A DNA stretch of 64,000 nt from Rhodothermia bacterium. GTDB taxonomy: Bacteria; Bacteroidota; Rhodothermia; Rhodothermales; JAAAOL01. The first letter of the stretch is position 1, and every line of letters begins with the position of its first letter. The position numbers were made by a program, and so were the translations under genes. The stretch is taken from the NCBI GenBank assembly GCA_030428385.1, contig JAUIDY010000002.1, positions 1 to 64,000 on the forward strand, read 5' to 3'. A model generated the notes under the pieces. That model did no database searches. It saw nothing but the letters and a program-made list of their open reading frames with translations, and was not told the origin of the DNA. This document shows, in pieces, positions 1 through 64,000 of this stretch.

Positions 1-574
1 CGGCAGCCGGTGCCTCGAAGGTGATGGTGTCCGACTCGCCGCCGCCAATAAGCGCGGTATGAACGATGACGGATTCGCCCTCCGGGATGTACTCGGTGTC
101 TTTGGCCATCATCGCCTGCTGCCCGAAGGTCGCGATGTCGGTACCTTGCGTCAACAAGACAAAGTTATGTCCCATCACGGTCTTGTCTAAACTCCCGGTG
201 TGGGTGAGGGTGAGGGTGACGGTTTGCCCGGCTTCGACGCGAATCTCATCCATGTCGAACTGCATCTGGTCGTTCGATGCCAACGTGATTTGAACCGCAT
301 CGCTAGCATCGGCGGCCTCACCAGCAGGATCAACCTCGCTGGTATCTTCAACATCATCATCGCTGGCATCGACAGGATCAGCATCATTGGCGTCGACCTC
401 GTCGGTTTCGGCAGGATCAACATTCATGGTGTCAACAGCGACAACCTCGTCGGTTTCGGCAGGATCAGCCGCTTGCTGAGCAGCCGTATCTGCGGGGGCC
501 GCAGGTTGATCGGGGCTGTTGTTACAACCGGCTAGGAAGAGGATGACCACGAGTAGTAACAGTGCCTTTTGCAT
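1..574 (-). CDS. azurin-like cupredoxin lipoprotein, 3' end cut by window edge
   Basis: The visible 191 codons begin with a lipoprotein signal (hydrophobic stretch ending LAGC, Cys17). An acidic linker of about 80 residues follows, containing DPAETDEV twice, and then an azurin-type blue-copper domain. Azurin hallmarks are visible: SNDQMQF near the strand start, the segment KTVMGHNFVL with the first copper ligand (His136 here), and IVHTALIGGGESD. The remaining expected ligands (Cys, His, Met) would lie beyond the left edge. Azurins are periplasmic one-electron carriers; a lipid-anchored form would hold the carrier at a membrane on a flexible tether, which is inference. The start is the only Met directly before the signal sequence. 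Confidence 0.85.
   Translation of the reverse strand, partial: MQKALLLLVVILFLAGCNNSPDQPAAPADTAAQQAADPAETDEVVAVDTMNVDPAETDEVDANDADPVDASDDDVEDTSEVDPAGEAADASDAVQITLASNDQMQFDMDEIRVEAGQTVTLTLTHTGSLDKTVMGHNFVLLTQGTDIATFGQQAMMAKDTEYIPEGESVIVHTALIGGGESDTITFEAPAA
396..467 (-). repeat. 24-bp direct repeat inside the azurin linker
   Basis: Two identical 24-bp copies (396-419 and 444-467) lie 48 bp apart, exactly 16 codons, so the protein repeats DPAETDEV in frame. A further degenerate unit (DPVDAS) follows. This suggests the acidic linker grew by in-frame duplication. Confidence 0.8.
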
Positions 575-954
575 GGGGACAGGTTGTTTGGTGGGGTTCA
601 TTCGCACGGTTTCTAGCGAAGCGCCTCCAGCTTTGCTTGTGGAAAGAAGCCGTGACGTTTTGGGAAACGGGTCGTCGGTTTGGGCGGCGTTGCCCTTCGG
701 CAAGGGGGAAAAGCCTGGCGGGTGCTCTTAAAAACGAGCGTGGGATTACCGAAATGGTTGTCTGTCGCCCAAGCCCACAAATTCGAATCTCCGTACTCTC
801 CCCGGTAGGGCTTGTTTCGGCGATGGTGCTTTCCAGCCCACTTCCTCGGTTAGAAGCAGCAGCAGAAAGGCGTGGATCGGCTATCGTCGGAAACCACCGG
901 GTGTCAGCGAGTTAAATACCTTCGCATCGACGAAAGCTCGCCCCGTGGCGTTTT
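575..954. other. intergenic region, no gene recognised
   Basis: About 380 bases separate the divergent azurin and relA/spoT genes. Short open frames here have no recognisable product and no convincing start signal. I see no tRNA cloverleaf or terminator. It presumably holds the two divergent promoters, but I could not identify them with confidence. Confidence 0.5.
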
Positions 955-3186
955 ATGATACAGGCTTCCATTCCGCAGCAGACGGAACTCAACATTGAGC
1001 CGCAGTACCTACAGCAGCTAGAGGAACTCATTGCGGCGTGCCACCAGCATCTGACGGCGGTGGATGAAGACATGATTCGCCGTGCCTTCCTGCTGAGCTA
1101 CTGGGCACACCGCAACGACCGCCGCGCCTCCGGCGAAATGTATATTTCGCACCCGCTGGCTGTGGCCCTGATTGTTGCCCGCGACATTGGCTTCGACGAC
1201 ATCTCGGTGGCGGCGGCGCTGATGCACGACGTGGTGGAAGACACCGAGTTTTCGCTGGACTACATCCGCGAAGAGTTCGGCGAGACGATGGGTGTCATCA
1301 TCAACGGGCTGACGAAGATTGAAGGCGTCTTTGCCTCGCGGGAGTTGGGGCAGGCCGAAAACGTGCGCAAGCTGATGCTCTCGATGGCCGAGGACATCCG
1401 CGTCATCCTCGTTAAGTTTGCCGACCGTTTGCACAACATGCAGACGCTGGGCTCGCTGCCGCGCCCGAAGCAACTCAAAATCGCCAACGAAACCCGCGAC
1501 CTGTTCGCCCCGCTGGCTCACCGGTTTGGCTTGTTCCAGATCAAGCGGGCGCTCGAAGACCTGACGCTGCGCATCTTGGAGCCGGAGATGTACTACGACA
1601 TCGTCAAGGGCCTGAGGGCCACAAAAGACGAACGCGAAGCTTTTGTGCAACGGTTCATCGAACCGCTCAAGCAACAGCTTGAAGATGATGGGTTTCAGTT
1701 CGACATCTACGGGCGCTCGAAGAACATCTTTTCGATCTACCGCAAGATGAAGCGGCAGAACAAACCGCTGGAGGAGATTTACGACCTGACAGCGGTGCGC
1801 ATCGTGCTCAAGAGCGAAGGCAAAAAGGGCAAGGAAGACTGCTGGCGCGTCTATTCGATGGTGACCGACCAGTACACGCCCATGCCCGAGCGCTTCCGCG
1901 ACTTCCTGTCGGTGCCCAAATCCAATGGCTATCAGAGCCTGCATACCACGGTGCTTGGCCCCGAAGGGCGCAACGTGGAGGTTCAGATCCGCACGCAAGA
2001 GATGCACGACATCGCCGAGCGGGGGGTGGCGGCACACTGGAAGTACAAGGAAGGGGTAGACGGCAGCGATCAGGAGATGGAGCAGTTCCTGTCGTGGGTG
2101 CGCGACCTGATGGAAAGTCCCGAACCAGAGCAGGCCACGGAATTTGTCAAGGATTTCCGGCTGAACCTGTACGACGAAGAGATCTACGTCTTCACCCCCG
2201 CGGGCGACCTGCTCAATCTGCCCGTGGGTGCCACGCCCGTCGACTTTGCCTACCACGTCCACACCGAAGTGGGCAACCAGTGCATCGGGGCCAAGGTGAA
2301 TGGCAAAATGGTGCCGCTGTCGTACAAGCTCAAAAGCGGCGATCAGGTGGAGGTGATTACCTCGAAGAAGCAGACGCCCAACCCTGACTGGATGCGGTTT
2401 GTGGTGACGCACAAGGCACGGGCACGGATTCGGCACTGGACCAACGAAAAACGCCGCAAGGCCATCCAACTGGGCCGCGACAACTGGCAGAAAAAGGCCA
2501 AGCGCCTGGGCCTGGAGGCGACGGAGCACGAACTGCATCGGTATGCCGCGCAGCTTCGCTTCGCCAACGTGCAGCAGATGTTCTACGAGATCGGGACCGG
2601 GTTGCTGGATGCCGACGAGTTGGTCAACCTGGTGCGCAACAAAAACCAGAGCGAGGAAGCAGCGCTGCCCGGCGAGAAAGGCATCCAGCTTCAGTACGAA
2701 GACTTTCTGGAAACGGCGCAGTCGTCGGGGCAGCCCGCACTGATGATCGATGGCGAGTTGCACACCGATATCGCCACCGCCTACGCGTCGTGTTGCAATC
2801 CCATTCCGGGCGACGAAGTCTTCGGGTTTATTAGCAAGACCGGCGCGATTAAAATTCACCGCGCCAACTGTAAAAACGCCCCTAACCTGCTGGTGAATCA
2901 CGCCGACCGCGTGGTGCCCGTGCAATGGAGCCGCCAGAAAGATGTCCAGTTTATTGTGGGCCTGCGCGTGATGGGCGAAGACCGCGTCGGTATTGTCAGC
3001 GATGTAACAACCGTTATTTCGCGGACGCTAAAGACCAATATCCGCTCCATCACCATCGAGTCCGAAGACGGCATCTTTGAGGGTACCTTGACGCTCTATG
3101 TGAGCGATCTCGAACACCTGCGCCGCCTGATGGACCGGATTAAGCGGATTGAAGGCATTTATGGCGTGTATAGGTTTGAAGAGTAA
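955..3186 (+). CDS. bifunctional (p)ppGpp synthetase/hydrolase, RelA/SpoT family
   Basis: A full-length RSH protein of 743 aa that makes and degrades the stringent-response alarmone (p)ppGpp in the cytoplasm. Domains in order: HD hydrolase with intact HDVVED (about residues 91-96) and ADRLHNMQTL; synthetase with GRSKNIFSIYRKM, RFRDFLSVPKSNGYQSLHTT (about 310-330) and VEVQIRT; TGS domain from about 405; C-terminal ACT domain from about 665. The intact HD motif favours a bifunctional enzyme over a synthetase-only RelA. The start follows an in-frame stop-rich leader and has no clear Shine-Dalgarno, as is common in Bacteroidota. It stands alone, with a weak hairpin after the stop. Confidence 0.95.
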   Translation: MIQASIPQQTELNIEPQYLQQLEELIAACHQHLTAVDEDMIRRAFLLSYWAHRNDRRASGEMYISHPLAVALIVARDIGFDDISVAAALMHDVVEDTEFSLDYIREEFGETMGVIINGLTKIEGVFASRELGQAENVRKLMLSMAEDIRVILVKFADRLHNMQTLGSLPRPKQLKIANETRDLFAPLAHRFGLFQIKRALEDLTLRILEPEMYYDIVKGLRATKDEREAFVQRFIEPLKQQLEDDGFQFDIYGRSKNIFSIYRKMKRQNKPLEEIYDLTAVRIVLKSEGKKGKEDCWRVYSMVTDQYTPMPERFRDFLSVPKSNGYQSLHTTVLGPEGRNVEVQIRTQEMHDIAERGVAAHWKYKEGVDGSDQEMEQFLSWVRDLMESPEPEQATEFVKDFRLNLYDEEIYVFTPAGDLLNLPVGATPVDFAYHVHTEVGNQCIGAKVNGKMVPLSYKLKSGDQVEVITSKKQTPNPDWMRFVVTHKARARIRHWTNEKRRKAIQLGRDNWQKKAKRLGLEATEHELHRYAAQLRFANVQQMFYEIGTGLLDADELVNLVRNKNQSEEAALPGEKGIQLQYEDFLETAQSSGQPALMIDGELHTDIATAYASCCNPIPGDEVFGFISKTGAIKIHRANCKNAPNLLVNHADRVVPVQWSRQKDVQFIVGLRVMGEDRVGIVSDVTTVISRTLKTNIRSITIESEDGIFEGTLTLYVSDLEHLRRLMDRIKRIEGIYGVYRFEE

Positions 3187-3201
3187 AGAAAAAGTAGGAA
3201 A

Positions 3202-3224
3202 AAGCAGGTTGCACCCACCTGTTT
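3202..3224 (+). terminator. possible weak terminator after relA/spoT
   Basis: Eight-base stem AAGCAGGT / ACCTGTTT (one G-T pair) with a 7-base loop just after the stop. The T-rich stretch that follows is interrupted, so termination is uncertain. Confidence 0.4.
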
Positions 3225-3381
3225 GATTTCTTAACTTCTCGCCCGTCCTTGGCGTGTAAGTCCTTTATTGATAATGGATTATTCGCGCTCTTGAAGCAAG
3301 AGATCAGGATTCCGCCACATTCTGCTCTTTGGTGCTCCCTACCTCTGTATCTTTCCCCTACCCGTCCTAACACATTTACCA

Positions 3382-3765
3382 ATGCCTGACCGATCTGATA
3401 CGCAAACCAAAAAAGATGTTGCTCGCCGCGTGGCGGACCTCATGGATGAGCCCATCTACAAGTGTGAACCCTGGGTAAAAGCCGTTATTACGGCCCTGGG
3501 CGACATGATGGTAGAAGCGGACCCTGAAGTACGTATCGAACTGCGCGACTTTGGGGTGTTCGAGGTCAAAAAGACCAAAGCCAAGCCCAAAGCCCGCAAC
3601 CCCAAGACCAACGAGACGGTGTTTATCCCCAGCCGTCGCAAAACCCACTTTAAGCCCAGCAAGCGCCTCAAGGAAATCCTGCAAACGCCGCTGAAAGACC
3701 TCGATTATAAGCTGCCCGAAGGCAGTGCCGATAACCGGGCTCCGGCGGTTGCAGAGGCAGCCTGA
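3382..3765 (+). CDS. HU/IHF-family nucleoid DNA-binding protein with C-terminal tail
   Basis: A 127-aa protein with the whole HU/IHF fold. The N-terminal helices (TKKDVARRVADLMD) lead into the conserved RDFGVFEVKK strand and the DNA-inserting arm with RNPKTNET, a variant of the usual RNPxTG. The arm ends in VFIPSRRKTHFKPSKRLK. The family bends and compacts DNA as dimers. Residues after about 103 form an extension ending in AEAA that normal HU (about 90 aa) lacks; its role is unknown. A good terminator follows. Confidence 0.92.
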   Translation: MPDRSDTQTKKDVARRVADLMDEPIYKCEPWVKAVITALGDMMVEADPEVRIELRDFGVFEVKKTKAKPKARNPKTNETVFIPSRRKTHFKPSKRLKEILQTPLKDLDYKLPEGSADNRAPAVAEAA

Positions 3766-3792
3766 CACGGCGTGGGCACTTGAATCAGCCTC

Positions 3793-3831
3793 AAGGCGAA
3801 GCGAACCTCAGTGGTTTGGCTTCGCCTTTTT
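3793..3831 (+). terminator. rho-independent terminator after the HU/IHF gene
   Basis: Ten-base perfect stem AAGGCGAAGC / GCTTCGCCTT with a 16-base loop, followed by TTTTT. It ends transcription of the HU gene shortly before ruvX. Confidence 0.85.
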
Positions 3832-3861
3832 CATGGCCTCGCCAGATCTTCTCAACCGGGC

Positions 3862-4293
3862 ATGGTAACACCCTCCCCCCGCATTGTCGCTGTTGATTAT
3901 GGCACCAAGCGTGTCGGGTTGGCCCTCGCCGATCCGTTGCGTTTGTTCGCCCAGCCCTTTGGTACGCTGACTCCCGATGAGGCCGTGGCGGCGTTGGAGA
4001 AGCTGCATCAGGACGAAATGATCGCGACCGTCGTCATCGGGTGGCCGCTGACGGAGGCTGGCGAAGAAGGCCCCGCCACCGAGCGGGTGCAGCAGTATAT
4101 CAACCGGTTGCGCAAGCGTCTCCGGGGGGTGGAATTTGTGACATGGGACGAACGCTATACGTCGGAATTAGCCAAGGTGCGGCTTCAGGAGATCGGCGGG
4201 ACGCGCAAACAACGCCGGAAAAAAGGCCGCGTCGATACGATGGCGGCTGCCATTATCCTGGAAGAATACCTGGCCACGCTGGCGTCCGAATGA
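3862..4293 (+). CDS. ruvX: RuvX/YqgF-family putative Holliday junction resolvase
   Basis: Predicted 143-aa RNase H-fold nuclease, acting on Holliday junctions or, in some bacteria, on pre-16S rRNA 5' ends. It shows the family features: first-strand Asp in IVAVDYGTKRVGLALAD, the VVIGWPLTEAGEEG region, WDERYTS, and the terminal acidic residue in the RVDTMAAAIILEEYL helix. I chose the Met before VTPSPRIVAVDYG because the longer frame reads through the preceding terminator hairpin. Peptide deformylase follows after an intergenic palindrome. Confidence 0.88.
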   Translation: MVTPSPRIVAVDYGTKRVGLALADPLRLFAQPFGTLTPDEAVAALEKLHQDEMIATVVIGWPLTEAGEEGPATERVQQYINRLRKRLRGVEFVTWDERYTSELAKVRLQEIGGTRKQRRKKGRVDTMAAAIILEEYLATLASE

Positions 4294-4413
4294 TCGTGCG
4301 CTTTGGGCCGGGGCAAGGAAACACCTGTTCCGGTTGGTTCTTTTAACGGGCTGCTTTTGTGATGGATAGCCTTCATAGCGCGGGTTCGTTCTATTGATGG
4401 CCATGCTGTGTAT

Positions 4414-4480
4414 GTGAAACGTAAAACGTGAACTATTTTCCACACGATGATGCTTGGCACCCTCACGTTTTACGTTTCAC
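4414..4480. repeat. 18-bp perfect palindromic intergenic repeat, copy 1
   Basis: GTGAAACGTAAAACGTGA at 4414-4431 is repeated as its exact reverse complement at 4463-4480 around a 31-base spacer. The same arm, plus the adjoining GGGTGCC(A/G)AGC on the opposite strand, recurs at the end of murC near 53.1 kb. It is a dispersed element and not a gene-specific terminator. Confidence 0.85.
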
Positions 4481-4540
4481 GTATTAATCCCCAAGCAGTA
4501 CCCTGAAACTGACCAACGCTATAGCCTGATCGCACCACCT

Positions 4541-5113
4541 ATGATTCTGCCCATTTATGTATACGGCGCCCCGGTTCTGCGGGAAGAGACGCAGCCCGTG
4601 GAAACGAACTCGGAGGAATTGCAAACACTCATCGACAACATGATCGAGACGATGCATGGGGCAGCGGGCATCGGGTTGGCGGCTCCGCAGGTGGGACGCA
4701 CCGAGCGGCTATTTGTAGTAGACCTCAGCCCCATGCTCGAAGACCTGGAGCCCGAAGAACGCGCCGCCTTACCCGAGCAGCCGATGGCATTGATCAACCC
4801 CGAGATTGTGTGGGAAGGGGAGGAAGATGTAGCCTTCGAGGAAGGCTGTTTGTCCATTCCCGACCTGCGCGACGAGGTCATCCGGCCCGAACAAATCCGG
4901 ATTCGGTATCAGGACCGCCAGTTTAACACGCACGAGTTGACGGTGGGGAGCCTGCTCGCCCGTGTCTTCCAGCACGAATATGATCACCTCGAAGGCATCC
5001 TGTTCATCGACCACCTGAGCGCGTTTCGGCGGCGGCTCCTCAAGCGCCGCCTTCGCGAAATGGCGCAAGGCAACGTCGAAGCCGAATATCCGCTCGCATT
5101 GCCGACGACGTAG
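4541..5113 (+). CDS. def: peptide deformylase
   Basis: A 190-aa metalloenzyme that removes the formyl group from the N-terminal Met of new proteins. All three family motifs are present: GIGLAAPQVG, EEGCLSIP (metal-binding Cys) and QHEYDHLEG (the HExxDH metal site). I placed the start at the Met of MILPIYVYG, the usual deformylase N-terminus. The longer in-frame extension would translate the palindromic repeat upstream. The length fits the family. Confidence 0.95.
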   Translation: MILPIYVYGAPVLREETQPVETNSEELQTLIDNMIETMHGAAGIGLAAPQVGRTERLFVVDLSPMLEDLEPEERAALPEQPMALINPEIVWEGEEDVAFEEGCLSIPDLRDEVIRPEQIRIRYQDRQFNTHELTVGSLLARVFQHEYDHLEGILFIDHLSAFRRRLLKRRLREMAQGNVEAEYPLALPTT

Positions 5114-5236
5114 GTTAAGGACAGCGAAGCAACAAAAAGCGACCATACTGATACGTTCGTGTTGCCAACGACGTAGGGTGAACCTCAGCCACCGTCGCGG
5201 CGTTAGCGGCTTTCATCTCACCAACCCCGGTGCCCG

Positions 5237-5611
5237 ATGCCGTTGCGGCTCCATCCCTTGCGCTCCCTGAGTGCCGTGCTTTTGCTCACGGTGCTGCTGG
5301 GCGGTATGGTGGGCGGCGTAGTGCATCGCGTGCACCATGGGACCGGGCAAGCCCACGGCGTGGTCAACGAAGCGCCGTTGCCCGATGACTGCGATCATTC
5401 GCAGCATGATGTGGCCTTTGAACATCAGACCCTTAGCTTCCACGCGGAGCAGTGTGTCTTGTGCTCGCGGCAGGTGGTGTCGGTAGGCGATGCCCAAGCC
5501 CTGCATGATCAGCGCCACACGTTTGCAGACTATTCCGCATTTCCCGAACTCGCTCTTTCCGAGGCTCCGGTACGGTACGCCTCGATTCGGGGACCTCCTG
5601 TGGCCGTGTAA
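5237..5611 (+). CDS. small secreted His/Cys-rich protein upstream of a TonB receptor
   Basis: A 124-aa protein with a basic N-terminus and a hydrophobic segment (SAVLLLTVLLGGMVGGVV, about residues 11-28) that serves as signal or anchor. A His-rich region follows: HRVHHGTGQAH, CDHSQHD, EHQTLSFHAEQCVLC. The clustered His and the CxxC pair suggest metal binding. I do not recognise a named family. Similar small His-rich proteins do occur beside metal TonB receptors in Bacteroidota, from general knowledge. It precedes the receptor by about 90 bases in the same direction, so a shared operon is likely. Confidence 0.7.
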   Translation: MPLRLHPLRSLSAVLLLTVLLGGMVGGVVHRVHHGTGQAHGVVNEAPLPDDCDHSQHDVAFEHQTLSFHAEQCVLCSRQVVSVGDAQALHDQRHTFADYSAFPELALSEAPVRYASIRGPPVAV

Positions 5612-5687
5612 GCGGTAGGTTGCGGGTGCACGAGGCACTCGCTATTTAATCGGCCCACTCTTCTAAAGAGGTGGCCGAACGCATGGC

Positions 5688-5694
5688 AAGGAGG
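5688..5694 (+). promoter_or_regulatory. strong Shine-Dalgarno before the TonB receptor
   Basis: AAGGAGG lies 4 bases before the chosen ATG. Most genes in this window lack such a site, so it helps fix this start. Confidence 0.6.
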
Positions 5695-5698
5695 CGTA

Positions 5699-8053
5699 AT
5701 GCAAGCGCATATTAAGGGCAGCAGCGTCCGTAACGGGGCGATGTGGTTGCTCGTGTTATTGGGATTCTGGCGGCCCACGGCGGCCCAACATATTACGGGG
5801 GAGGTGCGTGTCGCCGAGGGAGGCGTGCTGCCCGGTGTTAATGTGGTGGTGCCCGGCTTGGAGCGCGGTGCCGTTACCGATGCCGACGGGCGTTACCTGC
5901 TCGAACGGCTCCCGCTGGGAGCGCATACGGTGGCGTTTCGTTTTATCGGCTATGTGACAGAGACGCGCACCGTGGTGGTGCAGGCCGACACCACGGTCAC
6001 GTTGGACATTACCTTGCAACCCGCGACGTTGCAGACCGATGAGGTGGTAATCACGGGTGCTGGCGGCCACACGGCGATGCTGAACCGGGCCACGCTGTCG
6101 GTTTCGACATTGGAAGCGCGGGACCTGGACGCGTTGCGCGGGCAAACACTGGGCGAGACACTGGAACAACTGCCGGGCGTGACCACGCTTTCGACGGGAC
6201 CGAGCATTGCCAAGCCGGTGATCCGGGGCCTCCACAGCCAGCGGTTGGTGGTGTTAAACGCCGGGGTTCCGCAGGAAGGCCAACAGTGGGGCGGTGAGCA
6301 CGCACCGGAGATTGATCCGTTTGCCCCAGCCCGAATTGAAGTCGTCAAAGGAGCCGCAGGCGTCGAATACGGCGTCGGTGCCATTGGCGGAGCGATTCGG
6401 GTGGAGCCCCGCGAACTGCCCACGCAGGCAGGCCTCGGAGGTCGGTTGATGCTTAACGGCTTCTCGAACAGCCGCCAGGGAGCCGGATCGGTGTTGCTGG
6501 AAGGGGGATCACGGCAGGTACCCGGCTTTGGGTGGCGTGTGCAAGGTACAGCCCGCAAAGCTGGAGACGCCCACACCCGCGACTATGTCATCGGCAATTC
6601 CGCCTTTGAGGAATTCGATGCCAACATCGCCGCCGGATATCACACCGAGCGGTTCGGGGTGGATGCCTATTACAGCCACTTTGGTACCGAACTGGGCCTC
6701 TATCGCGGAGCGCACATCGGCAACGTGGACGACCTGTTGCGGGCCATCGAACGGGGCGAGCCGCTGGTGGACTACGACTTTTCGTTTACCATCGATCCGC
6801 CGAAGCAGACCATTGCGCACGACCTGATTACGCTGCGGAGCCACTACGACTTCGCCACCCGCGACCGGCTGGAGCTTCAGTTTGGCTACCAGCGCAACAA
6901 ACGGCAAGAATTCGATGCACACCGCCGCTTCGGCGAGCCCGACGAAGATCCTGCTTTTGCGCTGACGCTGACGACGCAGACGCTCGAAGCAAAGCTGCGC
7001 ATGGCTCCGCGGGGCCATTTCTTCGGCGTGGCGGGTGTGAGCGGCATGAATCAGGCGAACCGCAACACCGAAAGCGGCTACCTCATTCCCAACTTCCGGG
7101 CGCTCACCGGTGGCACCTTTGCCCGCGGCACCTGGATCAGCGGACCGTGGACGGCAGAGGCGGGGGCACGTGTTGACTGGCGTTGGCTGGAGGCGTTTCC
7201 GCGCGAAAATCTCTCACGCGGCGACTTCGTGCGGCGCACACATAACTACGCGAGCTTTTCCGGCGTTATTGGTGGGATCTGGCGGTTTGCCTCGGCATGG
7301 TCGGTAGCGGCGAACCTGGGCAGCGCATGGCGGCCCCCCGGTGTCAACGAACTATACAACTTCGGCGTGCATCATGGCACGGCGCAGTTCGAGACCGGCG
7401 ACCCCCGCCTCGGCGGCGAACGTTCGCTCAATGCCGATGTGACCCTGCGCCACGCCACCAACCGTGCTACGCTCGAAACCAGTGTGTACAACAACCACAT
7501 CGATGGCTTTATCTACCTGTTTCCGACTCAGGAAGAGGTGGTGACGATTCGCGGCTCATTCCCGGCGTTTCAGTATCAACAGAATGATGTGGTGTTGCGG
7601 GGGCTGGATGGCAGTGCCAGTTACCGGCTGACTTCCTGGTTCACCGCCGGACTGCGCGGTTCCGTCGTGCGGGCAACGAACCTCGACATCGACACACCGC
7701 TGATCTTCATGCCTGCGGACCGTGCGACGGTATCCGGTCAGGTGGCGTTTCCCGATTGGGGACGGCTGCATCTGGCGGCGTTGGAGGTCGAGGGCGTGTT
7801 CATACGCAAGCAAACCCGCGTGCCTACCGGCGTCGATTATGCCGAGCCGCCCGATGGCTATGCGTTGCTGAACCTCAGCTACCACGCTGAACTGCATCTG
7901 GACAACCTACCGCTCACGTTCAGTTTGGGGGTGCAAAACCTCCTCAACACCCGCTACCGCGACTACCTCAGTCGCTTCCGCTACTTCATCGATGATCCGG
8001 GCCGCAACGTGGTGCTGCGCCTTCAGGTGCCGTTCGGCACGGTGGCCCGGTAA
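5699..8053 (+). CDS. TonB-dependent outer-membrane receptor, probable metal or metal-complex uptake
   Basis: A 784-aa outer-membrane receptor. After a signal peptide ending near TAAQ come a carboxypeptidase-regulatory-like domain (ITGEVRVAEGGVLPGVNV..., about residues 31-115), a plug domain (GETLEQLPGVTT, KPVIRGLHSQRLVVL, IEVVKGAAGVEYG) and a 22-strand-type barrel ending in an aromatic-rich C-terminus. The plug segment GQQWGGEHAPEIDPF resembles zinc- and metal-type receptors of the ZnuD kind. Substrate assignment is inference, strengthened by the His-rich protein before it and the acidic lipoprotein after it. Confidence 0.85.
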   Translation: MQAHIKGSSVRNGAMWLLVLLGFWRPTAAQHITGEVRVAEGGVLPGVNVVVPGLERGAVTDADGRYLLERLPLGAHTVAFRFIGYVTETRTVVVQADTTVTLDITLQPATLQTDEVVITGAGGHTAMLNRATLSVSTLEARDLDALRGQTLGETLEQLPGVTTLSTGPSIAKPVIRGLHSQRLVVLNAGVPQEGQQWGGEHAPEIDPFAPARIEVVKGAAGVEYGVGAIGGAIRVEPRELPTQAGLGGRLMLNGFSNSRQGAGSVLLEGGSRQVPGFGWRVQGTARKAGDAHTRDYVIGNSAFEEFDANIAAGYHTERFGVDAYYSHFGTELGLYRGAHIGNVDDLLRAIERGEPLVDYDFSFTIDPPKQTIAHDLITLRSHYDFATRDRLELQFGYQRNKRQEFDAHRRFGEPDEDPAFALTLTTQTLEAKLRMAPRGHFFGVAGVSGMNQANRNTESGYLIPNFRALTGGTFARGTWISGPWTAEAGARVDWRWLEAFPRENLSRGDFVRRTHNYASFSGVIGGIWRFASAWSVAANLGSAWRPPGVNELYNFGVHHGTAQFETGDPRLGGERSLNADVTLRHATNRATLETSVYNNHIDGFIYLFPTQEEVVTIRGSFPAFQYQQNDVVLRGLDGSASYRLTSWFTAGLRGSVVRATNLDIDTPLIFMPADRATVSGQVAFPDWGRLHLAALEVEGVFIRKQTRVPTGVDYAEPPDGYALLNLSYHAELHLDNLPLTFSLGVQNLLNTRYRDYLSRFRYFIDDPGRNVVLRLQVPFGTVAR

Positions 8054-8090
8054 TCAGTTTTTCGAAAACACTCCTTTTGTACCTATCCCT

Positions 8091-8648
8091 ATGAAACGGA
8101 TTCTATCCTTTTTTGCGCTTTCGCTGTTTTTGTTCACCATGTCGGCCTGTGACTCCACGGAGCCCGATGATCCGCATGCCGGTGAGGAAGAACTCATCAC
8201 CCGTGTGGTGCTCACACTGACGGGCGGCGGGCAAACCGTCACTGCCACTGCTGATGATCCTGATGGCGATGGCGTGGGCATTCAAACCGAAACCATTGTC
8301 CTGCAAAACGGCGTCACCTACACCGGAAGCATTGCGTTGTTTAACGACCTCGCCGATGAGCCCGAAGAAGAGAACGTCACCGCTGAAATTGAAGACGAAG
8401 ATGACGAGCATCAGTTCTTCTACACCGTCGGCGGGAGCGTGCAGAATGGCGTGACCGTCACCATCACCGACCAAGATGGCAACGGCTTACCGGTGGGACT
8501 CGATTATACAGTCGCGGTTGCCAACGGAAGCACAGGCACGGGCACGCTCAACGTGGTGCTGAGTCACTACGACGACGGGCCCAAAAACGGCACCGACCGC
8601 AGCGACGAAACCGACATCGACGTGACGTTTCCGCTGACGGTGCAATAA
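8091..8648 (+). CDS. acidic lipoprotein paired with the TonB receptor
   Basis: A 185-aa lipoprotein with signal MKRILSFFALSLFLFTMSAC. One beta-rich domain follows, with VVLTLTGGGQTVTATADDPDGDG, NGVTYTGSIALFNDLADEP and DDEHQFFYTVGG. Proteins like this are common in Bacteroidota next to a TonB receptor, where they are often labelled a type 1 periplasmic-binding-fold superfamily protein; that label is not functionally proven. It starts 37 bases after the receptor. The lipoprotein at 31877-32917 carries two copies of what looks like the same domain. Confidence 0.8.
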   Translation: MKRILSFFALSLFLFTMSACDSTEPDDPHAGEEELITRVVLTLTGGGQTVTATADDPDGDGVGIQTETIVLQNGVTYTGSIALFNDLADEPEEENVTAEIEDEDDEHQFFYTVGGSVQNGVTVTITDQDGNGLPVGLDYTVAVANGSTGTGTLNVVLSHYDDGPKNGTDRSDETDIDVTFPLTVQ

Positions 8649-8678
8649 GGCAGCCTTTTGCGTGTGACACACATGCTC

Positions 8679-8780
8679 GTCATCGCGAGGAGCCACAGGC
8701 GACGTGGCGATTTCATCCCGTTTGCAATGCGCACTTGTCAGGGTGGGATCACCACAACTTCTTCGGAGCTTCGTGATGAC
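8679..8780. repeat. palindromic GTCATCGCGAGGAGC-type intergenic repeat
   Basis: The left arm (8679-8719) begins GTCATCGCGAGGAGC. The right arm (8741-8780), read on the other strand, begins GTCATCACGAAGCTCC and runs parallel to the left arm to a GGGAT/ATCCC end. One arm recurs at 24553-24590. Repeats of this general form are known from many bacterial genomes. Confidence 0.75.
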
Positions 8781-8825
8781 CATAAAAAACGCGGGGCGCG
8801 TACGTCCTGACGCTCTCGAACATAC

Positions 8826-8861
8826 ACAACGCCCGGTGGGAGCCATCCCACCGGGCGTTGT
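8826..8861 (-). terminator. strong hairpin between convergent genes
   Basis: A 16-bp perfect stem (ACAACGCCCGGTGGGA) around a 4-base loop, just past the stop of the minus-strand lipoprotein. The T-run is poor on either strand, so it may act as a bidirectional terminator or an mRNA end protector. Confidence 0.6.
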
Positions 8862-8889
8862 TGATTTAAAGGAGGAGGAAGAGAAGAGG

Positions 8890-9888
8890 TTATGGTGTTG
8901 CTGCAGAGCAAGGGAAGGATGCGCCATTCAGGGTTGTGATGACGCGGCCCGAGAAGGCTCCGCCCTGGTCGGCTTCACTCGGCTGGAAGATGCCGTCGAA
9001 TACATTCACCGTGCCACACACATTTACCGTAACCACGTACGGAATAGGCGTGCTCACATTGCAGGCGCTCCACAGGTCCACCCGAATCACATAATTGCCC
9101 GTGGCTGGTGTCTGGTCGCTCCAGGTGATGTTTTCGTTGTTCACGTTGTCGATGGTGCAGCCCGGGTTGGAGTCGAGGTCCAGCATCCCGCCGTTTTCGC
9201 CGATGGGATTGGCATAATAAATGTCTTCATCGTTCGGGGTTGCCACATGCAGGTCCAGGTCTACTGGCTGGTTCCAGTTCAGGCTGACTTGCAGTTGTTC
9301 GCCCGTGGCGGCCTGTTCATTAACGCCCACATTAAAGGAGGCCGCCTGGGTCACTTCATCGCCCGTCTGGGTAGCCACCTGCAACGGCAGCGACGAATAG
9401 TCTTCGTTATTCGCGCTGGTAATGACGACCGTGTATACCGTGAACTGCGCGGTGCCGTCGGATTTTTCCATGGCTCGTTCCTGCGTCATTTGGACCTTTA
9501 ACGCCTGTGGCGAATCGGCGGTGTTTCCAAGGCGGAAGCTGGTGGCCCCGGAAGCATTACCCACGCTCAGCCGGTAGAAGCCGCCTTCATTCAGGATGCC
9601 AATCAGCACGTCATCCACCTCGTTTTCGCTGGAGACCTGCATCACCAGGGAGCCGCCACGCACGAGTTGGCTGCTGCCGCTGAGCGTGGGGGCGTTGCCT
9701 GAATTGGCCGTGGCCTCGGGGAAATTGCCCTCTTCCAGCGTGGCTTCCTGGTTTCCTGAGCGAATACTGGAGACGAACGAAGCGACCGCCGCCTCGTCCC
9801 CCTCGTCGTCACCTTCAATAAGGTCGCAGCCGACGCTGAAGCAGAGCAAAAACGCCAGCGTGCTAAAACCCAAGAACCGTTTATACAT
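8890..9888 (-). CDS. lipoprotein with C-terminal YfaP/DUF2135-like domain
   Basis: About 332 aa, opening with a lipoprotein signal ending FSVGC (Cys21) and an acidic patch (EGDDEGDEA). A beta-rich middle follows. The C-terminal domain has VSLNWNQPVDLDLHV, GGMLDLDSNPGC, NENITW, GNYVIRVDLWSAC, the pattern of the YfaP/DUF2135 family of secreted proteins of unknown function. I took the Met before YKRFLGFS; a Met two residues earlier is equally possible. It is transcribed away from the kinase gene and ends at a strong hairpin. Confidence 0.75.
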   Translation of the reverse strand: MYKRFLGFSTLAFLLCFSVGCDLIEGDDEGDEAAVASFVSSIRSGNQEATLEEGNFPEATANSGNAPTLSGSSQLVRGGSLVMQVSSENEVDDVLIGILNEGGFYRLSVGNASGATSFRLGNTADSPQALKVQMTQERAMEKSDGTAQFTVYTVVITSANNEDYSSLPLQVATQTGDEVTQAASFNVGVNEQAATGEQLQVSLNWNQPVDLDLHVATPNDEDIYYANPIGENGGMLDLDSNPGCTIDNVNNENITWSDQTPATGNYVIRVDLWSACNVSTPIPYVVTVNVCGTVNVFDGIFQPSEADQGGAFSGRVITTLNGASFPCSAATP

Positions 9889-10081
9889 GGTCATACCCCC
9901 AGTGTGTGCAAAGAAGAAAGGACGCTGTAGTATGCGAAGAAATACGGCGAAATATGCCATAATACATGCCGATCTGCTGACTTTGTTTGCTGCAACACCG
10001 ATAAACGGGAAATCCGTGGTTTGTGACAGACCGTTTTATGTCCGACATTAAGCGTTCCCTTGGTTTGACATGCGCCCACCC

Positions 10082-13021
10082 ATGGATACCAACTTCCTCG
10101 ACCATCTGGAACGCCTTTTTCGTGCAGCCCGGTTGTTGGCGGTAGAAGAGCGCAGTGCGTTTCTGGATGTGGTGTGTGCCCACGACCCCAAGCTACGCCG
10201 CGAACTGGAAGACCTGCTGGCCGCCGATGCGGAGGCCGAGGACGACTCGTTTCTGAGTCCGTCGGCCGACCTCGTCTACGAGGCAATGGAAGAGAACGCA
10301 GCGCTTTCGCTGGACCGGCAACAGATCGGCCCGTACAAGTTGCTCGACCTGCTCGGCTCCGGCGGCATGGGTGAGGTGTGGCTGGCCGAGCAAAAAGAAC
10401 CTGTCAAGCGGCAGGTGGCGCTCAAGATCATCAAGCTGGGCATGGACACCAAGGAGGTCATCGCCCGCTTCGAGAGTGAGCGGCAGGCCCTTGCCGTGAT
10501 GGAGCATCCGCACATTGCCAAGGTTTTCGGCGGTGGTACCACCGAGACGGGCCGCCCGTACTTCGCGATGGAGTTGGTGCGGGGCATTCCCATCAACGAG
10601 TACTGCGACCAGCATACCCTGTCCACCCACGACCGCATCGAACTGTTTTTGGACGTGTGCCGCGCCGTGCACCATGCCCACCAGAAAGGCATCATCCACC
10701 GCGACCTGAAGCCCTCGAATGTGCTGGTGACAATGAAGGACCGGCAGCATGTGGTGAAGGTCATCGACTTCGGTATCGCCAAAGCGGTGGGGCAGCAACT
10801 CACCGACCTGACGCTGGCAACGCGGATCGGGCAGGTGATCGGCACGCCCGCGTATATGAGCCCCGAGCAAGCTGCGATGGGTGGGCTGGATGTGGATACC
10901 CGCACCGATGTGTATTCGTTGGGCGTGATGCTCTACGAACTCCTCGTGGGCACCAAGCCGGTAGATTTCAGCACATCGTCCGACCAGTCGATTCACGCCC
11001 GTATCCGCGATACGAATGTGCCCAAGCCAAGCACGAGACTGACCGGCTTGGATCAGAAAAACACCATTGCCGCCCAGCGCCAAACTACGCCCGACCAACT
11101 GCGGCGCGACTTGCAGGGTGACCTCGACTGGATTGTGCTGAAGGCGATGGAAAAGGACCGGCTGCGGCGCTATGAGACGGTCCATAGCGTAGTGCTGGAA
11201 CTGCAACGCTACCTAAACAACGAGCCGGTGCTGGTGCGCCCGCCCAGTATGGGCTACCGCCTGCAAAAGTTTGTGCGTCGCCACCGAACCAGCGTTATCG
11301 CCGCGTCGCTGGTGCTGCTGGCGTTGTTGGCCGGGACCGTGGCTGCCACGGTAGGGCTTTTGCGGGCGCAGGAAGCAGAACAGGTAGCGCAGGAAGAAGC
11401 CATCACCGCCCAGCGCGTCTCCGATTTTCTCATCGGGCTCTTCGAGGTGGCCGATCCCAGCCAGAACGACGGCGTCAACCTGACGGCCCGCGAACTGCTC
11501 AACCAGGGCGCCACCCGGATTCGGACGGAACTGGCCGACGAACCGATCATCCGGGCACAAATGCTGCACACCATCGGGCGTGCGTACTCGGAACTGGGGC
11601 TGGAAGCAGAAGCCGACAGTATGCTCAGCGAAGCCATTGCCCTGCGCGAGCAGGAACTAGGGCCCGACCACCTGGACGTAGCGGCCAGCCTTCGGGTGTT
11701 GGCCCAGGTTCGCATTGGGCAATATGGCGGGATTAGCAATGAACGGCGCGAAGGCATCATAAGCCTGCTGGAACGGGCACGGGCCATCCATGAAGAACAA
11801 CTGGGCCCTGATCATCCCGAGGTTGCGCAAGATTGGTTCGACATCGGCTATGCGTCCCTGGTCCTCCGCTCAAGCGCCGATACGTCGCCGTCCCGCGTGC
11901 CCGATGCGCTTGCGGCTTATGAAAAGGCACTGGCCTTGTGGGAAAACGCATACGGCCCTAACGACGCCCGGCTTGCGCCTGTGTTGTACCGGCTAGGGCG
12001 CATGTACCGCCGCGACAGCGTGGAACTGGCAGCGCAGATGTACGAACGGGGCGCGGAAGTCCTGGCCGCCGAACACGGCCCAGAGTCGGGCTTGTTGCTC
12101 GAACCGCTCTATGGGCTTTATTTCATTTCGCCGAGTTTGTACAAAGAAACACCGGAAGAAGGCGAAGCCATCTTTCAACGTATTTGGAGCATCTCGGACG
12201 AGGCGTTGCTCAAAGAGGACGTGAACCTCGGGCTGTTTATCAACATCGGGAATCACCGCCGGTTTGACGGTTATTATGAAGACTCCGAAGCCGCCTACCG
12301 ACGGGCATATCGTCTGGGAGAGCAGAAGCTAGGCCCCGACACGCCGCTGCTGCCCATCGCGATGCGGAGCCTCGCCGACCTGTACATCTTGCAAAATCGA
12401 TGGGAAGACGCCCGGGCGGCGGCCGAAGAGGCGCTGCTGCTGTGGGAACGGCTGGATGAACAGACCGATGTAGCGACGGCCAAGTACATCATCGCGCTGT
12501 ATCACGCCCAGAAAGAAGAGTACGGCGAGGCGGAAGACTGGCTTCGCCAAGCCCTGGACATCTACGAAGAATATTCGCAGTGGTATGATGTGCCGACGGC
12601 CAGTTGGGACCTTGCCATTTTGCTTCATGCGCAGGGCCGCCATGCCGAGGCGCGCCGCATTGAACAGGCACAGATCGCCCGGTACCGCGAACGCACACAG
12701 GCCGACCGCACCCGCGATGCCGATTGGCGGTTCTATGGGCTGGCGCTGGTAGGTTGTTATTCCCAGTGGAAGTTTGGCATTGAGCCGGTGCGGTGCGAGG
12801 CGCCCGTTCACGATGCGGAAGCCGCCTTGGAAGCGGCGCAAAAGGGGGTAGAACTCGCTCCTAACCGTCCACGCACCGTCGCAGCCCTTGCCATCGTGCA
12901 ATATTTTAACAACGATCGCGAAGCTGCCATCGCCACCATGAACCGGGCGCTGGACCTGTTTGAAGCCAACGATCCCGTGAAGGAAACCTATGAAGACTGG
13001 CTGGATCGTTTTCGGGAATAA
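10082..13021 (+). CDS. membrane-anchored Ser/Thr protein kinase with TPR repeats
   Basis: About 979 aa. An N-terminal region (LAVEERSAFLDVVCAHDPKL, typical before kinases of this type) leads into a eukaryote-like kinase domain. Its motifs are complete: GSGGMGEV glycine loop, VALKIIK lysine, IIHRDLKPSN catalytic loop, IDFGIAK and GTPAYMSPEQA. One membrane segment (VIAASLVLLALLAGTVAATV, about 405-425) places the kinase in the cytoplasm. More than 500 residues of TPR-like helical pairs follow, presumably on the far side. The partner and signal are unknown. An upstream in-frame Met four codons earlier is an alternative start. A terminator follows. Confidence 0.9.
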   Translation: MDTNFLDHLERLFRAARLLAVEERSAFLDVVCAHDPKLRRELEDLLAADAEAEDDSFLSPSADLVYEAMEENAALSLDRQQIGPYKLLDLLGSGGMGEVWLAEQKEPVKRQVALKIIKLGMDTKEVIARFESERQALAVMEHPHIAKVFGGGTTETGRPYFAMELVRGIPINEYCDQHTLSTHDRIELFLDVCRAVHHAHQKGIIHRDLKPSNVLVTMKDRQHVVKVIDFGIAKAVGQQLTDLTLATRIGQVIGTPAYMSPEQAAMGGLDVDTRTDVYSLGVMLYELLVGTKPVDFSTSSDQSIHARIRDTNVPKPSTRLTGLDQKNTIAAQRQTTPDQLRRDLQGDLDWIVLKAMEKDRLRRYETVHSVVLELQRYLNNEPVLVRPPSMGYRLQKFVRRHRTSVIAASLVLLALLAGTVAATVGLLRAQEAEQVAQEEAITAQRVSDFLIGLFEVADPSQNDGVNLTARELLNQGATRIRTELADEPIIRAQMLHTIGRAYSELGLEAEADSMLSEAIALREQELGPDHLDVAASLRVLAQVRIGQYGGISNERREGIISLLERARAIHEEQLGPDHPEVAQDWFDIGYASLVLRSSADTSPSRVPDALAAYEKALALWENAYGPNDARLAPVLYRLGRMYRRDSVELAAQMYERGAEVLAAEHGPESGLLLEPLYGLYFISPSLYKETPEEGEAIFQRIWSISDEALLKEDVNLGLFINIGNHRRFDGYYEDSEAAYRRAYRLGEQKLGPDTPLLPIAMRSLADLYILQNRWEDARAAAEEALLLWERLDEQTDVATAKYIIALYHAQKEEYGEAEDWLRQALDIYEEYSQWYDVPTASWDLAILLHAQGRHAEARRIEQAQIARYRERTQADRTRDADWRFYGLALVGCYSQWKFGIEPVRCEAPVHDAEAALEAAQKGVELAPNRPRTVAALAIVQYFNNDREAAIATMNRALDLFEANDPVKETYEDWLDRFRE

Positions 13022-13050
13022 CGGGGGGCGCAAAAGGATCTATCCGACCG

Positions 13051-13080
13051 GGCCTCCGTACGAACGCGGGCCTTTTCTCT
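13051..13080 (+). terminator. rho-independent terminator after the kinase gene
   Basis: GGCCTCCGT / ACGCGGGCC with an ACGA loop (one mismatch, one G-T pair), followed by TTTTCTCT. It sits 15 bases before the ABC ATPase start, so the two genes are probably separate units. Confidence 0.7.
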
Positions 13081-13095
13081 CGAAACCACCGGGTT

Positions 13096-13740
13096 ATGAT
13101 TGAGCTTCGCGACGTACGCCACGCCTATGCCGGACAAACGGTGCTGGACGTTCCCCATTATGCCGCCGGGCAGGGCGAGCACCACCTGATATTGGGACTT
13201 TCCGGGAGTGGCAAGACGACCCTGTTGCATATCCTCGCGGGATTGCTCAAGCCCACGCAGGGCACGGTGATGGTAGCGGGGCAAGACCTCATGAAGCTCG
13301 CCGGGCATGCCCTCGACCGTTTCCGGGGACAACACATCGGCATTGTGTTTCAGGAATTGCACCTGCTGCCGACGTTGACAGTGGTTGACAACCTGCTCAT
13401 CGCGCAGTATCTGGCCGGAGAGAGCCAGAACCGCGCACATGCGATGGAAGTGTTGGAGAGCCTCGACCTGGCCGACAAAGCCAACGCGTATCCCGCCGAA
13501 CTCAGCGTGGGGCAGCGGCAGCGTGTCGCCATCGCCCGCGCCGTGATGAACCGTCCGCAGGTGCTCCTTGCCGACGAGCCCACCTCGGCGCTTGACGATG
13601 TACGTAGCCAGCAGGTGCTCGACTTGCTCGCGGCGCAGGCCGAGCAGGTAGGAGCCACGCTTGTGATTGCCACCCACGATCAGCGCATCAAGGACCACAT
13701 CCCGAACCAGTTGGTACTCGGCGATCTGGCGACCGCGTAG
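13096..13740 (+). CDS. orphan ABC transporter ATP-binding protein, LolD/MacB-type
   Basis: A 214-aa ATPase with Walker A (GLSGSGKTTLL), Q-loop (VFQELHLLPTLTVVDN), signature (ELSVGQRQRVAIARA), Walker B (VLLADEPTSALD) and H-loop (VIATHD). Sequence style and length match LolD/MacB/FtsE-like ATPases that power lipoprotein release or peptide efflux. No permease lies beside it: the next gene is on the opposite strand. Its partner must be elsewhere, so its function stays open. Confidence 0.9.
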   Translation: MIELRDVRHAYAGQTVLDVPHYAAGQGEHHLILGLSGSGKTTLLHILAGLLKPTQGTVMVAGQDLMKLAGHALDRFRGQHIGIVFQELHLLPTLTVVDNLLIAQYLAGESQNRAHAMEVLESLDLADKANAYPAELSVGQRQRVAIARAVMNRPQVLLADEPTSALDDVRSQQVLDLLAAQAEQVGATLVIATHDQRIKDHIPNQLVLGDLATA

Positions 13741-13746
13741 CCCACA

Positions 13747-14646
13747 TTAGGCCGCCACAGGCGGCTCTGGGTGGAGCTGCTGGCATTCCGCTTCGCGTCC
13801 GCGCACCACGCGCTGGCCGCGGAAGGCTCCGCGTGTTTCGGTGACGACGGTATATTGCTGCTGGTAGCCACCACGCTCTACGTAGATCACTACCCAGTCG
13901 TCTGTTTTGCCCAGTTCGTGTGCCCGGGGCGTGTTTGAAAACAGCGCCGTGATGCGCCATCCGTTGCGGTTGGTGTTGAGGATCGGCAGCCACGCGGTGC
14001 CCGACGGGTTTAGCCGACGTGGGGCGATGCGGAGCAACTCTTTTCGAGCCGCCCGCTGCCGGTACTCCTCGTCGATGGCTAGCAAGAGCCGCACGGAGGG
14101 TTGTTGGGGCGGAGGAGGGACCGGGGCACGCCGCTGCCGGGCGCGGCGGCGCGAGCGCTGGCTGAGCAGGACGTTAAGCTGCGCCTGGACGGCCTCCAGC
14201 CGTTGTGCGCCCAGCCCCTCCACCGTGGCCAGGCGCCCGTCGTAGGCCGCCACCTCCAACTCTTCCAGCGTCTCCACGCCCAGTTGTTCATGGATGCGCC
14301 GCGCCAGCTCCTTGCCGATGCCAAACACCCGCGTAAACACGTGCTCCGGCACAAACTCGTTGCGCAGCGTTTCGAGCAACACCAGATGCCCCGTTTCCAG
14401 AAATCCGGCAATGCGCGATGCGAGGCTGTCGCCGATGCCGGAGAGCGTCTTCAAGACATCGATGCCGCCGTTTTCAGGGGCTTCGTCCACCATGGCAGCG
14501 AGCGGTTGAGGGGCGTAGCGGACGGTGTGCGCCGCCGTGTGATAGGCCTGCACACGGTGCGGGTTGGCACCCTGTTCGGCAAGACGGTTTGCCAACTCTT
14601 CGAGGGCAGCCGCAATGTGCTGGTTGGTAGGCTTCGTCGAGATCAT
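13747..14646 (-). CDS. helix-hairpin-helix protein resembling the N-terminus of DNA polymerase X
   Basis: A 299-aa protein whose first about 140 residues match the helical lyase-type domain and HhH motifs of PolX: IAAALEELANRLAEQGANPHR, LKTLSGIGDSLASRI, RVFGIGKELARRI and VEGLGAQRLEAV. A basic, proline-rich hinge follows (about 165-185), then a C-terminal part (DEEYRQRAARKEL..., WLPILNTNRNGWRITALFSNT) I cannot assign to a named domain. The palm nucleotidyltransferase and PHP exonuclease domains of real PolX are absent. It probably binds DNA; a catalytic role is not supported. The stop is 6 bases from the convergent ABC gene. Confidence 0.75.
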   Translation of the reverse strand: MISTKPTNQHIAAALEELANRLAEQGANPHRVQAYHTAAHTVRYAPQPLAAMVDEAPENGGIDVLKTLSGIGDSLASRIAGFLETGHLVLLETLRNEFVPEHVFTRVFGIGKELARRIHEQLGVETLEELEVAAYDGRLATVEGLGAQRLEAVQAQLNVLLSQRSRRRARQRRAPVPPPPQQPSVRLLLAIDEEYRQRAARKELLRIAPRRLNPSGTAWLPILNTNRNGWRITALFSNTPRAHELGKTDDWVVIYVERGGYQQQYTVVTETRGAFRGQRVVRGREAECQQLHPEPPVAA

Positions 14647-14809
14647 TTTCGTGCGATAGGTCGTGGATTTAACCTTTTGTGATGACTGAATTTAAGCACG
14701 AAAGATGTCAGCCCTATGTCACACGAAAGATGGCTATTTTGAGGGATTGGAAACCAGGGATTTTCCCCCGAAAAGGAAGGATAAAACGGGTGGTTCTACG
14801 TCCAAAAAA

Positions 14810-15622
14810 CTAACGTAGTTTGGTCATCAGCCGCTCCGTCAGCCGCATCAGGTGAAGACCATCAAGGATGGAGGTAGGAGCAGGCTTTTGTTGCGCCACG
14901 GCTTGTACGAAAGCCTGCGCTTCGGCGGTGAGCAGAGACGGAGTGTGGGGAGACGGCAGCGCCAGGATGTGTTCTTCTTCTCGGCCTGCTAGATAAAGGG
15001 TGCCTTCGTAGGGAGCAGTCCGGCGGATGTGGACCTGCGCATAGACGCCGTTGTGAAAGCGGAGTCCGAACGCAACGGTCTGGGGCCATGCTGCGTTCTG
15101 GCGTACGGCCTGTGCATCTATCCGCTGGATGTTGGCGCTGCGGGCAAGGAGGGTGCACAGGTCGAGTGCATCGGCGAGCCAGGAAGGCCATGCCGGCGGC
15201 GTGGCCGGATAGCCTAATTGTAAGGAAAGGAGTGATGCGCGGTAGGTTGTCCTCCAGGTTTTCAACGGCGGAAGGCTGCGCCACGGGCGGCTCACCCCAA
15301 TTTCTACCCGCGCTTCTTCTGCCAGACGGGCCAGTGCCTCACACTCGCGCACGGCGGTAGCGGGCGGCCATTCCAGAAAGACATGCACGCCCTGTTTGGT
15401 CGCGGCCTGGGCAGCGACAAAGTGCAAGGCTGTGGGTACCGCAATAAAGACCACATCCAGCGGGCGCAGGAACACATCCAGCGGTGAGGAAATGCCGGAG
15501 GAGGCTGCGACCTCACAGGCATCACTCGCCAGGGTACCGGCAAAGGCAACGTCTGGAAGCGTGTTCAGGCTTTGTCGTCGTGCTTCGGCGCGTTCGCCAT
15601 CGCCGATGATACCAATGCGCAT
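14810..15622 (-). CDS. Gfo/Idh/MocA-family oxidoreductase
   Basis: A predicted 270-aa NAD(P)-dependent dehydrogenase-like protein. It opens with a Rossmann motif (MRIGIIGDGERAEARR) and has DVVFIAVPTALH, then EWPPA in place of the more usual EKP signature after the dinucleotide domain. At 270 aa it is short for the family (330-400 aa), so the C-terminal sheet domain looks reduced. I chose the Met directly before the Rossmann strand; the longer frame lacks similarity. The substrate is unknown, and replacement of Lys in EKP raises doubt about catalysis. Confidence 0.75.
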   Translation of the reverse strand: MRIGIIGDGERAEARRQSLNTLPDVAFAGTLASDACEVAASSGISSPLDVFLRPLDVVFIAVPTALHFVAAQAATKQGVHVFLEWPPATAVRECEALARLAEEARVEIGVSRPWRSLPPLKTWRTTYRASLLSLQLGYPATPPAWPSWLADALDLCTLLARSANIQRIDAQAVRQNAAWPQTVAFGLRFHNGVYAQVHIRRTAPYEGTLYLAGREEEHILALPSPHTPSLLTAEAQAFVQAVAQQKPAPTSILDGLHLMRLTERLMTKLR

Positions 15623-15790
15623 ACAAGAATATCCGATCAGGTGTGGCGCAAAAAACGAACGCGCACCCGTGCGACGCAAGCGTAACCATCTTTCAACACG
15701 GGGTGCCGCAGAAGAAAATATAGAATCCCCGCTCGCATGCCGTCGTTAACCGGCTTATCTGTGTGCTGAACACCATCTTTTTTCTAAACC

Positions 15791-16645
15791 ATGACTATCG
15801 ACGCTGCTGACATCCAACGCCTCGCCGACCTGTTGCACGGGCAGCGGCTCGTGGTGCTCACCGGCGCAGGATGCAGCACCGAGTCGGGCATCCCCGATTA
15901 TCGCGGCCCCGAGACGCGGCGCAAGGCCCGTAATCCACTCCAGTACCGTGCCTTTGTAGATGATGAGGCCGGACGGGTGAAGTACTGGTCCCGCAGCGCA
16001 GTGGGATGGCCCCGGTTTCGGCAATCGCAGCCGAACGCCGCCCATCAGGCGCTGGCGGTGTTGGAAACGACGGGGCTGGTGCGGGGCGTCATCACGCAGA
16101 ACGTAGACCGGCTGCATCAGGCTGCCGGGAGCCGCCGGGTGGTGGAGTTGCATGGCGCGCTCGAAGATGTGTGCTGCCTCGCGTGTGGTGCGATGGAACA
16201 CCGCGACAACGTACAGGGCCGCATCCTTGCGCTTAACCCCGGCTGGGATGCCCAGGCGGTGGACTTCGCCCCCGATGGCGATGCCGAACTGGCGGCGACT
16301 ACCGCGCAGGCGTTTCAGGTGCCGGATTGCGTAGCCTGTGGCGGCATGCTCAAGCCCAACGTCATTTTCTTCGGCGAAAGCGTGCCGTCCGAGACCGTGG
16401 ATGCGGCCTGGCGGTTGTTCGATGAGTGTGATGCCCTGCTGGTGGTCGGTTCGTCGCTGGCGGTGTATTCGGGCTATCGGTTTGTGCGCGAGGCCGCCCG
16501 CCGCCGCAAGCCTATTGCCATCATTAACCTCGGCGAGACGCGCGGCGATGGCGAGGCGTGGGTGCGCGTGGAGGGACGATGCGGAACGGTACTCCCGGCG
16601 CTGGTGGATGCGCTGGGTGCGTCGCCGTCGTCTTTTGCGGCGTGA
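15791..16645 (+). CDS. SIR2-family NAD-dependent protein deacylase (sirtuin)
   Basis: A 284-aa sirtuin that removes acyl groups from lysine using NAD. Visible motifs are [19 protein letters not shown] (NAD binding), [13 protein letters not shown], the catalytic His in [10 protein letters not shown], two zinc Cys pairs (CLAC and CVAC), KPNVIFFGE and [13 protein letters not shown]. Two things are slightly different from common CobB: Cys instead of Ala in GAG(A/C)S, and an extra insertion before the second Cys pair. It is divergent from the oxidoreductase gene and no operon partner is visible. Confidence 0.93.
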
Positions 16646-16649
16646 TTTG

Positions 16650-16762
16650 GGCATGGGAGGGAAAGAGTGTGGGGGTATGGGAGGGGGCGAGTATGGGTGT
16701 ATAAGGAAAGCGTGTCAGAAACATTCCCACTCCCACACCCCGAAACACCCACACTCCCAAAC
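16650..16762. repeat. purine-rich/pyrimidine-rich arm repeat, copy 1
   Basis: The left part is G-rich (AGTGTGGGGGTATGGGAGGG). The right part is its pyrimidine-rich counterpart (CCCACACCCCGAAACACCC and ACACTCCCAAAC). The same arrangement recurs at 24423-24680 and 47564-47640, always between genes. Confidence 0.65.
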
Positions 16763-17779
16763 CTACTTCGCCTTCCCGTTCTTCTTCGCGTGGCCGTTTT
16801 TAGAAACCTTGGCCGTCAGTTCTTCGGTCGCCGATCCCCTATAGCGCGTCTCCATCCGGTCGATCAACTCGGTGATCTGGTCGGACGACAGCAACTCGAG
16901 GTCGGTGAGGCCGCAGTAGTGCCGGGCCGCGATGATGAGGTCGGCACGGGCCAGGCCGAAGGCGTCGGCGCGCGCCAGCAGGTCGTCAAGCGTGGGACCC
17001 ACCGGCAACTGTTCTTCCGGCGTCGGCGCTTCGATGACTTCTGGCTCGCTGGTGGTCGGTTTGGGGCCGTCGCCGAGGCGGTCCAGCAGGTCTTTAAACG
17101 CGGGGTTGGAAAACTCCATCCCTACCGGAAAGGCGGGGCTGTTCGACTTCACGACGCGGGCGATGCGCACCTGCTCGAAGCCGACGACGCGGACGGATAG
17201 TTCCAGCATCACATCGACAAAATATTCGAGGCCGCTCGCCGTCATCGGCAGGACCTGCCCCATCTCGTTTTCCTCGCGCTCCTCGCGGCCCTTCGCGGCA
17301 ATCTGGTCGGTAATGACGACGCAGGCTCCGCTGTCCACACACAGGCGGCGCAGCACTTCCTGGTACATCATCTGGTCGGCGGCAAGTTCGTCGGCGGTGG
17401 GCGTGGCAAGCGGGTTACCGGTGCGGGTGCGGACGGCGTGCAGCGTCTCGCGGTGCTTGCGCCCGAAGTACATCGCCCACGAGTCGAGCGCGTAGCAGCC
17501 GTAGCCTTGCGCACGCCCGTCGCCATCTAGGGCCCAGTCGATGAACTCGGGTAGTTCGTCCGGGTGTTGCACCTCAATGGCGTCGAATGTGGTGCCGTCA
17601 CTGCCGGGCAGCAGGCGGGCCTTGCGTTCGGTATCAAAAAAACACAGGCGGCCCAGACCGGCATCGGCGAGGCTGGCAGCGAAGACGCTTTTGCCCGCGC
17701 CTGCGGCTCCGCGCACGGCGACCACCAGGCGGCGCTGCTTCGGGCGGCGGCTCAGGGGATTGATTCGTTGTTGCGGCAT
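16763..17779 (-). CDS. RecA-fold AAA ATPase, phage Sak4-like
   Basis: A 338-aa protein with Walker [15 protein letters not shown] near the N-terminus, FFDTERKA, a Walker-B-like CYALDSW, and [16 protein letters not shown], ending in a charged helical tail with [12 protein letters not shown]. The core resembles the single-domain RecA-fold ATPases encoded by phages (Sak4-type, AAA_24), which help single-strand annealing recombination. No capsid, integrase or replication gene is near, so it may be a captured or domesticated phage gene. Family placement is by motif impression and needs a profile search. Confidence 0.6.
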
Positions 17780-17909
17780 GATGACCTCCGTTTATGATCT
17801 TGTCATGTTCAAGCAGCCTGCACTCGGTGTTTTTCAGGCTGTGCTCGAAAGAAACGGAGGCGCGGTGACAACCGTGTGTCACCTGGTGAAAATGCTGTTT
17901 TTGACGTGC

Positions 17910-18071
17910 TTACGCGAGGAAAAAGACAGCGACGCCTAGTAGCAGAGCCATGGCGACAAACGCGGCCAGCATAATCAAGGCCTGGGCCACGAGGACACCG
18001 AGGGTGGTTTCGTCGGTGGTCAGGAAGCTATCGGTGGTGGCAAATTTGAGGCTGGAAGGCGGATGGACCAT
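17910..18071 (-). CDS. possible 53-residue membrane peptide
   Basis: A short frame preceded by AGGTGAT a few bases before ATG. It encodes a polar N-terminus (MVHPPSSLKFATTDSFLTTD) and one hydrophobic helix (LGVLVAQALIMLAAFVAMAL, continuing LLGVAVFFLA to the stop). It is codirectional with the ATPase gene downstream (130-base gap) and divergent from mscL. I do not recognise it. The clean signal-like site and single membrane helix make it plausible; it could still be chance. Confidence 0.5.
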   Translation of the reverse strand: MVHPPSSLKFATTDSFLTTDETTLGVLVAQALIMLAAFVAMALLLGVAVFFLA

Positions 18072-18224
18072 AGGATCACCTCATCAGGGCTAGGGGCGCA
18101 TTTAGGGGTTCGTAAGTAGAGGGGATGGCTACTATTCTTACTATTTTTTGCGTATATACGACGCATCTTGGATCATTTCGCTCGGTTGTTTCCTCCCACT
18201 CCCAACTAATCTGCGGGGGCTTTT

Positions 18225-18671
18225 ATGCTCAAAGAGTTCAAGGAATTTGCCGTCAAAGGCAACATGCTCGACATGGCGGTTGGTATCATCATCGGCGCGG
18301 CGTTTGGCACCGTCGTCAAATCCTTGGTGGATGACATCATGATGCCACTCATCTCTTCTATCACAGGTGCCCCGGATTTCAGCAATCTGTTTGTGGTGCT
18401 TAAGACACCGGCAGAAGCCGCCGGAGTTAATATGGAGTCCATTGCCGCCGTGCGCGAGGCAGGCGGGGTGGCGCTGGGATATGGCCTTTTTATCAACGCC
18501 TTGATCGCGTTTCTGATTGTGGCCATCGCCCTGTTTTTTGTGGTGAAGGGCATGAACAAGCTGAAGCGCGAGGAAGAAGCCGCACCTCCGCCCGCGCCGC
18601 CGGAACCGTCCGCCGAAGAAAAACTGCTCACCGAAATCCGCGACCTGTTGCAAAAGCAAACCGCAGGCTGA
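18225..18671 (+). CDS. mscL: large-conductance mechanosensitive channel
   Basis: A 148-aa channel protein forming a pentamer that opens under membrane tension and releases solutes during osmotic downshock. It has the MscL N-terminus and first helix ([33 protein letters not shown]), a periplasmic loop, a second helix ([20 protein letters not shown]) and a C-terminal helix bundle ([15 protein letters not shown]) after a proline-rich linker. The loop [22 protein letters not shown] is also typical. It has full family length and stands alone. Confidence 0.97.
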
Positions 18672-18738
18672 GCCTGTCATTCGGGATTCGTCCGTTTTGG
18701 TCCGTCGGTGTTATGAGACCGCAAGGGCTCGTGTCGCG

Positions 18739-19647
18739 CTATAGGTTTGCACGGAGGTGGTCAATCATCCAGTCGGCGATGTACTCGGCATCCAGCGGGT
18801 CGGTAGAAGGATCCCACTGCTCGCCCGAGTAGATGCCCTGGAAACCAGCGCGTTCGGCGGTCTGCACGCACCGGTCGAAATCGAAGGAGGTGTGATGGCC
18901 TTCTCCATCGAAGAGCAGCGTTTTGGCCGAGATGAGATGGGTATGCGGAATAAGCCGGGCGAGGGCCTCGTAGCGGTCTGTTCCGTCTGGGAAATTGCCG
19001 AAGTCGGCGACCGCATGGAAGTTGTCGCTGGGAATCGCTCCCAGGATCTGCAGCAGCACGTCGAGGTCGGTGGAGATGCCGCCGTGGTTTTCGGTCAAGA
19101 GCAGGATGCCATGGGATGCTGCGTAGTCGTTGACCTCGCGCAGCGACTGGACGGACGTCTCCAGGGTACCGTTGCCTGTGTTCGCGCGTATGGAGGGTGC
19201 GCCGAGGGTGTGGGCCACATCGACCCATTCCTTCACCAACGCCACACTCGCTTGGCGTTCGTCTTCATCCCCCGCCGCCAGGTTGTAGCGCTGGTCGACC
19301 TGGATGTTGATAAGACGCGATTGGGTCTCTTCGATCTTCTTTTTCAGATCCTGCAGATAGGAGTCGTCCTGAGATTCAAAATGCTGGCTCCAGAGTTCCA
19401 GGTTGTGTACCCCAAACCGATCTGCGAAGTAAGCCGGGATGTCCGTCAGGCGCAGGAGTGATTCGGTGCCCTCATAGGCGTCGGGCCGTGTGGCGGCGAA
19501 GCGAAAGCGGAAGGTGACCGTCGTCAGGCCGATCCGGTGCATGGGATCGGGGCGCGAGCAGGTCGTCAGAAGCTGAGGGCCTGCGGCGAGGGCGGCCAGC
19601 GCCGCAGAAGACTTCAAGAAGGTGCGCCGGGTGATGGGGGTGCTCAT
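18739..19647 (-). CDS. Tat-exported sugar phosphate isomerase/epimerase-like protein
   Basis: A 302-aa protein with a twin-arginine signal (TRRTFLKSSAALAALAAGP) and a cysteine (TTC) near its end. The TIM-barrel domain is of the xylose-isomerase/AP-endonuclease 2 type (LELWSQHFESQ, SIRANTGNGTLE, LLTENHGGISTD, HAVADFGNFPDG, THLISAKT). Metal ligands of this superfamily (Glu, Asp, His) are present. Substrate is unknown. I took the Met four residues before the RR pair. It lies 32 bases downstream of the PQQ dehydrogenase gene, so the pair may act together on a periplasmic sugar or alcohol. Confidence 0.82.
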   Translation of the reverse strand: MSTPITRRTFLKSSAALAALAAGPQLLTTCSRPDPMHRIGLTTVTFRFRFAATRPDAYEGTESLLRLTDIPAYFADRFGVHNLELWSQHFESQDDSYLQDLKKKIEETQSRLINIQVDQRYNLAAGDEDERQASVALVKEWVDVAHTLGAPSIRANTGNGTLETSVQSLREVNDYAASHGILLLTENHGGISTDLDVLLQILGAIPSDNFHAVADFGNFPDGTDRYEALARLIPHTHLISAKTLLFDGEGHHTSFDFDRCVQTAERAGFQGIYSGEQWDPSTDPLDAEYIADWMIDHLRANL

Positions 19648-19679
19648 GGTTTTGCTGCGGGCAGTCATATGGTGCAAGG

Positions 19680-21992
19680 TCATTGAGGCAGCGAGAACAC
19701 CACATAGCCTCCCTGTGGGCGCGGATCTTCGGTACCCGCCCCGTTGTCCTGGCGTCCCCATTCGAGCGGGGTGGTGGCGGTAACGACGAGATATGGGCGC
19801 CCCCCCACTTCGTAAAGGGCCGGAAGTCCTTCGGTGCCCGTGGGCAGATCACCAGACCAGCGCTCTTCGCCCGTCTCCGCGTCGAAGGCGTAGATCTTGC
19901 CGTCTTTGGCTGTTGAGAAGACGAGTCCGGTGGAGGTTACGATCATGCCGTTGCGCTGCGCCTGGGGCACGCCCGTGTCGGTCCCGCCCTCGGCTGCTGC
20001 GTGTTGGTCCAGCCCGACCGCCCGTGTCCACTTGATGGTGCCGGTGTTGAGGTCGTAGGCAGTGAGAGACGACCAGGGCGGCCGGATGATGTAGGCATGT
20101 CCGAGCCCCCAGCCGTTAATAAAGTAGCGCACATCGTTCACTTCGACGTCCTCGGGGTAGGGAGCCCCGCGTCGGCCGCCCGGTGTAATCACCCAGCGTG
20201 CCGCCTGTCCGCCGGGTGCGCCGCCCGTTGCCACAACGGGGCCTGCGGGCTCCTCGACCACCTGCCCGCTTCGGGTGCCGCCGAGGAAGCGGTACAGCCC
20301 CCGCACGTCTTCATCGGTGAGGTGCGCAAAGGCGGGCATCTCGCCCTGCCCCGAGCGGACGATCTGCTGGAAATGGTCGAAGCTGAACCGCCGCTCCATG
20401 CCGATCAGCGAAGGAGCCACCGCTGTGCCTGACTGAGCCGAGCCGTGACAGGACTGGCAGATCTGCGCATAAAGGTCGCGTCCGCGAAAGATCGGGAAGG
20501 CGGAGGGGACCGCATTGCCTTCGGGTTCGGCGTCGCGCCGCTCAAGCCGGGGGTAAAACGAGGGCCAGTCGATGCTGTAGACATACACGATCCCTTCGTC
20601 GGGGTTGGAGGCGGTGTTGCCCCAACTGGCCCCGCCGACCGCACCAGGCACCGCCAGCGTTTCGTGTTTATCGGAGAGCGGGGTGAATAGCCCGGTTCGT
20701 CCAGCCTGAATCAGCGTGTCGAGGCGGGCTTCCCATTCCGTGCGCTCGTCGGGGGACAAGAAGAAGGGTGTCAGGTCGTCTACCGTCATGTTCTGGCGGG
20801 CGAACGGCGGGACTACGGTGGGGAAGGGTTGCGTAGGCCATGCCTGCTCGCCGGGCACCTCGCTGGGCGGGACGGGGCGTTCTTCGATGGGCCATACGGG
20901 TTCGCCGGTCTCGCGGTCGAACACGAACAGGAAGCCGTGCTTGGTCGCCACGGCCACGGCATCCATCGCCTCGCCGTCTTTGCGGATCGTGATCAACTGC
21001 GGAGCGGCCGCGGCGTCGTAGTCCCACAGGTCGTGATGGACCGTCTGGTAATGCCACAGGCGCTCGCCCGTGCGGGCATCCAGCGCTAGGAGCGAGTTGC
21101 CGAACAGGTTGCTTCCAATCCGGTCGGCACCGTAGTAGTCATACGTTGGAGAGCCGGTCGGGACAAAGGCGATGCCGCGCGCCGCGTCGATGGAGATCTC
21201 GCCCCACGTATTGACTCCGCCGACGTAGCGGTACGCGTCCTCGGGCCAGGTGTCGTAGCCGTATTCGCCGGGGTGTGGGATTGTACGAAACGTCCACACG
21301 AGTTCGCCGGTCACCACGTCGTAAGCACGAATATGGCCCGGAGCCGACAGGTAGTTCTCGCCCGGCGACGAACCGAGGATGAGCAGGTTCTCGAAGATCT
21401 TGCCGGGGGTAGAACCCTGAGCCCGGACGACGGTCGCAGGATCGCGGTCCAGCCCCGCGCGGAGGTTGACGAGGCCGTTCTCGCCGAAGGTCAAAATGGA
21501 CTGGCCGGTGCGGGCGTCGATGGCTTGGAGATAGTCGTTCATCTGGAAGAGCAGGCGGCGATCTGCCCGATCCGCGCTTTCCCAGTAGTTGATGCCTCGG
21601 CGAGCAATGCCGCGCAGGTGCGCGTGAATCCAAACCTCTTCGCCCGTGCGGGCGTCCAGCGCGACGAGCGAGTTGTCCTTCGCCAGCACGTACATGACGC
21701 TGTCGACGATGAGCGGGTTGAACTGGTACACGTTGTCATCGCCGGTCGGGTAAAACCAGGCCATCTCCAGATTCCCCACGTTCTCTGGGGTGAGCTGAGC
21801 AAGCTCAACGTATTTCGACTGATCCGGGCCGCCCCCGTAATCTCGCCACGTCCGATGCTGATCGAAACGAAGCGCCGGGGCTTCGCTGATCTGGTCCGCA
21901 CAGCCTGCCAGCAACAGAACGGCCAGCCCCATCATCGTCCACTTGCCGAGCCGCTGCGTCAACCAGAGACACCTTGCAGTTGGTCGCCGCAT
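19680..21992 (-). CDS. PQQ-dependent dehydrogenase with cytochrome c domain, lipoprotein
   Basis: About 770 aa. A signal ending LLLAGC suggests a lipid anchor, followed by an eight-bladed quinoprotein propeller. Repeated blade motifs such as ALDARTGEEVW, AIDARTGQSIL, ALDARTGERLW, VFDRETGEPVW and AFDAETGEERW are clear. Inserted in the later part is a cytochrome c heme site CQSCH (about residue 512) with GEMPAFAHLTDEDVRGLYRF supplying the Met ligand. The enzyme should oxidise an alcohol or sugar in the periplasm and pass electrons to its own heme. The start is uncertain: a Met 19 codons later, right before GLAVLLLAGC, is also good. Confidence 0.88.
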   Translation of the reverse strand: MRRPTARCLWLTQRLGKWTMMGLAVLLLAGCADQISEAPALRFDQHRTWRDYGGGPDQSKYVELAQLTPENVGNLEMAWFYPTGDDNVYQFNPLIVDSVMYVLAKDNSLVALDARTGEEVWIHAHLRGIARRGINYWESADRADRRLLFQMNDYLQAIDARTGQSILTFGENGLVNLRAGLDRDPATVVRAQGSTPGKIFENLLILGSSPGENYLSAPGHIRAYDVVTGELVWTFRTIPHPGEYGYDTWPEDAYRYVGGVNTWGEISIDAARGIAFVPTGSPTYDYYGADRIGSNLFGNSLLALDARTGERLWHYQTVHHDLWDYDAAAAPQLITIRKDGEAMDAVAVATKHGFLFVFDRETGEPVWPIEERPVPPSEVPGEQAWPTQPFPTVVPPFARQNMTVDDLTPFFLSPDERTEWEARLDTLIQAGRTGLFTPLSDKHETLAVPGAVGGASWGNTASNPDEGIVYVYSIDWPSFYPRLERRDAEPEGNAVPSAFPIFRGRDLYAQICQSCHGSAQSGTAVAPSLIGMERRFSFDHFQQIVRSGQGEMPAFAHLTDEDVRGLYRFLGGTRSGQVVEEPAGPVVATGGAPGGQAARWVITPGGRRGAPYPEDVEVNDVRYFINGWGLGHAYIIRPPWSSLTAYDLNTGTIKWTRAVGLDQHAAAEGGTDTGVPQAQRNGMIVTSTGLVFSTAKDGKIYAFDAETGEERWSGDLPTGTEGLPALYEVGGRPYLVVTATTPLEWGRQDNGAGTEDPRPQGGYVVFSLPQ

Positions 21993-22458
21993 TGCGAAGT
22001 TGCTCAAAAGCGATGTGATGCAGCACGAGGCACGAGGACGGGTCGGTCGCGGCATAGAGCAGGGTGGGGCGCAGATGGGGGACAAAGCGACCTAATGATA
22101 CGTGATGGTGCCAGCATAAACAATGCGGCGGGGGATGCTATGAATTCGACAGCAGGTAAAGGTGCAACGCTGCATATGATGGATATGAAGCCAGCCTACG
22201 CTCCACGCACCGTTTCATGGTGATAGCGCCTGGTGATGCGAGAACACATGGCAGCGATACGGCAAGCTAAAGCGTATGCGTTGCGTTCCCTGTCCCTGGA
22301 CGAGAGGGAGGACCTAACTCCCCGCGATTTATCCAGCACCGCGATTTTGAAGCAGCACTCCGTTCCGAGCCGTCCCAATTCCGCAGGTTTTTCGTTTGAG
22401 GATACCGGAGGCGGCGCGTAGCTTAAAACCTTCCGTTTCCCATCCCTAAACCGTTTAA
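21993..22458. other. intergenic region with no clear gene
   Basis: About 470 bases between the divergent PQQ dehydrogenase and serA-like genes. It contains only short unassigned frames and several scattered ATGATGGATATG-like triplets, without a recognisable terminator, repeat or RNA. Promoters of both genes presumably lie here. Confidence 0.4.
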
Positions 22459-23835
22459 TTGCGCGTGGTTGCTCCCGACGTTTTGCCCGTGCTGACGGGC
22501 GTGCGCACGCTGCGCCCTCGTTTTCAGAAGGCGCTTATCCTCGAAAACCCAGACCCGGTCCTGGATACGTACTTGCGCGAAGAGGGCATCGAGCCGGATC
22601 GCCTGCCCGAGGCGATGACACAGAACGTAGACGCCGTCATCGAGCGGCTGCGCGAGGGACAGCACGACCTGATCTTCAAACGCAGCAAGTTTCAGGTCAC
22701 CGACGCTGTGCTGCAAGCCTCCGACCACCTTGCCGCCATCATGCTGTGCTGCATTGGCGACGACTCGGTGGACAAAGACGCCTGTGCACGTCGCGGCGTG
22801 CTGGTGATGAACGACCCGGTGTCGAACGGGCGGAGCGTGGTGGAGATGGTGCTGGGCGAGATGATCTGCCTGGCGCGGCGCATCTTTACGGCTCATGATG
22901 CCGGACGGGCGCACCTGTGGACCAAGGACAACCGCCGCCGCTACGAGTTGAAGGGCAAAAGCGTCTCGATCATCGGCCTCGGTAACATCGGGAAGCAGGT
23001 GGCGCAGATGGCGGAGGCGTTTGGAATGCGGGTGTATTTCTACGAGCAAGGCGAGATCGCCCGCGAGGTGGGCACCGCGCTGGGGTGGACGCCCTGCAAA
23101 AACCTGACGGAAGCCTTTCGCAAGGGTGACTTCGTGACGCTGCACGTCTCCGCCGAAGATCCGCATGGGCGCAGCAACCGCGACATCATCACCTACGACC
23201 ATTTTGCGCAGCTCAGCGCCGACTGCGAGACGAACAGCCCCCGCGTGTTCATCAACGCCGCCCGCGGTTTTCTGTACGACCCCGCCGACCTGAAACGCGC
23301 CATCGACGAGGGGCATGTGGGCGCGGCGGCGGTGGATGTGTTTCCCGAAGAGCCCGGCAGCAAGATGGACGGCTGGAAGAACCCGTACGCGGGCCTTCCC
23401 GAAGTGGTCACGACGCCGCACATCGGGGCGGCCACGCAGGAGGCCCAGCCACGCATCGCCGCGCACATGGCGGGCACCACGCGGCTGTTCAACCGCCAGG
23501 GCTTCGTACGCGACACCGTCTTTGCCCCGCGCCATGTCATCGGCGTCGATGCGAACCCGCCGTACTGGGCGCTCACGGTGGTGCACAGCGATGCCCGCGG
23601 CACGAAAAAAGCCATCGACGACAGCATCTACGAGGCGGGCGCGAGCAACATCCAGTCGAGCCACCGCGACTTTCCCAAGCTCGGCATTGCCTACGACGTG
23701 AGCGCCATCGACCAGCCGCTCTCGGAAGCCCAGTTGCACGATCTGGTTCGGCGTGCCCGCGAGATTTCTGGCGAGGATCATGCCATCCGTTCGGTGCGCC
23801 AGTTTCCGGTGGGCACCAGCGACGACCCGGCGTGA
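22459..23835 (+). CDS. serA: D-3-phosphoglycerate dehydrogenase-like 2-hydroxyacid dehydrogenase
   Basis: A 458-aa NAD-dependent dehydrogenase of the SerA family (3-phosphoglycerate to 3-phosphohydroxypyruvate, first step of serine synthesis). The NAD fold IIGLGNIGKQVAQMAEAFGM is present, as are the catalytic Arg region (VFINAARG), Glu region (AAVDVFPEEPGS) and His (TTPHIGAATQEAQ). The last about 80 residues resemble a reduced ACT-type regulatory end (GVDANPPYWALTVVHSD). The frame opens with TTG; a GTG two codons later is an alternative and no ATG fits. The acyltransferase gene starts on its stop codon. Confidence 0.85.
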   Translation: MRVVAPDVLPVLTGVRTLRPRFQKALILENPDPVLDTYLREEGIEPDRLPEAMTQNVDAVIERLREGQHDLIFKRSKFQVTDAVLQASDHLAAIMLCCIGDDSVDKDACARRGVLVMNDPVSNGRSVVEMVLGEMICLARRIFTAHDAGRAHLWTKDNRRRYELKGKSVSIIGLGNIGKQVAQMAEAFGMRVYFYEQGEIAREVGTALGWTPCKNLTEAFRKGDFVTLHVSAEDPHGRSNRDIITYDHFAQLSADCETNSPRVFINAARGFLYDPADLKRAIDEGHVGAAAVDVFPEEPGSKMDGWKNPYAGLPEVVTTPHIGAATQEAQPRIAAHMAGTTRLFNRQGFVRDTVFAPRHVIGVDANPPYWALTVVHSDARGTKKAIDDSIYEAGASNIQSSHRDFPKLGIAYDVSAIDQPLSEAQLHDLVRRAREISGEDHAIRSVRQFPVGTSDDPA

Positions 23836-24422
23836 TGGCAGACCCGGTGCATATGCCGCCGCTCGGCGATCAGGTGCCGGTGGTGTCGGCCACACAGCAG
23901 ACGCTCGGGAAACGACTGTTGCACCTCATCGGATGGAAGGCAGAAGGCGCGTTGCCCAACCTGCCGAAGTTCGTCATCGCGGTGGTGCCGCATACGTCGA
24001 ACTGGGATTTCTTCGTTGGTTTGTTCACGCGGATGGCCGTGGGATTTCGGTCGAGTTGGATCGGGAAGCACACCCTGTTTCGTCCGCCGCTAGGGATGGT
24101 GATGCGGGCGTTGGATGGTATTCCGGTCAACCGCAGCGCCACGAGCGGTCTCGTAGAACAACTCGTCGAAGCATTTCACACGCGCAACCAGTTGGTGCTG
24201 GCGATTGCGCCCGAAGGCACGCGCAAGGAAGTTAGTCGCTGGCGCACGGGTTTCTATCACATGGCGCTTCAGGCCGGGGTGCCCATCGTGCCCGCCTCAC
24301 TCGATTACCACCGCAAGGTGGTCACCTTTGGCCCGCCGCTGCACCCGTCGGGCGACCGCGATGCGGACTTTGAGGTTCTCCGGGCGTTTTATGCCCCGGC
24401 GATGAGGAAGCGAGAAGGTTGA
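23835..24422 (+). CDS. PlsC-like 1-acylglycerol-3-phosphate acyltransferase family protein
   Basis: A 195-aa membrane-associated acyltransferase. The catalytic HTSNWD (HX4D) and the substrate site APEGTRK are both present, with VPIVPASLDYHRK downstream. The family adds the second acyl chain to lysophosphatidate; this short form could use another acceptor. Its ATG shares one base with the stop of the serA-like gene, showing translational coupling. The gene ends in a repeat-rich spacer. Confidence 0.85.
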   Translation: MADPVHMPPLGDQVPVVSATQQTLGKRLLHLIGWKAEGALPNLPKFVIAVVPHTSNWDFFVGLFTRMAVGFRSSWIGKHTLFRPPLGMVMRALDGIPVNRSATSGLVEQLVEAFHTRNQLVLAIAPEGTRKEVSRWRTGFYHMALQAGVPIVPASLDYHRKVVTFGPPLHPSGDRDADFEVLRAFYAPAMRKREG

Positions 24423-24680
24423 GTTTGGGAGTGGTTGGGTTTGCGAGAGTGGGGGAGAGGGTGAGCGTGAGAAAGGGAGAGGAGCGTGCGTTCAGGAACC
24501 AGCGGTTGTTGTATCCGACGCGAGGGGTGTTGTCTCTTTGCTCGATCCCTGGGTCATCGCGAGGAGCTTGCGACGTGGCGATCTCACCCCGTTTGTTTTG
24601 CTGATGGAACTGATAGAGGCGGGATTGCCGGAAAGAAAACCCTCCCATACCCCCAAACACCCATACTCCCAAACGTCCCC
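24423..24680. repeat. repeat-rich spacer: arm repeat copy 2 with an embedded GTCATCGCGAGGAGC unit
   Basis: A G-rich start (TTTGGGAGTGGTTGGG, GAGAGTGGGGGAGAGGG) and a pyrimidine-rich end (CTCCCATACCCCCAAACACC, ATACTCCCAAACGTCCCC) match the arm repeats at 16650 and 47564. At 24553-24590 sits one arm of the palindromic family seen at 8679. The spacer looks like one repeat inserted into another. Confidence 0.65.
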
Positions 24681-25142
24681 TCACGGCATAAACGCGCCGA
24701 GCGCCTTGCGGGCGCGTTGGCGAACGGTGTTGCGCAGCATCGGTGTCCAGCCGAGCAGGATGCCGGGAAGGCCGAGCGCCATGCGCGTCCAGCGCCAGAA
24801 GTCAAATGTGTCGTCGTGCTGAAGGATCAGGCCGTCCTTGAACACAAACGCCGAGGTGATACGGTTCGTCACGGCGCGTCCGGTGGCCGAGTAGGTGTAG
24901 CGGGCTTCCCAGCGGGCGCGGCCAGTGGTGTCGTCCGTGTCGAGAATCTCGAAATTCAGTTGCAGGTCTTTGCCGCGTTTGCAGAGCATGGTCCACATCG
25001 CCACGGTTTCGTCGTGTGTGAGCGCGCCGAAGACGGGGTCGCTGAAGCGGGCGTCGGGGTGGTAGCAGGCGGCCATGGTGGCGGCGTCGCGCTGTTGAAA
25101 GGCGGTGTAGAAGCGGTGGAGCAGATCGGTGGGAGCAGACAT
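24681..25142 (-). CDS. SnoaL/NTF2-like protein
   Basis: A 153-aa protein with the cone-shaped NTF2/SnoaL fold signature. The N-terminal helix FYTAFQQRDAATMAACYHPDA leads to RFSDPVFGAL, then MWTMLCKRGKDL, RARWEARYTYSATGR, ITSAFVFKDGLILQHDDTFD. These proteins often act on small polar substrates or as binding modules; no specific function can be given. The chosen Met starts the conserved helix. The C-terminal tail (GLPGILLGWTPMLRNTV) is hydrophobic and unusual for a soluble member. Confidence 0.8.
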   Translation of the reverse strand: MSAPTDLLHRFYTAFQQRDAATMAACYHPDARFSDPVFGALTHDETVAMWTMLCKRGKDLQLNFEILDTDDTTGRARWEARYTYSATGRAVTNRITSAFVFKDGLILQHDDTFDFWRWTRMALGLPGILLGWTPMLRNTVRQRARKALGAFMP

Positions 25143-25300
25143 CGGCGTGGGGGTTGGTGGTGAGAGGGCTAACGTACGAAGAAGTACCCACCCTTTCCTG
25201 CGCGAACGTGCCAACTGGAACATTCCTTGCTGCTCCGTCTTTACGCGGGGCTTGCATGCCGCCGCTGCCAGAATGACCGAACACGCTGCCTCTACCCACC

Positions 25301-25606
25301 ATGCCCACCTATATCTACAAGCGCGAAGACGGAACGACGTTTGAAATTGATCAGCGCATCACCGAAGACGCCCTGACGGAGTGCCCCACCACCGGACAGG
25401 CCGTGAAGCGCGTCATCACCGGAGGCACGGGCCTCATCTTTAAAGGCAGCGGTTTCTACCTGACCGACTACGCCCGCAAAGGCGCTAACGGCAACGGCGA
25501 AAAGAAAAGCACCGGCTCCGGTGACGCGGCCAAGGCGGAAGCCAAATCCGAATCAAAATCCTCCGACAGCGGCTCGTCCTCCAAAAGCGAAAGCACGGCA
25601 GCATAA
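25301..25606 (+). CDS. FmdB-type small protein with degenerate zinc ribbon
   Basis: A 101-aa protein matching FmdB-family proteins over its first 60 residues: MPTYIYKREDG, EIDQRITEDALTECPTTGQAVKRVI, GGTGLIFKGSGFYLTDY. Typical members hold zinc with two CxxC pairs. Here only one Cys remains (ECPTTG) and the others are replaced, so it is unlikely to bind zinc in the usual way. The tail is Ser/Lys/Glu-rich low complexity (EAKSESKSSDSGSSSKSEST). Function is unknown even for the intact family. Confidence 0.85.
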   Translation: MPTYIYKREDGTTFEIDQRITEDALTECPTTGQAVKRVITGGTGLIFKGSGFYLTDYARKGANGNGEKKSTGSGDAAKAEAKSESKSSDSGSSSKSESTAA

Positions 25607-25724
25607 GGCGTCGTCCTTGCCATCTACCGGTACGCGGCTATCTTTATACGTTCGCCCATTTTATGATGCGGCATCCGCTAGCCATGTTAGGCCGACGGCA
25701 TCCGCAGAAACCCCGGTAGGTACG

Positions 25725-26573
25725 ATGCTGCAAACGACCGTATCTGAATCGAAGAAACCAAGCGGGGCGAACCGATTCCGTAGGCTGCTAAAAATTATCG
25801 CTGCGCTCGTTATCGGTGTGCTTGCGCTTTTATTTATCGTTTTTAAAACCCCCTTCTTTTTAGCGGACATTCGGCCCGCATCCCTCAAAGGGGGGTATGT
25901 GCTCCAAAACAACGGGGCGGGCTTTTTAGAGCAGGCGCAACAAGCTCACGGAATGGAGGCATGGGCTGTCGCCGACTCCCTTCGCTATCTGGTACAGCAT
26001 CAGTTTAATGGAGGGCGGGTGTCTTTTTTGGTGTCTCCTACCGGGGAAGAACGCCTCGAATACGAGTTGGTGAGTTTTCCGCAAGGCGGTTCTTCGCTTT
26101 ATCGGTCAACCCGTCCAGAGACAGGGTTTTTCCTTGGGCAAGATGAACAGGGCATCTTTCAACGGTCCCAGGGACAACGAACAGATGGCGGCTTTAGCAA
26201 CACGTTTTTTTATTTAGCCATTGAGCATCTTATCGAGTTTCCGTTTCGGATGCAGTCCGCTACCATTCTCGAACATATCGGCCAACAAACATGGGGGGGC
26301 AAGGAATACGACCTCGTTTTTGCAACGTGGAACGACTTCGAGCCGACGCATGAAATGGACCAGTATATTATCTGGATCAACAAAGAATCGGGACTCATCG
26401 AGCGGTTTGATGCAACGGGTCGTCAGATTCTGCCCTTTGCCAGGGCTAGCGCCACCTTTATGTATGAAGCAAACGGGGAAGCCATAAAAACGCCCTCCAT
26501 CATTAGGGTAAACAGAGGCGGTCCTGATGGAACGTTAATCATGGACCTGCATGTTACGAAGAAACCCGATTAG
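25725..26573 (+). CDS. membrane-anchored protein of unknown function
   Basis: A 282-aa protein with one N-terminal membrane helix (LLKIIAALVIGVLALLFIVF, about residues 22-41) and a large extracytoplasmic domain. Features include AHGMEAWAVADSLRYLVQHQF, YDLVFATWNDFEPTHEMDQY and IWINKESGLIERFDATGR. The pattern of a domain ending in a strand-rich part that describes a molecule and its residual is reminiscent of LolA-like or DUF6503-like folds; that is a guess. GC content looks lower than in most neighbours. I chose the Met just before the basic and hydrophobic segment. Confidence 0.65.
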   Translation: MLQTTVSESKKPSGANRFRRLLKIIAALVIGVLALLFIVFKTPFFLADIRPASLKGGYVLQNNGAGFLEQAQQAHGMEAWAVADSLRYLVQHQFNGGRVSFLVSPTGEERLEYELVSFPQGGSSLYRSTRPETGFFLGQDEQGIFQRSQGQRTDGGFSNTFFYLAIEHLIEFPFRMQSATILEHIGQQTWGGKEYDLVFATWNDFEPTHEMDQYIIWINKESGLIERFDATGRQILPFARASATFMYEANGEAIKTPSIIRVNRGGPDGTLIMDLHVTKKPD

Positions 26574-26649
26574 GTTTATACTCATCAGGAGCCTGGGCTT
26601 TTGCGCTTGGTATGGCAAAGCGCTCCTGTCCTCCATTGTCCCATCTACC

Positions 26650-26853
26650 ATGAGAGATCCTGCCCGTATCGACGAAATCCTTGACCTGTTGCGCACTGTC
26701 TGGCTCAAAAATCCTGATCTGCGACTCGGGCAGCTTGTGGTATCTGCAGCAAATCCCACTGAGCCGTGTCCAAAGGTCTTTTATGTGGAAGATGGGCAGT
26801 TATCGAAGGCGTTGCAGCGTATGTTGTCTCAGGATCTGACCGGCTCGGCATAA
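26650..26853 (+). CDS. YihD/DUF1040-like small protein
   Basis: A 67-aa protein, MRDPARIDEILDLLRTVW followed by KNPDLRLGQLVVSAAN and FYVEDGQLSKALQRML. The opening helix and the spacing WxxxPDLxLxQ match DUF1040 (E. coli YihD-like), a small cytoplasmic family of unknown function. The upstream in-frame extension has no similarity, so the internal Met is preferred. The serine hydrolase starts 44 bases later. Confidence 0.75.
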   Translation: MRDPARIDEILDLLRTVWLKNPDLRLGQLVVSAANPTEPCPKVFYVEDGQLSKALQRMLSQDLTGSA

Positions 26854-26897
26854 TCCTTTGCCCGGTCGTATTACAAGCCCGCACAAACGCATTCAAC

Positions 26898-28061
26898 ATG
26901 ACGCGAACCCTGCCATCCCTGTGCGCAACACGTAGCATCTGGTTTTTACTGTTGCTCTTCCTAACGGGCGAGTGCCTTGCACAACCCGCTACGTCCATCG
27001 AACGCGTGCTCGCGTCGCGTGTGGAGGCGCTTCTGGCGGCCCATCCAAACGTGCCTGGCGTGGCGGTGGTGGTGCTCGACGGCGAAGGGAAAACGGTGGC
27101 GGCGGAAGCAGCGGGTGTGTCGGCATCGGGGAGCACGGCAGCCTCGGCTTTTACGGTGGATACGCCCCTGCGCATCGCGAGCAATACCAAGACGTATGTG
27201 GCTGCGACGGTGCTGCGGTTGTCGGAAACCGGCCGTCTCGATCTGGATGCTACCCTCGCAGCGTCCATCGACACTTCGTTGGTGATGTTGCTGGAGCAGG
27301 GCGGGTACGACCCGGCGCAGATCACCCTGCGGCAGGTGCTCGCCCATTCCGCGGGCTTGTTCGACCATGCGGCGTCCGAGCAATACCTGGCGCGGGTGTT
27401 GGCAGAGCCTACCAAGCAGTGGACCCGTGAGGAGCAGGTTGCCTTTGGCATGGAGGTAGGCGCGCCCGTGGGGGTACCGGGGGCGCAGTTTAGGTATTCT
27501 GATACCGGCTATATTATCCTGGGACACCTCATCGAACGCGTGACGGGCAACGCGCTGGCGGCGGCGGTGCGGGCCGAACTGGGGCTTGATGGGCTGGGGC
27601 TGGCGCATACGTGGTGGGAGATCCACGAGCCACGCCCGGAAGCAGCAGCAGAGCGTGCCCATCAGTACATCGACGGCCTCGACACCTACGACTTTCACGC
27701 TTCCCTCGATCTGTATGGCGGCGGCGGGATCGTGGCGAGCGTCCGCGACCTGGCTGCCTTCAACGCGGCGCTGTTTCGCGGCGACGTGTTTGAACACGAT
27801 ACGACGCTGGAGGAAATGATGACCGGCCCGGGCGCCGCCGACCCGATGCGCTACCGATATGGGCTTCAGCGGAGCGTGCCTGCGGGGCAGGAAGCGCTGG
27901 GCCACAGCGGGTTCTGGGGCACACTGGTATTTTATGTGCCCGCGCTGGATGTAACCGTTGCCGGAGCCGTGACGGAGCAAGAAGGCTTCGGGGCCTTGTG
28001 GCAGTTGATGGTGGGCGTGGTCGCTCAGATGAACGATACAGGTGGTGCCTCAGAGGACTGA
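26898..28061 (+). CDS. secreted serine beta-lactamase/penicillin-binding-like hydrolase
   Basis: A 387-aa class-C-beta-lactamase-fold protein with an export signal ending ECLAQ. The catalytic Ser-Lys motif is in IASNTKTYVAATV (SxxK), the second motif is YSDTGYIILG (YxN variant with Asp), and LRQVLAHSAGLFDH and GHSGFWGTLVFYV supply the usual surrounding and third-motif regions. Family members include esterases, D-aminopeptidases and peptidoglycan peptidases; genuine lactamase activity cannot be read from the sequence. Confidence 0.9.
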   Translation: MTRTLPSLCATRSIWFLLLLFLTGECLAQPATSIERVLASRVEALLAAHPNVPGVAVVVLDGEGKTVAAEAAGVSASGSTAASAFTVDTPLRIASNTKTYVAATVLRLSETGRLDLDATLAASIDTSLVMLLEQGGYDPAQITLRQVLAHSAGLFDHAASEQYLARVLAEPTKQWTREEQVAFGMEVGAPVGVPGAQFRYSDTGYIILGHLIERVTGNALAAAVRAELGLDGLGLAHTWWEIHEPRPEAAAERAHQYIDGLDTYDFHASLDLYGGGGIVASVRDLAAFNAALFRGDVFEHDTTLEEMMTGPGAADPMRYRYGLQRSVPAGQEALGHSGFWGTLVFYVPALDVTVAGAVTEQEGFGALWQLMVGVVAQMNDTGGASED

Positions 28062-28464
28062 GGCGCTTGTGGTGGCTGGTGTTTTCTTGTTGTACCTTCG
28101 TTCCTCCAGGCACGTTTAGCGTGTTTTTCCGTCGGGTTTGACACCTTTGCTTCTCCTTGTCATCCCGGGCGAAGCCGAGGCACGAGGGCGTAGCCCGACT
28201 GACGTACGTAAATCTCGTCGTACGCAGCTATTCCCTTTCGTTGAAATTCCTCACATGCGTTTAGCTCCGCTTCGCTCCGTGACACGAGCCAAAGGCGACT
28301 GGTGAAATAATCTTCCGTTGGTCGATTTGGGATGACGTAAAAGTGTGTCATTCACAAAAGGAAAGTGCTCTAGATTGCCGGATCTTCAGCGACCAATTGG
28401 TTGCGGACCCCAACCCGTCGTTTCAGACGTGTGAGCGTATGAGCCCTCTATTAGCAACACACCC
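28062..28464. other. intergenic region holding one bounded repeat-like element
   Basis: About 400 bases between the serine hydrolase and the cyclase. Most of it is the element 28159-28336 described separately. A 63-codon minus-strand frame within it reads like a by-product of the repeat and is not called as a gene. The rest shows no terminator or RNA. Confidence 0.5.
28159..28336. repeat. 178-bp element bounded by GTCATCCC/GGGATGAC
   Basis: The two ends are exact 8-base inverted copies. Inside are several short palindromes, such as GGGC...GCCC and GTACG...CGTAC, and repeated CGAAGC/GCTTCG steps. The ends resemble those of the palindromic GTCATC family at 8679, so it may be a longer or composite relative. 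Confidence 0.5.
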
Positions 28465-29487
28465 ATGCCCCTAAGGAGAAAGTCCGTTTTACGAATCCAG
28501 ACGTTTGCGTTATTCAGCCTGACGTATGGGGTGGTCGGCCTGTTCTGGGAGTATCTCGAATTGGGGTATTTCTCCCTGGAGGGACCCGCAATCGGGGTGG
28601 TGGTTGGATTAACGTTGGCGGCTCTGGAGGAGACCCGGATCGGACGCGTCACGCGTGCTATGCCGTTGACCAAGGCCATCGTGGTAAAAAGCGCGCTGTA
28701 TTTGGCGGTCCTTGCCATTCCGGTGCTTGTCACCGGGTTTATTGGAGGGCTGTTACAAGGATCAGAGGTCCGCGAGTTTTTCGAGTGGATGGTGTCGGGA
28801 GATTTCCTGCTGACGTCGCTCCTTATCTACCTGATCCATGTCGTTGTCTCCTTCGCCCGGAATCTGAACCGGCTGCTCGGCCCCCGCACGCTGCTTCGGT
28901 ATCTGCGGGGTACGTATCACCGGCCGCGTGTCGAACGGCGGGTGTTTATGTTTCTGGATATGAAGTCGTCTACCACCCTCGCCGAAACGCTGGGAGGGCG
29001 ACAATATTTCTCGCTCCTGAACACGTTTTTCCGGGATATTTCAGACCCGATCCTGGAGCGGGACGCCGAGATCTATCAGTATATCGGCGATGAGGTGGTG
29101 CTTACGTGGCCCGTGGACTCCGGCTTTCGGGACGCGAACTGCATCCGCGTATTTTTTGAGATCTTGGCGGAGATCGAGCACCGCCGGGCCTATTACGAAG
29201 CCGAGTTTGGGCACGTGCCCGCGTTTAAGGCGGGGCTTCACTTTGGGGATGTGATCACGGCAGAAATAGGGGATTTAAAGAAAGAGATTGTCTACAACGG
29301 AGATGTCTTAAACACGACGGCCCGTATCCAATCCCTGTGCAATCAATACGACCAGTTGTTGCTTGCCTCGGAGGAACTGGTTGCCGAGTTGGAACTGCCG
29401 AAATTCCTTGCTACCAAATCCCTCGGCCCCGTGGAACTCCGGGGCAAAGCCGAGCCCCTTCCGCTCGTCGCCCTTTTTCCACGTTGA
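28465..29487 (+). CDS. membrane-bound class III adenylate/guanylate cyclase
   Basis: A 340-aa protein. About four membrane helices occupy residues 10-135 (for example LTYGVVGLFWEYLELG, LYLAVLAIPVLVTGFIGG), followed by a class III cyclase catalytic domain. The two metal-binding Asp are in FLDMKSSTTLAE and YIGDEVVLTW, and the base-selecting and transition-state residues lie in YNGDVLNTTARIQ. All look intact, so it should make a cyclic nucleotide, most likely cAMP given the Asp before VLN. No effector gene is next to it. Confidence 0.9.
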   Translation: MPLRRKSVLRIQTFALFSLTYGVVGLFWEYLELGYFSLEGPAIGVVVGLTLAALEETRIGRVTRAMPLTKAIVVKSALYLAVLAIPVLVTGFIGGLLQGSEVREFFEWMVSGDFLLTSLLIYLIHVVVSFARNLNRLLGPRTLLRYLRGTYHRPRVERRVFMFLDMKSSTTLAETLGGRQYFSLLNTFFRDISDPILERDAEIYQYIGDEVVLTWPVDSGFRDANCIRVFFEILAEIEHRRAYYEAEFGHVPAFKAGLHFGDVITAEIGDLKKEIVYNGDVLNTTARIQSLCNQYDQLLLASEELVAELELPKFLATKSLGPVELRGKAEPLPLVALFPR

Positions 29488-29606
29488 GGCTTTAAAATTA
29501 AGTATATTGACACCGCCTGAGGTAGGTGTTATGCTAAGTCAGGTCACTCCGTAGGATTACAAGTTAGTTGCTGGAATACTGCTCCTTTTCAGTTATAACT
29601 ATATCC

Positions 29607-30041
29607 ATGTCTGAAAACGCTTCCTTCAAGATTGAAATATTCGAAGAACACCAATTTGTTTATTTTCAGCTTAATGGTGATATAAACAAGGAGGAATTGG
29701 AGCGCATGAACCAAGCCCTCAGAGACCATCCTAGTTATCAATATTCATACGATGGAATATTTGATTTTCGTAATGGAAAATGGGCCATGAAAATTGAGGA
29801 CTTCCTCGAAGAGAATAGAAAGATTAAACAAATTCTAAAAGGCTTCGACGTTGGAAAGTGGGCCGTTCTTGTTGCGTCTCCAAAAGAAACAGCCTACAGC
29901 ATGTTATGGTCACGAAACTTACAAAATGCTTATCAAGATGGTGTCTTCTCCACGACTGAAGGCGCTGCTACATTTCTGAACAGAAATCATGCGTTTATCC
30001 TGAAAGTAATTAATGAAGTGAGCGCTCCCGAACGCAACTAA
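29607..30041 (+). CDS. low-GC protein, possibly STAS/SpoIIAA-like
   Basis: A 144-aa cytoplasmic protein: VYFQLNGDINKEELERMNQAL, YDGIFDFRNGKWAMKIEDF, VGKWAVLVASPKETAYSML. The strand-helix order is like SpoIIAA-type STAS proteins seen in Bacteroidota, where they have unknown roles. Two counted 60-base stretches are 33% and 37% GC, far below the neighbouring genes, which points to recent transfer. The Met before SENASFKIE fits the start of the first strand. Confidence 0.6.
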   Translation: MSENASFKIEIFEEHQFVYFQLNGDINKEELERMNQALRDHPSYQYSYDGIFDFRNGKWAMKIEDFLEENRKIKQILKGFDVGKWAVLVASPKETAYSMLWSRNLQNAYQDGVFSTTEGAATFLNRNHAFILKVINEVSAPERN

Positions 30042-30185
30042 CCCGTGGATGAACCACCGTTATACACTCGCTAGTCGGTGCAGTCATGCTGTGGTCTACT
30101 CCTCGTCCCCAGTGCTGCGCCGGGTGTATACACGCCGATTATCCTTTTCGTTAGACGTCGCTGAAAAAGACCTTCTTGACATTTC

Positions 30186-30590
30186 ATGAGCACACCGGAG
30201 CCTATCTCTGCCAAGAACAACACCACGAGCGAGCTACTGCATATTAGCGAAGCGATCCTTCATGCCATCTGTTCGCATGACGAGGAGGCGCTTTCTTCGT
30301 ATTTAGCCGCCGATTTTGTGCTCATGAGTGGGGCCTCCCGCCAAGACCGCGCATCATTCCTTGAGGGCGTAGGAACGGCTGACTTTAAAACGCTCCAGGC
30401 AGGCTTTGAGGCTATTGAGGTGGAATGCTGGGGTGATACGGCTGTGGTTGCAGGCGTGCAGCGCGTTGAAGTGGAGCACGGCCCCGGGTCTATCGTTTCA
30501 CGGGTGGGGTTCACGGATGTGTTTGTGCAGGAGCAGGGGCGCTGGTTGTTGCGCGTGGTCGTGAGCACCGAGCTACCAGGAGCCGTGTAA
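30186..30590 (+). CDS. DUF4440/NTF2-like protein
   Basis: A 134-aa protein with the DUF4440 layout. A long first helix (HISEAILHAICSHDEEALSSYL) is followed by AADFVLMSG, FKTLQAGFEAIEVECWGDTAVVAG, and FTDVFVQEQGRWLLRVVVSTE. These NTF2-fold proteins are small and versatile; no ligand is predicted. GC returns to the local norm. It is followed by another small gene about 120 bases later. Confidence 0.8.
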   Translation: MSTPEPISAKNNTTSELLHISEAILHAICSHDEEALSSYLAADFVLMSGASRQDRASFLEGVGTADFKTLQAGFEAIEVECWGDTAVVAGVQRVEVEHGPGSIVSRVGFTDVFVQEQGRWLLRVVVSTELPGAV

Positions 30591-30713
30591 CCAAATGTGC
30601 AAGCCGCAAGTAAACACTGCCGGGACACATTGGTGCTTCCAAAGCTCGCTGTATCTGACGTTTATCATTACCTGGTACAGGTAAAGGCAAGGGCTTTTAG
30701 AAGTAGATCAACC

Positions 30714-30956
30714 ATGAAAAACATGAAACGGGCGCTGCGGCGTCATCATTACCAGCGTATCAAGCGGGCACGGGCAGGCTACTGGTCGGGCTATGCGGCG
30801 CACGCCGGCAAGCCGCAGGGCATGGTGGCTTCAAGCCCGTGTCGGTGTTCGGGGCCGTGTTGTGGCAACCCGCGGCATCACTTTGGCGAAGCCACCGTGC
30901 AAGAGCGGCGGCAGGCCGGTTTTGATAGCTCAGCACTGGTGGAGGTAGGGGCGTAG
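30714..30956 (+). CDS. small basic Cys-motif protein of a widespread uncharacterised family
   Basis: An 80-aa protein: MKNMKRALRRHHYQRIKRAR at the start, then CRCSGPCCGNPRHHFGEATV and ERRQA. The Arg/His-rich opening followed by CxC, CGNPR and ...GExTxQERR is a pattern I recall in many bacteria, always as a small protein of unknown function. The Cys group suggests metal or nucleic acid binding. The longer upstream frame lacks the pattern, so the internal Met is the likely start. Confidence 0.75.
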   Translation: MKNMKRALRRHHYQRIKRARAGYWSGYAAHAGKPQGMVASSPCRCSGPCCGNPRHHFGEATVQERRQAGFDSSALVEVGA

Positions 30957-31025
30957 CGCGTGTGCCTGCGCAGGAGATTGCGTATCATGCCGGTGGTGTT
31001 TCCTCATTTCCAAACCCCTCCCGCC

Positions 31026-31874
31026 ATGAACACCCCGCGCCAAACCGGTTGGCTTTTCGCCGCACTTCTTTTCTTCGTCTTCTGCCCGCCCGAAAGCACC
31101 GCCCAGGAGGTGGTTTTCTTCGATGACTTCGCGGGTGACACGCTGGACCGCAGCAAGTGGAACGTGATCGTCACCGGGTTCTGGGTGAACAACGAGCAGC
31201 AGGCCTACGTGGACTCGGAAGAGACGATTTATTTTGCCGACGTAGACGGGGCCGAAAACGGCGCGCTGGTGTTACATCCGCGCTGGCGGCCGGGCCACGA
31301 AACCGCCGAAGGCCGCACATTCGACTTCATCTCCGGGCGCATCAACACGCGGGGAAAGTTCGATGTGACGCACGGCAAGCTGGAGGCCCGCATCAAGCTC
31401 CCCGACGCCGAAGGCGTATGGCCGGCGTGGTGGGCGCTGGGCAACGGGCGCTGGCCCGACACCGGCGAAATCGACATCATGGAATACGTCGGTGAGCCGG
31501 ACTGGACGGGCGTGGCGCTGCATGGCCCCGGTTACTCGGGCGAGACGCCCATCGTCAACAAGTTCTTTTTCCCGCCGACGGAGGATGTCACGTCGTGGCA
31601 TGTCTACGCCGTAGAGTGGAGCGCGGACGAACTGGTGTTTCTCGTAGACGACCGCGTCGCGTACCGCGCCACCCGACCCATGATCGAGCACTACGGCGAA
31701 TGGCAGTTCGACACGCCCAAGTTTCTCATCCTGAACTTCGCGCTGGGCGGAGCCTATCCGTTTAAAACCAACGGCATCGAGGAACCCTACAACGGCCTGC
31801 CCGCCGCCACCGTCGAACGCATCAAGAACAACGAAATTGCGATGTATGTGGACTGGGTGCGCGTGACGCAGTAA
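31026..31874 (+). CDS. secreted glycoside hydrolase family 16 endo-glucanase
   Basis: A 282-aa enzyme with a signal peptide ending STAQ and a GH16 beta-jelly-roll. The catalytic strand is GEIDIMEYVG (ExDxxE), preceded by WPAWWALGNGRWPDTG and followed by WHVYAVEWSADELVFLVDD and FLILNFALGG. Family members cut beta-1,3-glucans, laminarin, mixed-linkage glucan, agar or carrageenan; the IDIME form is the one with the beta-bulge, typical of laminarinases. No susC/susD pair is nearby. The convergent lipoprotein gene ends 3 bases away. Confidence 0.93.
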   Translation: MNTPRQTGWLFAALLFFVFCPPESTAQEVVFFDDFAGDTLDRSKWNVIVTGFWVNNEQQAYVDSEETIYFADVDGAENGALVLHPRWRPGHETAEGRTFDFISGRINTRGKFDVTHGKLEARIKLPDAEGVWPAWWALGNGRWPDTGEIDIMEYVGEPDWTGVALHGPGYSGETPIVNKFFFPPTEDVTSWHVYAVEWSADELVFLVDDRVAYRATRPMIEHYGEWQFDTPKFLILNFALGGAYPFKTNGIEEPYNGLPAATVERIKNNEIAMYVDWVRVTQ

Positions 31875-31876
31875 GC

Positions 31877-32917
31877 CTACTGGATGCCCAGGCCCACAAT
31901 AAAGTCGAGGATGAGGGTGCCGCTGCCCGGGTTGTTCTTGTCGCCGCCTTGTTCGGGGTCGTATTTATAGCCGCGCACGCGCAATTCGCCCGGTGGATTG
32001 ACGGTGACATTTGGGCTGACATCCACCTCCTTGCGCAACCCGATGGGACGGCTGAGCAAATCCGTGTCGGCGGGCCGGAACAGCAACGCCGCTTCCAGTT
32101 CGGACGACGGGGTGATTTCAAAGTGGTAATAGTCGCCCCGCACGTCGATGTAATCCGTCCATTCGGTTTGTCCGTTGAACAGGCGGAGGGACACGAGATA
32201 GGTCTGTCCATCATTCACAAAGAGGGTCGCTCCGCGCTCCCCGTTCACCAGCCCGTTGTCATTGCCCAGGCCCGCCCCAGAACCGCCGATGCGTAGCGTG
32301 GCCGAGGTGATCACCGGCAAATCGCCAGGCCCGAGCGGTGGGGTCACCTGCACCGGAAAGGTCACCTCGGCCAGCGGTGTCACGCCGAGGCCCTGGTTGT
32401 TCTTCACCTCTTGGTCGTAGAACGTGAGTTGGACCTGCACCTGCCCTTCGCTTACGGCCAGCCGGTTAAAGTCGACGCGCACGTTATAGGCCAGCCCTAC
32501 GGCGAGGTCCGCCCCGAGGAGTTCTTCGCCGTAGTCGCTTTCGCGGTCCGTCACGTCCCAGTTAACCTCGCTGAGGCCGCTGATGGTGTAGCGCACGAGG
32601 TAATGCTCGGCATCGCCGGGAATCTGACGGTCGGCGATGTTGATGCCGCGCGTGTTGTAGATCTCCACGCGGCCGGTGTATTCAGCCTTGGGATCGAGAA
32701 AGAGGGTGTCTACCTCGGTGACCTGCCCGTTGTTAAGGCGAATCTGGGCAGACTGCGTACGGGTTTCGTCAGCGCGAATGTCGCCCAGGCGCGTCAGCCG
32801 CAGAACAACACGTTCGATCGCTTCTGGGTCGTCGTCTTCGAGGGAGCCGCTGTCACAGCCTGCTACCCAAAAGGTCCCCCAGGCACAAAACAGCAAGAGG
32901 CAACCACGTACAAGCAT
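31877..32917 (-). CDS. lipoprotein with two tandem beta-rich domains
   Basis: About 346 aa with a lipoprotein signal ending FWVAGC (Cys21). Two similar halves follow. The first has IERVVLRLTRLG, LFLDPKAEYTGRVEIYN, DAEHYLVRYTISG; the second has ITSATLRIGGSG, LFVNDGQTYLVSLRLFN, GDYYHFEITPSS. Each half parallels the single domain of the lipoprotein at 8091 (VVLTLTGG, VTYTGSIALFND, DEHQFFYTVGG). It has no TonB receptor beside it. I read it as a duplicated relative of that family. Confidence 0.72.
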   Translation of the reverse strand: MLVRGCLLLFCAWGTFWVAGCDSGSLEDDDPEAIERVVLRLTRLGDIRADETRTQSAQIRLNNGQVTEVDTLFLDPKAEYTGRVEIYNTRGINIADRQIPGDAEHYLVRYTISGLSEVNWDVTDRESDYGEELLGADLAVGLAYNVRVDFNRLAVSEGQVQVQLTFYDQEVKNNQGLGVTPLAEVTFPVQVTPPLGPGDLPVITSATLRIGGSGAGLGNDNGLVNGERGATLFVNDGQTYLVSLRLFNGQTEWTDYIDVRGDYYHFEITPSSELEAALLFRPADTDLLSRPIGLRKEVDVSPNVTVNPPGELRVRGYKYDPEQGGDKNNPGSGTLILDFIVGLGIQ

Positions 32918-33037
32918 AGCTGAAATTGTTCGAACCAAAACAGGAAACAACCAACCATGCTAGCGGCGAATCTGGTCATTTTCAAGGCGAATACGCGGCC
33001 CTCTGGCGTTATCTGAAGGGTAACGTGGTTGCTGGTT

Positions 33038-34201
33038 TCAGGGCGACGGCTTCAGAGATGTGGCAGCCACGGTGGCACCTGGGAGCGGCAGGTGCAGGGT
33101 GGCAACGGCAGGTTGGATCGCGGTGCCTTCGGGAAGCAGCCGCTGTGCATTCTTGAGGGCCGTTGCAAAAGCGGGAATAAAGGCGCGGGGATCGGTGGAG
33201 GACACGCGTTCTTTGTCGCCCTCGTAGAATTCCGTTAGGGTGTGCTCCGTAAGGCCCCATTGCAGTTCCATCTGGTCGAACGTCATGCGCAGGCGCAGCG
33301 GTGTAATGCGTCCCCATTCTCTCCCCAGCCGGTCCGAGATCATGTTGTCCAGAACGAGCGGGTCCTCGTTGCCCGGTGGATGATAGAGCACCACGCTATG
33401 ACCCGGAATATCAGGAAGGCGAACGATGGCAATCCGAAGCCGGTGCGCCGGGATGCCCAGCAGCCGCAGCGAGACGTAATGCGCCATCGCGAAGTCGTCG
33501 CAGTCGCCCCGGCCCCGCAGCAGCGTTTCGATGGGCGACTGCCAGTAATCATTGCCATCCTGGAGTCCGAGGTCGGAACCGGCGCGGATGGTGCGGGCAA
33601 AAAAGGCGCTCACGGCGTGGACTTTTTCGTGTTCGGTGCCGTGCTGCTGTTCGTTGATCAAGTGCTCCCAGGCCGTGAGCCGCCGCACGGCCTTGCGGCC
33701 CGCCCGTTCCGCGGCTTCGGCTTTTAACGAGGCCGGAATCGTGAGGTGACCGTCTGTGACCATCGGGGTGCCTGTTTGAAGTAGGTCGACGAGGGTTTGG
33801 CGGGCGCGGTGCACCGTGATTTCGTTCCTGAACCGGCTCTGGGTGAGGGAAAGGTCGTTGCGCGCATAGCGGCTCGCTTTTGCTACATGGTCTTCCCATG
33901 GGGTCTGTAGGTAGAGGTCGTGGAGCACCATCGATGCAAAGTCGGCCCATCCGGTTTGCGGGTTCATGAGATAGGCTTGTGCCGGAGCAGGCAGGTCGTG
34001 CCATGCGGCATCCAACTGCTGGTATTCGTCGGCGGTGATGGCATAGCGGTCTTGCAATGCTGTGTTCAGGTCTACCTGTTGGAACAGCGCATTAAACGAA
34101 TCGGCGGCGGCGCTGATGGTGGCGGTGTCTATTTCGGGCTGGGCCGTTGCAGAAGGGGTAACCGTTACCAGGGCCAACAGGCACAAAAAAAGCTTCTTCA
34201 T
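33038..34201 (-). CDS. transglutaminase-like cysteine protease, LapG/BTLCP type
   Basis: A 387-aa exported protein (signal ending SATAQ). The C-terminal half carries the transglutaminase-like protease core: YWQSPIETLLRGRGDCDDFA with the nucleophile Cys, then IPGHSVVLYHPPG with the His and LVLDNMI with the Asp. LapG-type proteases release surface adhesins by periplasmic cleavage under c-di-GMP control in other phyla. No LapD partner or adhesin is visible here, so the target is unknown. The roughly 200-residue helical N-terminal region is of unknown use. Confidence 0.8.
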   Translation of the reverse strand: MKKLFLCLLALVTVTPSATAQPEIDTATISAAADSFNALFQQVDLNTALQDRYAITADEYQQLDAAWHDLPAPAQAYLMNPQTGWADFASMVLHDLYLQTPWEDHVAKASRYARNDLSLTQSRFRNEITVHRARQTLVDLLQTGTPMVTDGHLTIPASLKAEAAERAGRKAVRRLTAWEHLINEQQHGTEHEKVHAVSAFFARTIRAGSDLGLQDGNDYWQSPIETLLRGRGDCDDFAMAHYVSLRLLGIPAHRLRIAIVRLPDIPGHSVVLYHPPGNEDPLVLDNMISDRLGREWGRITPLRLRMTFDQMELQWGLTEHTLTEFYEGDKERVSSTDPRAFIPAFATALKNAQRLLPEGTAIQPAVATLHLPLPGATVAATSLKPSP

Positions 34202-34669
34202 GGGAGATCTCCACACCGTATGAAACAAGGCGCCGAGCCCGGTCAGCGGGCTCCGTGCGCGGGTCTGGAGAAAGGATAGAAGGCGTAGCACGCCGGCCCG
34301 CTACGCAGGCTGCCAATACCTATGCGGGATATGCCAGGGCCGTGCAGGATCTGCCAAACATGGTGCAAAACCTGCCAGAACGGGAAAAAACGCGGAAAAA
34401 GGGGCTAGGCCGATGGAAGGAAGGGACTTTAGTCTGTGCTTGTTGGGGCCGGGGTTTATACGGATTCCATTAGATGATGTCGGGATAGTGAGGCGGCTTC
34501 CTACTGCGTTCCCTCTCCCTTGATGGGAGAGGGCTAGGGTGAGACGTTGAACCAAGTCAAGCGTTTTCGTTGGCGTATTTCTCCCTCGCTCTGTATTCCC
34601 TTCTATGGGGAAACCGAAGTTTCACGCAGTAAATGACCAGACGAAACAGGACGCAACCGGGCGTCAGCG
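34202..34669. other. intergenic spacer with one MITE-like repeat
   Basis: About 470 bases between the LapG-like protein and the hybrid sensor. The part 34455-34610 is a dispersed repeat described separately. The remainder holds no gene, terminator or RNA that I can support. Confidence 0.5.
34455..34610 (+). repeat. MITE-like dispersed repeat, copy 1
   Basis: Begins TTATACGGATTC, continues with TGATGTCGGGATAG, GCGGCTTC, GCGTTCCCTCTCCCTTGATG, GGGAGAGGGC, and TTGGCGTATTTCTCCCTC. The same series, in the same order on the opposite strand, makes up 62898-63120. The second copy has matching ends on both sides, so the full element is palindromic. Confidence 0.75.
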
Positions 34670-37600
34670 TCAGGGCTTTTTGAGCAACTCGGAAGGAGCC
34701 ATGCCATAGGCTTCGCGGAAGGCCCGGGCAAAGGACGACGTGTTGCTGTAGCCAACGGCAAAGGTGATCTCAGAGACGGTCCCGGCCTTCTGTTCCAGGA
34801 GCTGCTTGGCGCGGTCCAGGCGCACGGAGCGGATGTAGGCCGCCGGGGTGCAGTCGAGCAATGCCTTCAGCTTGCGATAAAGTTGGCGCTCACTCACACC
34901 CAACGCGCTGCACAGCGCCTCTACCTGAAAGTCCTCCTCGGCCAGATGGTCTTCCACGATGGTTTGCAAGCGCTGGATAAACACCTCGTCGAGCGGGGTC
35001 ACCGCCACGGCCGAGGAGGTAATGCGCTGGGAAAGGGGCGCGGCGTTGAGGAGCTGTTGCCGCATCTCAATCAGTTTGCGCACGCGCACCTTCAACTCGC
35101 GGGAACTGAACGGTTTGGTGAGATAGGCATCAACGCCGGACTCCAGCCCTTGCAGCTTTTCTCCTTCGGTGCCCTTGGCGGTGAGCATCACGATGGGGAT
35201 GTGGCTGGTCACTTCATCGGCGCGAAGCTGCTGGGCCAGCGCATAGCCATCCACCTGGGGCATCATCACATCGCTGATGATGAGGTCGGGCACCACCTCT
35301 TTGGCGAGGGCAAAGCCTTGCGCTCCGTCGGCGGCTTCGAGCACGTGGTACGACGCCTGCAGGTGTTCGCAGATGTAGGCGCGCATGTCGGCGTTGTCCT
35401 CCACCACGAGGAGGATGGGCTGGTCGGTGTCAGGTTGGGCGTCGGGGGATGAGAGGGCCGCAGGAGCCTCGTCTGTCTGGCTGGCGGGTGCTGGTTCCGG
35501 GGCGGAAGCCATAGGCACCACTTGACCGTCAGAGAGATGATCGGTACCCAGTGGTAAGGACACCGTCACAACCGTTCCAAGCCCTTCCTTCGAGTTGACG
35601 TCGATGTGGCCGCCGTGGAGTTCTACGAGGTCTTTGGTGAGCGCGAGACCAATGCCGGTGCCTTCATAATCGCGGGTCGTTCCCGAGGCGACCTGGTAGA
35701 AGCGGTCGAAGATGTGCGGGAGTTCGTCGTCGGGAATGCCAATGCCGCTGTCGCGCACTTCGATTTCCACATAGGCTGCGCCGTTGTGCGATGCCCGCCG
35801 CACCCGCGTCGATACCTCGCCACCATCGGGGGTGAACTTGAGGGCGTTGGAAACGAGGTTCACGTAAATCTTCTCCAGCTTCTCGGGTTCGTAGTACACC
35901 TCAATGGGGTCGTGCTCGGCGAAAAAGCGAAGCCCCAGTTGGCGGCGTGCAGCCAGCGACTCGAAGGCGCCCGACAGCCGACGCAAAAAGGGGACGATGT
36001 TGGCTTTCTGCGCCCGCAGCGACATCTTCCCGGCCTCCAGCTTGGCCACATCCAGCAGTTGGTTGATCAGTTGCTGTAACCGGCTGGTGTGGCGCATCGC
36101 CATATCGAGCCGCTTGGCGTGATGCTCGTTGGTAAGCTCCTCCTGCAAGGTTTCGATCTGCCCCAGAATCAGCGTCAGCGGAGTTCTGAACTCATGGGTA
36201 ATATTGGCGAAGAAGGACGACCGCATCTCATCCAACTCGCGCAGGGAGGCGGCTTCGATCTGCTTGATGTGCAACTCGTTTTTCAGCCGCAGCGCCTCTT
36301 CGCGTTGCCGGGCTTTCTCTTGTTCTTTTTTCAGCAACCGCTGGCGTTGCACCCGCGCCGCGCCGAGCAGCAGCAGCACCCCGCCCAATACATATATGCC
36401 GTAGGCCCACCACGTTCGGTGCCACGGCGGGGCGATGCGGAAACGGTACGTAGCCTCGGTGCTCACCTGCTCGTAGATGTTTTGGGCGCGCACCCGAAAG
36501 GTATAGTCGCCCTCGGGGAGGTTGGTGTATTCTTTGGCCGTCTGGTCGGTCCACGCCGACCACTGGGGATCAAAGCCCTCAAGCAAGGTCTGAAACCGGA
36601 GCCGCTCGGCGTCTTCGTAGCTCGTGGCGGCATATTCGAAGCGCAGGTTGTGGGACGCATAATCAAGGTTTAAGGCGGGTACAAGTGCCGTCGCCGTGCC
36701 GCCATACACCAGCGAGTCTGCTCCCGCGACTACCTGCCGAATCAGGGCGGGATAGGGGGCGGCGTGGTTGAAGGTGTTGCGTGAGTCATAACGAATCAGA
36801 CCCTGCGTCCCGCCAAACCACCGCACCCCGCCTTCGTCGGCATACACGGTGTTGATGGTGGTCTGCTGAAACCGTCCAAACGGAGCGCGTTCCCAACGGA
36901 GGCCGCCTTCGTTGGTGGGTGTTCCCAGGGCCATGCCTTGTCCCAAGGCCCACACCGCGCCGTTGGGGTCTTCCCAAAACGTGCGTTGCCCGTCAAGCAA
37001 GGCGGCGGTGAAGGCGGCGTCTTCCACAAACTGGTTTGAGGAGGCATCAAAGCGGTATACCGTTTCGGCCATCGTGGCATACACCGTCCCTTCAATCACT
37101 TGCACCGTGGCACCGCCTTCGGGAAGACCCTGCGCCTTCCCAAAACGGTTAACCTGTACCTGGTCAAGTGAGGCTTCGCCGGGGAGAAACCGAAGTTGCA
37201 CGACGCCCGTCGCCTCGGTGCCCGCCCACACGGTACCGTCTGCGGTTTCGGCAAGGCTGGTGACATCATCTTGCATTGCAGGCACGGGGCCGTGGTCGTG
37301 CCATCCGTCGGGGGTTCGCTGGAGCAGGGTGAGTCCATAGCGGTGCCCCACAAACACCTGCGCCGGATTTTGCGGGGAGTGGTGGAGCGCAAAGGCTTCA
37401 AAATCTTTGTTGACCGAGGGGCGGACGGGATCCACTTCCTGCCCACGGATGCCATACACGCCATTGTCGGTGGCGACCAGCAACACATCTTCCACCGGGA
37501 GCATGTCTCTGAACTCGGTGGCCGGAAGCGCAACGGGCGCAAAGGTGCCCGTGCTTGGATCCAGAAAACGTACATCGGTGGCCGTGGACACATACAGCCG

Positions 37601-38701
37601 CCCTTCATGTCGTTCGATGCTGGTTACGGTGTTGGCGAGCCCGCGCCCTTCGGCAAAAAGGCTAAACGGCCCGGTGGCCTCGATGCGGGCGAAGCCGGTG
37701 TTCAATGCCAGCCATTGCACCTCGGGCCGGGCCGGGTCTACATGAACCGAGATCACGATGTTGTCTGGCAATCCCACCGTCTGATCAAGCGTATGGGCTA
37801 CCCCGCCGTCCCGCTCCAAGATGAAGGCCCCGCCCAGGGTGTTCAGGAGCCATCCGTCGGGTAGCACCGCGCCCGGCATATACAGGTCGTTTTGCTGCAA
37901 GTAGGCGTCGGCTTCGGTTTCGAAAGGCTGGAAGGTGGTGCCGTCATACAGAAACAACCCCTGCGTTCGGGAGCCCACCAAGGCCCGGTCTTCGTCATAG
38001 GGGAGCATGGCGTAGAGGCGCTCGTTGGCAAACTGCGCGCCGCCGGGGGCCAGGGCAAGGGAGTCTCCTTGGATCCGAAGCAGCCCTACGTCCCACTGGC
38101 GGAGGTAAAACGTGTCTTGCCACACATACCCGCCGTGGTAGTTGTTGCCCAACTCCCAGGTCTGCATGTGTCCTTCCTGGTAGGCGGGCGACGACGCATC
38201 GGTGGAAGGCGTCCAGCGAAACAGGAAGTTGGTTCCGAAATAGACGCTCTCGCTGGTGACGCGAATAATCCAGACATCGCTGAAGGTGCGGGCGTCTTCG
38301 GGAACGAGCGGTAACAGCGAGGCGAGGTGCATTTGTCCTAGGCTATCGGGCACCAACACGCCAATATCGCCCACGCCGCCGGCATAGATGCGCCCGTCGG
38401 GGCCTTTAGCCAAAGAGGCGCACCGTCCCTTGTTGTCGAACGGGATCAGCCGCCACGAAACCCCGTCGTACTCCAAAATACCCTGGTCGTTGGCGAGATA
38501 CAGGACCCCACGGTCATCCTGCGCCATCGACCAGATTTGAGGGGCGGCCCCGTAGTCTTTCGGAAGCCAGGTCGTGACAATCGGATCGCCACGCTCAGAT
38601 TGGGGCTGTGCCTCGGCGGCCTTCGGAAGCTGCACCAAAAGCAGCACAAAGCAGGCCAGCGCAGGGAAAAGGCGACAAAGTGATGTTGAAGCAGGGCGCA
38701 T
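34670..38701 (-). CDS. hybrid two-component sensor with propeller, kinase, receiver and AraC domains
   Basis: About 1343 aa; a one-protein signalling chain (HTCS). In order: signal/anchor (LFPALACFVLLLVQLP), periplasmic two-component propeller repeats (about 30-690), a Y_Y_Y domain (YTFRVRAQN), a membrane helix (WAYGIYVLGGVLLLLGA, about 790), a HisKA domain with phospho-acceptor His in FFANITHEFRTPLTLIL (about 836), an ATPase domain (DRFYQVASGTTRDYEGTGIG), a receiver (LLVVEDNADM, phospho-acceptor Asp in LIISDVMMP, about 1140) and a C-terminal AraC DNA-binding domain. HTCS usually control polysaccharide use. I set the start at the later Met because the earlier one lies in the apparent -7 box. 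Confidence 0.93.
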   Translation of the reverse strand: MRPASTSLCRLFPALACFVLLLVQLPKAAEAQPQSERGDPIVTTWLPKDYGAAPQIWSMAQDDRGVLYLANDQGILEYDGVSWRLIPFDNKGRCASLAKGPDGRIYAGGVGDIGVLVPDSLGQMHLASLLPLVPEDARTFSDVWIIRVTSESVYFGTNFLFRWTPSTDASSPAYQEGHMQTWELGNNYHGGYVWQDTFYLRQWDVGLLRIQGDSLALAPGGAQFANERLYAMLPYDEDRALVGSRTQGLFLYDGTTFQPFETEADAYLQQNDLYMPGAVLPDGWLLNTLGGAFILERDGGVAHTLDQTVGLPDNIVISVHVDPARPEVQWLALNTGFARIEATGPFSLFAEGRGLANTVTSIERHEGRLYVSTATDVRFLDPSTGTFAPVALPATEFRDMLPVEDVLLVATDNGVYGIRGQEVDPVRPSVNKDFEAFALHHSPQNPAQVFVGHRYGLTLLQRTPDGWHDHGPVPAMQDDVTSLAETADGTVWAGTEATGVVQLRFLPGEASLDQVQVNRFGKAQGLPEGGATVQVIEGTVYATMAETVYRFDASSNQFVEDAAFTAALLDGQRTFWEDPNGAVWALGQGMALGTPTNEGGLRWERAPFGRFQQTTINTVYADEGGVRWFGGTQGLIRYDSRNTFNHAAPYPALIRQVVAGADSLVYGGTATALVPALNLDYASHNLRFEYAATSYEDAERLRFQTLLEGFDPQWSAWTDQTAKEYTNLPEGDYTFRVRAQNIYEQVSTEATYRFRIAPPWHRTWWAYGIYVLGGVLLLLGAARVQRQRLLKKEQEKARQREEALRLKNELHIKQIEAASLRELDEMRSSFFANITHEFRTPLTLILGQIETLQEELTNEHHAKRLDMAMRHTSRLQQLINQLLDVAKLEAGKMSLRAQKANIVPFLRRLSGAFESLAARRQLGLRFFAEHDPIEVYYEPEKLEKIYVNLVSNALKFTPDGGEVSTRVRRASHNGAAYVEIEVRDSGIGIPDDELPHIFDRFYQVASGTTRDYEGTGIGLALTKDLVELHGGHIDVNSKEGLGTVVTVSLPLGTDHLSDGQVVPMASAPEPAPASQTDEAPAALSSPDAQPDTDQPILLVVEDNADMRAYICEHLQASYHVLEAADGAQGFALAKEVVPDLIISDVMMPQVDGYALAQQLRADEVTSHIPIVMLTAKGTEGEKLQGLESGVDAYLTKPFSSRELKVRVRKLIEMRQQLLNAAPLSQRITSSAVAVTPLDEVFIQRLQTIVEDHLAEEDFQVEALCSALGVSERQLYRKLKALLDCTPAAYIRSVRLDRAKQLLEQKAGTVSEITFAVGYSNTSSFARAFREAYGMAPSELLKKP

Positions 38702-38767
38702 GGGGAAGAGGAATCGCCAAAGGCTCGTGCGGAATTTCTGAAGCAACGAGTCATGATTGGTAAGGCC

Positions 38768-38799
38768 CAACGATAGGAACTTTCCCTAGTCTGTGCAAA
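38768..38799 (-). promoter_or_regulatory. Bacteroidota-type promoter of the hybrid sensor gene
   Basis: On the minus strand TTTG (38796-38799) is followed after 20 bases by TATCGTTG (38768-38775), close to the TTTG-N19-TAnnTTTG consensus with one mismatch. The transcript would start near 38762, beyond the first Met of the frame, which supports the start at 38701. Confidence 0.55.
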
Positions 38800-38906
38800 C
38801 TGAAACGCACGCGGTCATGGTTTCGACAAGCACGGGTGCCGGTCATTGCGATTGGGGAGGGCAGGCGCTACACTAAAGGGCACCTTTCACCCAAATCCCC
38901 AGGCTC

Positions 38907-39089
38907 ATGGGCGCTTATCAATTTGTGCGGGTCGGTCGGCACTTCATCAACCTTGACCAGATTCGCTACGCCGACTGGTACAAGGAAGAACCCCGCGTGC
39001 AGCTCTACTTTGCCGATGGCGAAACGCTGGCGCTGACGGGCGACGACGCCACCCGCATGGCACAAATCCTCGACCGCATGGCGGGATAG
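38907..39089 (+). CDS. small conserved hypothetical protein
   Basis: A 60-aa protein with FVRVGRHFINLDQIRYADWY and LYFADGETLALTGDDATRMA. The pattern of a short beta-sheet followed by a helix (INLDQI..., ETLALTGDDA) recurs in small bacterial proteins of unknown function, and reads as a real folded product. The next gene starts 5 bases after its stop, so they form an operon. No role can be assigned. Confidence 0.65.
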   Translation: MGAYQFVRVGRHFINLDQIRYADWYKEEPRVQLYFADGETLALTGDDATRMAQILDRMAG

Positions 39090-39094
39090 GATTC

Positions 39095-39505
39095 ATGGAC
39101 CCGGCCGAACGAGACCGCCGCCGTCCGGTATGGATCGCCCTCGCCGATTTGTGGCTCGATACCGAAATCACGGAGCCCATGCTGCGGCACATTGCCGGGG
39201 TGTTGCGGGCGTCGGGCTACGACCGGGCGACGCTGCGGGCCATCTATCTCTATGAGGTCGCACCGGTGGTGTACCGCAACCTGCTATCGGTCGCCGGGGT
39301 GTGGGGTGGGTTCGACGAAGTGTGGCTGTGCGCCGAAGCCGAGCGATGGGTAGTTCGGCGGAAGGCATCGTGGATCGTGCGGCGGTGGCTGCGCCTCAAA
39401 AAGCCGCTCATGACCTACGCCACCGACGCGCACTGGCACATCCTGATGAACCTGCTCGATGCAGAAGAAGGCGGGTCGTCTACAGCCGCCGCATCACCCC
39501 GATGA
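39095..39505 (+). CDS. DUF7079-like protein
   Basis: A 136-aa helical protein: RRPVWIALADLWLDTEITEP, LRAIYLYEVAPVVYRNLLSVAGVWGGFD, and a basic end (RKASWIVRRWLRLKK). The WIALSDLFLDTE-like opening and the EVxPVxxxNLLSxAGxWxGF core are those of DUF7079, an uncharacterised small family. It follows the 60-residue protein by 5 bases and overlaps the 3' end of lexA on the other strand by 26 bases. Confidence 0.75.
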   Translation: MDPAERDRRRPVWIALADLWLDTEITEPMLRHIAGVLRASGYDRATLRAIYLYEVAPVVYRNLLSVAGVWGGFDEVWLCAEAERWVVRRKASWIVRRWLRLKKPLMTYATDAHWHILMNLLDAEEGGSSTAAASPR

Positions 39506-40133
39506 TCCGGCCAATGATGTAGCAGCCCGCGTCGTTGGGGGCGAACGTGCTTTCCGTGTACCGGCGGTCGGCGGGGCGCAGGTGGAGGCGGTTATTGGTG
39601 AACTCAAAGTAGCGGGCGAGTAAGGTCTCGCCGACCAGGCACGCCACCAAGTCCCCACGCCGCACGTCCTCCCACGACATCTCTTCAATCAGTAAGAAGT
39701 CGCCCTTGCGGATGCCATCGCCGTTCATGCCATCGTCGCCTGCTCGGGCAAGGAGGCAGCGGTCGTCGGGGTTGCCAAAGACGCGGTTGACGAAATACGG
39801 GTCGACCACAAACGTGCCCTCAGGACGGTGGCGCAGGCGCTGCGGGGCGTCGCTGGATGTGCGGCTGATGACCGTGATCTTCGGCACCTCATCGCGGTCG
39901 AGCGCATAGGCGTCGGCCTGGTCGGTGAGGCGGATGCTACGGGCCTGGTTGCGCACACGGACGATGTATTTTTTGGCCTCCAGCGCGTCGAGGTGTTTCG
40001 AGACGCCATTGGTGGAGGTGATGCCCACCGCCTCGCCAATCTCCTTCAGCGTGGGTGGTTTGCGGTGCGTGCGCAGAAAGGTGCCAATGAAGTCGTAGAT
40101 CGCGCTTTGTCGTTCGGTTAAGGGGGGTCGCAT
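39480..40133 (-). CDS. lexA: LexA-like repressor with apparently inactive peptidase domain
   Basis: A 217-aa protein with LexA order: winged-helix N-terminus (LTERQSAIYDFIGTFLRTHRKPPTLKEIGEAVG) and a C-terminal S24-type fold (TFVVDPYFVNRVF, GIRKGDFLLIEE, DLVACLVG, CYIIGRIIGVMR). LexA normally cuts itself at an Ala-Gly bond using a Ser and a Lys when RecA filaments form. Aligned by eye, the cleavage site reads SD, the Ser segment reads AGDDGM and the Lys segment reads LLARYF, so all three look replaced. It may be a repressor that does not respond by self-cleavage. It faces mraZ across an AT-rich spacer. Confidence 0.85.
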   Translation of the reverse strand: MRPPLTERQSAIYDFIGTFLRTHRKPPTLKEIGEAVGITSTNGVSKHLDALEAKKYIVRVRNQARSIRLTDQADAYALDRDEVPKITVISRTSSDAPQRLRHRPEGTFVVDPYFVNRVFGNPDDRCLLARAGDDGMNGDGIRKGDFLLIEEMSWEDVRRGDLVACLVGETLLARYFEFTNNRLHLRPADRRYTESTFAPNDAGCYIIGRIIGVMRRL

Positions 40134-40356
40134 GAGTATTTACACGGAGAAAGCCGTCAGGGAGGAGTATATGTGCACATTAAAATACGAACGATTCTAT
40201 TGAGATGGTGGATATTTTTTCACTTATATCTTTGCACATGGTGAAATGATTTTCATGAGGCGAAAATATCTATATGTGACGTAATGTTGTGGTTATATGT
40301 GACAGCTATTTCTCATAAGGAAAATCGCAGTAAATGGGCTAAAATTGCAGAAAATG
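40134..40356. promoter_or_regulatory. AT-rich divergent control region between lexA and mraZ with TATATGTG repeats
   Basis: TATATGTG occurs at 40168, 40271 and 40294 (the last two as TATATGTGAC). The first overlaps the perfect palindrome ATGTGCACAT (40171-40180). TTTCAC (40218-40223) and GTGAAA (40241-40246) form another inverted pair. TATCTTTG at 40227-40234 matches the Bacteroidota -7 form but lacks a well-spaced -33. These are candidate operators of the LexA-like protein or another regulator; none is proven. Confidence 0.5.
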
Positions 40357-40387
40357 TTTGCATTTAGAGGTGGGTGGTGTACATTGG
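40357..40387 (+). promoter_or_regulatory. mraZ/dcw promoter, Bacteroidota type
   Basis: TTTG (40357-40360), a 19-base spacer, then TACATTGG (40380-40387) match the Bacteroidota -33/-7 consensus with one mismatch. The transcript would begin near 40393, about 85 bases before mraZ. Confidence 0.65.
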
Positions 40388-40409
40388 TGGCGAGTGGGGA
40401 AAAGTGGGG
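40385..40409 (+). promoter_or_regulatory. three MraZ-type boxes at 10-bp spacing over the promoter
   Basis: TGGTG (40385), TGGGG (40395) and TGGGG (40405) repeat at exactly 10 bp. They cover the -7 element and the expected start point. MraZ proteins are known to bind tandem GTGGG-like repeats upstream of their own gene, so self-repression is the natural reading. Confidence 0.7.
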
Positions 40410-40457
40410 AACTCACCCAGCCTTCCTGACCAGCGTGGGGAAGGCTGGGGAGTCCCC
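40406..40457 (+). other. long leader hairpin before mraZ, containing a second box pair
   Basis: GGGG (40406-40409), ACTC (40411-40414) and CCCAGCCTTCC (40416-40426) pair with GGAAGGCTGGG (40439-40449), GAGT (40450-40453) and CCCC (40454-40457): 19 pairs with two single-base bulges and a 12-base loop. The right arm holds two more TGGGG boxes (40436, 40446), again 10 bp apart. It could act as an RNA structure, an operator, or both. Confidence 0.65.
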
Positions 40458-40477
40458 TCTTCTTGTCTTTATATGTT

Positions 40478-40921
40478 ATGGCCGGTTTTAAGGGACATGC
40501 GGAATACTCTGTAGACAGTAAGGGCCGGGTTGCGATACCGGCCAAGATGCGGAGTGCTTTGAACCCGGACGCCAACAGCACCTTCACCATGACGCGGGGC
40601 TTTGACAAGTGTGTGTTCCTGTATCCGTTGGACCGATGGAAGGAGATGGAAGAGGAGATCGGAAGCCTGAGCACCTACGACCGCGAAGCCCGCGCCTTCA
40701 CCCGCCGCATCATGATGTGGGCGGATGAGGTGACGCTCGACAGCCAGGGCCGCATCAGTCTGACCAAGCAACTCGTCGAGTTTGCAGGCATCAAGGACAA
40801 GGCCATGATCCTCGGCGCGTTCGACCGCATCGAGATCTGGGATCCGGAAGCCTTCGAAGCCTACCTCAACGAGGAGTCGGCGGACTACGAGACCCTGGCC
40901 GAGAAGGTGATGGGCATGTAA
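40478..40921 (+). CDS. mraZ: MraZ transcriptional regulator of the dcw cluster
   Basis: A 147-aa protein with two AbrB-like SpoVT halves. The first is FKGHAEYSVDSKGRVAIPAKMR and the second EVTLDSQGRISLTKQLVEFAG; each carries the DxxGRxxxP/T DNA-contact pattern. MraZ forms ring-shaped oligomers on repeated boxes and controls the cluster it heads. The Met of AGFKGHAEYS is the usual start; an upstream TTG adds five residues. rsmH starts one base after its stop. Confidence 0.95.
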   Translation: MAGFKGHAEYSVDSKGRVAIPAKMRSALNPDANSTFTMTRGFDKCVFLYPLDRWKEMEEEIGSLSTYDREARAFTRRIMMWADEVTLDSQGRISLTKQLVEFAGIKDKAMILGAFDRIEIWDPEAFEAYLNEESADYETLAEKVMGM

Positions 40922-40922
40922 G

Positions 40923-41921
40923 ATGGGTACCCCCGCTGCAAACGATGACGCTGAACACCAGGATATAAAGCAAGGCAGCGCGGGCGATCCGCTGCGATAC
41001 GCGACGCGCTACCATGCACCTGTTCTTTGCAAGACTGTTGTTGCTTCTCTCCTCACCGATCAGGCAGGCTGTTATATAGATGGCACGCTCGGCGGTGGCG
41101 GACACAGCGCGGCACTACTCGATGCCCTGGGGTCTGAGGCCACGGTGATCGGGGTCGACCAAGATGCCGATGCGCTGGCGGAAGCCGAGGCGCGGCTAGC
41201 CGCCGAGATCGAACGGGGACGCTTCCGCACGCTGCGGGGCAACTTCGGCGACTTGGAGCGGCTGTTGCTCGACGACGGCATCGACGCCATCGATGGGCTG
41301 CTGCTCGACCTCGGCGTTTCGTCGCACCAGTTGGACGCGGGCGAACGCGGGTTCAGCTTCCAGGCCGAAGCGCCACTCGACATGCGGATGGATAGCCGCC
41401 ACGGAGTCTCGGCTGACGAAGTGGTCAACCGATGGAGCGAAAGCGAACTGCGGCGGGTGCTGCGGGCCTACGGCGAAGAGCCTCGGGCCGGGCGCATCGC
41501 GCAGGCCATCATCAAGGCACGTCCGGTTCCCACAACCACGGCGCTGGCCAACGTGATACGGCGCGTGGTGCCCACCCGCGAAGAGGTCAAAATCCTCGCG
41601 CGGGTTTTTCAGGGCATCCGCATCGCCGTCAACGGCGAGCTGGAACGGCTTGAGCAGGTGCTGGCGAGTAGCGTGCGGTTGCTGCGTCCCGGCGGGCGCA
41701 TCGTGGTGATGAGCTACCACTCGCTCGAAGACCGGCGGGTGAAGCGGTTTCTGCGCTACGGCAACCTCGACGGCGAGCCGGTGCGCGACTTCTACGGCAA
41801 CCTGATTACGCCGTGGAACGAACTGACGCGCAAGCCCATCGAGGCCAGCGCCGAAGAGATTGCTGCCAACCCAAGGGCCCGAAGCGTGCGGCTACGGGTG
41901 GCAGAGCGACGCGAGGAGTAG
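40923..41921 (+). CDS. rsmH: 16S rRNA m4C1402 methyltransferase RsmH (MraW)
   Basis: A 332-aa SAM-dependent methyltransferase modifying C1402 in the 30S decoding centre. Motifs include HAPVLCKTVV, CYIDGTLGGGGHSAALL (SAM site), LLLDLGVSSHQLD, FSFQAEAPLDMRMD, GGRIVVMSYHSLEDRRVKRF and the basic end RARSVRLRVAERR. It has full family length and is cotranscribed with mraZ (one-base gap). A hairpin-rich repeat block follows its stop. Confidence 0.95.
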   Translation: MGTPAANDDAEHQDIKQGSAGDPLRYATRYHAPVLCKTVVASLLTDQAGCYIDGTLGGGGHSAALLDALGSEATVIGVDQDADALAEAEARLAAEIERGRFRTLRGNFGDLERLLLDDGIDAIDGLLLDLGVSSHQLDAGERGFSFQAEAPLDMRMDSRHGVSADEVVNRWSESELRRVLRAYGEEPRAGRIAQAIIKARPVPTTTALANVIRRVVPTREEVKILARVFQGIRIAVNGELERLEQVLASSVRLLRPGGRIVVMSYHSLEDRRVKRFLRYGNLDGEPVRDFYGNLITPWNELTRKPIEASAEEIAANPRARSVRLRVAERREE

Positions 41922-41935
41922 CGTGCTGCGCCCGC

Positions 41936-42025
41936 GTCATTGATTTAGCGGCAAAGCCGAAAACCTAATGACAGCCCCGCAGGAGCGAATGACAACAAAA
42001 GACGGTCCCGTAGGGGCCTAATGAC
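41936..42025. repeat. GTCATT/AATGAC hairpin-cassette repeat, locus 1
   Basis: GTCATT at 41936-41941, then AATGAC at 41967, 41988 and 42020. Between them lie short hairpins such as GGTCCC-GTA-GGGGCC. Two fuller blocks of the same design occur in murD-ftsW and ftsW-murG. Confidence 0.7.
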
Positions 42026-42078
42026 TACCGAATAAATAGGCTGACAGCCGAAAGCTGATAGCCAAGACCCATAAATCC

Positions 42079-42291
42079 ATGAACAAGCTTGTTGAACCCA
42101 CCATGCTGCGATGGTTAAGTGTCGGCGTGGCACCGCCCTCGCATCAGTTTCACCAGGGAACGCCGACGTTCCGTCGGGTGCGGCCGCGGTCGTTGTGGCT
42201 TCGCCAGTTAAATCTCGACGCCCTGGAGGCGCAGGTGGCCGCCGAGGCGCGAACCACCCGGTTGCTTTCCTCCTGGCTGGCTGCTGCCTAG
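42079..42291 (+). CDS. possible small protein between rsmH and ftsL
   Basis: A 70-residue frame (MNKLVEPTMLRWLSVG at the start, then LWLRQLNLDALEAQVAAEAR), codirectional with the cluster and ending 10 bases before ftsL. No family is recognised. Position and orientation favour a gene; the lack of similarity and of a ribosome-binding site argue against. An internal Met at 42103 is an alternative start. Confidence 0.35.
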   Translation: MNKLVEPTMLRWLSVGVAPPSHQFHQGTPTFRRVRPRSLWLRQLNLDALEAQVAAEARTTRLLSSWLAAA

Positions 42292-42301
42292 GTGTTACTT
42301 C

Positions 42302-42799
42302 ATGCCGACTCCCAAAACCAAAACGCGCCCGCCCGCCCGCAAAGTAGCGAACCGCGCCGTCAACAATACGGCGCGTCGCAAGCAGCGGGTCGCCAAACGT
42401 CCGTCGTCGCACACGGGTTGGTCGGGGTGGGCGTGGCGGGCACGGCCGGAACGGGCCGACTTGCCGGGATGGAGCGAGGTAGATGGAAAAGGTCCGACGC
42501 TCAAGCAGCCGCAGGCCGGGACGTTCCTGCAGCGCATGTCGATGAAGCGGTTTGGGGTGTTGCTGCTCTTTGTGGCGGCAGGCTTCACGGCGTACATCGG
42601 GCATGTGTATGCCACGCAGGAGTTGGCCGTGGAACTGCAACGCGCGCAGCGCGAGAACATGCGGCTCCACCTGAAGCACAACCAACTCAAGGGTGTCTTC
42701 GATCAGCGCACCGGACCGGCGGTCATTCACGACCGGGCGCGTTCCCTCGGGCTGGAAGAAGGCATCGCCTTTGGGCCAACCATAACCATTGATGAATAG
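42302..42799 (+). CDS. ftsL: FtsL-like cell division protein
   Basis: A 165-aa bitopic protein. A long basic N-terminus (about residues 1-75) precedes one membrane helix (FGVLLLFVAAGFTAYIGHVY) and a periplasmic coiled coil (LAVELQRAQRENMRLHLKHNQ) with a family-type end (IHDRARSLGLEEG). FtsL joins FtsQ and FtsB in the divisome. Sequence is poorly conserved in the family; position before ftsI and topology make the call. The cytoplasmic tail is longer than in enteric FtsL. Confidence 0.85.
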   Translation: MPTPKTKTRPPARKVANRAVNNTARRKQRVAKRPSSHTGWSGWAWRARPERADLPGWSEVDGKGPTLKQPQAGTFLQRMSMKRFGVLLLFVAAGFTAYIGHVYATQELAVELQRAQRENMRLHLKHNQLKGVFDQRTGPAVIHDRARSLGLEEGIAFGPTITIDE

Positions 42800-42888
42800 G
42801 CCAATGATGCGCGACGACCGAGACGCTCTCATTGGCCCTGCAATAAACAATTACGTGCGCTGCGCACCGACCTTCGTGATTCACCGAC

Positions 42889-44820
42889 TTGAAAACCAAA
42901 GATCAAATACTCGCCCGGATGTATGTGGTGCTGACGCTGCTCAGCCTGCTTCCGGTGATGGTGGTGGTGCAGGTCGTGCGGATTCACCTCGGCGAGGGCA
43001 GCACGTTGCGGGAGCAGGGCCGCAGTCAGGCCCATACGCAACGCGAGATTCCCGCGATGCGCGGAGCCATCGTCGACCAGGCGGGGCGCACACTCGCTGT
43101 CAACGCCGCCCGCTACGATGTTGCCATTGACCCCACGGTCGAGGGTTTTCGGGCGGTAGAAGCATCGTTCTTTGAAAGACTGTCAAAGCTAACCGGGATC
43201 CGGGAAAGCGTCCTGCGCGGACGCATGGACCGGACCAACAGCCCGAAGTATGACCTGCTGGTACGCAACATCAGCGTGCGGGCGCAGGAAGCCATCGATT
43301 CGTGGGACATCCCCGGCGTGATTCTGGAGCCCAAGTTCGCCCGGCGTTATAACTATGACGCCACGGCGGCGCACCTGCTCGGCCATGTGAACACCGACGG
43401 CACGGGCATGAGCGGGTTGGAGAAGCAGTACGAGGCGTTCTTGCACGGCATCCCCGGCAAGCGCTCGTTTCAGCGCGACCGCAACAAAAACCTGAAGGCC
43501 GATGTCGGCGGCACCGAGGTTGATCCGCAGCATGGCGAAACGCTCGTGCTCACCATCGACCTCGTGCGGCAGACCATCCTCGAAGAGGAACTGGCGCGGG
43601 GCGTGGAGATGAGCGGCTCCAACTGGGGCACCGCCGTCGCCATGAACCCGCACACCGGTGCCATCATGGCGCTCGCCAACGTGCCGACGTACAACCCTAA
43701 CCGGGTGACCGGCAACACGGCGCGTCGCCGCAACCGGGCGCTCGTCGATTATATGGAGCCGGGCTCGACGTTTAAACTCGTCAGCTCCGTTGCTGCCATT
43801 GAGAAAGGCGTGGTGGCGCTCGGGGATACCATCGACACCGGGCAGGGCTACGGCGTGTTTGGCGGACGCGGGATGCATGACACCCATGCGTATGGGCGCA
43901 TTCCGTTCCGCGAAGTCATCGCCAAGTCGAGCAACGTGGGCATGGCCACCGTCGCCGAGCGGCTGGAAGCAGGCGACCTCTATCAGTACGCGCGCAACCT
44001 CGGCTTCGGCAACCCGACGTGGATCGACTTGCCGGGTGAAGTGCAGGGTACGCTGCACCGTCCTTCGACGTGGAGCGCCACCTCGCACAGCCGCCTCGCC
44101 ATCGGGTATGGCGTGAATGTGACGCCGCTGCAACTCCTCACGGCCTACAGCGCCCTCGCCAACGGCGGACTGCTGGTGCAGCCGTACCTCGTGGCCGAGC
44201 GCCGCGATGTGACCGGGCGCGTGACGTGGCAGGCCCGCCAGGACTCGATCCGCCGCGTATTCGAGCCACAAACCGCCACCACCTTGCTGCCTGCTTTTGA
44301 GGAAGTGGTGGAGGAAGGCACAGCGAAGCAGGCACGGGTAGACGGGCTGCGCATCGCTGGCAAGACGGGCACCGCCCGCAAAGCCGACGGCGGAGCCGGA
44401 TATCGCGAAGGCGCCTACCGGGCCACGTTTGTTGGATTCTTTCCCGCCGACGACCCGCAGGTGGCGCTGGTAGTGGTGATGGACGAGCCCGAATCAAGCA
44501 TTTATGGTGGCGGCGTGGCTGCGCCGGTGTTTCAACGCATCGCCGAGCGCTGGCTGCCGACGCTGCCGCAGGTGGCACAACGCATCGCGCCGCCGGACGC
44601 ATTGCCACCGCCGCTGTTGGTGGTGCCGCCCGATGAACCGCTGCCCACCGAGATGGAGACGCTGCCCGACCTGACGGGCCGTAGCCTGCGCACCGCGGCA
44701 GCGTGGTTGCAGGCGCAGGGGGTGCAGGTGCGCATCGAAGGGCATGGCGCCGTACGGCGGCAACAGCCCGCCGCAGGAACGGCGCTGCCCCGCGAAATCG
44801 TCCTCTACGGACAATCCTAA
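42889..44820 (+). CDS. ftsI: division transpeptidase FtsI (class B PBP) with C-terminal PASTA domain
   Basis: A 643-aa septal peptidoglycan transpeptidase. It has one N-terminal membrane helix (VLTLLSLLPVMVVVQVVRIH), a dimerisation domain, and the penicillin-binding domain with SxxK in GSTFKLVSS (about residue 294), SxN in AKSSNVGMA (about 346) and KTGT in AGKTGTARKADGG (about 492). A C-terminal PASTA domain (LPDLTGRSLRTAAAWLQAQG) is present, as in SpoVD-type proteins. The best start is TTG before KTKDQILAR; the first ATG (42919) cuts into the membrane segment. PASTA may sense the wall. Confidence 0.93.
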   Translation: MKTKDQILARMYVVLTLLSLLPVMVVVQVVRIHLGEGSTLREQGRSQAHTQREIPAMRGAIVDQAGRTLAVNAARYDVAIDPTVEGFRAVEASFFERLSKLTGIRESVLRGRMDRTNSPKYDLLVRNISVRAQEAIDSWDIPGVILEPKFARRYNYDATAAHLLGHVNTDGTGMSGLEKQYEAFLHGIPGKRSFQRDRNKNLKADVGGTEVDPQHGETLVLTIDLVRQTILEEELARGVEMSGSNWGTAVAMNPHTGAIMALANVPTYNPNRVTGNTARRRNRALVDYMEPGSTFKLVSSVAAIEKGVVALGDTIDTGQGYGVFGGRGMHDTHAYGRIPFREVIAKSSNVGMATVAERLEAGDLYQYARNLGFGNPTWIDLPGEVQGTLHRPSTWSATSHSRLAIGYGVNVTPLQLLTAYSALANGGLLVQPYLVAERRDVTGRVTWQARQDSIRRVFEPQTATTLLPAFEEVVEEGTAKQARVDGLRIAGKTGTARKADGGAGYREGAYRATFVGFFPADDPQVALVVVMDEPESSIYGGGVAAPVFQRIAERWLPTLPQVAQRIAPPDALPPPLLVVPPDEPLPTEMETLPDLTGRSLRTAAAWLQAQGVQVRIEGHGAVRRQQPAAGTALPREIVLYGQS

Positions 44821-44906
44821 ACCGGAATTAACCCAACGTTGCGTGTCGACATGTGTCTTAGATCAACACAACCGGGCTGCATAGACCACCTCGACGCCAA
44901 CGACGC

Positions 44907-46376
44907 ATGATATCCCTGAACGCCCTCGCCCAACGCCTCGCCGACGCGGGATTGCTCATCGAGGGCCGCTTTGACAGCAACGATAGTTTGATCGCCCATC
45001 TGACGAATGACAGCCGGGCGGTCGGGCCAACGAGTCTGTTCGCCGCTATTCGCGGAGATCGGTTCGACGGCCACCTGTTCATTGACAAGGCTGTGCAATA
45101 CGGAGCGATCGCCATCCTGGTGGAGGCGGTGCCAGAGACCTTAACACAATCTGGCACCGCCTACCTCCAGGTTACCGACACGCGCGCCGCGTGGGCCGAA
45201 GCGGCGGCGCTGTTTTATGGCGATCCCTCCCATGAATTACAGACGGTGGGCATCACCGGCACCAACGGCAAATCAACCACGGCGTGGCTGGTCCATCACC
45301 TCACTACCACGCTCGGACAACACGCAGGACTGCTCGGAACGATAGCCTACCGCATTGGCGACCGCGAACTCGAAGCGACGCACACCACGCCCGACGCGCT
45401 GGACATCCAGCGGCTCTTTCGGGAGATGGTGGACGCAGGCTGCACCGCGTGTGTGATGGAAGTGTCGTCGCACGCGCTGGCGCAAGCACGGGTGCAGGGC
45501 ACGCGGTTCGATGTGGGCGTCTTTACCAATTTGACCCAGGATCACCTGGACTACCACGCCGACTTCGCCGCCTACCACGACGCCAAGAAGCGGCTCCTCG
45601 ACCATCTGCCCACCGACGCCATGGCGCTCTACAACGCCGACGATGACGCAGGCACAACGATGGTTGTCGACACCCGCGCCACGGTTCAATCCTACGGACT
45701 AAAAGCCGACGCCGACCTTCGGGCCGAAATCATCGCCAACGAACTAACGGGCTTACGGCTGCGCATCGACGGGCAGGAGCGGAGATTCCGGCTGGTGGGG
45801 CGCTTCAACGCCTACAACCTGCTGGCGGCGTATGGGGCCGGTCGCGCCCTCGGCTATGACGCCGACACGGTGCTGGACGCCCTCGCCGACGCGCCGCCCG
45901 TGCCGGGGCGCTTTGAGCAACAAACGTTTGCCGATGGAACGACGGTGATTGTGGATTACGCCCACACCCCCGACGCCCTCGAAAACGTACTGCTGACGAT
46001 CCGCGATACTATGCCGCCGGAGGCCACGCTGTGGTGCGTCTTCGGCTGCGGCGGCGACCGCGACCGCACCAAACGCCCGCTGATGGGCGCTATCGCCGAG
46101 CGCTACGCCGACCGCGTGATCGTCACGTCCGACAATCCCCGCACGGAAGCGCCCGACGCCATCTTGGCCGACATCCGCGCTGGTTTGCAACGCCCCGACG
46201 ACTCACTGTGGATCGTGGATCGGCACGCAGCGATTGAGACGGCAGCACGAGAAACAAGCCCCGGCGATGTGGTACTGATTGCGGGGAAAGGACACGAGAC
46301 ATACCAGATCATCGGCACCGAGAAACGACCGTTTGACGACCGCACGGTTGCGCGTGTAGCGTTTGCGCACCGATAG
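44907..46376 (+). CDS. murE: UDP-MurNAc-L-Ala-D-Glu:meso-diaminopimelate ligase
   Basis: A 489-aa Mur ligase adding the third stem-peptide residue. It has the ATP loop GITGTNGKSTTAWLVHH (about residue 119), HTTPDALDIQR, VMEVSSHALAQ and the substrate site DNPRTEAPD. The DNPRxE form marks meso-diaminopimelate as substrate, so the wall is of the mDAP type. No murF follows: mraY begins 26 bases later. Confidence 0.95.
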   Translation: MISLNALAQRLADAGLLIEGRFDSNDSLIAHLTNDSRAVGPTSLFAAIRGDRFDGHLFIDKAVQYGAIAILVEAVPETLTQSGTAYLQVTDTRAAWAEAAALFYGDPSHELQTVGITGTNGKSTTAWLVHHLTTTLGQHAGLLGTIAYRIGDRELEATHTTPDALDIQRLFREMVDAGCTACVMEVSSHALAQARVQGTRFDVGVFTNLTQDHLDYHADFAAYHDAKKRLLDHLPTDAMALYNADDDAGTTMVVDTRATVQSYGLKADADLRAEIIANELTGLRLRIDGQERRFRLVGRFNAYNLLAAYGAGRALGYDADTVLDALADAPPVPGRFEQQTFADGTTVIVDYAHTPDALENVLLTIRDTMPPEATLWCVFGCGGDRDRTKRPLMGAIAERYADRVIVTSDNPRTEAPDAILADIRAGLQRPDDSLWIVDRHAAIETAARETSPGDVVLIAGKGHETYQIIGTEKRPFDDRTVARVAFAHR

Positions 46377-46402
46377 ACCCGCCCTCCCACCGACCCGCCA
46401 TT

Positions 46403-47560
46403 ATGCTTTATTACCTGCTACAGTACATCGAAGCAGAATATGCCCCGCCTGGTTTTCAGGTGTTCCAGTTTATCACCGTCCGGGCGGCGCTGGCTGCGAT
46501 TACGGCGCTCGTGATTGCCCTGTTTGTGGGGCGGCGCATCATCAACTGGCTGAGCCGCCAGCAGATGGGCGAGACGGTGCGGTCGGGCGAAGATGCCGGG
46601 GCCGTAGACCACGCGCACAAAGCAGGCACGCCCACGATGGGTGGTATCATCATCCTCTGCTCGATCCTAGGGGCCACGCTGCTGTGGGGCGCGCTCGCCG
46701 AGGTGTACGTCTGGCTGGTGGTGCTAGCGACGGCATGGATGGGGGCGTTTGGCTTCGCCGACGATTACATCAAGGTGGTCAAAAAAGACAAGCGCGGGCT
46801 GGCTCCCCGCGTAAAGATTGTCGGGCAGGTCGGGCTCGGTCTTATCGTCGGTGCGGTGCTCTATTTCCATCCCGCCTTCGCCGAGTTCAACACCCTCACC
46901 TACGTCCCGTTTATCAAAGACGAGGTGTTCGATTACTACTTCTGGCGTGACTGGGTGGGCGGTGCGAATCTGGGCTGGCTGGTGTACATCCCCGTCGTCA
47001 TTTTTATGGTGACGGCGACCTCGAATGCCGCCAACCTCACCGACGGACTCGATGGGCTGCTGGCGGGCGTCACCGCGTTTATCGCCCTCGGGCTGGTGGC
47101 GCTGGTCTACATCGCCGGTAACGCCATACTCGCCGACTACTTCAACGAGATGTTTCTGCCGGGCGCGGGTGAACTGACCATTTTTGCTGCATCGATGGCG
47201 GCGGCATGCCTCGGATTCCTCTGGTACAACGGCTATCCCGCCACCGTTTTTATGGGCGACACCGGGTCGCTGGCGCTGGGATCGGCCGTGGCGGTGGTGC
47301 TGCTGATGATTCGCAAGGAGTTGCTGCTGCCGCTGCTCGCGTTCATCTACTTCACCGAAACCGTCTCGGTCATCATCCAGACCAGTTATTTCAAATACAC
47401 CAAACGCAAATACGGCGAAGGGCGGCGCGTTTTTCGGATGGCCCCGATCCACCACCACTTTGAAGCCAAGGGCACCCACGAAGCCAAAATCGCCGTGCGC
47501 TTCTGGATCATCACCGCCGTGACGGTTATCGCCACGCTGGTGGTGCTGCGTCTGCGGTGA
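46403..47560 (+). CDS. mraY: phospho-MurNAc-pentapeptide transferase (lipid I synthesis)
   Basis: A 385-aa integral membrane enzyme moving phospho-MurNAc-pentapeptide to undecaprenyl phosphate. About ten helices are present, with the conserved cytoplasmic motifs HKAGTPTMGG, FADDYIKVVKKDKRGL, NAANLTDGLDGL, NGYPATVFMGDTGSLALG and RMAPIHHHFEAKG. Length is at the upper end of the family, owing to a longer periplasmic loop after residue 150. An arm repeat separates it from murD. Confidence 0.96.
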   Translation: MLYYLLQYIEAEYAPPGFQVFQFITVRAALAAITALVIALFVGRRIINWLSRQQMGETVRSGEDAGAVDHAHKAGTPTMGGIIILCSILGATLLWGALAEVYVWLVVLATAWMGAFGFADDYIKVVKKDKRGLAPRVKIVGQVGLGLIVGAVLYFHPAFAEFNTLTYVPFIKDEVFDYYFWRDWVGGANLGWLVYIPVVIFMVTATSNAANLTDGLDGLLAGVTAFIALGLVALVYIAGNAILADYFNEMFLPGAGELTIFAASMAAACLGFLWYNGYPATVFMGDTGSLALGSAVAVVLLMIRKELLLPLLAFIYFTETVSVIIQTSYFKYTKRKYGEGRRVFRMAPIHHHFEAKGTHEAKIAVRFWIITAVTVIATLVVLRLR

Positions 47561-47563
47561 GTG

Positions 47564-47640
47564 TTGGAGTGTGGGGATGAAAGGGTGTGGGAGAGTGGGC
47601 GTGATGGTGAATGAGTAGAAACTCCCAAACACCCACACAA
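47564..47640. repeat. purine-rich/pyrimidine-rich arm repeat, copy 3
   Basis: A G-rich run of GTGTGGGGATGAAAGGGTG followed by AGAGTGGGCGTG, then ACTCCCAAACACCCACAC on the right. The right arm is nearly that of the copies at 16650 and 24423. It sits between mraY and murD without interrupting either gene. Confidence 0.65.
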
Positions 47641-47676
47641 ATCTTCCTGCGCTAGAAAAAGCGAAAACGACACGGA

Positions 47677-49041
47677 ATGACACCAACGGATATACAAGGA
47701 AAAAACGTCACCGTTATCGGCGGGGCGCGGAGTGGGCTGGCGGCGGCCAAGCTGCTGAAGCGCCACGGCGCGTCGGTCTTCTTGACCGAGCAGAAGGCCG
47801 CGACCGAGGGCATGACCGCTGAGCTAGACGCGGCAGGCATCGGCTACGAGTTTGGCGGACACACCATTCGGGCGCTAGAGGCTGATTTTTTAGTCGTCAG
47901 TCCGGGCGTGCCCTCTACGGTGAACATCATCGTGCAGGCCGAGCGGCAGAAGCTGCCGGTGTACTCCGAGATCGAGGTGGCCTCGTGGTTTTGCCACGCA
48001 CCCATCGTTGCCATCACGGGCTCGAACGGGAAAACGACCACGACAAGCCTGCTGGGGCATCTGTTTCGGCAGTCGGGCCGCGAGACGGTGGTGGCGGGCA
48101 ACATCGGCTACCCGTTCGCCGACTACGTGGACGAACTGAGCGACGACGCGGTGGTGGTGCTGGAGGTGTCGAGCTTTCAACTGGATCACATCGCCACGTT
48201 TCGGCCCACGGTGAGCGTGCTGCTCAACATCACGCCCGACCACCTGGACCGCTACAACTACGACTTTAACGAATACGCGCAAAGCAAATTCCGCATTTTC
48301 AAAAACCAGCGCGGCGACGACGTGCTGGTCTACAACCACGACGACGACCTGGTGCGCGACTACGTGCGCTGGGCCCAAACCCGGCGCGATCTACAGGCGC
48401 TGGGCTTTAGCCTGAACGAAGAACTGGAAACGGGTGCCTTTGTCCGCGACGGGGCGCTGGTGCTACGCTTAACCCAAGACGAGGAGGTCCTCATGCAAGC
48501 AGAACAGCTCGCCTTGCGCGGGCGGCATAATCTGTACAACTCGCTGGCAGCCGCCGTGGCGGCACGCATCATGGAGATCAGCAGCGATGTCGTACGCGAG
48601 AGCTTGACGAGCTTTCAGGGGGTTCCTCACCGCCTGGAACTTGTCCGAACACACCACGGCGTCCGCTACATCAACGACTCCAAGGCGACCAACGTGAACG
48701 CCGTCTGGTACGCACTCGAAAGCTTCAACGAGCCACTGGTGCTCATCGCTGGAGGCCGCGACAAAGGCAACGACTACGCCTCGCTGAAGCCGCTGGTCGA
48801 GGAGAAGGTCCACACGCTCATCGCCCTCGGCGAAAGCGCCGACAAGGTGCTGCGCGAACTGGGGCCGCTGACGAAGCAGCAGTTTCATGCGGACACGATG
48901 GAAGACGCCATCCGCTTCGCCCACCTCTTCGCCGAACCCGGCGATGCGGTGCTGCTGAGCCCGGCGTGCTCGTCCTTCGACATGTTCAAGAACTACGAAG
49001 ACCGGGGCGATGTCTTCCGGCGGCTAGTGATGAGTTTGTGA
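47677..49041 (+). CDS. murD: UDP-MurNAc-L-alanine:D-glutamate ligase
   Basis: A 454-aa Mur ligase adding D-Glu to UDP-MurNAc-L-Ala. It has an N-terminal Rossmann start (VTVIGGARSGLAAAKLLKRHG), the ATP loop ITGSNGKTTTTSLLGHLF, LEVSSFQLDH, PDHLDRYNY, and the C-terminal GVRYINDSKATNVNA and IAGGRDKGNDY signatures. SPACSSFDMFKNYEDRGDVF closes the protein in the expected way. The gene begins after the arm repeat. Confidence 0.96.
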   Translation: MTPTDIQGKNVTVIGGARSGLAAAKLLKRHGASVFLTEQKAATEGMTAELDAAGIGYEFGGHTIRALEADFLVVSPGVPSTVNIIVQAERQKLPVYSEIEVASWFCHAPIVAITGSNGKTTTTSLLGHLFRQSGRETVVAGNIGYPFADYVDELSDDAVVVLEVSSFQLDHIATFRPTVSVLLNITPDHLDRYNYDFNEYAQSKFRIFKNQRGDDVLVYNHDDDLVRDYVRWAQTRRDLQALGFSLNEELETGAFVRDGALVLRLTQDEEVLMQAEQLALRGRHNLYNSLAAAVAARIMEISSDVVRESLTSFQGVPHRLELVRTHHGVRYINDSKATNVNAVWYALESFNEPLVLIAGGRDKGNDYASLKPLVEEKVHTLIALGESADKVLRELGPLTKQQFHADTMEDAIRFAHLFAEPGDAVLLSPACSSFDMFKNYEDRGDVFRRLVMSL

Positions 49042-49043
49042 GG

Positions 49044-49207
49044 GGTCATCTACAGGCGGTGCCTGTGTCATTAGCCCTTCGGGCGTCATTTCGCCCCTTT
49101 GGGACGGTCATTGGTTGAGATTCCATGCTTGAGATGAATCAGTGACGCGGACACAGTCCGCAAATGACGTGGGCAACGCCCATCAATGACATGAAGTACC
49201 TGACATG
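49044..49207. repeat. GTCATT/AATGAC hairpin-cassette repeat, locus 2
   Basis: Left half: GTCAT-type units joined to ACAGGCGGTGCCTGT, GCCCTTCGGGC and GCCCCTTTGGG hairpins. Right half: GTGAC/AATGAC units joined to GCGGACACAGTCCGC and TGGGCAACGCCCA hairpins. The two halves face each other, so the block is one large imperfect palindrome of small hairpins, between murD and ftsW. Confidence 0.8.
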
Positions 49208-49220
49208 AAACAGAAGTATC

Positions 49221-50378
49221 ATGCCAACGGCGACGATCAATAAGAAATACAGCTTCCTGCCCGCCGACAAACCCATCGCCATCGCGGTGCTGGTGTTGGC
49301 GGTGGCAGGGATTGTGGCGGTGTACAGTGCCGTGGCGTTCCTCGCCGAGACCAAAGGCGGCGGTGCCCCGGAGCGGTACCTGCTGAAGCACCTGCTGCGC
49401 CTCGGCCTGGGGCTGGGGGCGGCGCTGGCGTTTAGCTTCCTTGACTACCGCAAGCTGGCGCGGTTTAGCCAACTCGCGCTGGTTGTTTCCATCGCGCTGC
49501 TCGTGCTGGTGCAGGTACTCGGCTCGGCGCAAGGCGGGGCCGTACGGTGGCTGTCCATCGGCGGCTTCGGGTTCCAACCGTCCGACATCGCCAAGGTGGC
49601 GCTGGTGCTGTATGTGGGCGTGCTGCTTGCCAAAAAGCAGGCGTACATCAAAAGCTTTGGCCGCGCCTTCGCGCCGCTGTTCTTCTGGATTCTGCTGACG
49701 GTGGGACTTATCGGCATCGAAGACCTGTCCACCGCCGCGCTGGTTCTGCTCACTGTCGGGCTGATGTGCTTCATTGGGCGGGTGAGCGTGGCGCACCTGA
49801 GCGGGTTGGTGGTGCTGTGCCTGATCGCAGGCTCGGTGCTGTTGGCCCTTTCTCCGAACCGGGCCGCCCGCGTGGAAGCGTACCTCGGCACCAAAATTTT
49901 CCCGCATACCGACTCGACGCAGGTGTTCAGCGCGCAGGGCGAAGGCTATCAGGCCGAGCAGGCGCGCATCGCGTTTGCCATCGGGGGTTTGTCCGGCGTG
50001 GGGCCGGGAAAAAGCACCCAACGCGACTTCCTTCCTGCGCCGTACAACGATTTTATCTTCGCCATCGTGGCCGAAGAATACGGCATCCTCGGCGCGTTGC
50101 TCTTGCTGGGGCTGTTTATGGTGATTCTCTTTCGCGGATTTCTGCGCATCGCTCGCCACGCCCCGGATCCGCTGGGGCTGTTTCTGGGCGTCGGCTGCAC
50201 GACAATGATTGCGCTGTATGCGTTTATCCACGCCGGGGTGGCCTGCGGGCTGCTGCCCGTCACCGGGTTACCGATGCCGCTGGTTTCGTACGGCGGAACG
50301 TCGATTGTGGCGACGGGCGTGCTGGTGGGTATCCTGCTGAATATCTCGCGGACGGTGGGGCATGGAAAAACAACGTGA
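49221..50378 (+). CDS. ftsW: septal peptidoglycan glycosyltransferase FtsW (SEDS family)
   Basis: A 385-aa polytopic protein with about ten helices. It shows the SEDS pattern: AVYSAVAFLAE, RWLSIGGFGFQPSDIAK, DLSTAALVLLTVGLMCF, and the loop GLSGVGPGKSTQRDFLPAPYNDFIFAIVAEE, which holds the catalytic Asp region, followed by TGLPMPLVSYGGTSIVATG. It polymerises lipid II with FtsI. Start and end are flanked by hairpin-cassette repeats. Confidence 0.95.
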   Translation: MPTATINKKYSFLPADKPIAIAVLVLAVAGIVAVYSAVAFLAETKGGGAPERYLLKHLLRLGLGLGAALAFSFLDYRKLARFSQLALVVSIALLVLVQVLGSAQGGAVRWLSIGGFGFQPSDIAKVALVLYVGVLLAKKQAYIKSFGRAFAPLFFWILLTVGLIGIEDLSTAALVLLTVGLMCFIGRVSVAHLSGLVVLCLIAGSVLLALSPNRAARVEAYLGTKIFPHTDSTQVFSAQGEGYQAEQARIAFAIGGLSGVGPGKSTQRDFLPAPYNDFIFAIVAEEYGILGALLLLGLFMVILFRGFLRIARHAPDPLGLFLGVGCTTMIALYAFIHAGVACGLLPVTGLPMPLVSYGGTSIVATGVLVGILLNISRTVGHGKTT

Positions 50379-50428
50379 GGCGATATGGAAAACGTGGTGA
50401 TGACTGAAGTGTCTGATGGAAGAGAACA

Positions 50429-50570
50429 GTCATTTGCCTTTCGGGCGACATTTGCTTCGCGTCATTTAGCCCGTGCGGGCTGTCATGATTTTGACTTCAA
50501 CGATTGAGGGAAATCAATGACGCGAGCGAAGCTCGCAAATGACACGAAGTCAATGACCACAAAATGACAT
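50429..50570. repeat. GTCATT/AATGAC hairpin-cassette repeat, locus 3
   Basis: GTCATT/GACATT/GTCATT units are joined to GCCTTTCGGGC, GCTTCGC and AGCCCGTGCGGGCT. After a short centre come AATGAC units joined to GCGAGCGAAGCTCGC. The two opposed halves repeat the design of the block before ftsW, with different stems. Confidence 0.8.
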
Positions 50571-50577
50571 CAATCAC

Positions 50578-51693
50578 ATGACCATACAACGCGCCCCACG
50601 AATCCTCATAGCCGGTGGCGGTACCGGCGGCCACGTCTACCCCGCCATCGCCATCGCCGACGCCATCCGCTCCCTGGAGCCGGATGCTGCCATCGAGTTT
50701 GCCGGAACGCAAGACCACATCGAATGGGAAGCCGTGCCCAAAGCAGGCTACGCCATCCATCCCATCACCGTCACGGGCTTTTACCGCGAGCTGTCCATGC
50801 GGACGCTGGCGTTTCCGTTTAAACTGCTCAAAGGTTTTCTGCAAAGCTGGAGCCTCGTGGACGACTTCGACGCCGACATTGCCGTCGGCACGGGCGGCTA
50901 CGTTTCGGGGCCCGTGCTGTATGCGGCGAGCCTGCGCGGACGACCCATCGTCATTCAGGAGCAGAACGCCTACGCGGGCGTGACGAACCGGATGCTGGCG
51001 AAGCGGGCGGCGCAGATTCACCTCGCCTTCCCCGAAGCCAAGCAGGCGTTTCCCGCCGACAAATGCCATCTGAGCGGCAACCCGACGCGCAAGATTTTGC
51101 AAGACGTGGACCAGGTCGCTGCACGGGCGTTTTTCGAGCTTCCCGACGAGGCCGCGCTGTTGTTTGTGTTTGGTGGTTCGCTCGGAAGTCAGGCGATCAA
51201 CGAAGCGATGCAGCAACACCTCGACGCGCTGCTCGCCGACGAAAACACCTACGTCCTCTGGCAGACGGGCGCGCGCTATTTCGAGCGCTTAAACGACATC
51301 GTGCCAAAGCATCCGCGCCTGCGGCTGCGCAAATACATCGACCGGATGGACTACGCCTACGCCGCCAGCAACCTCGTGCTGTGCCGGTCCGGGGCCATCG
51401 CGTGTAGCGAACTGATGGTGACCGGGACGCCTTCAGTGCTCGTGCCCTCGCCCAACGTGGCGGAGGATCACCAGACCAAAAACGCGCTGAGCATGGTGAA
51501 CGCCGGAGCCGCCACGCTTTTGCCCGAAAAAGAATTACACGACGGGCTGGCAACCACGGCGCTCGACCTACTCGCCGACGCTGACAGACGCGCCGCCATG
51601 GCGGCAGCGGCAACAAAAATGGCTAAACCAACCGCAGCGGAAGACATCGCCCGGGCGGTGCTGAGACTTGCAAAAAAACGAGGCGAAGGATGA
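50578..51693 (+). CDS. murG: UDP-GlcNAc:lipid I transferase (lipid II synthesis)
   Basis: A 371-aa membrane-associated glycosyltransferase. The first Gly-rich loop IAGGGTGGHVYPAIAIADA, GGYVSGPVLYA, IQEQNAYAGVTNRMLAKRA, FVFGGSLGSQAIN and VLCRSGAIACSELM with PSVLVPSPNVAEDHQTKNA are all MurG signatures. It finishes lipid II at the inner face of the membrane. murC overlaps its stop by ATGA, showing coupled translation. Confidence 0.96.
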   Translation: MTIQRAPRILIAGGGTGGHVYPAIAIADAIRSLEPDAAIEFAGTQDHIEWEAVPKAGYAIHPITVTGFYRELSMRTLAFPFKLLKGFLQSWSLVDDFDADIAVGTGGYVSGPVLYAASLRGRPIVIQEQNAYAGVTNRMLAKRAAQIHLAFPEAKQAFPADKCHLSGNPTRKILQDVDQVAARAFFELPDEAALLFVFGGSLGSQAINEAMQQHLDALLADENTYVLWQTGARYFERLNDIVPKHPRLRLRKYIDRMDYAYAASNLVLCRSGAIACSELMVTGTPSVLVPSPNVAEDHQTKNALSMVNAGAATLLPEKELHDGLATTALDLLADADRRAAMAAAATKMAKPTAAEDIARAVLRLAKKRGEG

Positions 51694-53105
51694 AAGCAGA
51701 CGAACAACGACGACGCCAACCCTCGCTGGGGCGCATCCGGCGGGTGCATATGGTCGGCATCGGCGGCATCGGCATGAGTTCGATTGCCGAGGTGCTGTTG
51801 ACGCGTGGCTACCGCGTGACGGGCTCAGACCTCAAAAAAAGCGAAGTTACCGACCGCCTCGAAGAACTGGGCGCGACGATATACGAAGGCCACGCCGCCG
51901 ATCAGATCGGCGACGCCGACGTGGTGGTGCATTCGTCGGCGGTGAAGCCGGACAACAACCCGGAGACCGCCGAAGCCGTGCGCCGACACATTCCGCTGAT
52001 CCGCCGCTCGGAGATGCTGGGCGAGTTGATGCGGATGAAATTCGGCGTGGGCGTAGCCGGGACGCACGGGAAAACCACCACAACCTCGATGACGGGGCTG
52101 GTAGTGGCCAAAGGCGGTTTCGATCCAACCATCATCGTCGGCGGCAAGGTAAGCGTGTTTGGCTCCAACGCCGTCGCAGGCGAAGGCGACATCATCATCA
52201 TCGAGGCCGACGAGTACGACCGGACGTTTCTCAAGCTGACGCCGTCGCTGGCGGTCATCACCAACATCGAAGCTGACCACCTCGACATCTACGAAGACCT
52301 CGACGACATCAAACGCGCCTTCCTCCAGTTCGCCAACTCGGTGCCGTTTTTCGGGGCCGCCATTGTGTGTCTGGACGACCCGGCGGTGCAAGAGATCGTC
52401 GACCGAATCGACCGGCGGATTTTAACCTACGGGCTGGCGCGGCAGGCGCGGCTGCGGGCGGTGAACCTGCACCACGAAGGGCTAGTCACGCATTTCGACG
52501 TGCTGTTTGACGACGAAAAGCTGGGCACCATCGCGCTGCAAGCGCCGGGCAAACACAACATCCGCAATGCGCTTGCGGCGGTGGGCGTGGGGCTCGAACT
52601 CGACATTGATTTTGAATACATCGCGGCGGGGCTGGGCAGTTTTACCGGCGTGCACCGGCGCTTCGAGAAAGTAGGCGAAGCCAACGGCGTGCTGCTGCTG
52701 GACGACTACGCCCACCACCCGACGGAATTGGTGGCGACGTTGGAGGCAGCGGGGCAAGGTTTTCCGAATCGACGGATTGTGGCGGTGTTTCAGCCGCATC
52801 TGTACTCCCGCACCCGCGACTTCCTCGACGACTTCGCCCGCGCGTTTTTTAACGCCGATGTGCTGGTGCTGACCGACATCTACGGCGCGCGCGAGCAACC
52901 CATTGAACGCATCACCGGACAGGCGCTGGCCGACCTCGCGGCCCGGCGGGGCCACCGCGATGTGCGCTACGTGGCGGACAAAAAAGCGTTGCCGGACACG
53001 CTCGCTGAGCTCGTCGAACCCGGCGATGTGGTGATCACGCTCGGCGCAGGCGACATCTACCGCTACGGGCGGCCATTGCTAGAAATGTTGAAACGTGAAA
53101 CGTAA
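51690..53105 (+). CDS. murC: UDP-MurNAc:L-alanine ligase
   Basis: A 471-aa Mur ligase, first amino-acid step of the stem peptide. It shows VHMVGIGGIGMSSIAEVLL, SSAVKPDNNPE, the ATP loop GVAGTHGKTTTTSMTGL, EADEYDRTFLKL and LLLDDYAHHPTELVATLEA. The last four residues (KRET) and the stop codon come from the left arm of a dispersed palindromic repeat, so the native C-terminus may once have been different. ftsQ follows after the repeat. Confidence 0.96.
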   Translation: MKADEQRRRQPSLGRIRRVHMVGIGGIGMSSIAEVLLTRGYRVTGSDLKKSEVTDRLEELGATIYEGHAADQIGDADVVVHSSAVKPDNNPETAEAVRRHIPLIRRSEMLGELMRMKFGVGVAGTHGKTTTTSMTGLVVAKGGFDPTIIVGGKVSVFGSNAVAGEGDIIIIEADEYDRTFLKLTPSLAVITNIEADHLDIYEDLDDIKRAFLQFANSVPFFGAAIVCLDDPAVQEIVDRIDRRILTYGLARQARLRAVNLHHEGLVTHFDVLFDDEKLGTIALQAPGKHNIRNALAAVGVGLELDIDFEYIAAGLGSFTGVHRRFEKVGEANGVLLLDDYAHHPTELVATLEAAGQGFPNRRIVAVFQPHLYSRTRDFLDDFARAFFNADVLVLTDIYGAREQPIERITGQALADLAARRGHRDVRYVADKKALPDTLAELVEPGDVVITLGAGDIYRYGRPLLEMLKRET

Positions 53106-53168
53106 AACGTGAGGGTGCCGAGCGCCATCGCGGCAGTGAAGTTCACGTTTCACGCCTCACGTTTCATT
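53095..53168. repeat. 18-bp palindromic intergenic repeat, copy 2
   Basis: The arm GTGAAACGTAAAACGTGA (53095-53112) is identical to that at 4414-4431. The next bases GGGTGCC(G)AGC and the GTTCACGTTT...CACGTTTCA right arm also match the first copy read on its other strand. It covers the murC stop codon and ends shortly before the ftsQ start. Confidence 0.85.
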
Positions 53169-53176
53169 CCCAACCC

Positions 53177-53941
53177 ATGACGAAGAAAAAAACAACCCAG
53201 CAGAGACTAGCAAAGAAAGCGCTTCCGGTGTTGGTTGTTGCCGTGCTGCTGATGGTGCTGGCGGTAGTTGGCTGGCGCTGGATGGCAGGTGTGACGGTGG
53301 ACGCGGTGGAAGTTGTTGGTGCTCGCCATGCCGAAGCCGATTCGCTGGTGGTACTGGCAAGCGTCACGCCCGGTGACACGCTGATGCGTGTTGATCCCGC
53401 GCTGGTGACCGACCGCGTAGTGCGGCATCCGTGGGTGCAGGCTGCCACCGTGCGTCGCCTGCCAACCGGTACCGTGCAGGTGCGCGTCCAGGAGCGGCAA
53501 CCCGTGGCGCTGACACTTGACCGGCAGGGCCGCCCGGCGTTTTACCTCGACGCCGACGGTTTTATGATGCCGCCAACGCCCGGTGCAGGCTACGACGTGC
53601 CGTTGCTGCGGGGCGTGCGTGGTGCCTACCACCCGGTGACGCCGCTGGCCGATTCGCTGATGCGCGAAGTCCTTGCCGACCTCGCTGCCGCCGATCCCGA
53701 AGCCAACCGTTTGTTGACGGAGCTGGCGTTTGAGAACGGCGACGTGTGGGGCTACGCCGTCGCGCCGAGCGGCACCGTCCGCATTCGGCTGGGCCACGGC
53801 AACCTCGACGAAAAACTCGAACGCCTGCATGCCTTTTGGCGGCAGGCGGTGCTTCCTCAACCCGAAAAAAGCTTCCAGGTAATTGATCTCCGTTTTGCAG
53901 GCCAAGTCGTGACACGGGAGACGAACAACTCGTCTTCCTGA
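53177..53941 (+). CDS. ftsQ: cell division protein FtsQ/DivIB
   Basis: A 254-aa bitopic divisome protein. A short basic cytoplasmic tail and one helix (PVLVVAVLLMVLAVVGWRWM) lead into a POTRA domain (VDAVEVVGARHAEADSLVVL, LVTDRVVRHPWVQAATVRRL, VQVRVQERQPVAL) and the FtsQ domain. The POTRA pattern of V-E-V-x-G is clear. It overlaps the repeat end and is 17 bases from ftsA. Sequence beyond POTRA is weakly conserved, as normal for the family. Confidence 0.9.
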   Translation: MTKKKTTQQRLAKKALPVLVVAVLLMVLAVVGWRWMAGVTVDAVEVVGARHAEADSLVVLASVTPGDTLMRVDPALVTDRVVRHPWVQAATVRRLPTGTVQVRVQERQPVALTLDRQGRPAFYLDADGFMMPPTPGAGYDVPLLRGVRGAYHPVTPLADSLMREVLADLAAADPEANRLLTELAFENGDVWGYAVAPSGTVRIRLGHGNLDEKLERLHAFWRQAVLPQPEKSFQVIDLRFAGQVVTRETNNSSS

Positions 53942-53957
53942 CCCACTCAATAAACAC

Positions 53958-55313
53958 ATGAATACCATGAGCGAACGCATTGTTGTAGGCGTAGACATCG
54001 GCACCACCAAGGTTTGTGCGGTGGTGGCTTCTGCCGACGCCATGGACCGCATCAACATCCTCGGCGTAGGCGTCGCCGAAAGCGAGGGCCTGAACCGGGG
54101 CGTTGTTGTTAACATCGACAAAACCGTGGCGGCTGTCCGGGCCGCTGTGCAAGAAGCCGAACGCGCGGCCAACGTGACCGTGCAGAGCGTCATCGTCGGT
54201 ATCGCAGGCGACCACGTGCAGAGTTTCCAGAGCCGCGGCGTCATCACCATCGCCAACCGCGACCACGAAATCACGCAGCGCGACGTGCAGCGGCTGCTCG
54301 AAGACACCACGCACGTAGCGATGCCCACCGACCGCGAGATCTTGCACGTGATCCCGCAGGAGTTTGTGGTGGACGGACAAGACGGCGTCGCCGATCCCGT
54401 TGGGATGTGCGGCGTGCGGCTCGAAGCCAACGTCCACATCATCACCGGACTCGTTTCAGCGGCGAAAAACATCTACCGCTGCATCGAAAAGGCCGGGTAT
54501 CAGGTGGCCGACATCGTGCTCGAACCGCTGGCATCGTCGTTTGCGGTGCTGCACCCCGATGAAAAAGAAGTGGGCGTCTGCCTCATCGATATCGGCGGCG
54601 GGACGACCGACATCGCTGTGTTTGAGGACAGCACGATCCGCCACACGGCGGTCGTGGCCGTGGCGGGCAACAAAGTCACCGATGACCTGCGCAAAGGACT
54701 CGGGATCATGCGCGACCAGGCCGAGGCGCTGAAATGCCGCTTTGGTGCGGCGCTCGTCGATTTGGTCGTGCAAGACGACGAAATCCGCATCCCCGGCATC
54801 GGAGGGCGCAGCGAGAAGTCGATCAGCCGCAGCACGCTGGCCCAGATCATCCAGCCGCGCCTCGAAGAGATCCTCGAGATCGCCGCCATTGAAGTCAAGC
54901 GCAGCGGTTATGGTCGGCATCTGGCCGCTGGTGCCGTGTTGACGGGCGGTGGTTCGTTGGTGCCAGGCACTGCCGAACTCGCCGCCGACATCCTCGGCCT
55001 CGAAACACGGGTGGGCCTGCCCAACGGACTCGCGGGCGGCCTCGTCGAGGAAGTCAGCGACCCGAAGTTTGCCACCGCCGTCGGGCTCGTGCTCTACGGC
55101 CTGCGCCCCGACGCGCTCGGCAGCGCCCTCATCGGCGATACGCCGTTTATGGGCGACATGGGCTACGTCAACGAACCCGAAGAAATAGGCGGCGACGGCA
55201 TGCCCGCCAGTGAATACATCGACCGCCCGCAGCAGCACCGCGAGGACTACAACGGCGAAAACCTGTACACCAAAATCGCCGGGCGCATGAAAGCCTGGTT
55301 CGACGAGTTGTGA
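53958..55313 (+). CDS. ftsA: cell division actin-like protein FtsA
   Basis: A 451-aa actin-fold protein that ties FtsZ to the membrane. It shows VVGVDIGTTKVCAVVAS, IVGIAGDHVQSFQSRG, CLIDIGGGTTDIAVFED (phosphate 2), VLTGGGSLVPG (adenosine) and a C-terminal amphipathic tail (YTKIAGRMKAWFDEL) that should bind the membrane. A second Met three codons on (MSERIVVG) is an equally good start. A GACCTG-rich repeat separates it from ftsZ. Confidence 0.96.
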   Translation: MNTMSERIVVGVDIGTTKVCAVVASADAMDRINILGVGVAESEGLNRGVVVNIDKTVAAVRAAVQEAERAANVTVQSVIVGIAGDHVQSFQSRGVITIANRDHEITQRDVQRLLEDTTHVAMPTDREILHVIPQEFVVDGQDGVADPVGMCGVRLEANVHIITGLVSAAKNIYRCIEKAGYQVADIVLEPLASSFAVLHPDEKEVGVCLIDIGGGTTDIAVFEDSTIRHTAVVAVAGNKVTDDLRKGLGIMRDQAEALKCRFGAALVDLVVQDDEIRIPGIGGRSEKSISRSTLAQIIQPRLEEILEIAAIEVKRSGYGRHLAAGAVLTGGGSLVPGTAELAADILGLETRVGLPNGLAGGLVEEVSDPKFATAVGLVLYGLRPDALGSALIGDTPFMGDMGYVNEPEEIGGDGMPASEYIDRPQQHREDYNGENLYTKIAGRMKAWFDEL

Positions 55314-55325
55314 TGGTCTATCAAG

Positions 55326-55390
55326 TCACAGGTCTCTCAGGTCATGGAATAAAACGACCTGCGACCTGCTGACCTGACTGACCTGCGACC
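55326..55390. repeat. AGGTC/GACCTG iterated repeat between ftsA and ftsZ
   Basis: Two AGGTC units (in AGGTCTCTCAGGTC) are followed by five GACC(TG) units (GACCTGCGACCTGCTGACCT, GACTGACCTGCGACC). The left units are the inverse of the right ones, so a large imperfect hairpin can form. It lies in the long gap before ftsZ. Confidence 0.6.
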
Positions 55391-55503
55391 CAAACCCCAA
55401 GACCCCCCAACGCACAGCTATATATATCACCACTACCACCAATCATGTATGCCGATTCGGGGAAGCTCATCCCGAAGCGATCGTCGGCACCAAGAACCAC
55501 AAC

Positions 55504-55509
55504 AGGAGG
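55504..55509 (+). promoter_or_regulatory. strong Shine-Dalgarno site of ftsZ
   Basis: AGGAGG (in CAGGAGGGACC) lies 8 bases before the chosen ATG. Most genes in the window lack a consensus site. It is complementary to the anti-Shine-Dalgarno-like stretch in the RNA found just after ftsZ. Confidence 0.75.
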
Positions 55510-55517
55510 GACCCACA

Positions 55518-56756
55518 ATGTCTATCAGCTCACGATTCACGTTCAACGAAGAACCCAATGACGAGGCCAAGATCTGCGTGGTCGGCGTCGGCGGGGGCGG
55601 TGGCAACGCCGTAAACAACATGATCGCCCGCGGCATCCAGGGCGTTGAATTTATCGCCATCAACACGGATGCGCAGGCGCTGGACCGCAACTTGGCCCCG
55701 CAAAAGATTCAGGCGGGCCGCGACCTGACCAAAGGACTTGGCGCGGGCGCGCGTCCCAGCATCGGGGCGCAAGCCGTGGAAGAAAACCGCGAGGAGTTGG
55801 AAACGGCGCTGAGCGGCTTTGACATGGTCTTTATCACCGCCGGGATGGGCGGCGGCACGGGCACGGGCGGTGCGCCGATGGTGGCCGCCATTGCCAACGA
55901 ACTCGGCATCCTGTCCGTCGCTATTGTTACCAAGCCGTTTGATTGCGAAGGCCGCCGCCGGATGAAATACGGCCTCGAAGGCATCGAACACCTGCGGGAG
56001 CACGTCGATACACTCATCGTCATCCCGAACGAGCGCCTGCTCGATATCGCCGAGGCTGATACGAGCCTGATCGATGCTTTTAACAAGGCCGACGATGTGC
56101 TGTACAACGCCACCCGCGGGATCAGCGATTTGATCACCGTGCACGGCCTGATCAACCTCGACTTCGCCGACGTGAAAACGACGATGCAGAATGGTGGCAC
56201 CGCGCTCATGGGTGCCGCCCAGGCTTCGGGCGAGAACCGCGCCGAGAAGGCCGCCGTGGATGCCATTTCCAGCCCGCTGCTCGATGGGCTGGCCATCACC
56301 GGTGCCCGCAACGTGCTCGTCAACATCACCGCCGACCGCTCGCTCGGGATTCGGGAGGCAACAGCCGCTGTTAACATCATCCAGCAAGAAGCCGGGGAAG
56401 ACGTAGAGGTGATTTTTGGTACGGTCATCGACGAAGAGATGGGCAACGATCTGCGCGTCACGGTGATTGCGACGGGCTTCGACAAAGAAAAGCGCGAGCC
56501 GCAGAAACGCCGCACCGTCCCGCTGGAAGGCGATGGCAATGTGCCGCATTACAAAGGCCAGGATAACCTGCGCCACCTCGATGAGCCTGCGTACACCCGT
56601 CGGAGTCGCTTCGACCTGCCGACGGACGACCAGCTTGACCTGGAGCCCCATATGCCTCGGGTCCGCCATGTGAAACGCACGGAAGTGAACAAGGAAGGCG
56701 ACCGCGAAAGCATGGATCGGGATCTTCCTGCGTTCCTGCGCAAGCAAATGGATTAA
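55518..56756 (+). CDS. ftsZ: cell division GTPase FtsZ
   Basis: A 412-aa tubulin-like GTPase forming the division ring. Hallmarks are VVGVGGGGGNAVNNMI, the tubulin signature ITAGMGGGTGTGGAPMVA, NADNATRGISDLI-like VLYNATRGISDLI, the T7 loop LINLDFADVKTTMQNGGTALMG, and a C-terminal peptide (RDLPAFLRKQMD) that binds FtsA and similar partners. I used the Met before SISSRFTFNEEP because the Shine-Dalgarno sits in front; the longer frame is not conserved. A structured RNA starts a few bases beyond its stop. Confidence 0.97.
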   Translation: MSISSRFTFNEEPNDEAKICVVGVGGGGGNAVNNMIARGIQGVEFIAINTDAQALDRNLAPQKIQAGRDLTKGLGAGARPSIGAQAVEENREELETALSGFDMVFITAGMGGGTGTGGAPMVAAIANELGILSVAIVTKPFDCEGRRRMKYGLEGIEHLREHVDTLIVIPNERLLDIAEADTSLIDAFNKADDVLYNATRGISDLITVHGLINLDFADVKTTMQNGGTALMGAAQASGENRAEKAAVDAISSPLLDGLAITGARNVLVNITADRSLGIREATAAVNIIQQEAGEDVEVIFGTVIDEEMGNDLRVTVIATGFDKEKREPQKRRTVPLEGDGNVPHYKGQDNLRHLDEPAYTRRSRFDLPTDDQLDLEPHMPRVRHVKRTEVNKEGDRESMDRDLPAFLRKQMD

Positions 56757-56761
56757 CGAGG

Positions 56762-56993
56762 CTGGAAGAGTTTGGGATGTGGCAAGCCCGTCGGGGCTGT
56801 GCCCGTCTGTAGGCGGGTGCCATCACCTCCTTGATGAAGCCATGATCCCATAACACGGCCCTTGAGCAAGGCCGGAGGTCCTGGTGCTGCGCAGAGCAAA
56901 AGGCGCAACATGCCAGGGTTGTGGTTCGGTCGCACAGTGCCATGTGCGGCCTACCCAAACGCCGCGTCCGTTCGGGCGCGGCGTTTATTTTTT
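56762..56993 (+). ncRNA. structured RNA downstream of ftsZ
   Basis: A closing helix GTTTGGG (56770-56776) / CCCAAAC (56954-56960) bounds three arms. Arm 1 (TGGC 56780-56783 / GCCA 56839-56842, or alternatively GGGAT 56774-56778 / ATCCC 56845-56849, which displaces the closing helix) carries hairpins AGCCC-GTCG-GGGCT and CCCG/CGGG. Arm 2 (CCATAAC 56848-56854 / GTTGTGG 56918-56924) carries CGGCC..TT-GAGC-AAGGCCG and CCTGG..TGCGC/GCGCA..CCAGG. Arm 3 is the 9-bp hairpin GGTCGCACA / TGTGCGGCC (56928-56951). A strong terminator ends it. It could be a 3'-UTR-derived RNA or an independent one; I found no separate promoter. Confidence 0.75.
56957..56993 (+). terminator. rho-independent terminator of ftsZ and the downstream RNA
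   Basis: A 13-bp stem, AAACGCCGCGTCC / GGGCGCGGCGTTT (one G-T pair) with a GTTC loop, followed by ATTTTTT. Its first four bases overlap the closing helix of the structured RNA, so the two foldings compete. Confidence 0.92.
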
Positions 56994-57046
56994 CAACCGG
57001 CGTGAACCAAACCGTCGCGTGGCCGACCATATAGATAGGTAATGCC

Positions 57047-57595
57047 ATGAGACGAACCCCCGACGATATCCTGGATGAGTGGCTGGTGCTGCGCTGCCAA
57101 ACCGGCGATGCCCAGGCGCTGAACGTGCTGGCACAGCGCTGGTACGGACGGCTCCAGCGCCATGCCTACCGGCTGACGGGCGAGACCGACGCGGCGACGG
57201 AGGTGGTGCAGGAAGCATGGGTCGCCATCATCCGGAGCATCCATCGCGTGAAAGACCCGGCACTGTTTCGGGCATGGATGTACCGCATCGTATCTAACAA
57301 AGCCGCCGACTGGGTGCGCAGCCAGCAACGCCGCCGCCGCTACCTGACCGCCACCAACGGACAAGAGGTGTCAAAAACCAACCCCGATCCTGCCGAAACC
57401 CAGGACATCCGCATTGTACGTGCGGCCCTGAAACACCTGAGCAAAGAGCAACGCCGGGTGCTCACGCTGTATTACCTCGATGGCTTGTCGGTGCGCGAGA
57501 TTGCCGTGGCGCTGTCCATCCCCGTCGGCACCGTCAAATCCCGTCTGCACCACGCCCGCAACCATCTCCGAACCATGTTGGAGGAAGCACCATGA
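57047..57595 (+). CDS. ECF-family RNA polymerase sigma factor
   Basis: A 182-aa sigma factor with region 2 (AYRLTGETDAATEVVQEAW, FRAWMYRIVSNKAADWVR) and region 4 (LSKEQRRVLTLYYLDGLSVR, PVGTVKSRLHHAR). It lacks regions 1 and 3, as normal for ECF factors. It directs polymerase to a specific set of genes when freed by a partner. The next gene starts inside its stop (ATGA), and that product is the probable partner. Confidence 0.93.
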   Translation: MRRTPDDILDEWLVLRCQTGDAQALNVLAQRWYGRLQRHAYRLTGETDAATEVVQEAWVAIIRSIHRVKDPALFRAWMYRIVSNKAADWVRSQQRRRRYLTATNGQEVSKTNPDPAETQDIRIVRAALKHLSKEQRRVLTLYYLDGLSVREIAVALSIPVGTVKSRLHHARNHLRTMLEEAP

Positions 57596-58032
57596 ACCCG
57601 AAGTCCAACGATCAATTCGATGCCCTCATTCGCGTGGCCCTGTCGCGCGAAGAAGCTGACCTTTTTGATCAGCTTGGCGAACCGACCGTGCCCGAAGCCT
57701 TTCTGGGCCTGTTTACCGGTTCGTCACGGCGGCTGGTCTGGATCACCACGGTGGTCATCCTGGTGTTTTTTGCAGGCAGTATCTACTGCGCGGTGCAGTT
57801 CTACCAAGCCCCCACGATCCGCGAGATGATGCTGTGGGGGGCGGGGCTGTTTTTCTGTATCCTGGCGGTCCTGGCCAACAAGATCTGGAACTGGATGGAG
57901 ATGAACCGCCAGATGCTGATGCGGGAAGTCAAGCGCCTGGAACTACAGGTAGCCCATCTCTCGCACAAGCTAGAGGAGAAGGAAAACGATGAAGATGAGA
58001 CAAGCGAAGAAGCGTTGGAGACAAAGCCCTAG
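57592..58032 (+). CDS. DUF6768-like membrane partner of the ECF sigma factor
   Basis: A 146-aa protein. It opens FDALIRVALSREEADLFDQLGE, then two membrane helices (LVWITTVVILVFFAGSIYCA and MMLWGAGLFFCILAVLA), a cytoplasmic coiled coil (REVKRLELQVAHLSHKLEEK) and an acidic tail. This layout fits DUF6768, known mainly next to ECF sigma genes. It overlaps the sigma gene by 4 bases, implying coupled synthesis. An anti-sigma role is inference. Confidence 0.8.
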   Translation: MNPKSNDQFDALIRVALSREEADLFDQLGEPTVPEAFLGLFTGSSRRLVWITTVVILVFFAGSIYCAVQFYQAPTIREMMLWGAGLFFCILAVLANKIWNWMEMNRQMLMREVKRLELQVAHLSHKLEEKENDEDETSEEALETKP

Positions 58033-58051
58033 CGAGTCTCGACGCAAATCT

Positions 58052-58516
58052 TTATTCCGCCGGATTCGCGGGGAGTTCGACGCCTTTGTTATTCCATTTC
58101 CAGAACACAAACGTCAGGGGCTCAGAACCGGTGTTGGTGATGCCGTGGATATCCCACGGGGTCGCATAGAGCATGTCGCCGGCGGTAGCAGGAAACTCCT
58201 CACCGTTGAGGTGCCAAGTGCCTTCGCCTTCCATCACCATCAGGTATTCTTCCTCAGCGTGGAGGTGCGGCGGGTGGATTTCCATGCCGGGGTTAATCAC
58301 GGCCACGCCCGAGAGGACGTCCGTCGTGCCATACGATTCACCTTGGAAATAGGTGTAGAACGTGCCCCAGTCGAAGTTTTCTTCTGCCGCGTTTTCTTGC
58401 GTGATTACAGAAGAAGGGATGGGCTCGACGGGGGCTTTCGTAAATGTGGCCCCGGCCACAAAGGCCAGCAGAAGGGTAGAGAGAAACGCAAACGAGCGGG
58501 TAAAGGACGTTTTCAT
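58052..58516 (-). CDS. secreted single-domain cupin protein
   Basis: A 154-aa protein with a signal peptide (RSFAFLSTLLLAFVAGATFT) and one cupin barrel: GMEIHPPHLHAEEEYLMVMEGEG (first metal motif), PATAGDMLYATPWDIHGITN (second motif). The His/Glu/His set should bind a divalent metal. Such proteins act as dioxygenases, isomerases or just binding modules, so a reaction cannot be named. It is convergent with the DUF6768 gene. Confidence 0.82.
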   Translation of the reverse strand: MKTSFTRSFAFLSTLLLAFVAGATFTKAPVEPIPSSVITQENAAEENFDWGTFYTYFQGESYGTTDVLSGVAVINPGMEIHPPHLHAEEEYLMVMEGEGTWHLNGEEFPATAGDMLYATPWDIHGITNTGSEPLTFVFWKWNNKGVELPANPAE

Positions 58517-58716
58517 AGCCGGGGTGGGGTCAGAAACAAAAAGGAAAAAGCGCAACGGAGTATAGCAATCCTGCGACGAACAATGCCACCATGCATATTT
58601 CACCGATGTACGCGGCAGCGCCACACCGGGCGCAAGGGCACCTCCTATTACACTTGTCTCTTTGGGTTTCTCTTGCCTAGAATGTCTAGGTAATACAGCA
58701 TCTGTGAACTTGTAGT

Positions 58717-60363
58717 ATGACGCGCTTTTTCTGTTTGTGGTACGGGCTGTTGGTCTTCATGCCAGTGATGTGTGTGGCGGCGCAACCAGCCTCTTTCTCA
58801 TGGGACCCGGTGTCTACGATGGATGGGCCGCCCGCCACCCTGCTTGAAGCGCCCCCGGCTTCGTTTAACCGTACGGGGCAGTTTCCCCCACTCGTCTGGC
58901 CGATGGACCAGGCGTTGGGCGACGGCACGTTTTTATCGAACTATTTCGATAATGCGCCGGAAACGGGCGTCATTCTGGATTATCAAGGCGGCACCGATCA
59001 TTTGTATGACGGCCACCGGGGCACCGACATCGCCATCTACAATTTTCGGCTCATGGACCGGGGTGTGCCCATTGTGGCGGCCGCGCCGGGCACGGTGATT
59101 AGCACGACCTACCACTATGGCGACCGCAACACGGGGCTCCCTTATCCCGATGGCGGCAACGGTTTTGGCATCCGCCACGACGATGGCACCATCGCGTATT
59201 ACTGGCACATCCGCACGAACTCCATCATGGTGGAGCCGGGGGAACGGGTGGAGGCAGGGCAGCCGCTGGCGTATGTGGGCAGCTCGGGCTGGACGCCGAT
59301 TCCGCACCTGCACTTTGAACTGGTAGGTAACAGCGTGCCGCGCGATCCGTGGGCGGGACCGTTTAATCCCAATTCCGGCCTGTGGATGACGCAGCCCGCC
59401 TATGTGGGCAATGCGCCGCTGTGGGTGATGGACATGGATGTGTTTACGCTGGGCAGCGTAGGCGGGAGCCTGAACCGCATCACCGATGCGATGCTGAAGG
59501 AGCGCCTCGATGCGCCCGCCGTGTTTGGGGCCGATGAACCGACCCTGGCCTTCTGGATTCAGCTTCAGGGCAACCGAGGCGACCGGTACACTCTCGACGT
59601 CATTCAGCCCGACGGGCAGGTATTTGCCCAGGCCTCGCAGGTACTGACCCAAAAACGACGCTATGGCTGGGACGGGCTTACCTTCGAGGTGCCTGCCGAC
59701 ATGTCCCCTGGCACCTGGACGGCCCGCATCACCAGCGGAGGCGAAGTGCTCTATGAACGCGCGTTTGAGGTAGGCCCAACCACGGAATTTGCGCCCCGCT
59801 TTGTGCCCGTTGCCGGACGGTCGGTGCGGATGGGCGGTGAGGTTTATCAGGAGACGTTGCAGGTGTCGGATATGGGCGGTGCCGTCACGTATCACGTGGT
59901 GGATGTGCCGGGCAACGTCGAGTTGGAGGGGGAAACGCTCACCATCCGCCCTGCCTCCGACCAGCCATATCGCTCTCGGTATGTGCAGGTGGTGGCCACG
60001 GATGCCCACGCCCGCACCGATACGCTGTGGTTCCACCTGGTCGACCCGAGCAAGCCGTTTAATCCGCCCACGCCTGTTTCGGTGGAGGAAACACCAGCCG
60101 CTGTCTCGCTATCCCTGCACGGTTTCCCTAATCCCTTTACCGAGTCGGTTACCCTGGGGTACCACCTTTCGCAGGCCGGCCGGGTTGCGTTGGCCGTGTT
60201 TGATGTGCTGGGGCGGGAGGTGACGTCGCTCGCCAATCAGTATCATCCGGCAGGCACGTTTGAGGCAGTTTTTGCGCCGTCGTCGTTACCGGGAGGGCTG
60301 TATTTCGCCCGATTGACCACACCAAATGGCATGGTGGTTCGTCCGCTGGTGTATGTACGGTAA
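58717..60363 (+). CDS. secreted M23-family peptidase with type-IX-secretion-like C-terminal domain
   Basis: A 548-aa exported zinc peptidase with a LytM domain: HRGTDIAIYNF (HxxxD site, about residue 100) and IPHLHFELVG (HxH, about 197). Middle domains are beta-rich. The last about 85 residues (SLHGFPNPFTESVTLGYHLS to GGLYFARLTT...) form a FlgD/Por-secretion-type sorting or Ig-like domain, used in Bacteroidota for type IX secretion. It probably cuts peptidoglycan cross-links or a peptide substrate outside the cell. Confidence 0.9.
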   Translation: MTRFFCLWYGLLVFMPVMCVAAQPASFSWDPVSTMDGPPATLLEAPPASFNRTGQFPPLVWPMDQALGDGTFLSNYFDNAPETGVILDYQGGTDHLYDGHRGTDIAIYNFRLMDRGVPIVAAAPGTVISTTYHYGDRNTGLPYPDGGNGFGIRHDDGTIAYYWHIRTNSIMVEPGERVEAGQPLAYVGSSGWTPIPHLHFELVGNSVPRDPWAGPFNPNSGLWMTQPAYVGNAPLWVMDMDVFTLGSVGGSLNRITDAMLKERLDAPAVFGADEPTLAFWIQLQGNRGDRYTLDVIQPDGQVFAQASQVLTQKRRYGWDGLTFEVPADMSPGTWTARITSGGEVLYERAFEVGPTTEFAPRFVPVAGRSVRMGGEVYQETLQVSDMGGAVTYHVVDVPGNVELEGETLTIRPASDQPYRSRYVQVVATDAHARTDTLWFHLVDPSKPFNPPTPVSVEETPAAVSLSLHGFPNPFTESVTLGYHLSQAGRVALAVFDVLGREVTSLANQYHPAGTFEAVFAPSSLPGGLYFARLTTPNGMVVRPLVYVR

Positions 60364-60377
60364 GGCTGTCAGATCCG

Positions 60378-60413
60378 AAAAAAAGCCCTGCTACCAACCG
60401 GCAGCAGGGCTTT
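60378..60413 (-). terminator. terminator for the barrel-protein gene, may act on both strands
   Basis: An 11-bp stem (AAAGCCCTGCT / AGCAGGGCTTT) with a 10-base loop. On the minus strand it is followed by TTTTTTT, giving a good terminator for the converging barrel gene. Confidence 0.85.
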
Positions 60414-60437
60414 CAGGAATATGGCGTTGGATGAGGC

Positions 60438-60971
60438 CTAGTTGCCAAAGTTAAAGAGCAACCCACCGACGATGCTGAAGATGTCTGCGCCGCCAAGGCC
60501 CACTTCAAGCTGTGCGAAGGGCTGGAGGTTGCCGGTTTCAAAGCGGGCACCGCCTACAAGGTTCAGCCCGATCTCGGTGTCGGAGGTGCTTTCAGAGAAT
60601 CCAAAGGCCGAGACTTCAGCGCGTGCCAGTCCAATGGCGAGTCCGCCACCAGCATACGGCGTGAAGGAACGGGTTTCGCCACCGCCAAATTCGAAGAGGC
60701 CATTGGCTTTAAGCGAGAAGAAGCTACAGCTGATGTCAGCCCCGCCAATCCCATCGACGCCACAATCCAAAAAGTAGTAGTCAAACGAGGGGTTGATGAG
60801 AACCGGGAGGCTTTCGGTGGCAAAGCGGGCTTCGACCCCCACCTGCAAGGCCTCCACATTATTCACTTCAAGGCCAACGCGAGGGGCAATCTGGAATTGC
60901 GCCTGTGCCTGGGAAGTGCTACCGAGCATGAGCGCGACAAAAAGGAGAAGCGGAAGTAAGGTTTTGCGCAT
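60438..60971 (-). CDS. outer-membrane beta-barrel protein of unknown function
   Basis: A 177-aa protein with a signal ending QAQAQ, then alternating strands: FQIAPRVGLEVNN, VGVEARF, FDYYFLDCG, SFTPYAGGGLAIGLA, IGLNLVGGARFE, QPFAQLEVGLGG, and a closing strand ending in LLFNFGN with the aromatic residues barrel assembly needs. It looks like an 8-stranded small barrel (OmpX/OmpW-like size). Two Cys in the second loop (DCGVDGIGGADISC) may form a disulphide. An alternative start lies five codons earlier. Confidence 0.8.
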   Translation of the reverse strand: MRKTLLPLLLFVALMLGSTSQAQAQFQIAPRVGLEVNNVEALQVGVEARFATESLPVLINPSFDYYFLDCGVDGIGGADISCSFFSLKANGLFEFGGGETRSFTPYAGGGLAIGLARAEVSAFGFSESTSDTEIGLNLVGGARFETGNLQPFAQLEVGLGGADIFSIVGGLLFNFGN

Positions 60972-61217
60972 GGTGTTTTGTTGCATGTTAGATGAGGAAA
61001 AAGGCAAGATCGGGTAAGCGGGTGCTGCAAGACACACAAATGCAATGCCCGAATGTATGAGTTGGACAGCCTTGCAGCAAATCCCCGCCGTAATAGCGAC
61101 AAAACATAAGCAAATCGGTCATCTGTCGCCGCAAAACGACAAAAAAAACGCGTTCGAACAAAAATGGCGGTTGCTCGCGATGTGACAGATGACGTTCTTG
61201 GTCTCGAAACGATTTAA

Positions 61218-62891
61218 ATGCTATTCTTTGTTGGTGCATTGATACGGCTTGTGGTCGACAGGTGGTGCCTGATGGTGGTGTTGCTTCTCATGGGAAATGG
61301 TCCCCAGGAGGCAAGGGCGCAATCGCTTCATTACCGAGGGGTGGTCTGGAATCCGCCCGCCAGTACGGCGCAGGCCCAGGCAGACTTGCGCCAGATGCAC
61401 GCGATGGGCATCAACGCGGTGCGCACGCCGTTGCTTCGCGACAAAAACCTGTGGTTGCTCGCCGACTCGCTGGGCCTGCACCTGTTTCAGGAACTGCCCC
61501 TCGACGCGCTTTCTGCCGAGGCGCTGAACGACACCCTCGCCTATGCCACGCGGGTGCTCGAACTGCTCCTGACTGAAGCCCGCGACCATCCGTCCGTGCG
61601 GCACTTTGGCCTGGCCCGCAACAGCGATACCAGCGAGGCGGTCGCCTGCGCTTTCTTTGAGCAACTCACGCAGCGGGTGCATGCCCGTGGGCCTTCCGGC
61701 AGCCAGACCTATTACCTGACGCCGTTTACCACCGCCGACCAGTGCCGCGATGCCGTGGATTTGGTACTGCTGGATGTGCGCGACGACGCCAATCCGCTGG
61801 CGGCCCTTGCCGATGGGACGGGGCGAATAGGGGTTGGGGCGCTTGGCCTGTGGGTGTATGCCACGGGTGAAGGGGTGCAGCGTCCCCACACCCCGGAAGC
61901 CCAGGCGCGGTATCTGGAAACCCATTTGGGGCAGATGGCTTCCGTGCCACAAAGCGCGGTGTTTGTGCACCGCTGGCGTGACCTCGAAACGCGGACGCCC
62001 GACTTGCGCGGTGATGTGATGGCACCTTATGTCCGGCGCTACGGGATATTTGCGGCCAACGGGGTGGCGCGTCCCGCCGCTGCCGTAGTGGAAGGTATGT
62101 ACACTGGCACGCAGACAACCTTTGCCTTGCCCGCTGGTCGGCCCCCCGTGCCCGGTGCTGCCTGGTCGGTGGTGATGGGCTGGGGCGTATGTATTCTGCT
62201 CGCCATCTGTTATGCCTTGTCACCCCGCCTACGGTTTATGGCTCCTCGCTTTTTTGTGGCACCGGGGTTTTACCGCGAGTCCATCCGCGAGGGCCGTGAT
62301 ATCATTCTGTGGACCAGCGTGATGATGCTGGTGTTGTTAGCGTTAAGCGTGGGGGTATGGGGAACGTTGCTGCTGGAGGTGTTGCGCAGCACGGAGGCGT
62401 TTCATGTCCTGTTTCAGCAACTCCCATTCAGCCTGCAAGTGACGGGCGCTACCTTGCTGGCCCAACCGTGGTTGTTGGTGTTGCTTCTGGGCTGTATCTA
62501 TGCCCTCGGCGTGGCCGTCTGGGCCACCTTGCTGGCGGTCGTGGCCCGAAACCGCAACCCGCTGGTGCCGGGGCAGGCACTCATGCTCGTCCTGTGGCCC
62601 ACCTGGCCCATGTTGTTGCTGATGGTCGCGGCCATGGTGATTCGGCTTAAACCACCCGAGGTGGCGGTGACCTGGACCCTGGTGTTGCTGGTGGCCGGTC
62701 TGTTAACCACCGTATATGCCCACATACGCGCCTTGATAGATTACCGGGGCGTGACGCGGGTTTCCGGCGGCATCACGCTGGCGCTTGTTTTTGCCAGCCC
62801 CATCACCGCCATGCTGATTATCGGAGGTTTTGCCCTGCTCGAAGTACGCACGTTGATGCCGCTGGTCTGGCACTTGCTCACCCGCCTTTGA
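61218..62891 (+). CDS. glycosidase-like domain fused to a multi-helix membrane domain
   Basis: A 557-aa exported protein. The N-terminal about 290 residues resemble a GH2-type TIM barrel (YRGVVWNPPASTAQAQ, MGINAVRTPLLRD, LGLHLFQELPLD, HPSVRHFGLARNSDT, TPEAQARYLETHLG). In GH2 enzymes the HPS segment ends in a catalytic Asn-Glu; here the place reads NSD, so normal catalysis is doubtful. The C-terminal part has about six membrane helices (for example VVMGWGVCILLAICYALS, LLLEVLRSTEAF...). I do not know another example of this fusion. Confidence 0.65.
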   Translation: MLFFVGALIRLVVDRWCLMVVLLLMGNGPQEARAQSLHYRGVVWNPPASTAQAQADLRQMHAMGINAVRTPLLRDKNLWLLADSLGLHLFQELPLDALSAEALNDTLAYATRVLELLLTEARDHPSVRHFGLARNSDTSEAVACAFFEQLTQRVHARGPSGSQTYYLTPFTTADQCRDAVDLVLLDVRDDANPLAALADGTGRIGVGALGLWVYATGEGVQRPHTPEAQARYLETHLGQMASVPQSAVFVHRWRDLETRTPDLRGDVMAPYVRRYGIFAANGVARPAAAVVEGMYTGTQTTFALPAGRPPVPGAAWSVVMGWGVCILLAICYALSPRLRFMAPRFFVAPGFYRESIREGRDIILWTSVMMLVLLALSVGVWGTLLLEVLRSTEAFHVLFQQLPFSLQVTGATLLAQPWLLVLLLGCIYALGVAVWATLLAVVARNRNPLVPGQALMLVLWPTWPMLLLMVAAMVIRLKPPEVAVTWTLVLLVAGLLTTVYAHIRALIDYRGVTRVSGGITLALVFASPITAMLIIGGFALLEVRTLMPLVWHLLTRL

Positions 62892-62897
62892 TCAGGA

Positions 62898-63120
62898 CTT
62901 ATACGGATTGCGATCGTTGATGTCTGGATACTTGCCTGCGAGAAAAGTCCTCTCTCCCCTGGCGGGAGAGAGACAGAGTGAGGGGGAAATACGCCAACGC
63001 CAACGCAAGCGCTCGGCTCGGTATAACGAATCACCCTCACCCTGGCCCTCTCCCATCAAGGGAGAGGGAACGCGGAAAGAAGCGGCTGTGCTATCCTGAC
63101 ATCACCAAACGGAATTGGTA
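62898..63120 (-). repeat. MITE-like dispersed repeat, copy 2 (palindromic)
   Basis: The right end on the minus strand (ATACCAATTCCGTTTGGTG, TGATGTCAGGATAG, GCCGCTTC) and the left end on the plus strand (TTATACGGATTGCGATCG, TTGATGTCTGGATA) are inverted relatives. The interior contains GCGTTCCCTCTCCCTTGATG and GTTGGCGTATTTCCCCCTC, shared with the copy at 34455. The right end lies directly next to the stop codon of the glycogen synthase gene. Confidence 0.78.
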
Positions 63121-64000
63121 TTAGTTCTCCAGTAAGGACGCATAGAAGTCCAGGGTTTGCTGGGCAATGGCTTGCCAACTGAAGTGCTCCTCCACCCGCT
63201 TCCGACCGGCCTTGCCCATGGCTGTCCGGCGCGCTTCATCCCGCATAAGGGCGTTGATCGCCGTGGCGAGGTCCTGCGAAAAGGCGTCGGGATTTTCTGG
63301 GTCAAAGTTCTCGGCGCTTTTGGCCTTGAGCGGAACGAGGAGCCCGGTTTCGTTGGGAACGACCACGCTCGGAATGCCACCCACTGCCGAAGCGACCACG
63401 GCGGTTTCACACGCCATCGCTTCCAGATTGATGATGCCAAAGGGTTCGTACACGGAGGGGCAAGCAAAAACGGCCGCCTGGCTATACAGGGTGATGGCGT
63501 CTTGGCGGGGCAACATTTGCCGGATCCAGACGAGGTCGTGGGAGGTGGTGGCTTGGGCCTGTTGCACCGCCTGTGTCATCTCGCGCTCGATTTCCGGCGT
63601 GTCGGGTGCACCGGCCGCAAGCACAATCTGCATCCCATCATCAAGGTATTGCAGGGCGTTGACGAGGTGGATGATGCCTTTCTGGCGCGTGATGCGACCC
63701 ACGAACAACACATACGGCTTCGCCGGGTTGATGCCGTGTGCCTTCAGGACGGCGTCGTTCGGGGTAGGGGCGTACTGTGCCGGGTCGATGCCGTTGGGGA
63801 TGACACGAATGCGCTCGGAGGCCACGCCATATAACGCCTGCACGTCCGCTTTCATCGATTCGGAGACGGCGACGACGCCATCCGCATTCTGGTAGGCGGT
63901 TTTTTCAATCCACGAACTGCCATGATAGGCACTGCCCAACTGCTCCACTTTCCACGGACGGTGCGGCTCCAGCGAGTGGGTGGTGAGGACCAGCTTCGCG
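63121..64000 (-). CDS. glgA: GT4-family glycogen synthase, 5' end cut by window edge
   Basis: The visible about 293 codons carry the actinobacterial-type glycogen synthase signatures: THSLEPHRPWKVEQLGSAYH, AVSESMKADV, VIPNGIDPAQY, YVLFVGRITRQKG and the catalytic CPSVYEPFGIINLEAMAC (E-x7-E). This type uses ADP- or UDP-glucose to make glycogen or a maltose-1-phosphate-like product. It is not the short GlgA of enteric bacteria. An internal GTG is only the start of the readable frame; the real start lies beyond the right edge. Confidence 0.88.
   Translation of the reverse strand, partial: AKLVLTTHSLEPHRPWKVEQLGSAYHGSSWIEKTAYQNADGVVAVSESMKADVQALYGVASERIRVIPNGIDPAQYAPTPNDAVLKAHGINPAKPYVLFVGRITRQKGIIHLVNALQYLDDGMQIVLAAGAPDTPEIEREMTQAVQQAQATTSHDLVWIRQMLPRQDAITLYSQAAVFACPSVYEPFGIINLEAMACETAVVASAVGGIPSVVVPNETGLLVPLKAKSAENFDPENPDAFSQDLATAINALMRDEARRTAMGKAGRKRVEEHFSWQAIAQQTLDFYASLLEN

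Follow-up and report, generated by a model that had tools for sequence, protein, structure and literature searches.

The window analysed here is a stretch of 64,000 nucleotides from a member of the Rhodothermia, in which a dcw cluster opens with mraZ (40478–40921, forward strand). The encoded protein scores 123.8 bits against TIGR00242, for which the cut-off is 98.35, carries the motifs DSKGR and DSQGR, matches the PDB chains 1n0e, 9qlr, 9sx6 and 9qlg, and is the product of the only mraZ gene in this genome. The next gene of the cluster is rsmH (mraW; 40923–41921, forward strand; TIGR00006, 294.2 bits with a cut-off of 154.3), and more dcw genes downstream of it were labelled by eye from their translations. 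The intergenic region at 40134–40477 separates mraZ from a divergent LexA-like gene (39480–40133, reverse strand), of which the score with TIGR00498, 98.6 bits, stays under the cut-off of 110.95. LexA-like relatives occur at 35 of 59 mraZ loci (some loci share a genome, and one match has 26% identity), which suggests that across much of the order the SOS repressor gene lies next to the division cluster.

Upstream of mraZ, on the forward strand, TTTG at 40357–40360 aligns with the CTTGAC of relatives and is followed, after a spacer of 19 nucleotides, by the -7/-10 element TACATTGG at 40380–40387, which has one mismatch to TAnnTTTG. This is the promoter, TTTG-N19-TACATTGG, that an earlier sequence-only reading had placed here, and it is found exactly there. 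Since the -7 box of sigma-A promoters in F. psychrophilum lies at -12 to -5 in the accessible text of PMC9723704, transcription is predicted to start near 40392 (40391–40393), as compared to the 40393 proposed earlier.

Four direct boxes stand in one register along this promoter with an exact spacing of 10 bp: TGGTG at 40375–40379, TGGTG at 40385–40389, which overlaps the -7 element, and TGGGG at 40395–40399 and 40405–40409 (all forward strand). Two of the four thus contain the full TGGG, and these two form the pair that is common to all 101 operators read. The next 10-bp slot is occupied by a box in the opposite orientation, ACCCA at 40415–40419 (TGGGT on the reverse strand), with its CCCA at 40416–40419. 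From 40340 to 40480 there are just two more TGG[GT]G sites, which start at 40436 and 40446 and are again 10 bp apart, and this second TGGGG pair (40436–40450, forward strand) lies in the 3' arm of a predicted leader hairpin. The boxes at 40385, 40395 and 40405 and their spacing had been recognized before and are confirmed by the sequence; the TGGTG at 40375, the inverted ACCCA and the hairpin with the second TGGGG pair are additions to that description. The row overlaps the -7 element by sequence, and its overlap with the start point rests on the predicted position near 40392. In the MraZ operators described so far, all boxes face one way, and the ACCCA of the window departs from this; as a uniform orientation marks the described examples and not the definition, the window operator can be regarded as a variant.

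The promoter had also been called the Bacteroidota form, which is only partly borne out. TTTG near -33, as in B. fragilis-type promoters (accessible text of PMC7366714) and about 19–21 bp upstream of the -7 element, is present in the window (TTTG at 40357, N19), and TTG-N19/20-TAnnTT fits 83 of the 101 orthologous promoters, with a spacer of 19 in 78. However, the canonical TAnnTTTG, from which the window itself deviates at one position, is present in just 7 of the 101 (TAnnTTG in 61), and among the 83 fitting promoters, 67 have as upstream element CTTGAC, a form that is equally sigma70-like. In F. psychrophilum, the variant TAnnTTGY is found in a different class of promoters, according to the part of PMC9723704 that was accessible. 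The spacing assigned earlier therefore stands and the canonical -7 element does not, and in view of the F. psychrophilum and B. fragilis forms the window promoter is best described as a mixed form. Across the 83 fitting promoters the first box of the conserved pair starts 14–17 bp past the T of TAnnTT in 81 cases and 7 bp past it in the other 2.

Searches beyond the locus gave little further definition of the promoter type. In 148 upstream regions (363 kb, with gene starts called crudely from the longest ORFs) TAnnTTTG occurred 9 times forward and 5 times in reverse with 7.3 expected, which is no enrichment, and TTG-N18-20-TAnnTT was weakly enriched (9 vs 4.9). The combination TTTG-N18-20-TAnnTTTG was not above control in the genome of the window, nor clearly so in most of the positive-control genomes of the phylum, which makes this count uninformative; TTGAC-N16-18-TAnnTTTG gave 2 matches genome-wide against 11 control matches, and a sigma70 promoter scan gave no match at the site.

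The box arrangement is widespread in the order. The composite TGGGG-N5-TGGGG-N6-CCCA was found in 75 of 114 genomes, with 77 matches against none for the control, and 28 of the 29 loci checked have it directly 5' of mraZ. Among the 39 genomes that lack it, MraZ was detected in 12 and in 18 of the remaining 27, the other 9 of these 27 giving no MraZ match, and operators could be read in 26 of these 30; those left out were G048, G059 and G060 (no start found) and G078 (a partial, weak match). The only same-family relative among the genomes covered, G001, gave no MraZ match. After alignment on the direct pair, an anchor that favours such pairs, GTGGG-N5-GTGGG with its 10-bp spacing stands 5' of mraZ in all 101 operators read, and GTGGGGAAWWGTGGGGAA is nearly invariant. 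In the window, the two TGGTG boxes 5' of this pair are weaker than TGGGG, and they do not occur generally across the order. Within the window the four-box pattern has one exact match, and with up to three mismatches two matches were found where shuffled sequences predict 0.08. An exact match to the composite occurs in this genome only at mraZ, and one mismatch allowed three matches against one in the control.

The flipped box keeps a fixed place. Counted from the first box of the pair, CCCA lies at +21 in 75 of the 101 operators (30 of 42 when weighted by genus), and at other offsets from -30 to +35 it was never seen in more than three operators, with five at +36. About nine out of ten genera have C in alignment columns 22 and 23, the bases past the final A of CCCA are unconserved, and the bases between boxes are A/T-rich when read from either box. 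Within its 10-bp slot the flipped CCC coincides with the three base pairs that GGG has in a direct box, which implies that an MraZ unit bound at this end would have to face the other way.

Of the 75 operators with CCCA, 3 have a strict third direct TGGG in register, as compared to 13 of the 26 without CCCA (Fisher, 4.6e-7); by genus majority the counts are 1 of 30 and 5 of 12 (p 0.005). In genome G008, for example, a third direct box stands without CCCA, whereas G020 and G030 of the same family have CCCA. A quick MraZ tree gave three to four independent pairs, none in the wrong direction, which is not significant; the tree, with 58 of 75 rows because those without a read operator were excluded, is weakly supported, and the long branch G021 was dropped from a second version. 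The apparent exchange between a flipped and a third direct box thus rests on few independent changes and is weakened by relatedness. Three boxes are not strictly required, since 13 of the 26 operators without CCCA also do without a strict third direct box. Three loci of family f4 (L036, L050 and L060) carry an extra direct TGGGG in register beyond the flipped box.

Outside the order, 46 mraZ loci were read (26 and 20). In family f24 the slot after the direct pair holds TCCCA at 7 of 11 loci and TCCCT or CTCCA at two more, while the second direct box is often degraded to TGTTT or TGTTG (L218–L224, L120, L127, L130 and L131). Family f17 has TCCCA at 2 of 3 loci and TTCCA at the third, and in family f16 GCCCA follows three direct boxes at 1 of 2 loci, so that a flipped box in register recurs in three more families of the phylum. 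At one f32 locus CCCA comes one base early, and the remaining families among the 46 loci showed no flipped box. The loci of f18, a family of the same class that we take to be Balneolales-like, resemble the window in having a TACATT promoter, mostly with TTGAC upstream, and a row of boxes at 10 bp, but all 7 loci read have direct boxes only, and their first box slot directly adjoins the -7 element. A phylum-wide pattern search gave matches in 30 of 247 genomes against one control match, several of the matches looking, as judged by sequence, like chance sites away from mraZ.

Comparison with MraZ operators from other bacteria shows which features are shared. In E. coli MG1655, TTGACA-N17-TAAACT is followed by TGGGA, TGGGG and TGGGA at 10-bp spacing, so that, as in the window with its predicted start, boxes in exact register stand just 3' of the -10 element of a sigma70-type promoter and over the start region; the E. 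coli operator has three direct boxes and no flipped one, whereas in the window there are four direct boxes, with a flipped box and a second pair in addition. The operator of the Burkholderia cenocepacia dcw cluster consists of four 7-nucleotide repeats with 3-nucleotide spacers, located 3' of the -10 box, where they overlap the start, and MraZ bound a fragment with these repeats (PMC7761207). It shares the 10-bp period with the window, and the accessible part of its description mentions no inverted repeat. For Mycoplasma the available texts give the site as (AAAGTGKN3)3 and MraZ as an octamer, and the remaining cluster genes rise in M. genitalium when MraZ is lost (PMC5282649, PMC8475190). That site is similar to the window in its direct repeats, their 10-bp period and the GTG that they contain, but according to the same texts it has direct repeats only, another promoter and a reduced cluster. 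Boxes for MraZ together with self-repression are thus on record for other bacteria in the accessible parts of PMC8475190, PMC7761207 and PMC5282649, in agreement with the remark on self-repression in the earlier reading. A published description of an inverted MraZ box was not recognized in a limited literature search.

The proposal, already made for the three boxes, that the site is the operator by which MraZ represses its own cluster is strongly supported by the place and register of the boxes, the occurrence of the site once per genome and its conservation in 101 of 101 operators. With binding, repression and start point all deduced from sequence features, we consider it very probable that this is an autoregulatory operator. 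MraZ made from the first gene would bind the row of TGG[GT]G boxes at 40375, 40385, 40395 and 40405 on one face of the helix, with one box per turn. Since the row covers the -7 element and the predicted start, its occupation would block RNA polymerase and keep the expression of mraZ, rsmH and the genes that follow low, so that the cluster would be under negative feedback. At its downstream end the row would be extended by the one box of opposite orientation, ACCCA at 40415–40419, in the next 10-bp slot; this flipped box is proposed to be an MraZ contact that stands in for the classical third direct box and sets the end of the row.

Boxes for MraZ over an mraZ promoter are ordinary in themselves, because MraZ operators that overlap the start are known elsewhere; with the plain operator a known scheme is found in one more order, and what is new is the flipped box at a fixed offset. 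Whether MraZ reads this box as DNA we would put at about an even chance, whereas some role of the box at the DNA level is likelier than this strict reading. The wider proposal, that MraZ operators in a large part of the phylum end in a reversed box that is read by MraZ, with an end unit that docks oppositely, caps the row and sets its length, may about equally well be right or wrong. If it is true, the direct-repeat model describes one of two operator grammars that can be exchanged in evolution. A natural reversed box also offers a test of whether neighbouring subunits of the MraZ ring must face one way, the alternative being that either half of MraZ can take a box.

The leader itself is strongly structured in the window. 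RNA folding predicts a hairpin at 40416–40449 (forward strand) with a core of CCCAGCCTTCC (40416–40426) and GGAAGGCTGGG (40439–40449), extended outward by GGGGA/TCCCC and followed by a T-rich tail to about 40472; because CCCAGCCTTCC pairs with GGAAGGCTGGG, the flipped box and the box at 40446 form the two ends of the core stem. The leader at 40392–40477 (about 86 nucleotides) folds with -47.7 kcal/mol and a z of -4.95 (-3.97 for a longer piece). Among 100 leaders of the order its z is the lowest (-6.5 in that comparison), the median being -0.59. A search of G000, the genome of the window, for second copies of the leader element gave none beyond its own inverted repeat. In the ~140-nucleotide mraZ leaders of L174–L179 (family f5, genus g44), the best predicted fold lets the second box pair farther downstream and not with the CCCA at +21.

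Such a structure raises the question whether control of the cluster could reside mainly in the leader, with early termination at the hairpin and T-rich tail and a secondary role for the MraZ boxes. Besides the extreme folding energy of the window leader, the R. sphaeroides case speaks for this, where the 268-nucleotide mraZ leader UpsM has a proven terminator and an sRNA (accessible text of PMC5089854). Both leaders are structured, with a hairpin 5' of the start codon, but that of the window has only about 86 nucleotides and its hairpin is predicted whereas the other terminator is proven, if the available part of that paper is followed. The stem of the window is strong, but other bases interrupt the T-rich tail, a scan scored one weak terminator-like site, and the median z indicates that such a hairpin is no general feature of the order. 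By analogy with R. sphaeroides (PMC5089854, in part), the window hairpin could attenuate transcription, but leader control as the main mechanism seems quite unlikely. A different RNA role can be envisaged for the flipped CCCA, because TGGG is complementary to it: in the mRNA, the UGGG of the second box would pair with CCCA in a small hairpin at the 5' end that tunes stability or translation, and MraZ would take the direct boxes only. In relatives the isolated stretch does fold weakly to moderately (-5.5 to -9.4 kcal/mol among the CCCA-bearing rows listed). A hairpin loop would tolerate some variation, however, whereas CCCA stays at a single offset; of 74 leaders with CCCA, only 24 use the pairing in their best predicted fold, and the bases past CCCA show no pairing constraint. 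In f24, furthermore, TCCCA is retained where the second box became TGTTT or TGTTG (though the first box could still pair there), and CCCA is rare alongside a third direct box. We therefore regard this explanation as unlikely.

The G-runs themselves have also been interpreted in another way. A G-quadruplex was reported in the S. aureus mraZ promoter, where it is proposed to act in regulation, and G-quadruplex-forming motifs were called conserved in several species (accessible text of PMC11796246); the window does match a loose two-G motif. Nevertheless, four runs of at least three G with loops of up to 7 occur in only 6 of the 101 operators and in none of the 75 with a flipped box, loops of up to 12 raise this to just 9 of 101 and 3 of 75, and the window matches neither of these G3+ motifs. 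With the flipped box, moreover, the third G-run moves to the opposite strand, which argues against a quadruplex reading of the mraZ promoter G-runs in this order. For the order considered here such a quadruplex is highly improbable, and its G-runs are, to judge from these motif counts, conserved as boxes. GC-rich intergenic DNA often contains G-rich repeats, and one might suppose that the boxes are a low-complexity coincidence over an ordinary promoter. The 77 composite matches against none in the control, the two matches against 0.08 expected in the window and the invariant columns across the 101 operators leave practically no room for this, and conservation already refutes it. The MraZ operator stays the preferred reading.

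Some further sites deserve mention. In the 6.19-Mb genome, TGGKG-N5-TGGGG-N5-TGGGG has two matches and the reversed pattern none; the second match (L200, 15826–15850, on contig C171 of G000) lies on the strand opposite to an SDR-like ORF and abuts its start codon, and is probably due to chance. One-mismatch matches to the composite on contigs C14 and C165 were considered as further MraZ targets and found unconvincing, the former being located inside an ORF of 1085 amino acids. In the intergenic region, a canonical TAnnTTTG (TATCTTTG) is present at 40227–40234 on the forward strand, 250 bp 5' of mraZ, where it possibly belongs to a second promoter, and TATATGTGAC is repeated near it.

Follow-up and report, generated by a model that had tools for sequence, protein, structure and literature searches.

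We report that the ftsZ gene of a member of the Rhodothermales is followed by a structured RNA element, parts of which are complementary to the 5' leader of the same gene. Among relatives within the order the structure is conserved, its position after ftsZ is fixed, and the two complementary ends co-vary. The predicted pairing of the tail with the ftsZ leader is well supported, and we think it likely that the element forms the 3' part of a bipartite RNA switch acting on ftsZ, in which the 3'-UTR element, or an sRNA derived from it, would pair with the ribosome-binding region and repress translation. The level of FtsZ sets the timing of division, and RNA control of ftsZ has been described mainly in enterobacteria, where the RNAs that act on ftsZ are encoded by other genes or on the opposite strand. 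In the present case ftsZ appears to possess an RNA brake of its own, which is conserved over an order and, with different letters, beyond it.

The ftsZ 3' element and its conservation

The window, i.e. the whole stretch of DNA analysed (64 kb), is part of a 6.19 Mb genome. Its ftsZ gene (55518-56756, + strand; stop codon 56754-56756) encodes 412 amino acids with Pfam matches to Tubulin/FtsZ (4.7e-49) and FtsZ_C (3.6e-29); the start was inferred from relatives and the Shine-Dalgarno (SD) sequence, and translation starts are generally inferred throughout. The element spans 56757-56996 (+ strand), as judged from the fold z-score and the conserved position after ftsZ, and ends in a strong intrinsic terminator with a T tail (56957-56996, + strand; hairpin 56957-56986). 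The next + strand gene of at least 60 aa starts at 57047 and encodes an ECF sigma factor, which together with a DUF6768 membrane-type protein occupies 57047-58032. In several relatives (e.g. L003) ftsZ is followed by a gene that resembles window positions 61218-62891 (RGVVWxPP motif, no Pfam match), and approximately 4 kb therefore seems to be different in the window.

The initial annotation had proposed a structured RNA between the ftsZ stop and a strong terminator, and our analysis bears this out: hairpins are conserved, stems covary in related genomes (as do the leader contacts described below), and the region 56756-56999 folds with -122.6 kcal/mol (z = -5.3; 0/200 shuffles as good). With the terminator removed (56757-56953) z is -2.6 and one of 300 shuffles was as good. 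The terminator thus supplies much of the z-score and folding energy alone is modest evidence; the decisive support for the structure is its conservation in relatives. The branched arms and the 9-bp hairpin GGTCGCACA...TGTGCGGCC (56928-56951, + strand) that had been proposed are both present in the minimum-energy fold. For a further suggestion, a 7-bp closing helix (GTTTGGG 56770-56776 / CCCAAAC 56954-56960), the complementary sequence is present, but the helix is absent from the minimum-energy fold, overlaps the terminator arm and has no counterpart that we could see in relatives; it was not retained. The remark that no open frame runs through the region is correct for + strand frames of at least 60 aa, but a 196-codon frame on the minus strand (56458-57048) lies antisense across the end of ftsZ and the element; it has no Pfam match and is probably a chance frame in G+C-rich DNA.

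Four further parts of the element, all on the + strand, are used below. The P2 hairpin (CATCA-CCTCCT-TGATG, 56821-56836) exposes an anti-SD loop (56826-56831) with a predicted unpaired probability of 1.0; its counterpart in relatives is a CUCC-loop hairpin (loop CUCCA or CUCCG) with a covarying stem. The P2 loop region ATCACCTCCTT (56823-56833) looks identical to the usual 3' tail of 16S rRNA, and it is possible that it mimics the ribosomal anti-SD. The P3 hairpin (CGGCC-CTTGAGCAA-GGCCG, 56856-56874) carries GAGC at 56864-56867, the proposed kissing loop. P4 (CCTGG...CCAGG, 56880-56917) belongs to the predicted fold and varies in sequence between families, while Site A' (GTTGTGGTTC, 56918-56927) starts the conserved segment TGTGGTTCGGT, as indicated by k-mer enrichment, and is the complement of 55494-55503 in the leader. 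Since the predicted fold already pairs part of Site A', contact with the leader must open it. By inspection, CCATAAC (56848-56854, + strand) is a possible 5' helix side with 56918-56924 as its partner; such a helix would enclose P3 and P4 and compete with the Site A pairing, and a fold forced to contain it reaches -88.3 kcal/mol versus -90.9 for the minimum. In families f5 and f11 (families are numbered, f1 being the window's own) a helix CGAACC/GGUUCG, absent from the window, surrounds the hairpins, where CCAUAAC/GUUGUGG is a possible substitute for it.

The pieces that recur after ftsZ in relatives are P2 (loop CUCCA), P3 (loop UGAGCA), P4 (loop GGCUGU in family f5), the segment UGUGGUUCGGU and the terminator, and the sequences downstream of ftsZ show a strong enrichment of the k-mers TGAGCAAGG, TGGTTCGGT and TGTGGTTC. 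A GAGC-loop hairpin is present in 41 of 80 such sequences, compared with 1-5 for anagram tetramers and a mean of 3.0 (maximum 9) for shuffles. All six pairs of the P3 stem show double-sided changes (covariation score 0.752 versus at most 0.153 with the partner slid), and the P2 stem scores 0.501 versus 0.195. For P2, P3, Site A, Site B and the joint kissing alignment, rows and registers were picked by motif, which inflates the fraction of paired cells, so the relevant number is the excess of double-sided changes; moreover, the genomes, mostly metagenome-assembled, are related, and the counts are not independent events. MAFFT/RNAalifold applied to the first 16 sequences also recovered P3; a P4-loop/GGUUCGG pairing from the same alignment was rejected, its pairs being nearly invariant.

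Two covariance models, R1 (the family f5 form) and R2 (the P2-P3 core, built with the window excluded), gave 18 matches among 114 whole genomes and 19 among 245, respectively. All 37 are located directly 3' of ftsZ in the same orientation, and at E <= 0.001 no element was found away from ftsZ in the 245 genomes. Applied to the window, R2 matches 56842-56877 (E = 0.0011), the top place in the 64 kb; in a scan of the whole phylum it gave no match outside the order. In related genomes, DNA similarity searches did not recover a copy of the element as it stands in the window, and the best same-family candidate (G001:C335) was rejected as a chance match inside an apparent coding sequence. Two loci of family f11, L070 (G011) and L082 (G022), have ftsZ and the element separated by a small frame that includes a hydrophobic stretch; the element is kept despite the insertion.

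No Rfam 15 family reached its cut-off in the window or in the scanned Rhodothermales ftsZ loci. The same applies to 20 ftsZ loci from other orders of the class, and in 20 loci mostly from other classes only tRNAs, all in one locus, were found at cut-off; permissive scans gave chance-level matches only. The candidate motif named in the initial annotation, ftsZ-DE, has, like the element, a position downstream of ftsZ; the element is without an Rfam 15 match. An identity with 6S RNA was rejected: RF00013 has no match in the element's own genome, and the element consists of several separate hairpins and is not rod-like with a central bubble. None of 30 Rhodothermales genomes searched reached the Rfam 6S cut-off, which suggests that the 6S RNA of this order may be divergent; sub-cut-off matches were seen in L109 (G016:C270:9563-9750, 38.4 bits) and L110 (G025:C100:21336-21468, 35.8 bits), both on contigs other than those carrying ftsZ in each genome.

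Complementarity and co-variation between the ftsZ leader and tail

In the window, the leader of ftsZ contains Site A (GAACCACAAC, 55494-55503, + strand), a perfect complement of the element sequence GUUGUGGUUC (56918-56927). Nowhere else in the 64 kb does this 10-mer occur, and GAACCACAAC-N0-10-GGAGG is found once in the 6.19 Mb genome, at ftsZ. Taken alone, this 10-nt match is not decisive, since 78 of 5000 shuffled leaders (~1.6%) reached it, and the case rests on relatives; no close relative has both ends. In family f3, which includes two loci titled Rhodothermus sp., six of seven loci have a perfect complement of 13-15 nt with partly different letters (CGCTGAACCACAACC / GGTTGTGGTTCAGCG in L004 and L058). 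Complements reach 13 nt in f12 (ACAACCCTGGCGA / TCGCCAGGGTTGT in L096) and are mostly 8-12 nt in families other than f3 and f12. Family f13 has TCGAACCACAG / CTGTGGTTCGA (L087) or CAAACCACAG / CTGTGGTTTG (L080), and f5 has the variants TACAGCCAA / TTGGCTGTA, AACAGCCA / TGGCTGTT and TCAGCCAA / TTGGCTGA. The lineage differences between these complements are matched changes on the leader side and the tail side; the Site A alignment has double-sided changes at six pairs and scores 0.272 versus 0.140 when slid. Three loci (L007, L011 and L017) have, besides an ACAGCC/GGCTGT contact, an extra complement of 11-12 nt between leader CAAAACAGAACG and CGTTCTGTTTTG, the latter 8-9 bases after ftsZ.

Site B is the SD itself (AGGAGG, 55504-55509, + strand), which lies directly 3' of Site A in the window and is the complement of the P2 loop CCTCCT. 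A CUCC opposite GGAG is expected for any SD, and therefore the flanking bases alone count here. The pair formed by the base that precedes GGAG is U-A in 17, C-G in six, U-G in two and A-U in one case (the window), i.e. all 26 are paired and covary across families; the second flanking pair is standard in 25 of 26.

The third contact is a proposed kissing interaction between P3 and a hairpin in the 5' leader (TTCGGGGAAGCTCATCCCGAA, 55456-55476, + strand) with the loop GCTC at 55465-55468, i.e. at -53 from the ftsZ start. In relatives this hairpin is located ~45-70 bases before the start and has the loop NNGCUC(A/G), its GCUC being complementary to the GAGC of P3. It is present in 39 of 68 leaders (shuffles: mean 0.89, maximum 3), and all seven stem pairs show double-sided changes. 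The leader hairpin and P3 occur together in 35 cases, neither occurs in 21 and only one of them in 12 (Fisher p = 1.4e-7). Although the four GAGC/GCUC core pairs are invariant and hence uninformative by themselves, the pair flanking them varies (A-U 22, G-C 9, G-U 3, mismatch 1), with G-C in f3 and in the pair of loci L008/L010. A joint alignment of both stems and the loop-loop pairs has 93.4% of its cells paired and double-sided changes at 14 of 19 pairs, with a score of 0.637 versus 0.144 for the best slid alignment (0/500 shuffles). Two complementary hairpin loops that covary, here at the flanking pair, are what a kissing contact would show. CopA/CopT is a kissing-loop antisense system in which CopA is encoded opposite its target; complementary hairpin loops likewise serve as contacts, whereas the ftsZ partners flank the gene and share one strand.

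Families f9 and f12 (L065, L066, L076, L091, L095 and L096) have a CGCCAGG hairpin or segment in place of the GAGC hairpin, and their leaders have CCUGGCG opposite CGCCAGG, i.e. another solution with the same leader relation.

As controls, the 45 bases before each ftsZ start were compared with the 300 nt downstream and the longest perfect complement was scored. Complements of at least 10 nt were found for 21 of 71 own leader-tail pairs, versus 2.1% of cross-family pairs and 1.1% of shuffles; among families with the element they occur for 35% of 60 ftsZ genes versus 0.9% of 111 other genes at the same loci. The number of leader nucleotides covered by 9-mers was 5.46 for own, 0.62 for cross-family and 0.44 for dinucleotide-shuffled pairs. 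Two collinear sites of at least 7 nt were present in 27/71 own pairs (cross-family 7.9%, shuffled 5.4%), and collinear pairing totalling at least 18 nt in 10/71 (cross-family 0). The families without the element (f14 and f15) show no such leader-tail pairing, and outgroup ftsZ loci from other phyla showed no pairing apart from one 9-nt match. RNAduplex energy was dropped as a discriminator since it did not separate own from cross-family pairs, chance GC-rich duplexes being dominant, and the length of perfect complements was used instead.

A proposed model for ftsZ autoregulation, its alternatives and known systems

The co-evolution of the element loops with complementary leader sequences suggests that ftsZ probably controls its own translation. 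According to our model, the ftsZ transcript would end in the element (coding region, hairpins, terminator). The GAGC loop of P3 would kiss the GCUC loop of the leader hairpin, Site A would zip with the 3' segment or, in family f5, with the P4 loop, and the CUCC loop would pair with the SD and cover it; the order of Sites A and B permits one antiparallel two-part duplex with the remainder looped out. Occupation of the SD would block 30S binding, and translation of ftsZ would thereby be repressed by its own finished transcripts or by an sRNA processed out of these, giving negative feedback on FtsZ dosage. Because P3 is located between P2 and Site A', the kissing contact would cross the two-part duplex and the three contacts may not coexist; kissing is perhaps a first step and not part of the final complex. 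We infer that both parts are co-transcribed, meet in cells and bring about repression, acting in cis or through a diffusible fragment. The earlier suggestion that the RNA might regulate division genes is thus partly supported and takes a sharper form, with the leader and SD of ftsZ itself as the complementary, co-evolving partner of the element; this partner (55456-55509) lies outside the region annotated initially. The absence of covariation in related genomes, which the initial annotation had named as a refutation, was not what we observed.

The element might alternatively be the source of a free sRNA with wider mRNA targets, its CUCC loop serving as a general anti-SD seed and ftsZ being one target among others. 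Its C-rich CUCC loop and its hairpins plus terminator would fit, and known C-rich-loop sRNAs have a similar architecture, but we regard this as unlikely given that Site A plus the SD is unique in the genome, at ftsZ, that the flanking bases track ftsZ lineage by lineage, that the element was never seen away from ftsZ in the 245 genomes, and that no sigma-70-like promoter was found for it (Bacteroidota-type promoters being outside the reach of that scan). That the element is so strictly linked to ftsZ points to an origin in the ftsZ transcript and not to a free-standing sRNA gene. The same pairing could also activate, if the joined 5' and 3' ends protected the ftsZ mRNA or aided ribosome recycling. 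The pairing evidence is neutral on the sign, and Site A and the kissing hairpin are upstream of the SD; however, Site B covers the SD core in many families and known cases of pairing at the SD repress (PMC3868564, PMC7398697, PMC10907235), which makes activation improbable in our judgement.

That the element acts only as a terminator or mRNA-stability structure, with incidental leader complementarity, would agree with the strong terminator that supplies most of the fold z-score, but it is very hard to reconcile with loop sequences that are conserved or co-vary with the leader, and with own pairing far above the cross-family, shuffled and other-gene controls. Inverted repeats acting at the DNA level around ftsZ, as recombination or protein-binding sites, would account for two copies that are inverted relative to each other; yet the matches coincide with the SD and with hairpin loops, covariation in the stems includes G-U pairs, the sequences are free to differ between families and all copies have one orientation, and we give this explanation next to no credence.

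To our knowledge, as far as a partial literature search goes, an ftsZ leader-tail circuit has not been reported. Known systems offer a precedent for each step of the proposed switch. The closest is the icaR mRNA of Staphylococcus aureus, whose 3' UTR has a UCCCCUG motif complementary to its own SD region, as tested experimentally, and expected to block initiation (PMC3868564); there both sites are on one mRNA, and the pairing goes with lowered translation and RNase III cleavage. Complementarity between the 3' UTR and the gene's own SD region is common to both, but icaR uses one motif whereas the ftsZ element has up to three predicted contacts, one of them a kissing loop for which the leader has its own hairpin; it also concerns an essential division gene, co-varies over an order and is predicted here from sequence comparison. 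OppZ and CarZ of Vibrio cholerae are autoregulatory sRNAs processed from 3' UTRs that act on their own transcript (PMC7398697). Like the element, they derive from the RNA at an operon's 3' end before the terminator and are complementary to their own mRNA in a feedback arrangement; they are released by RNase E, bound by Hfq and act in trans. The ftsZ element, recognised through genome comparison, belongs to another gene and phylum and has a larger conserved fold. RNA-based control of ftsZ in enterobacteria is also exerted by DinR of Klebsiella, which comes from the dinI 3' end and represses by occupying the ftsZ ribosome-binding site (PMC10907235), by the prophage-derived DicF (PMC5069750) and by StfZ, a cis-antisense RNA from the ftsA-ftsZ region (PMC9628754); none of these is an ftsZ 3' element that co-evolves with the leader. 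The co-variation reported here supplies exact compensatory mutations, and comparing a gene's tail with its own leader is suggested as a general route to 5'-3' UTR circuits missed by family-based searches.

Leader-tail complementarity beyond the Rhodothermales

Among 28 ftsZ loci from other orders of the class, 28.6% have complements of at least 12 nt, versus 0.24% of shuffles. Their letters differ (AGCAATC / GATTGCT and TAATCCAGTAAAT / ATTTACTGGATTA) while the leader-tail relation is the same; since R2 finds nothing outside the order, this extension rests on complementarity and not on homology of the fold. We are inclined to believe that an ancient RNA feedback mechanism is present in ftsZ mRNAs across much of the phylum Bacteroidota, with mutual recognition and co-evolution of leader and tail; the letters would turn over between lineages and the relation to the SD region would be kept. 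The versions would be the GAGC/GCUC kissing contact plus ACCACAAC (Rhodothermales), AGCAAUC or UCCAGUAAA (other orders of the class) and ACCACAACAAGG (another class). If true, FtsZ dosage would be controlled by RNA at the ftsZ gene itself.

In that other class four loci of family f27 pair the leader ACCACAACAAGG with the downstream CCTTGTTGTGGT, in most cases placed within or close to a hairpin loop 3' of ftsZ; one further genome has a 14-nt match, and most other loci of the class show none. In one f27 genome three tRNA genes are present 3' of ftsZ (L225, 3045-3535). Finally, the core ACCACAAC is common to the f27 loci and the window, which could reflect common descent or common constraint.
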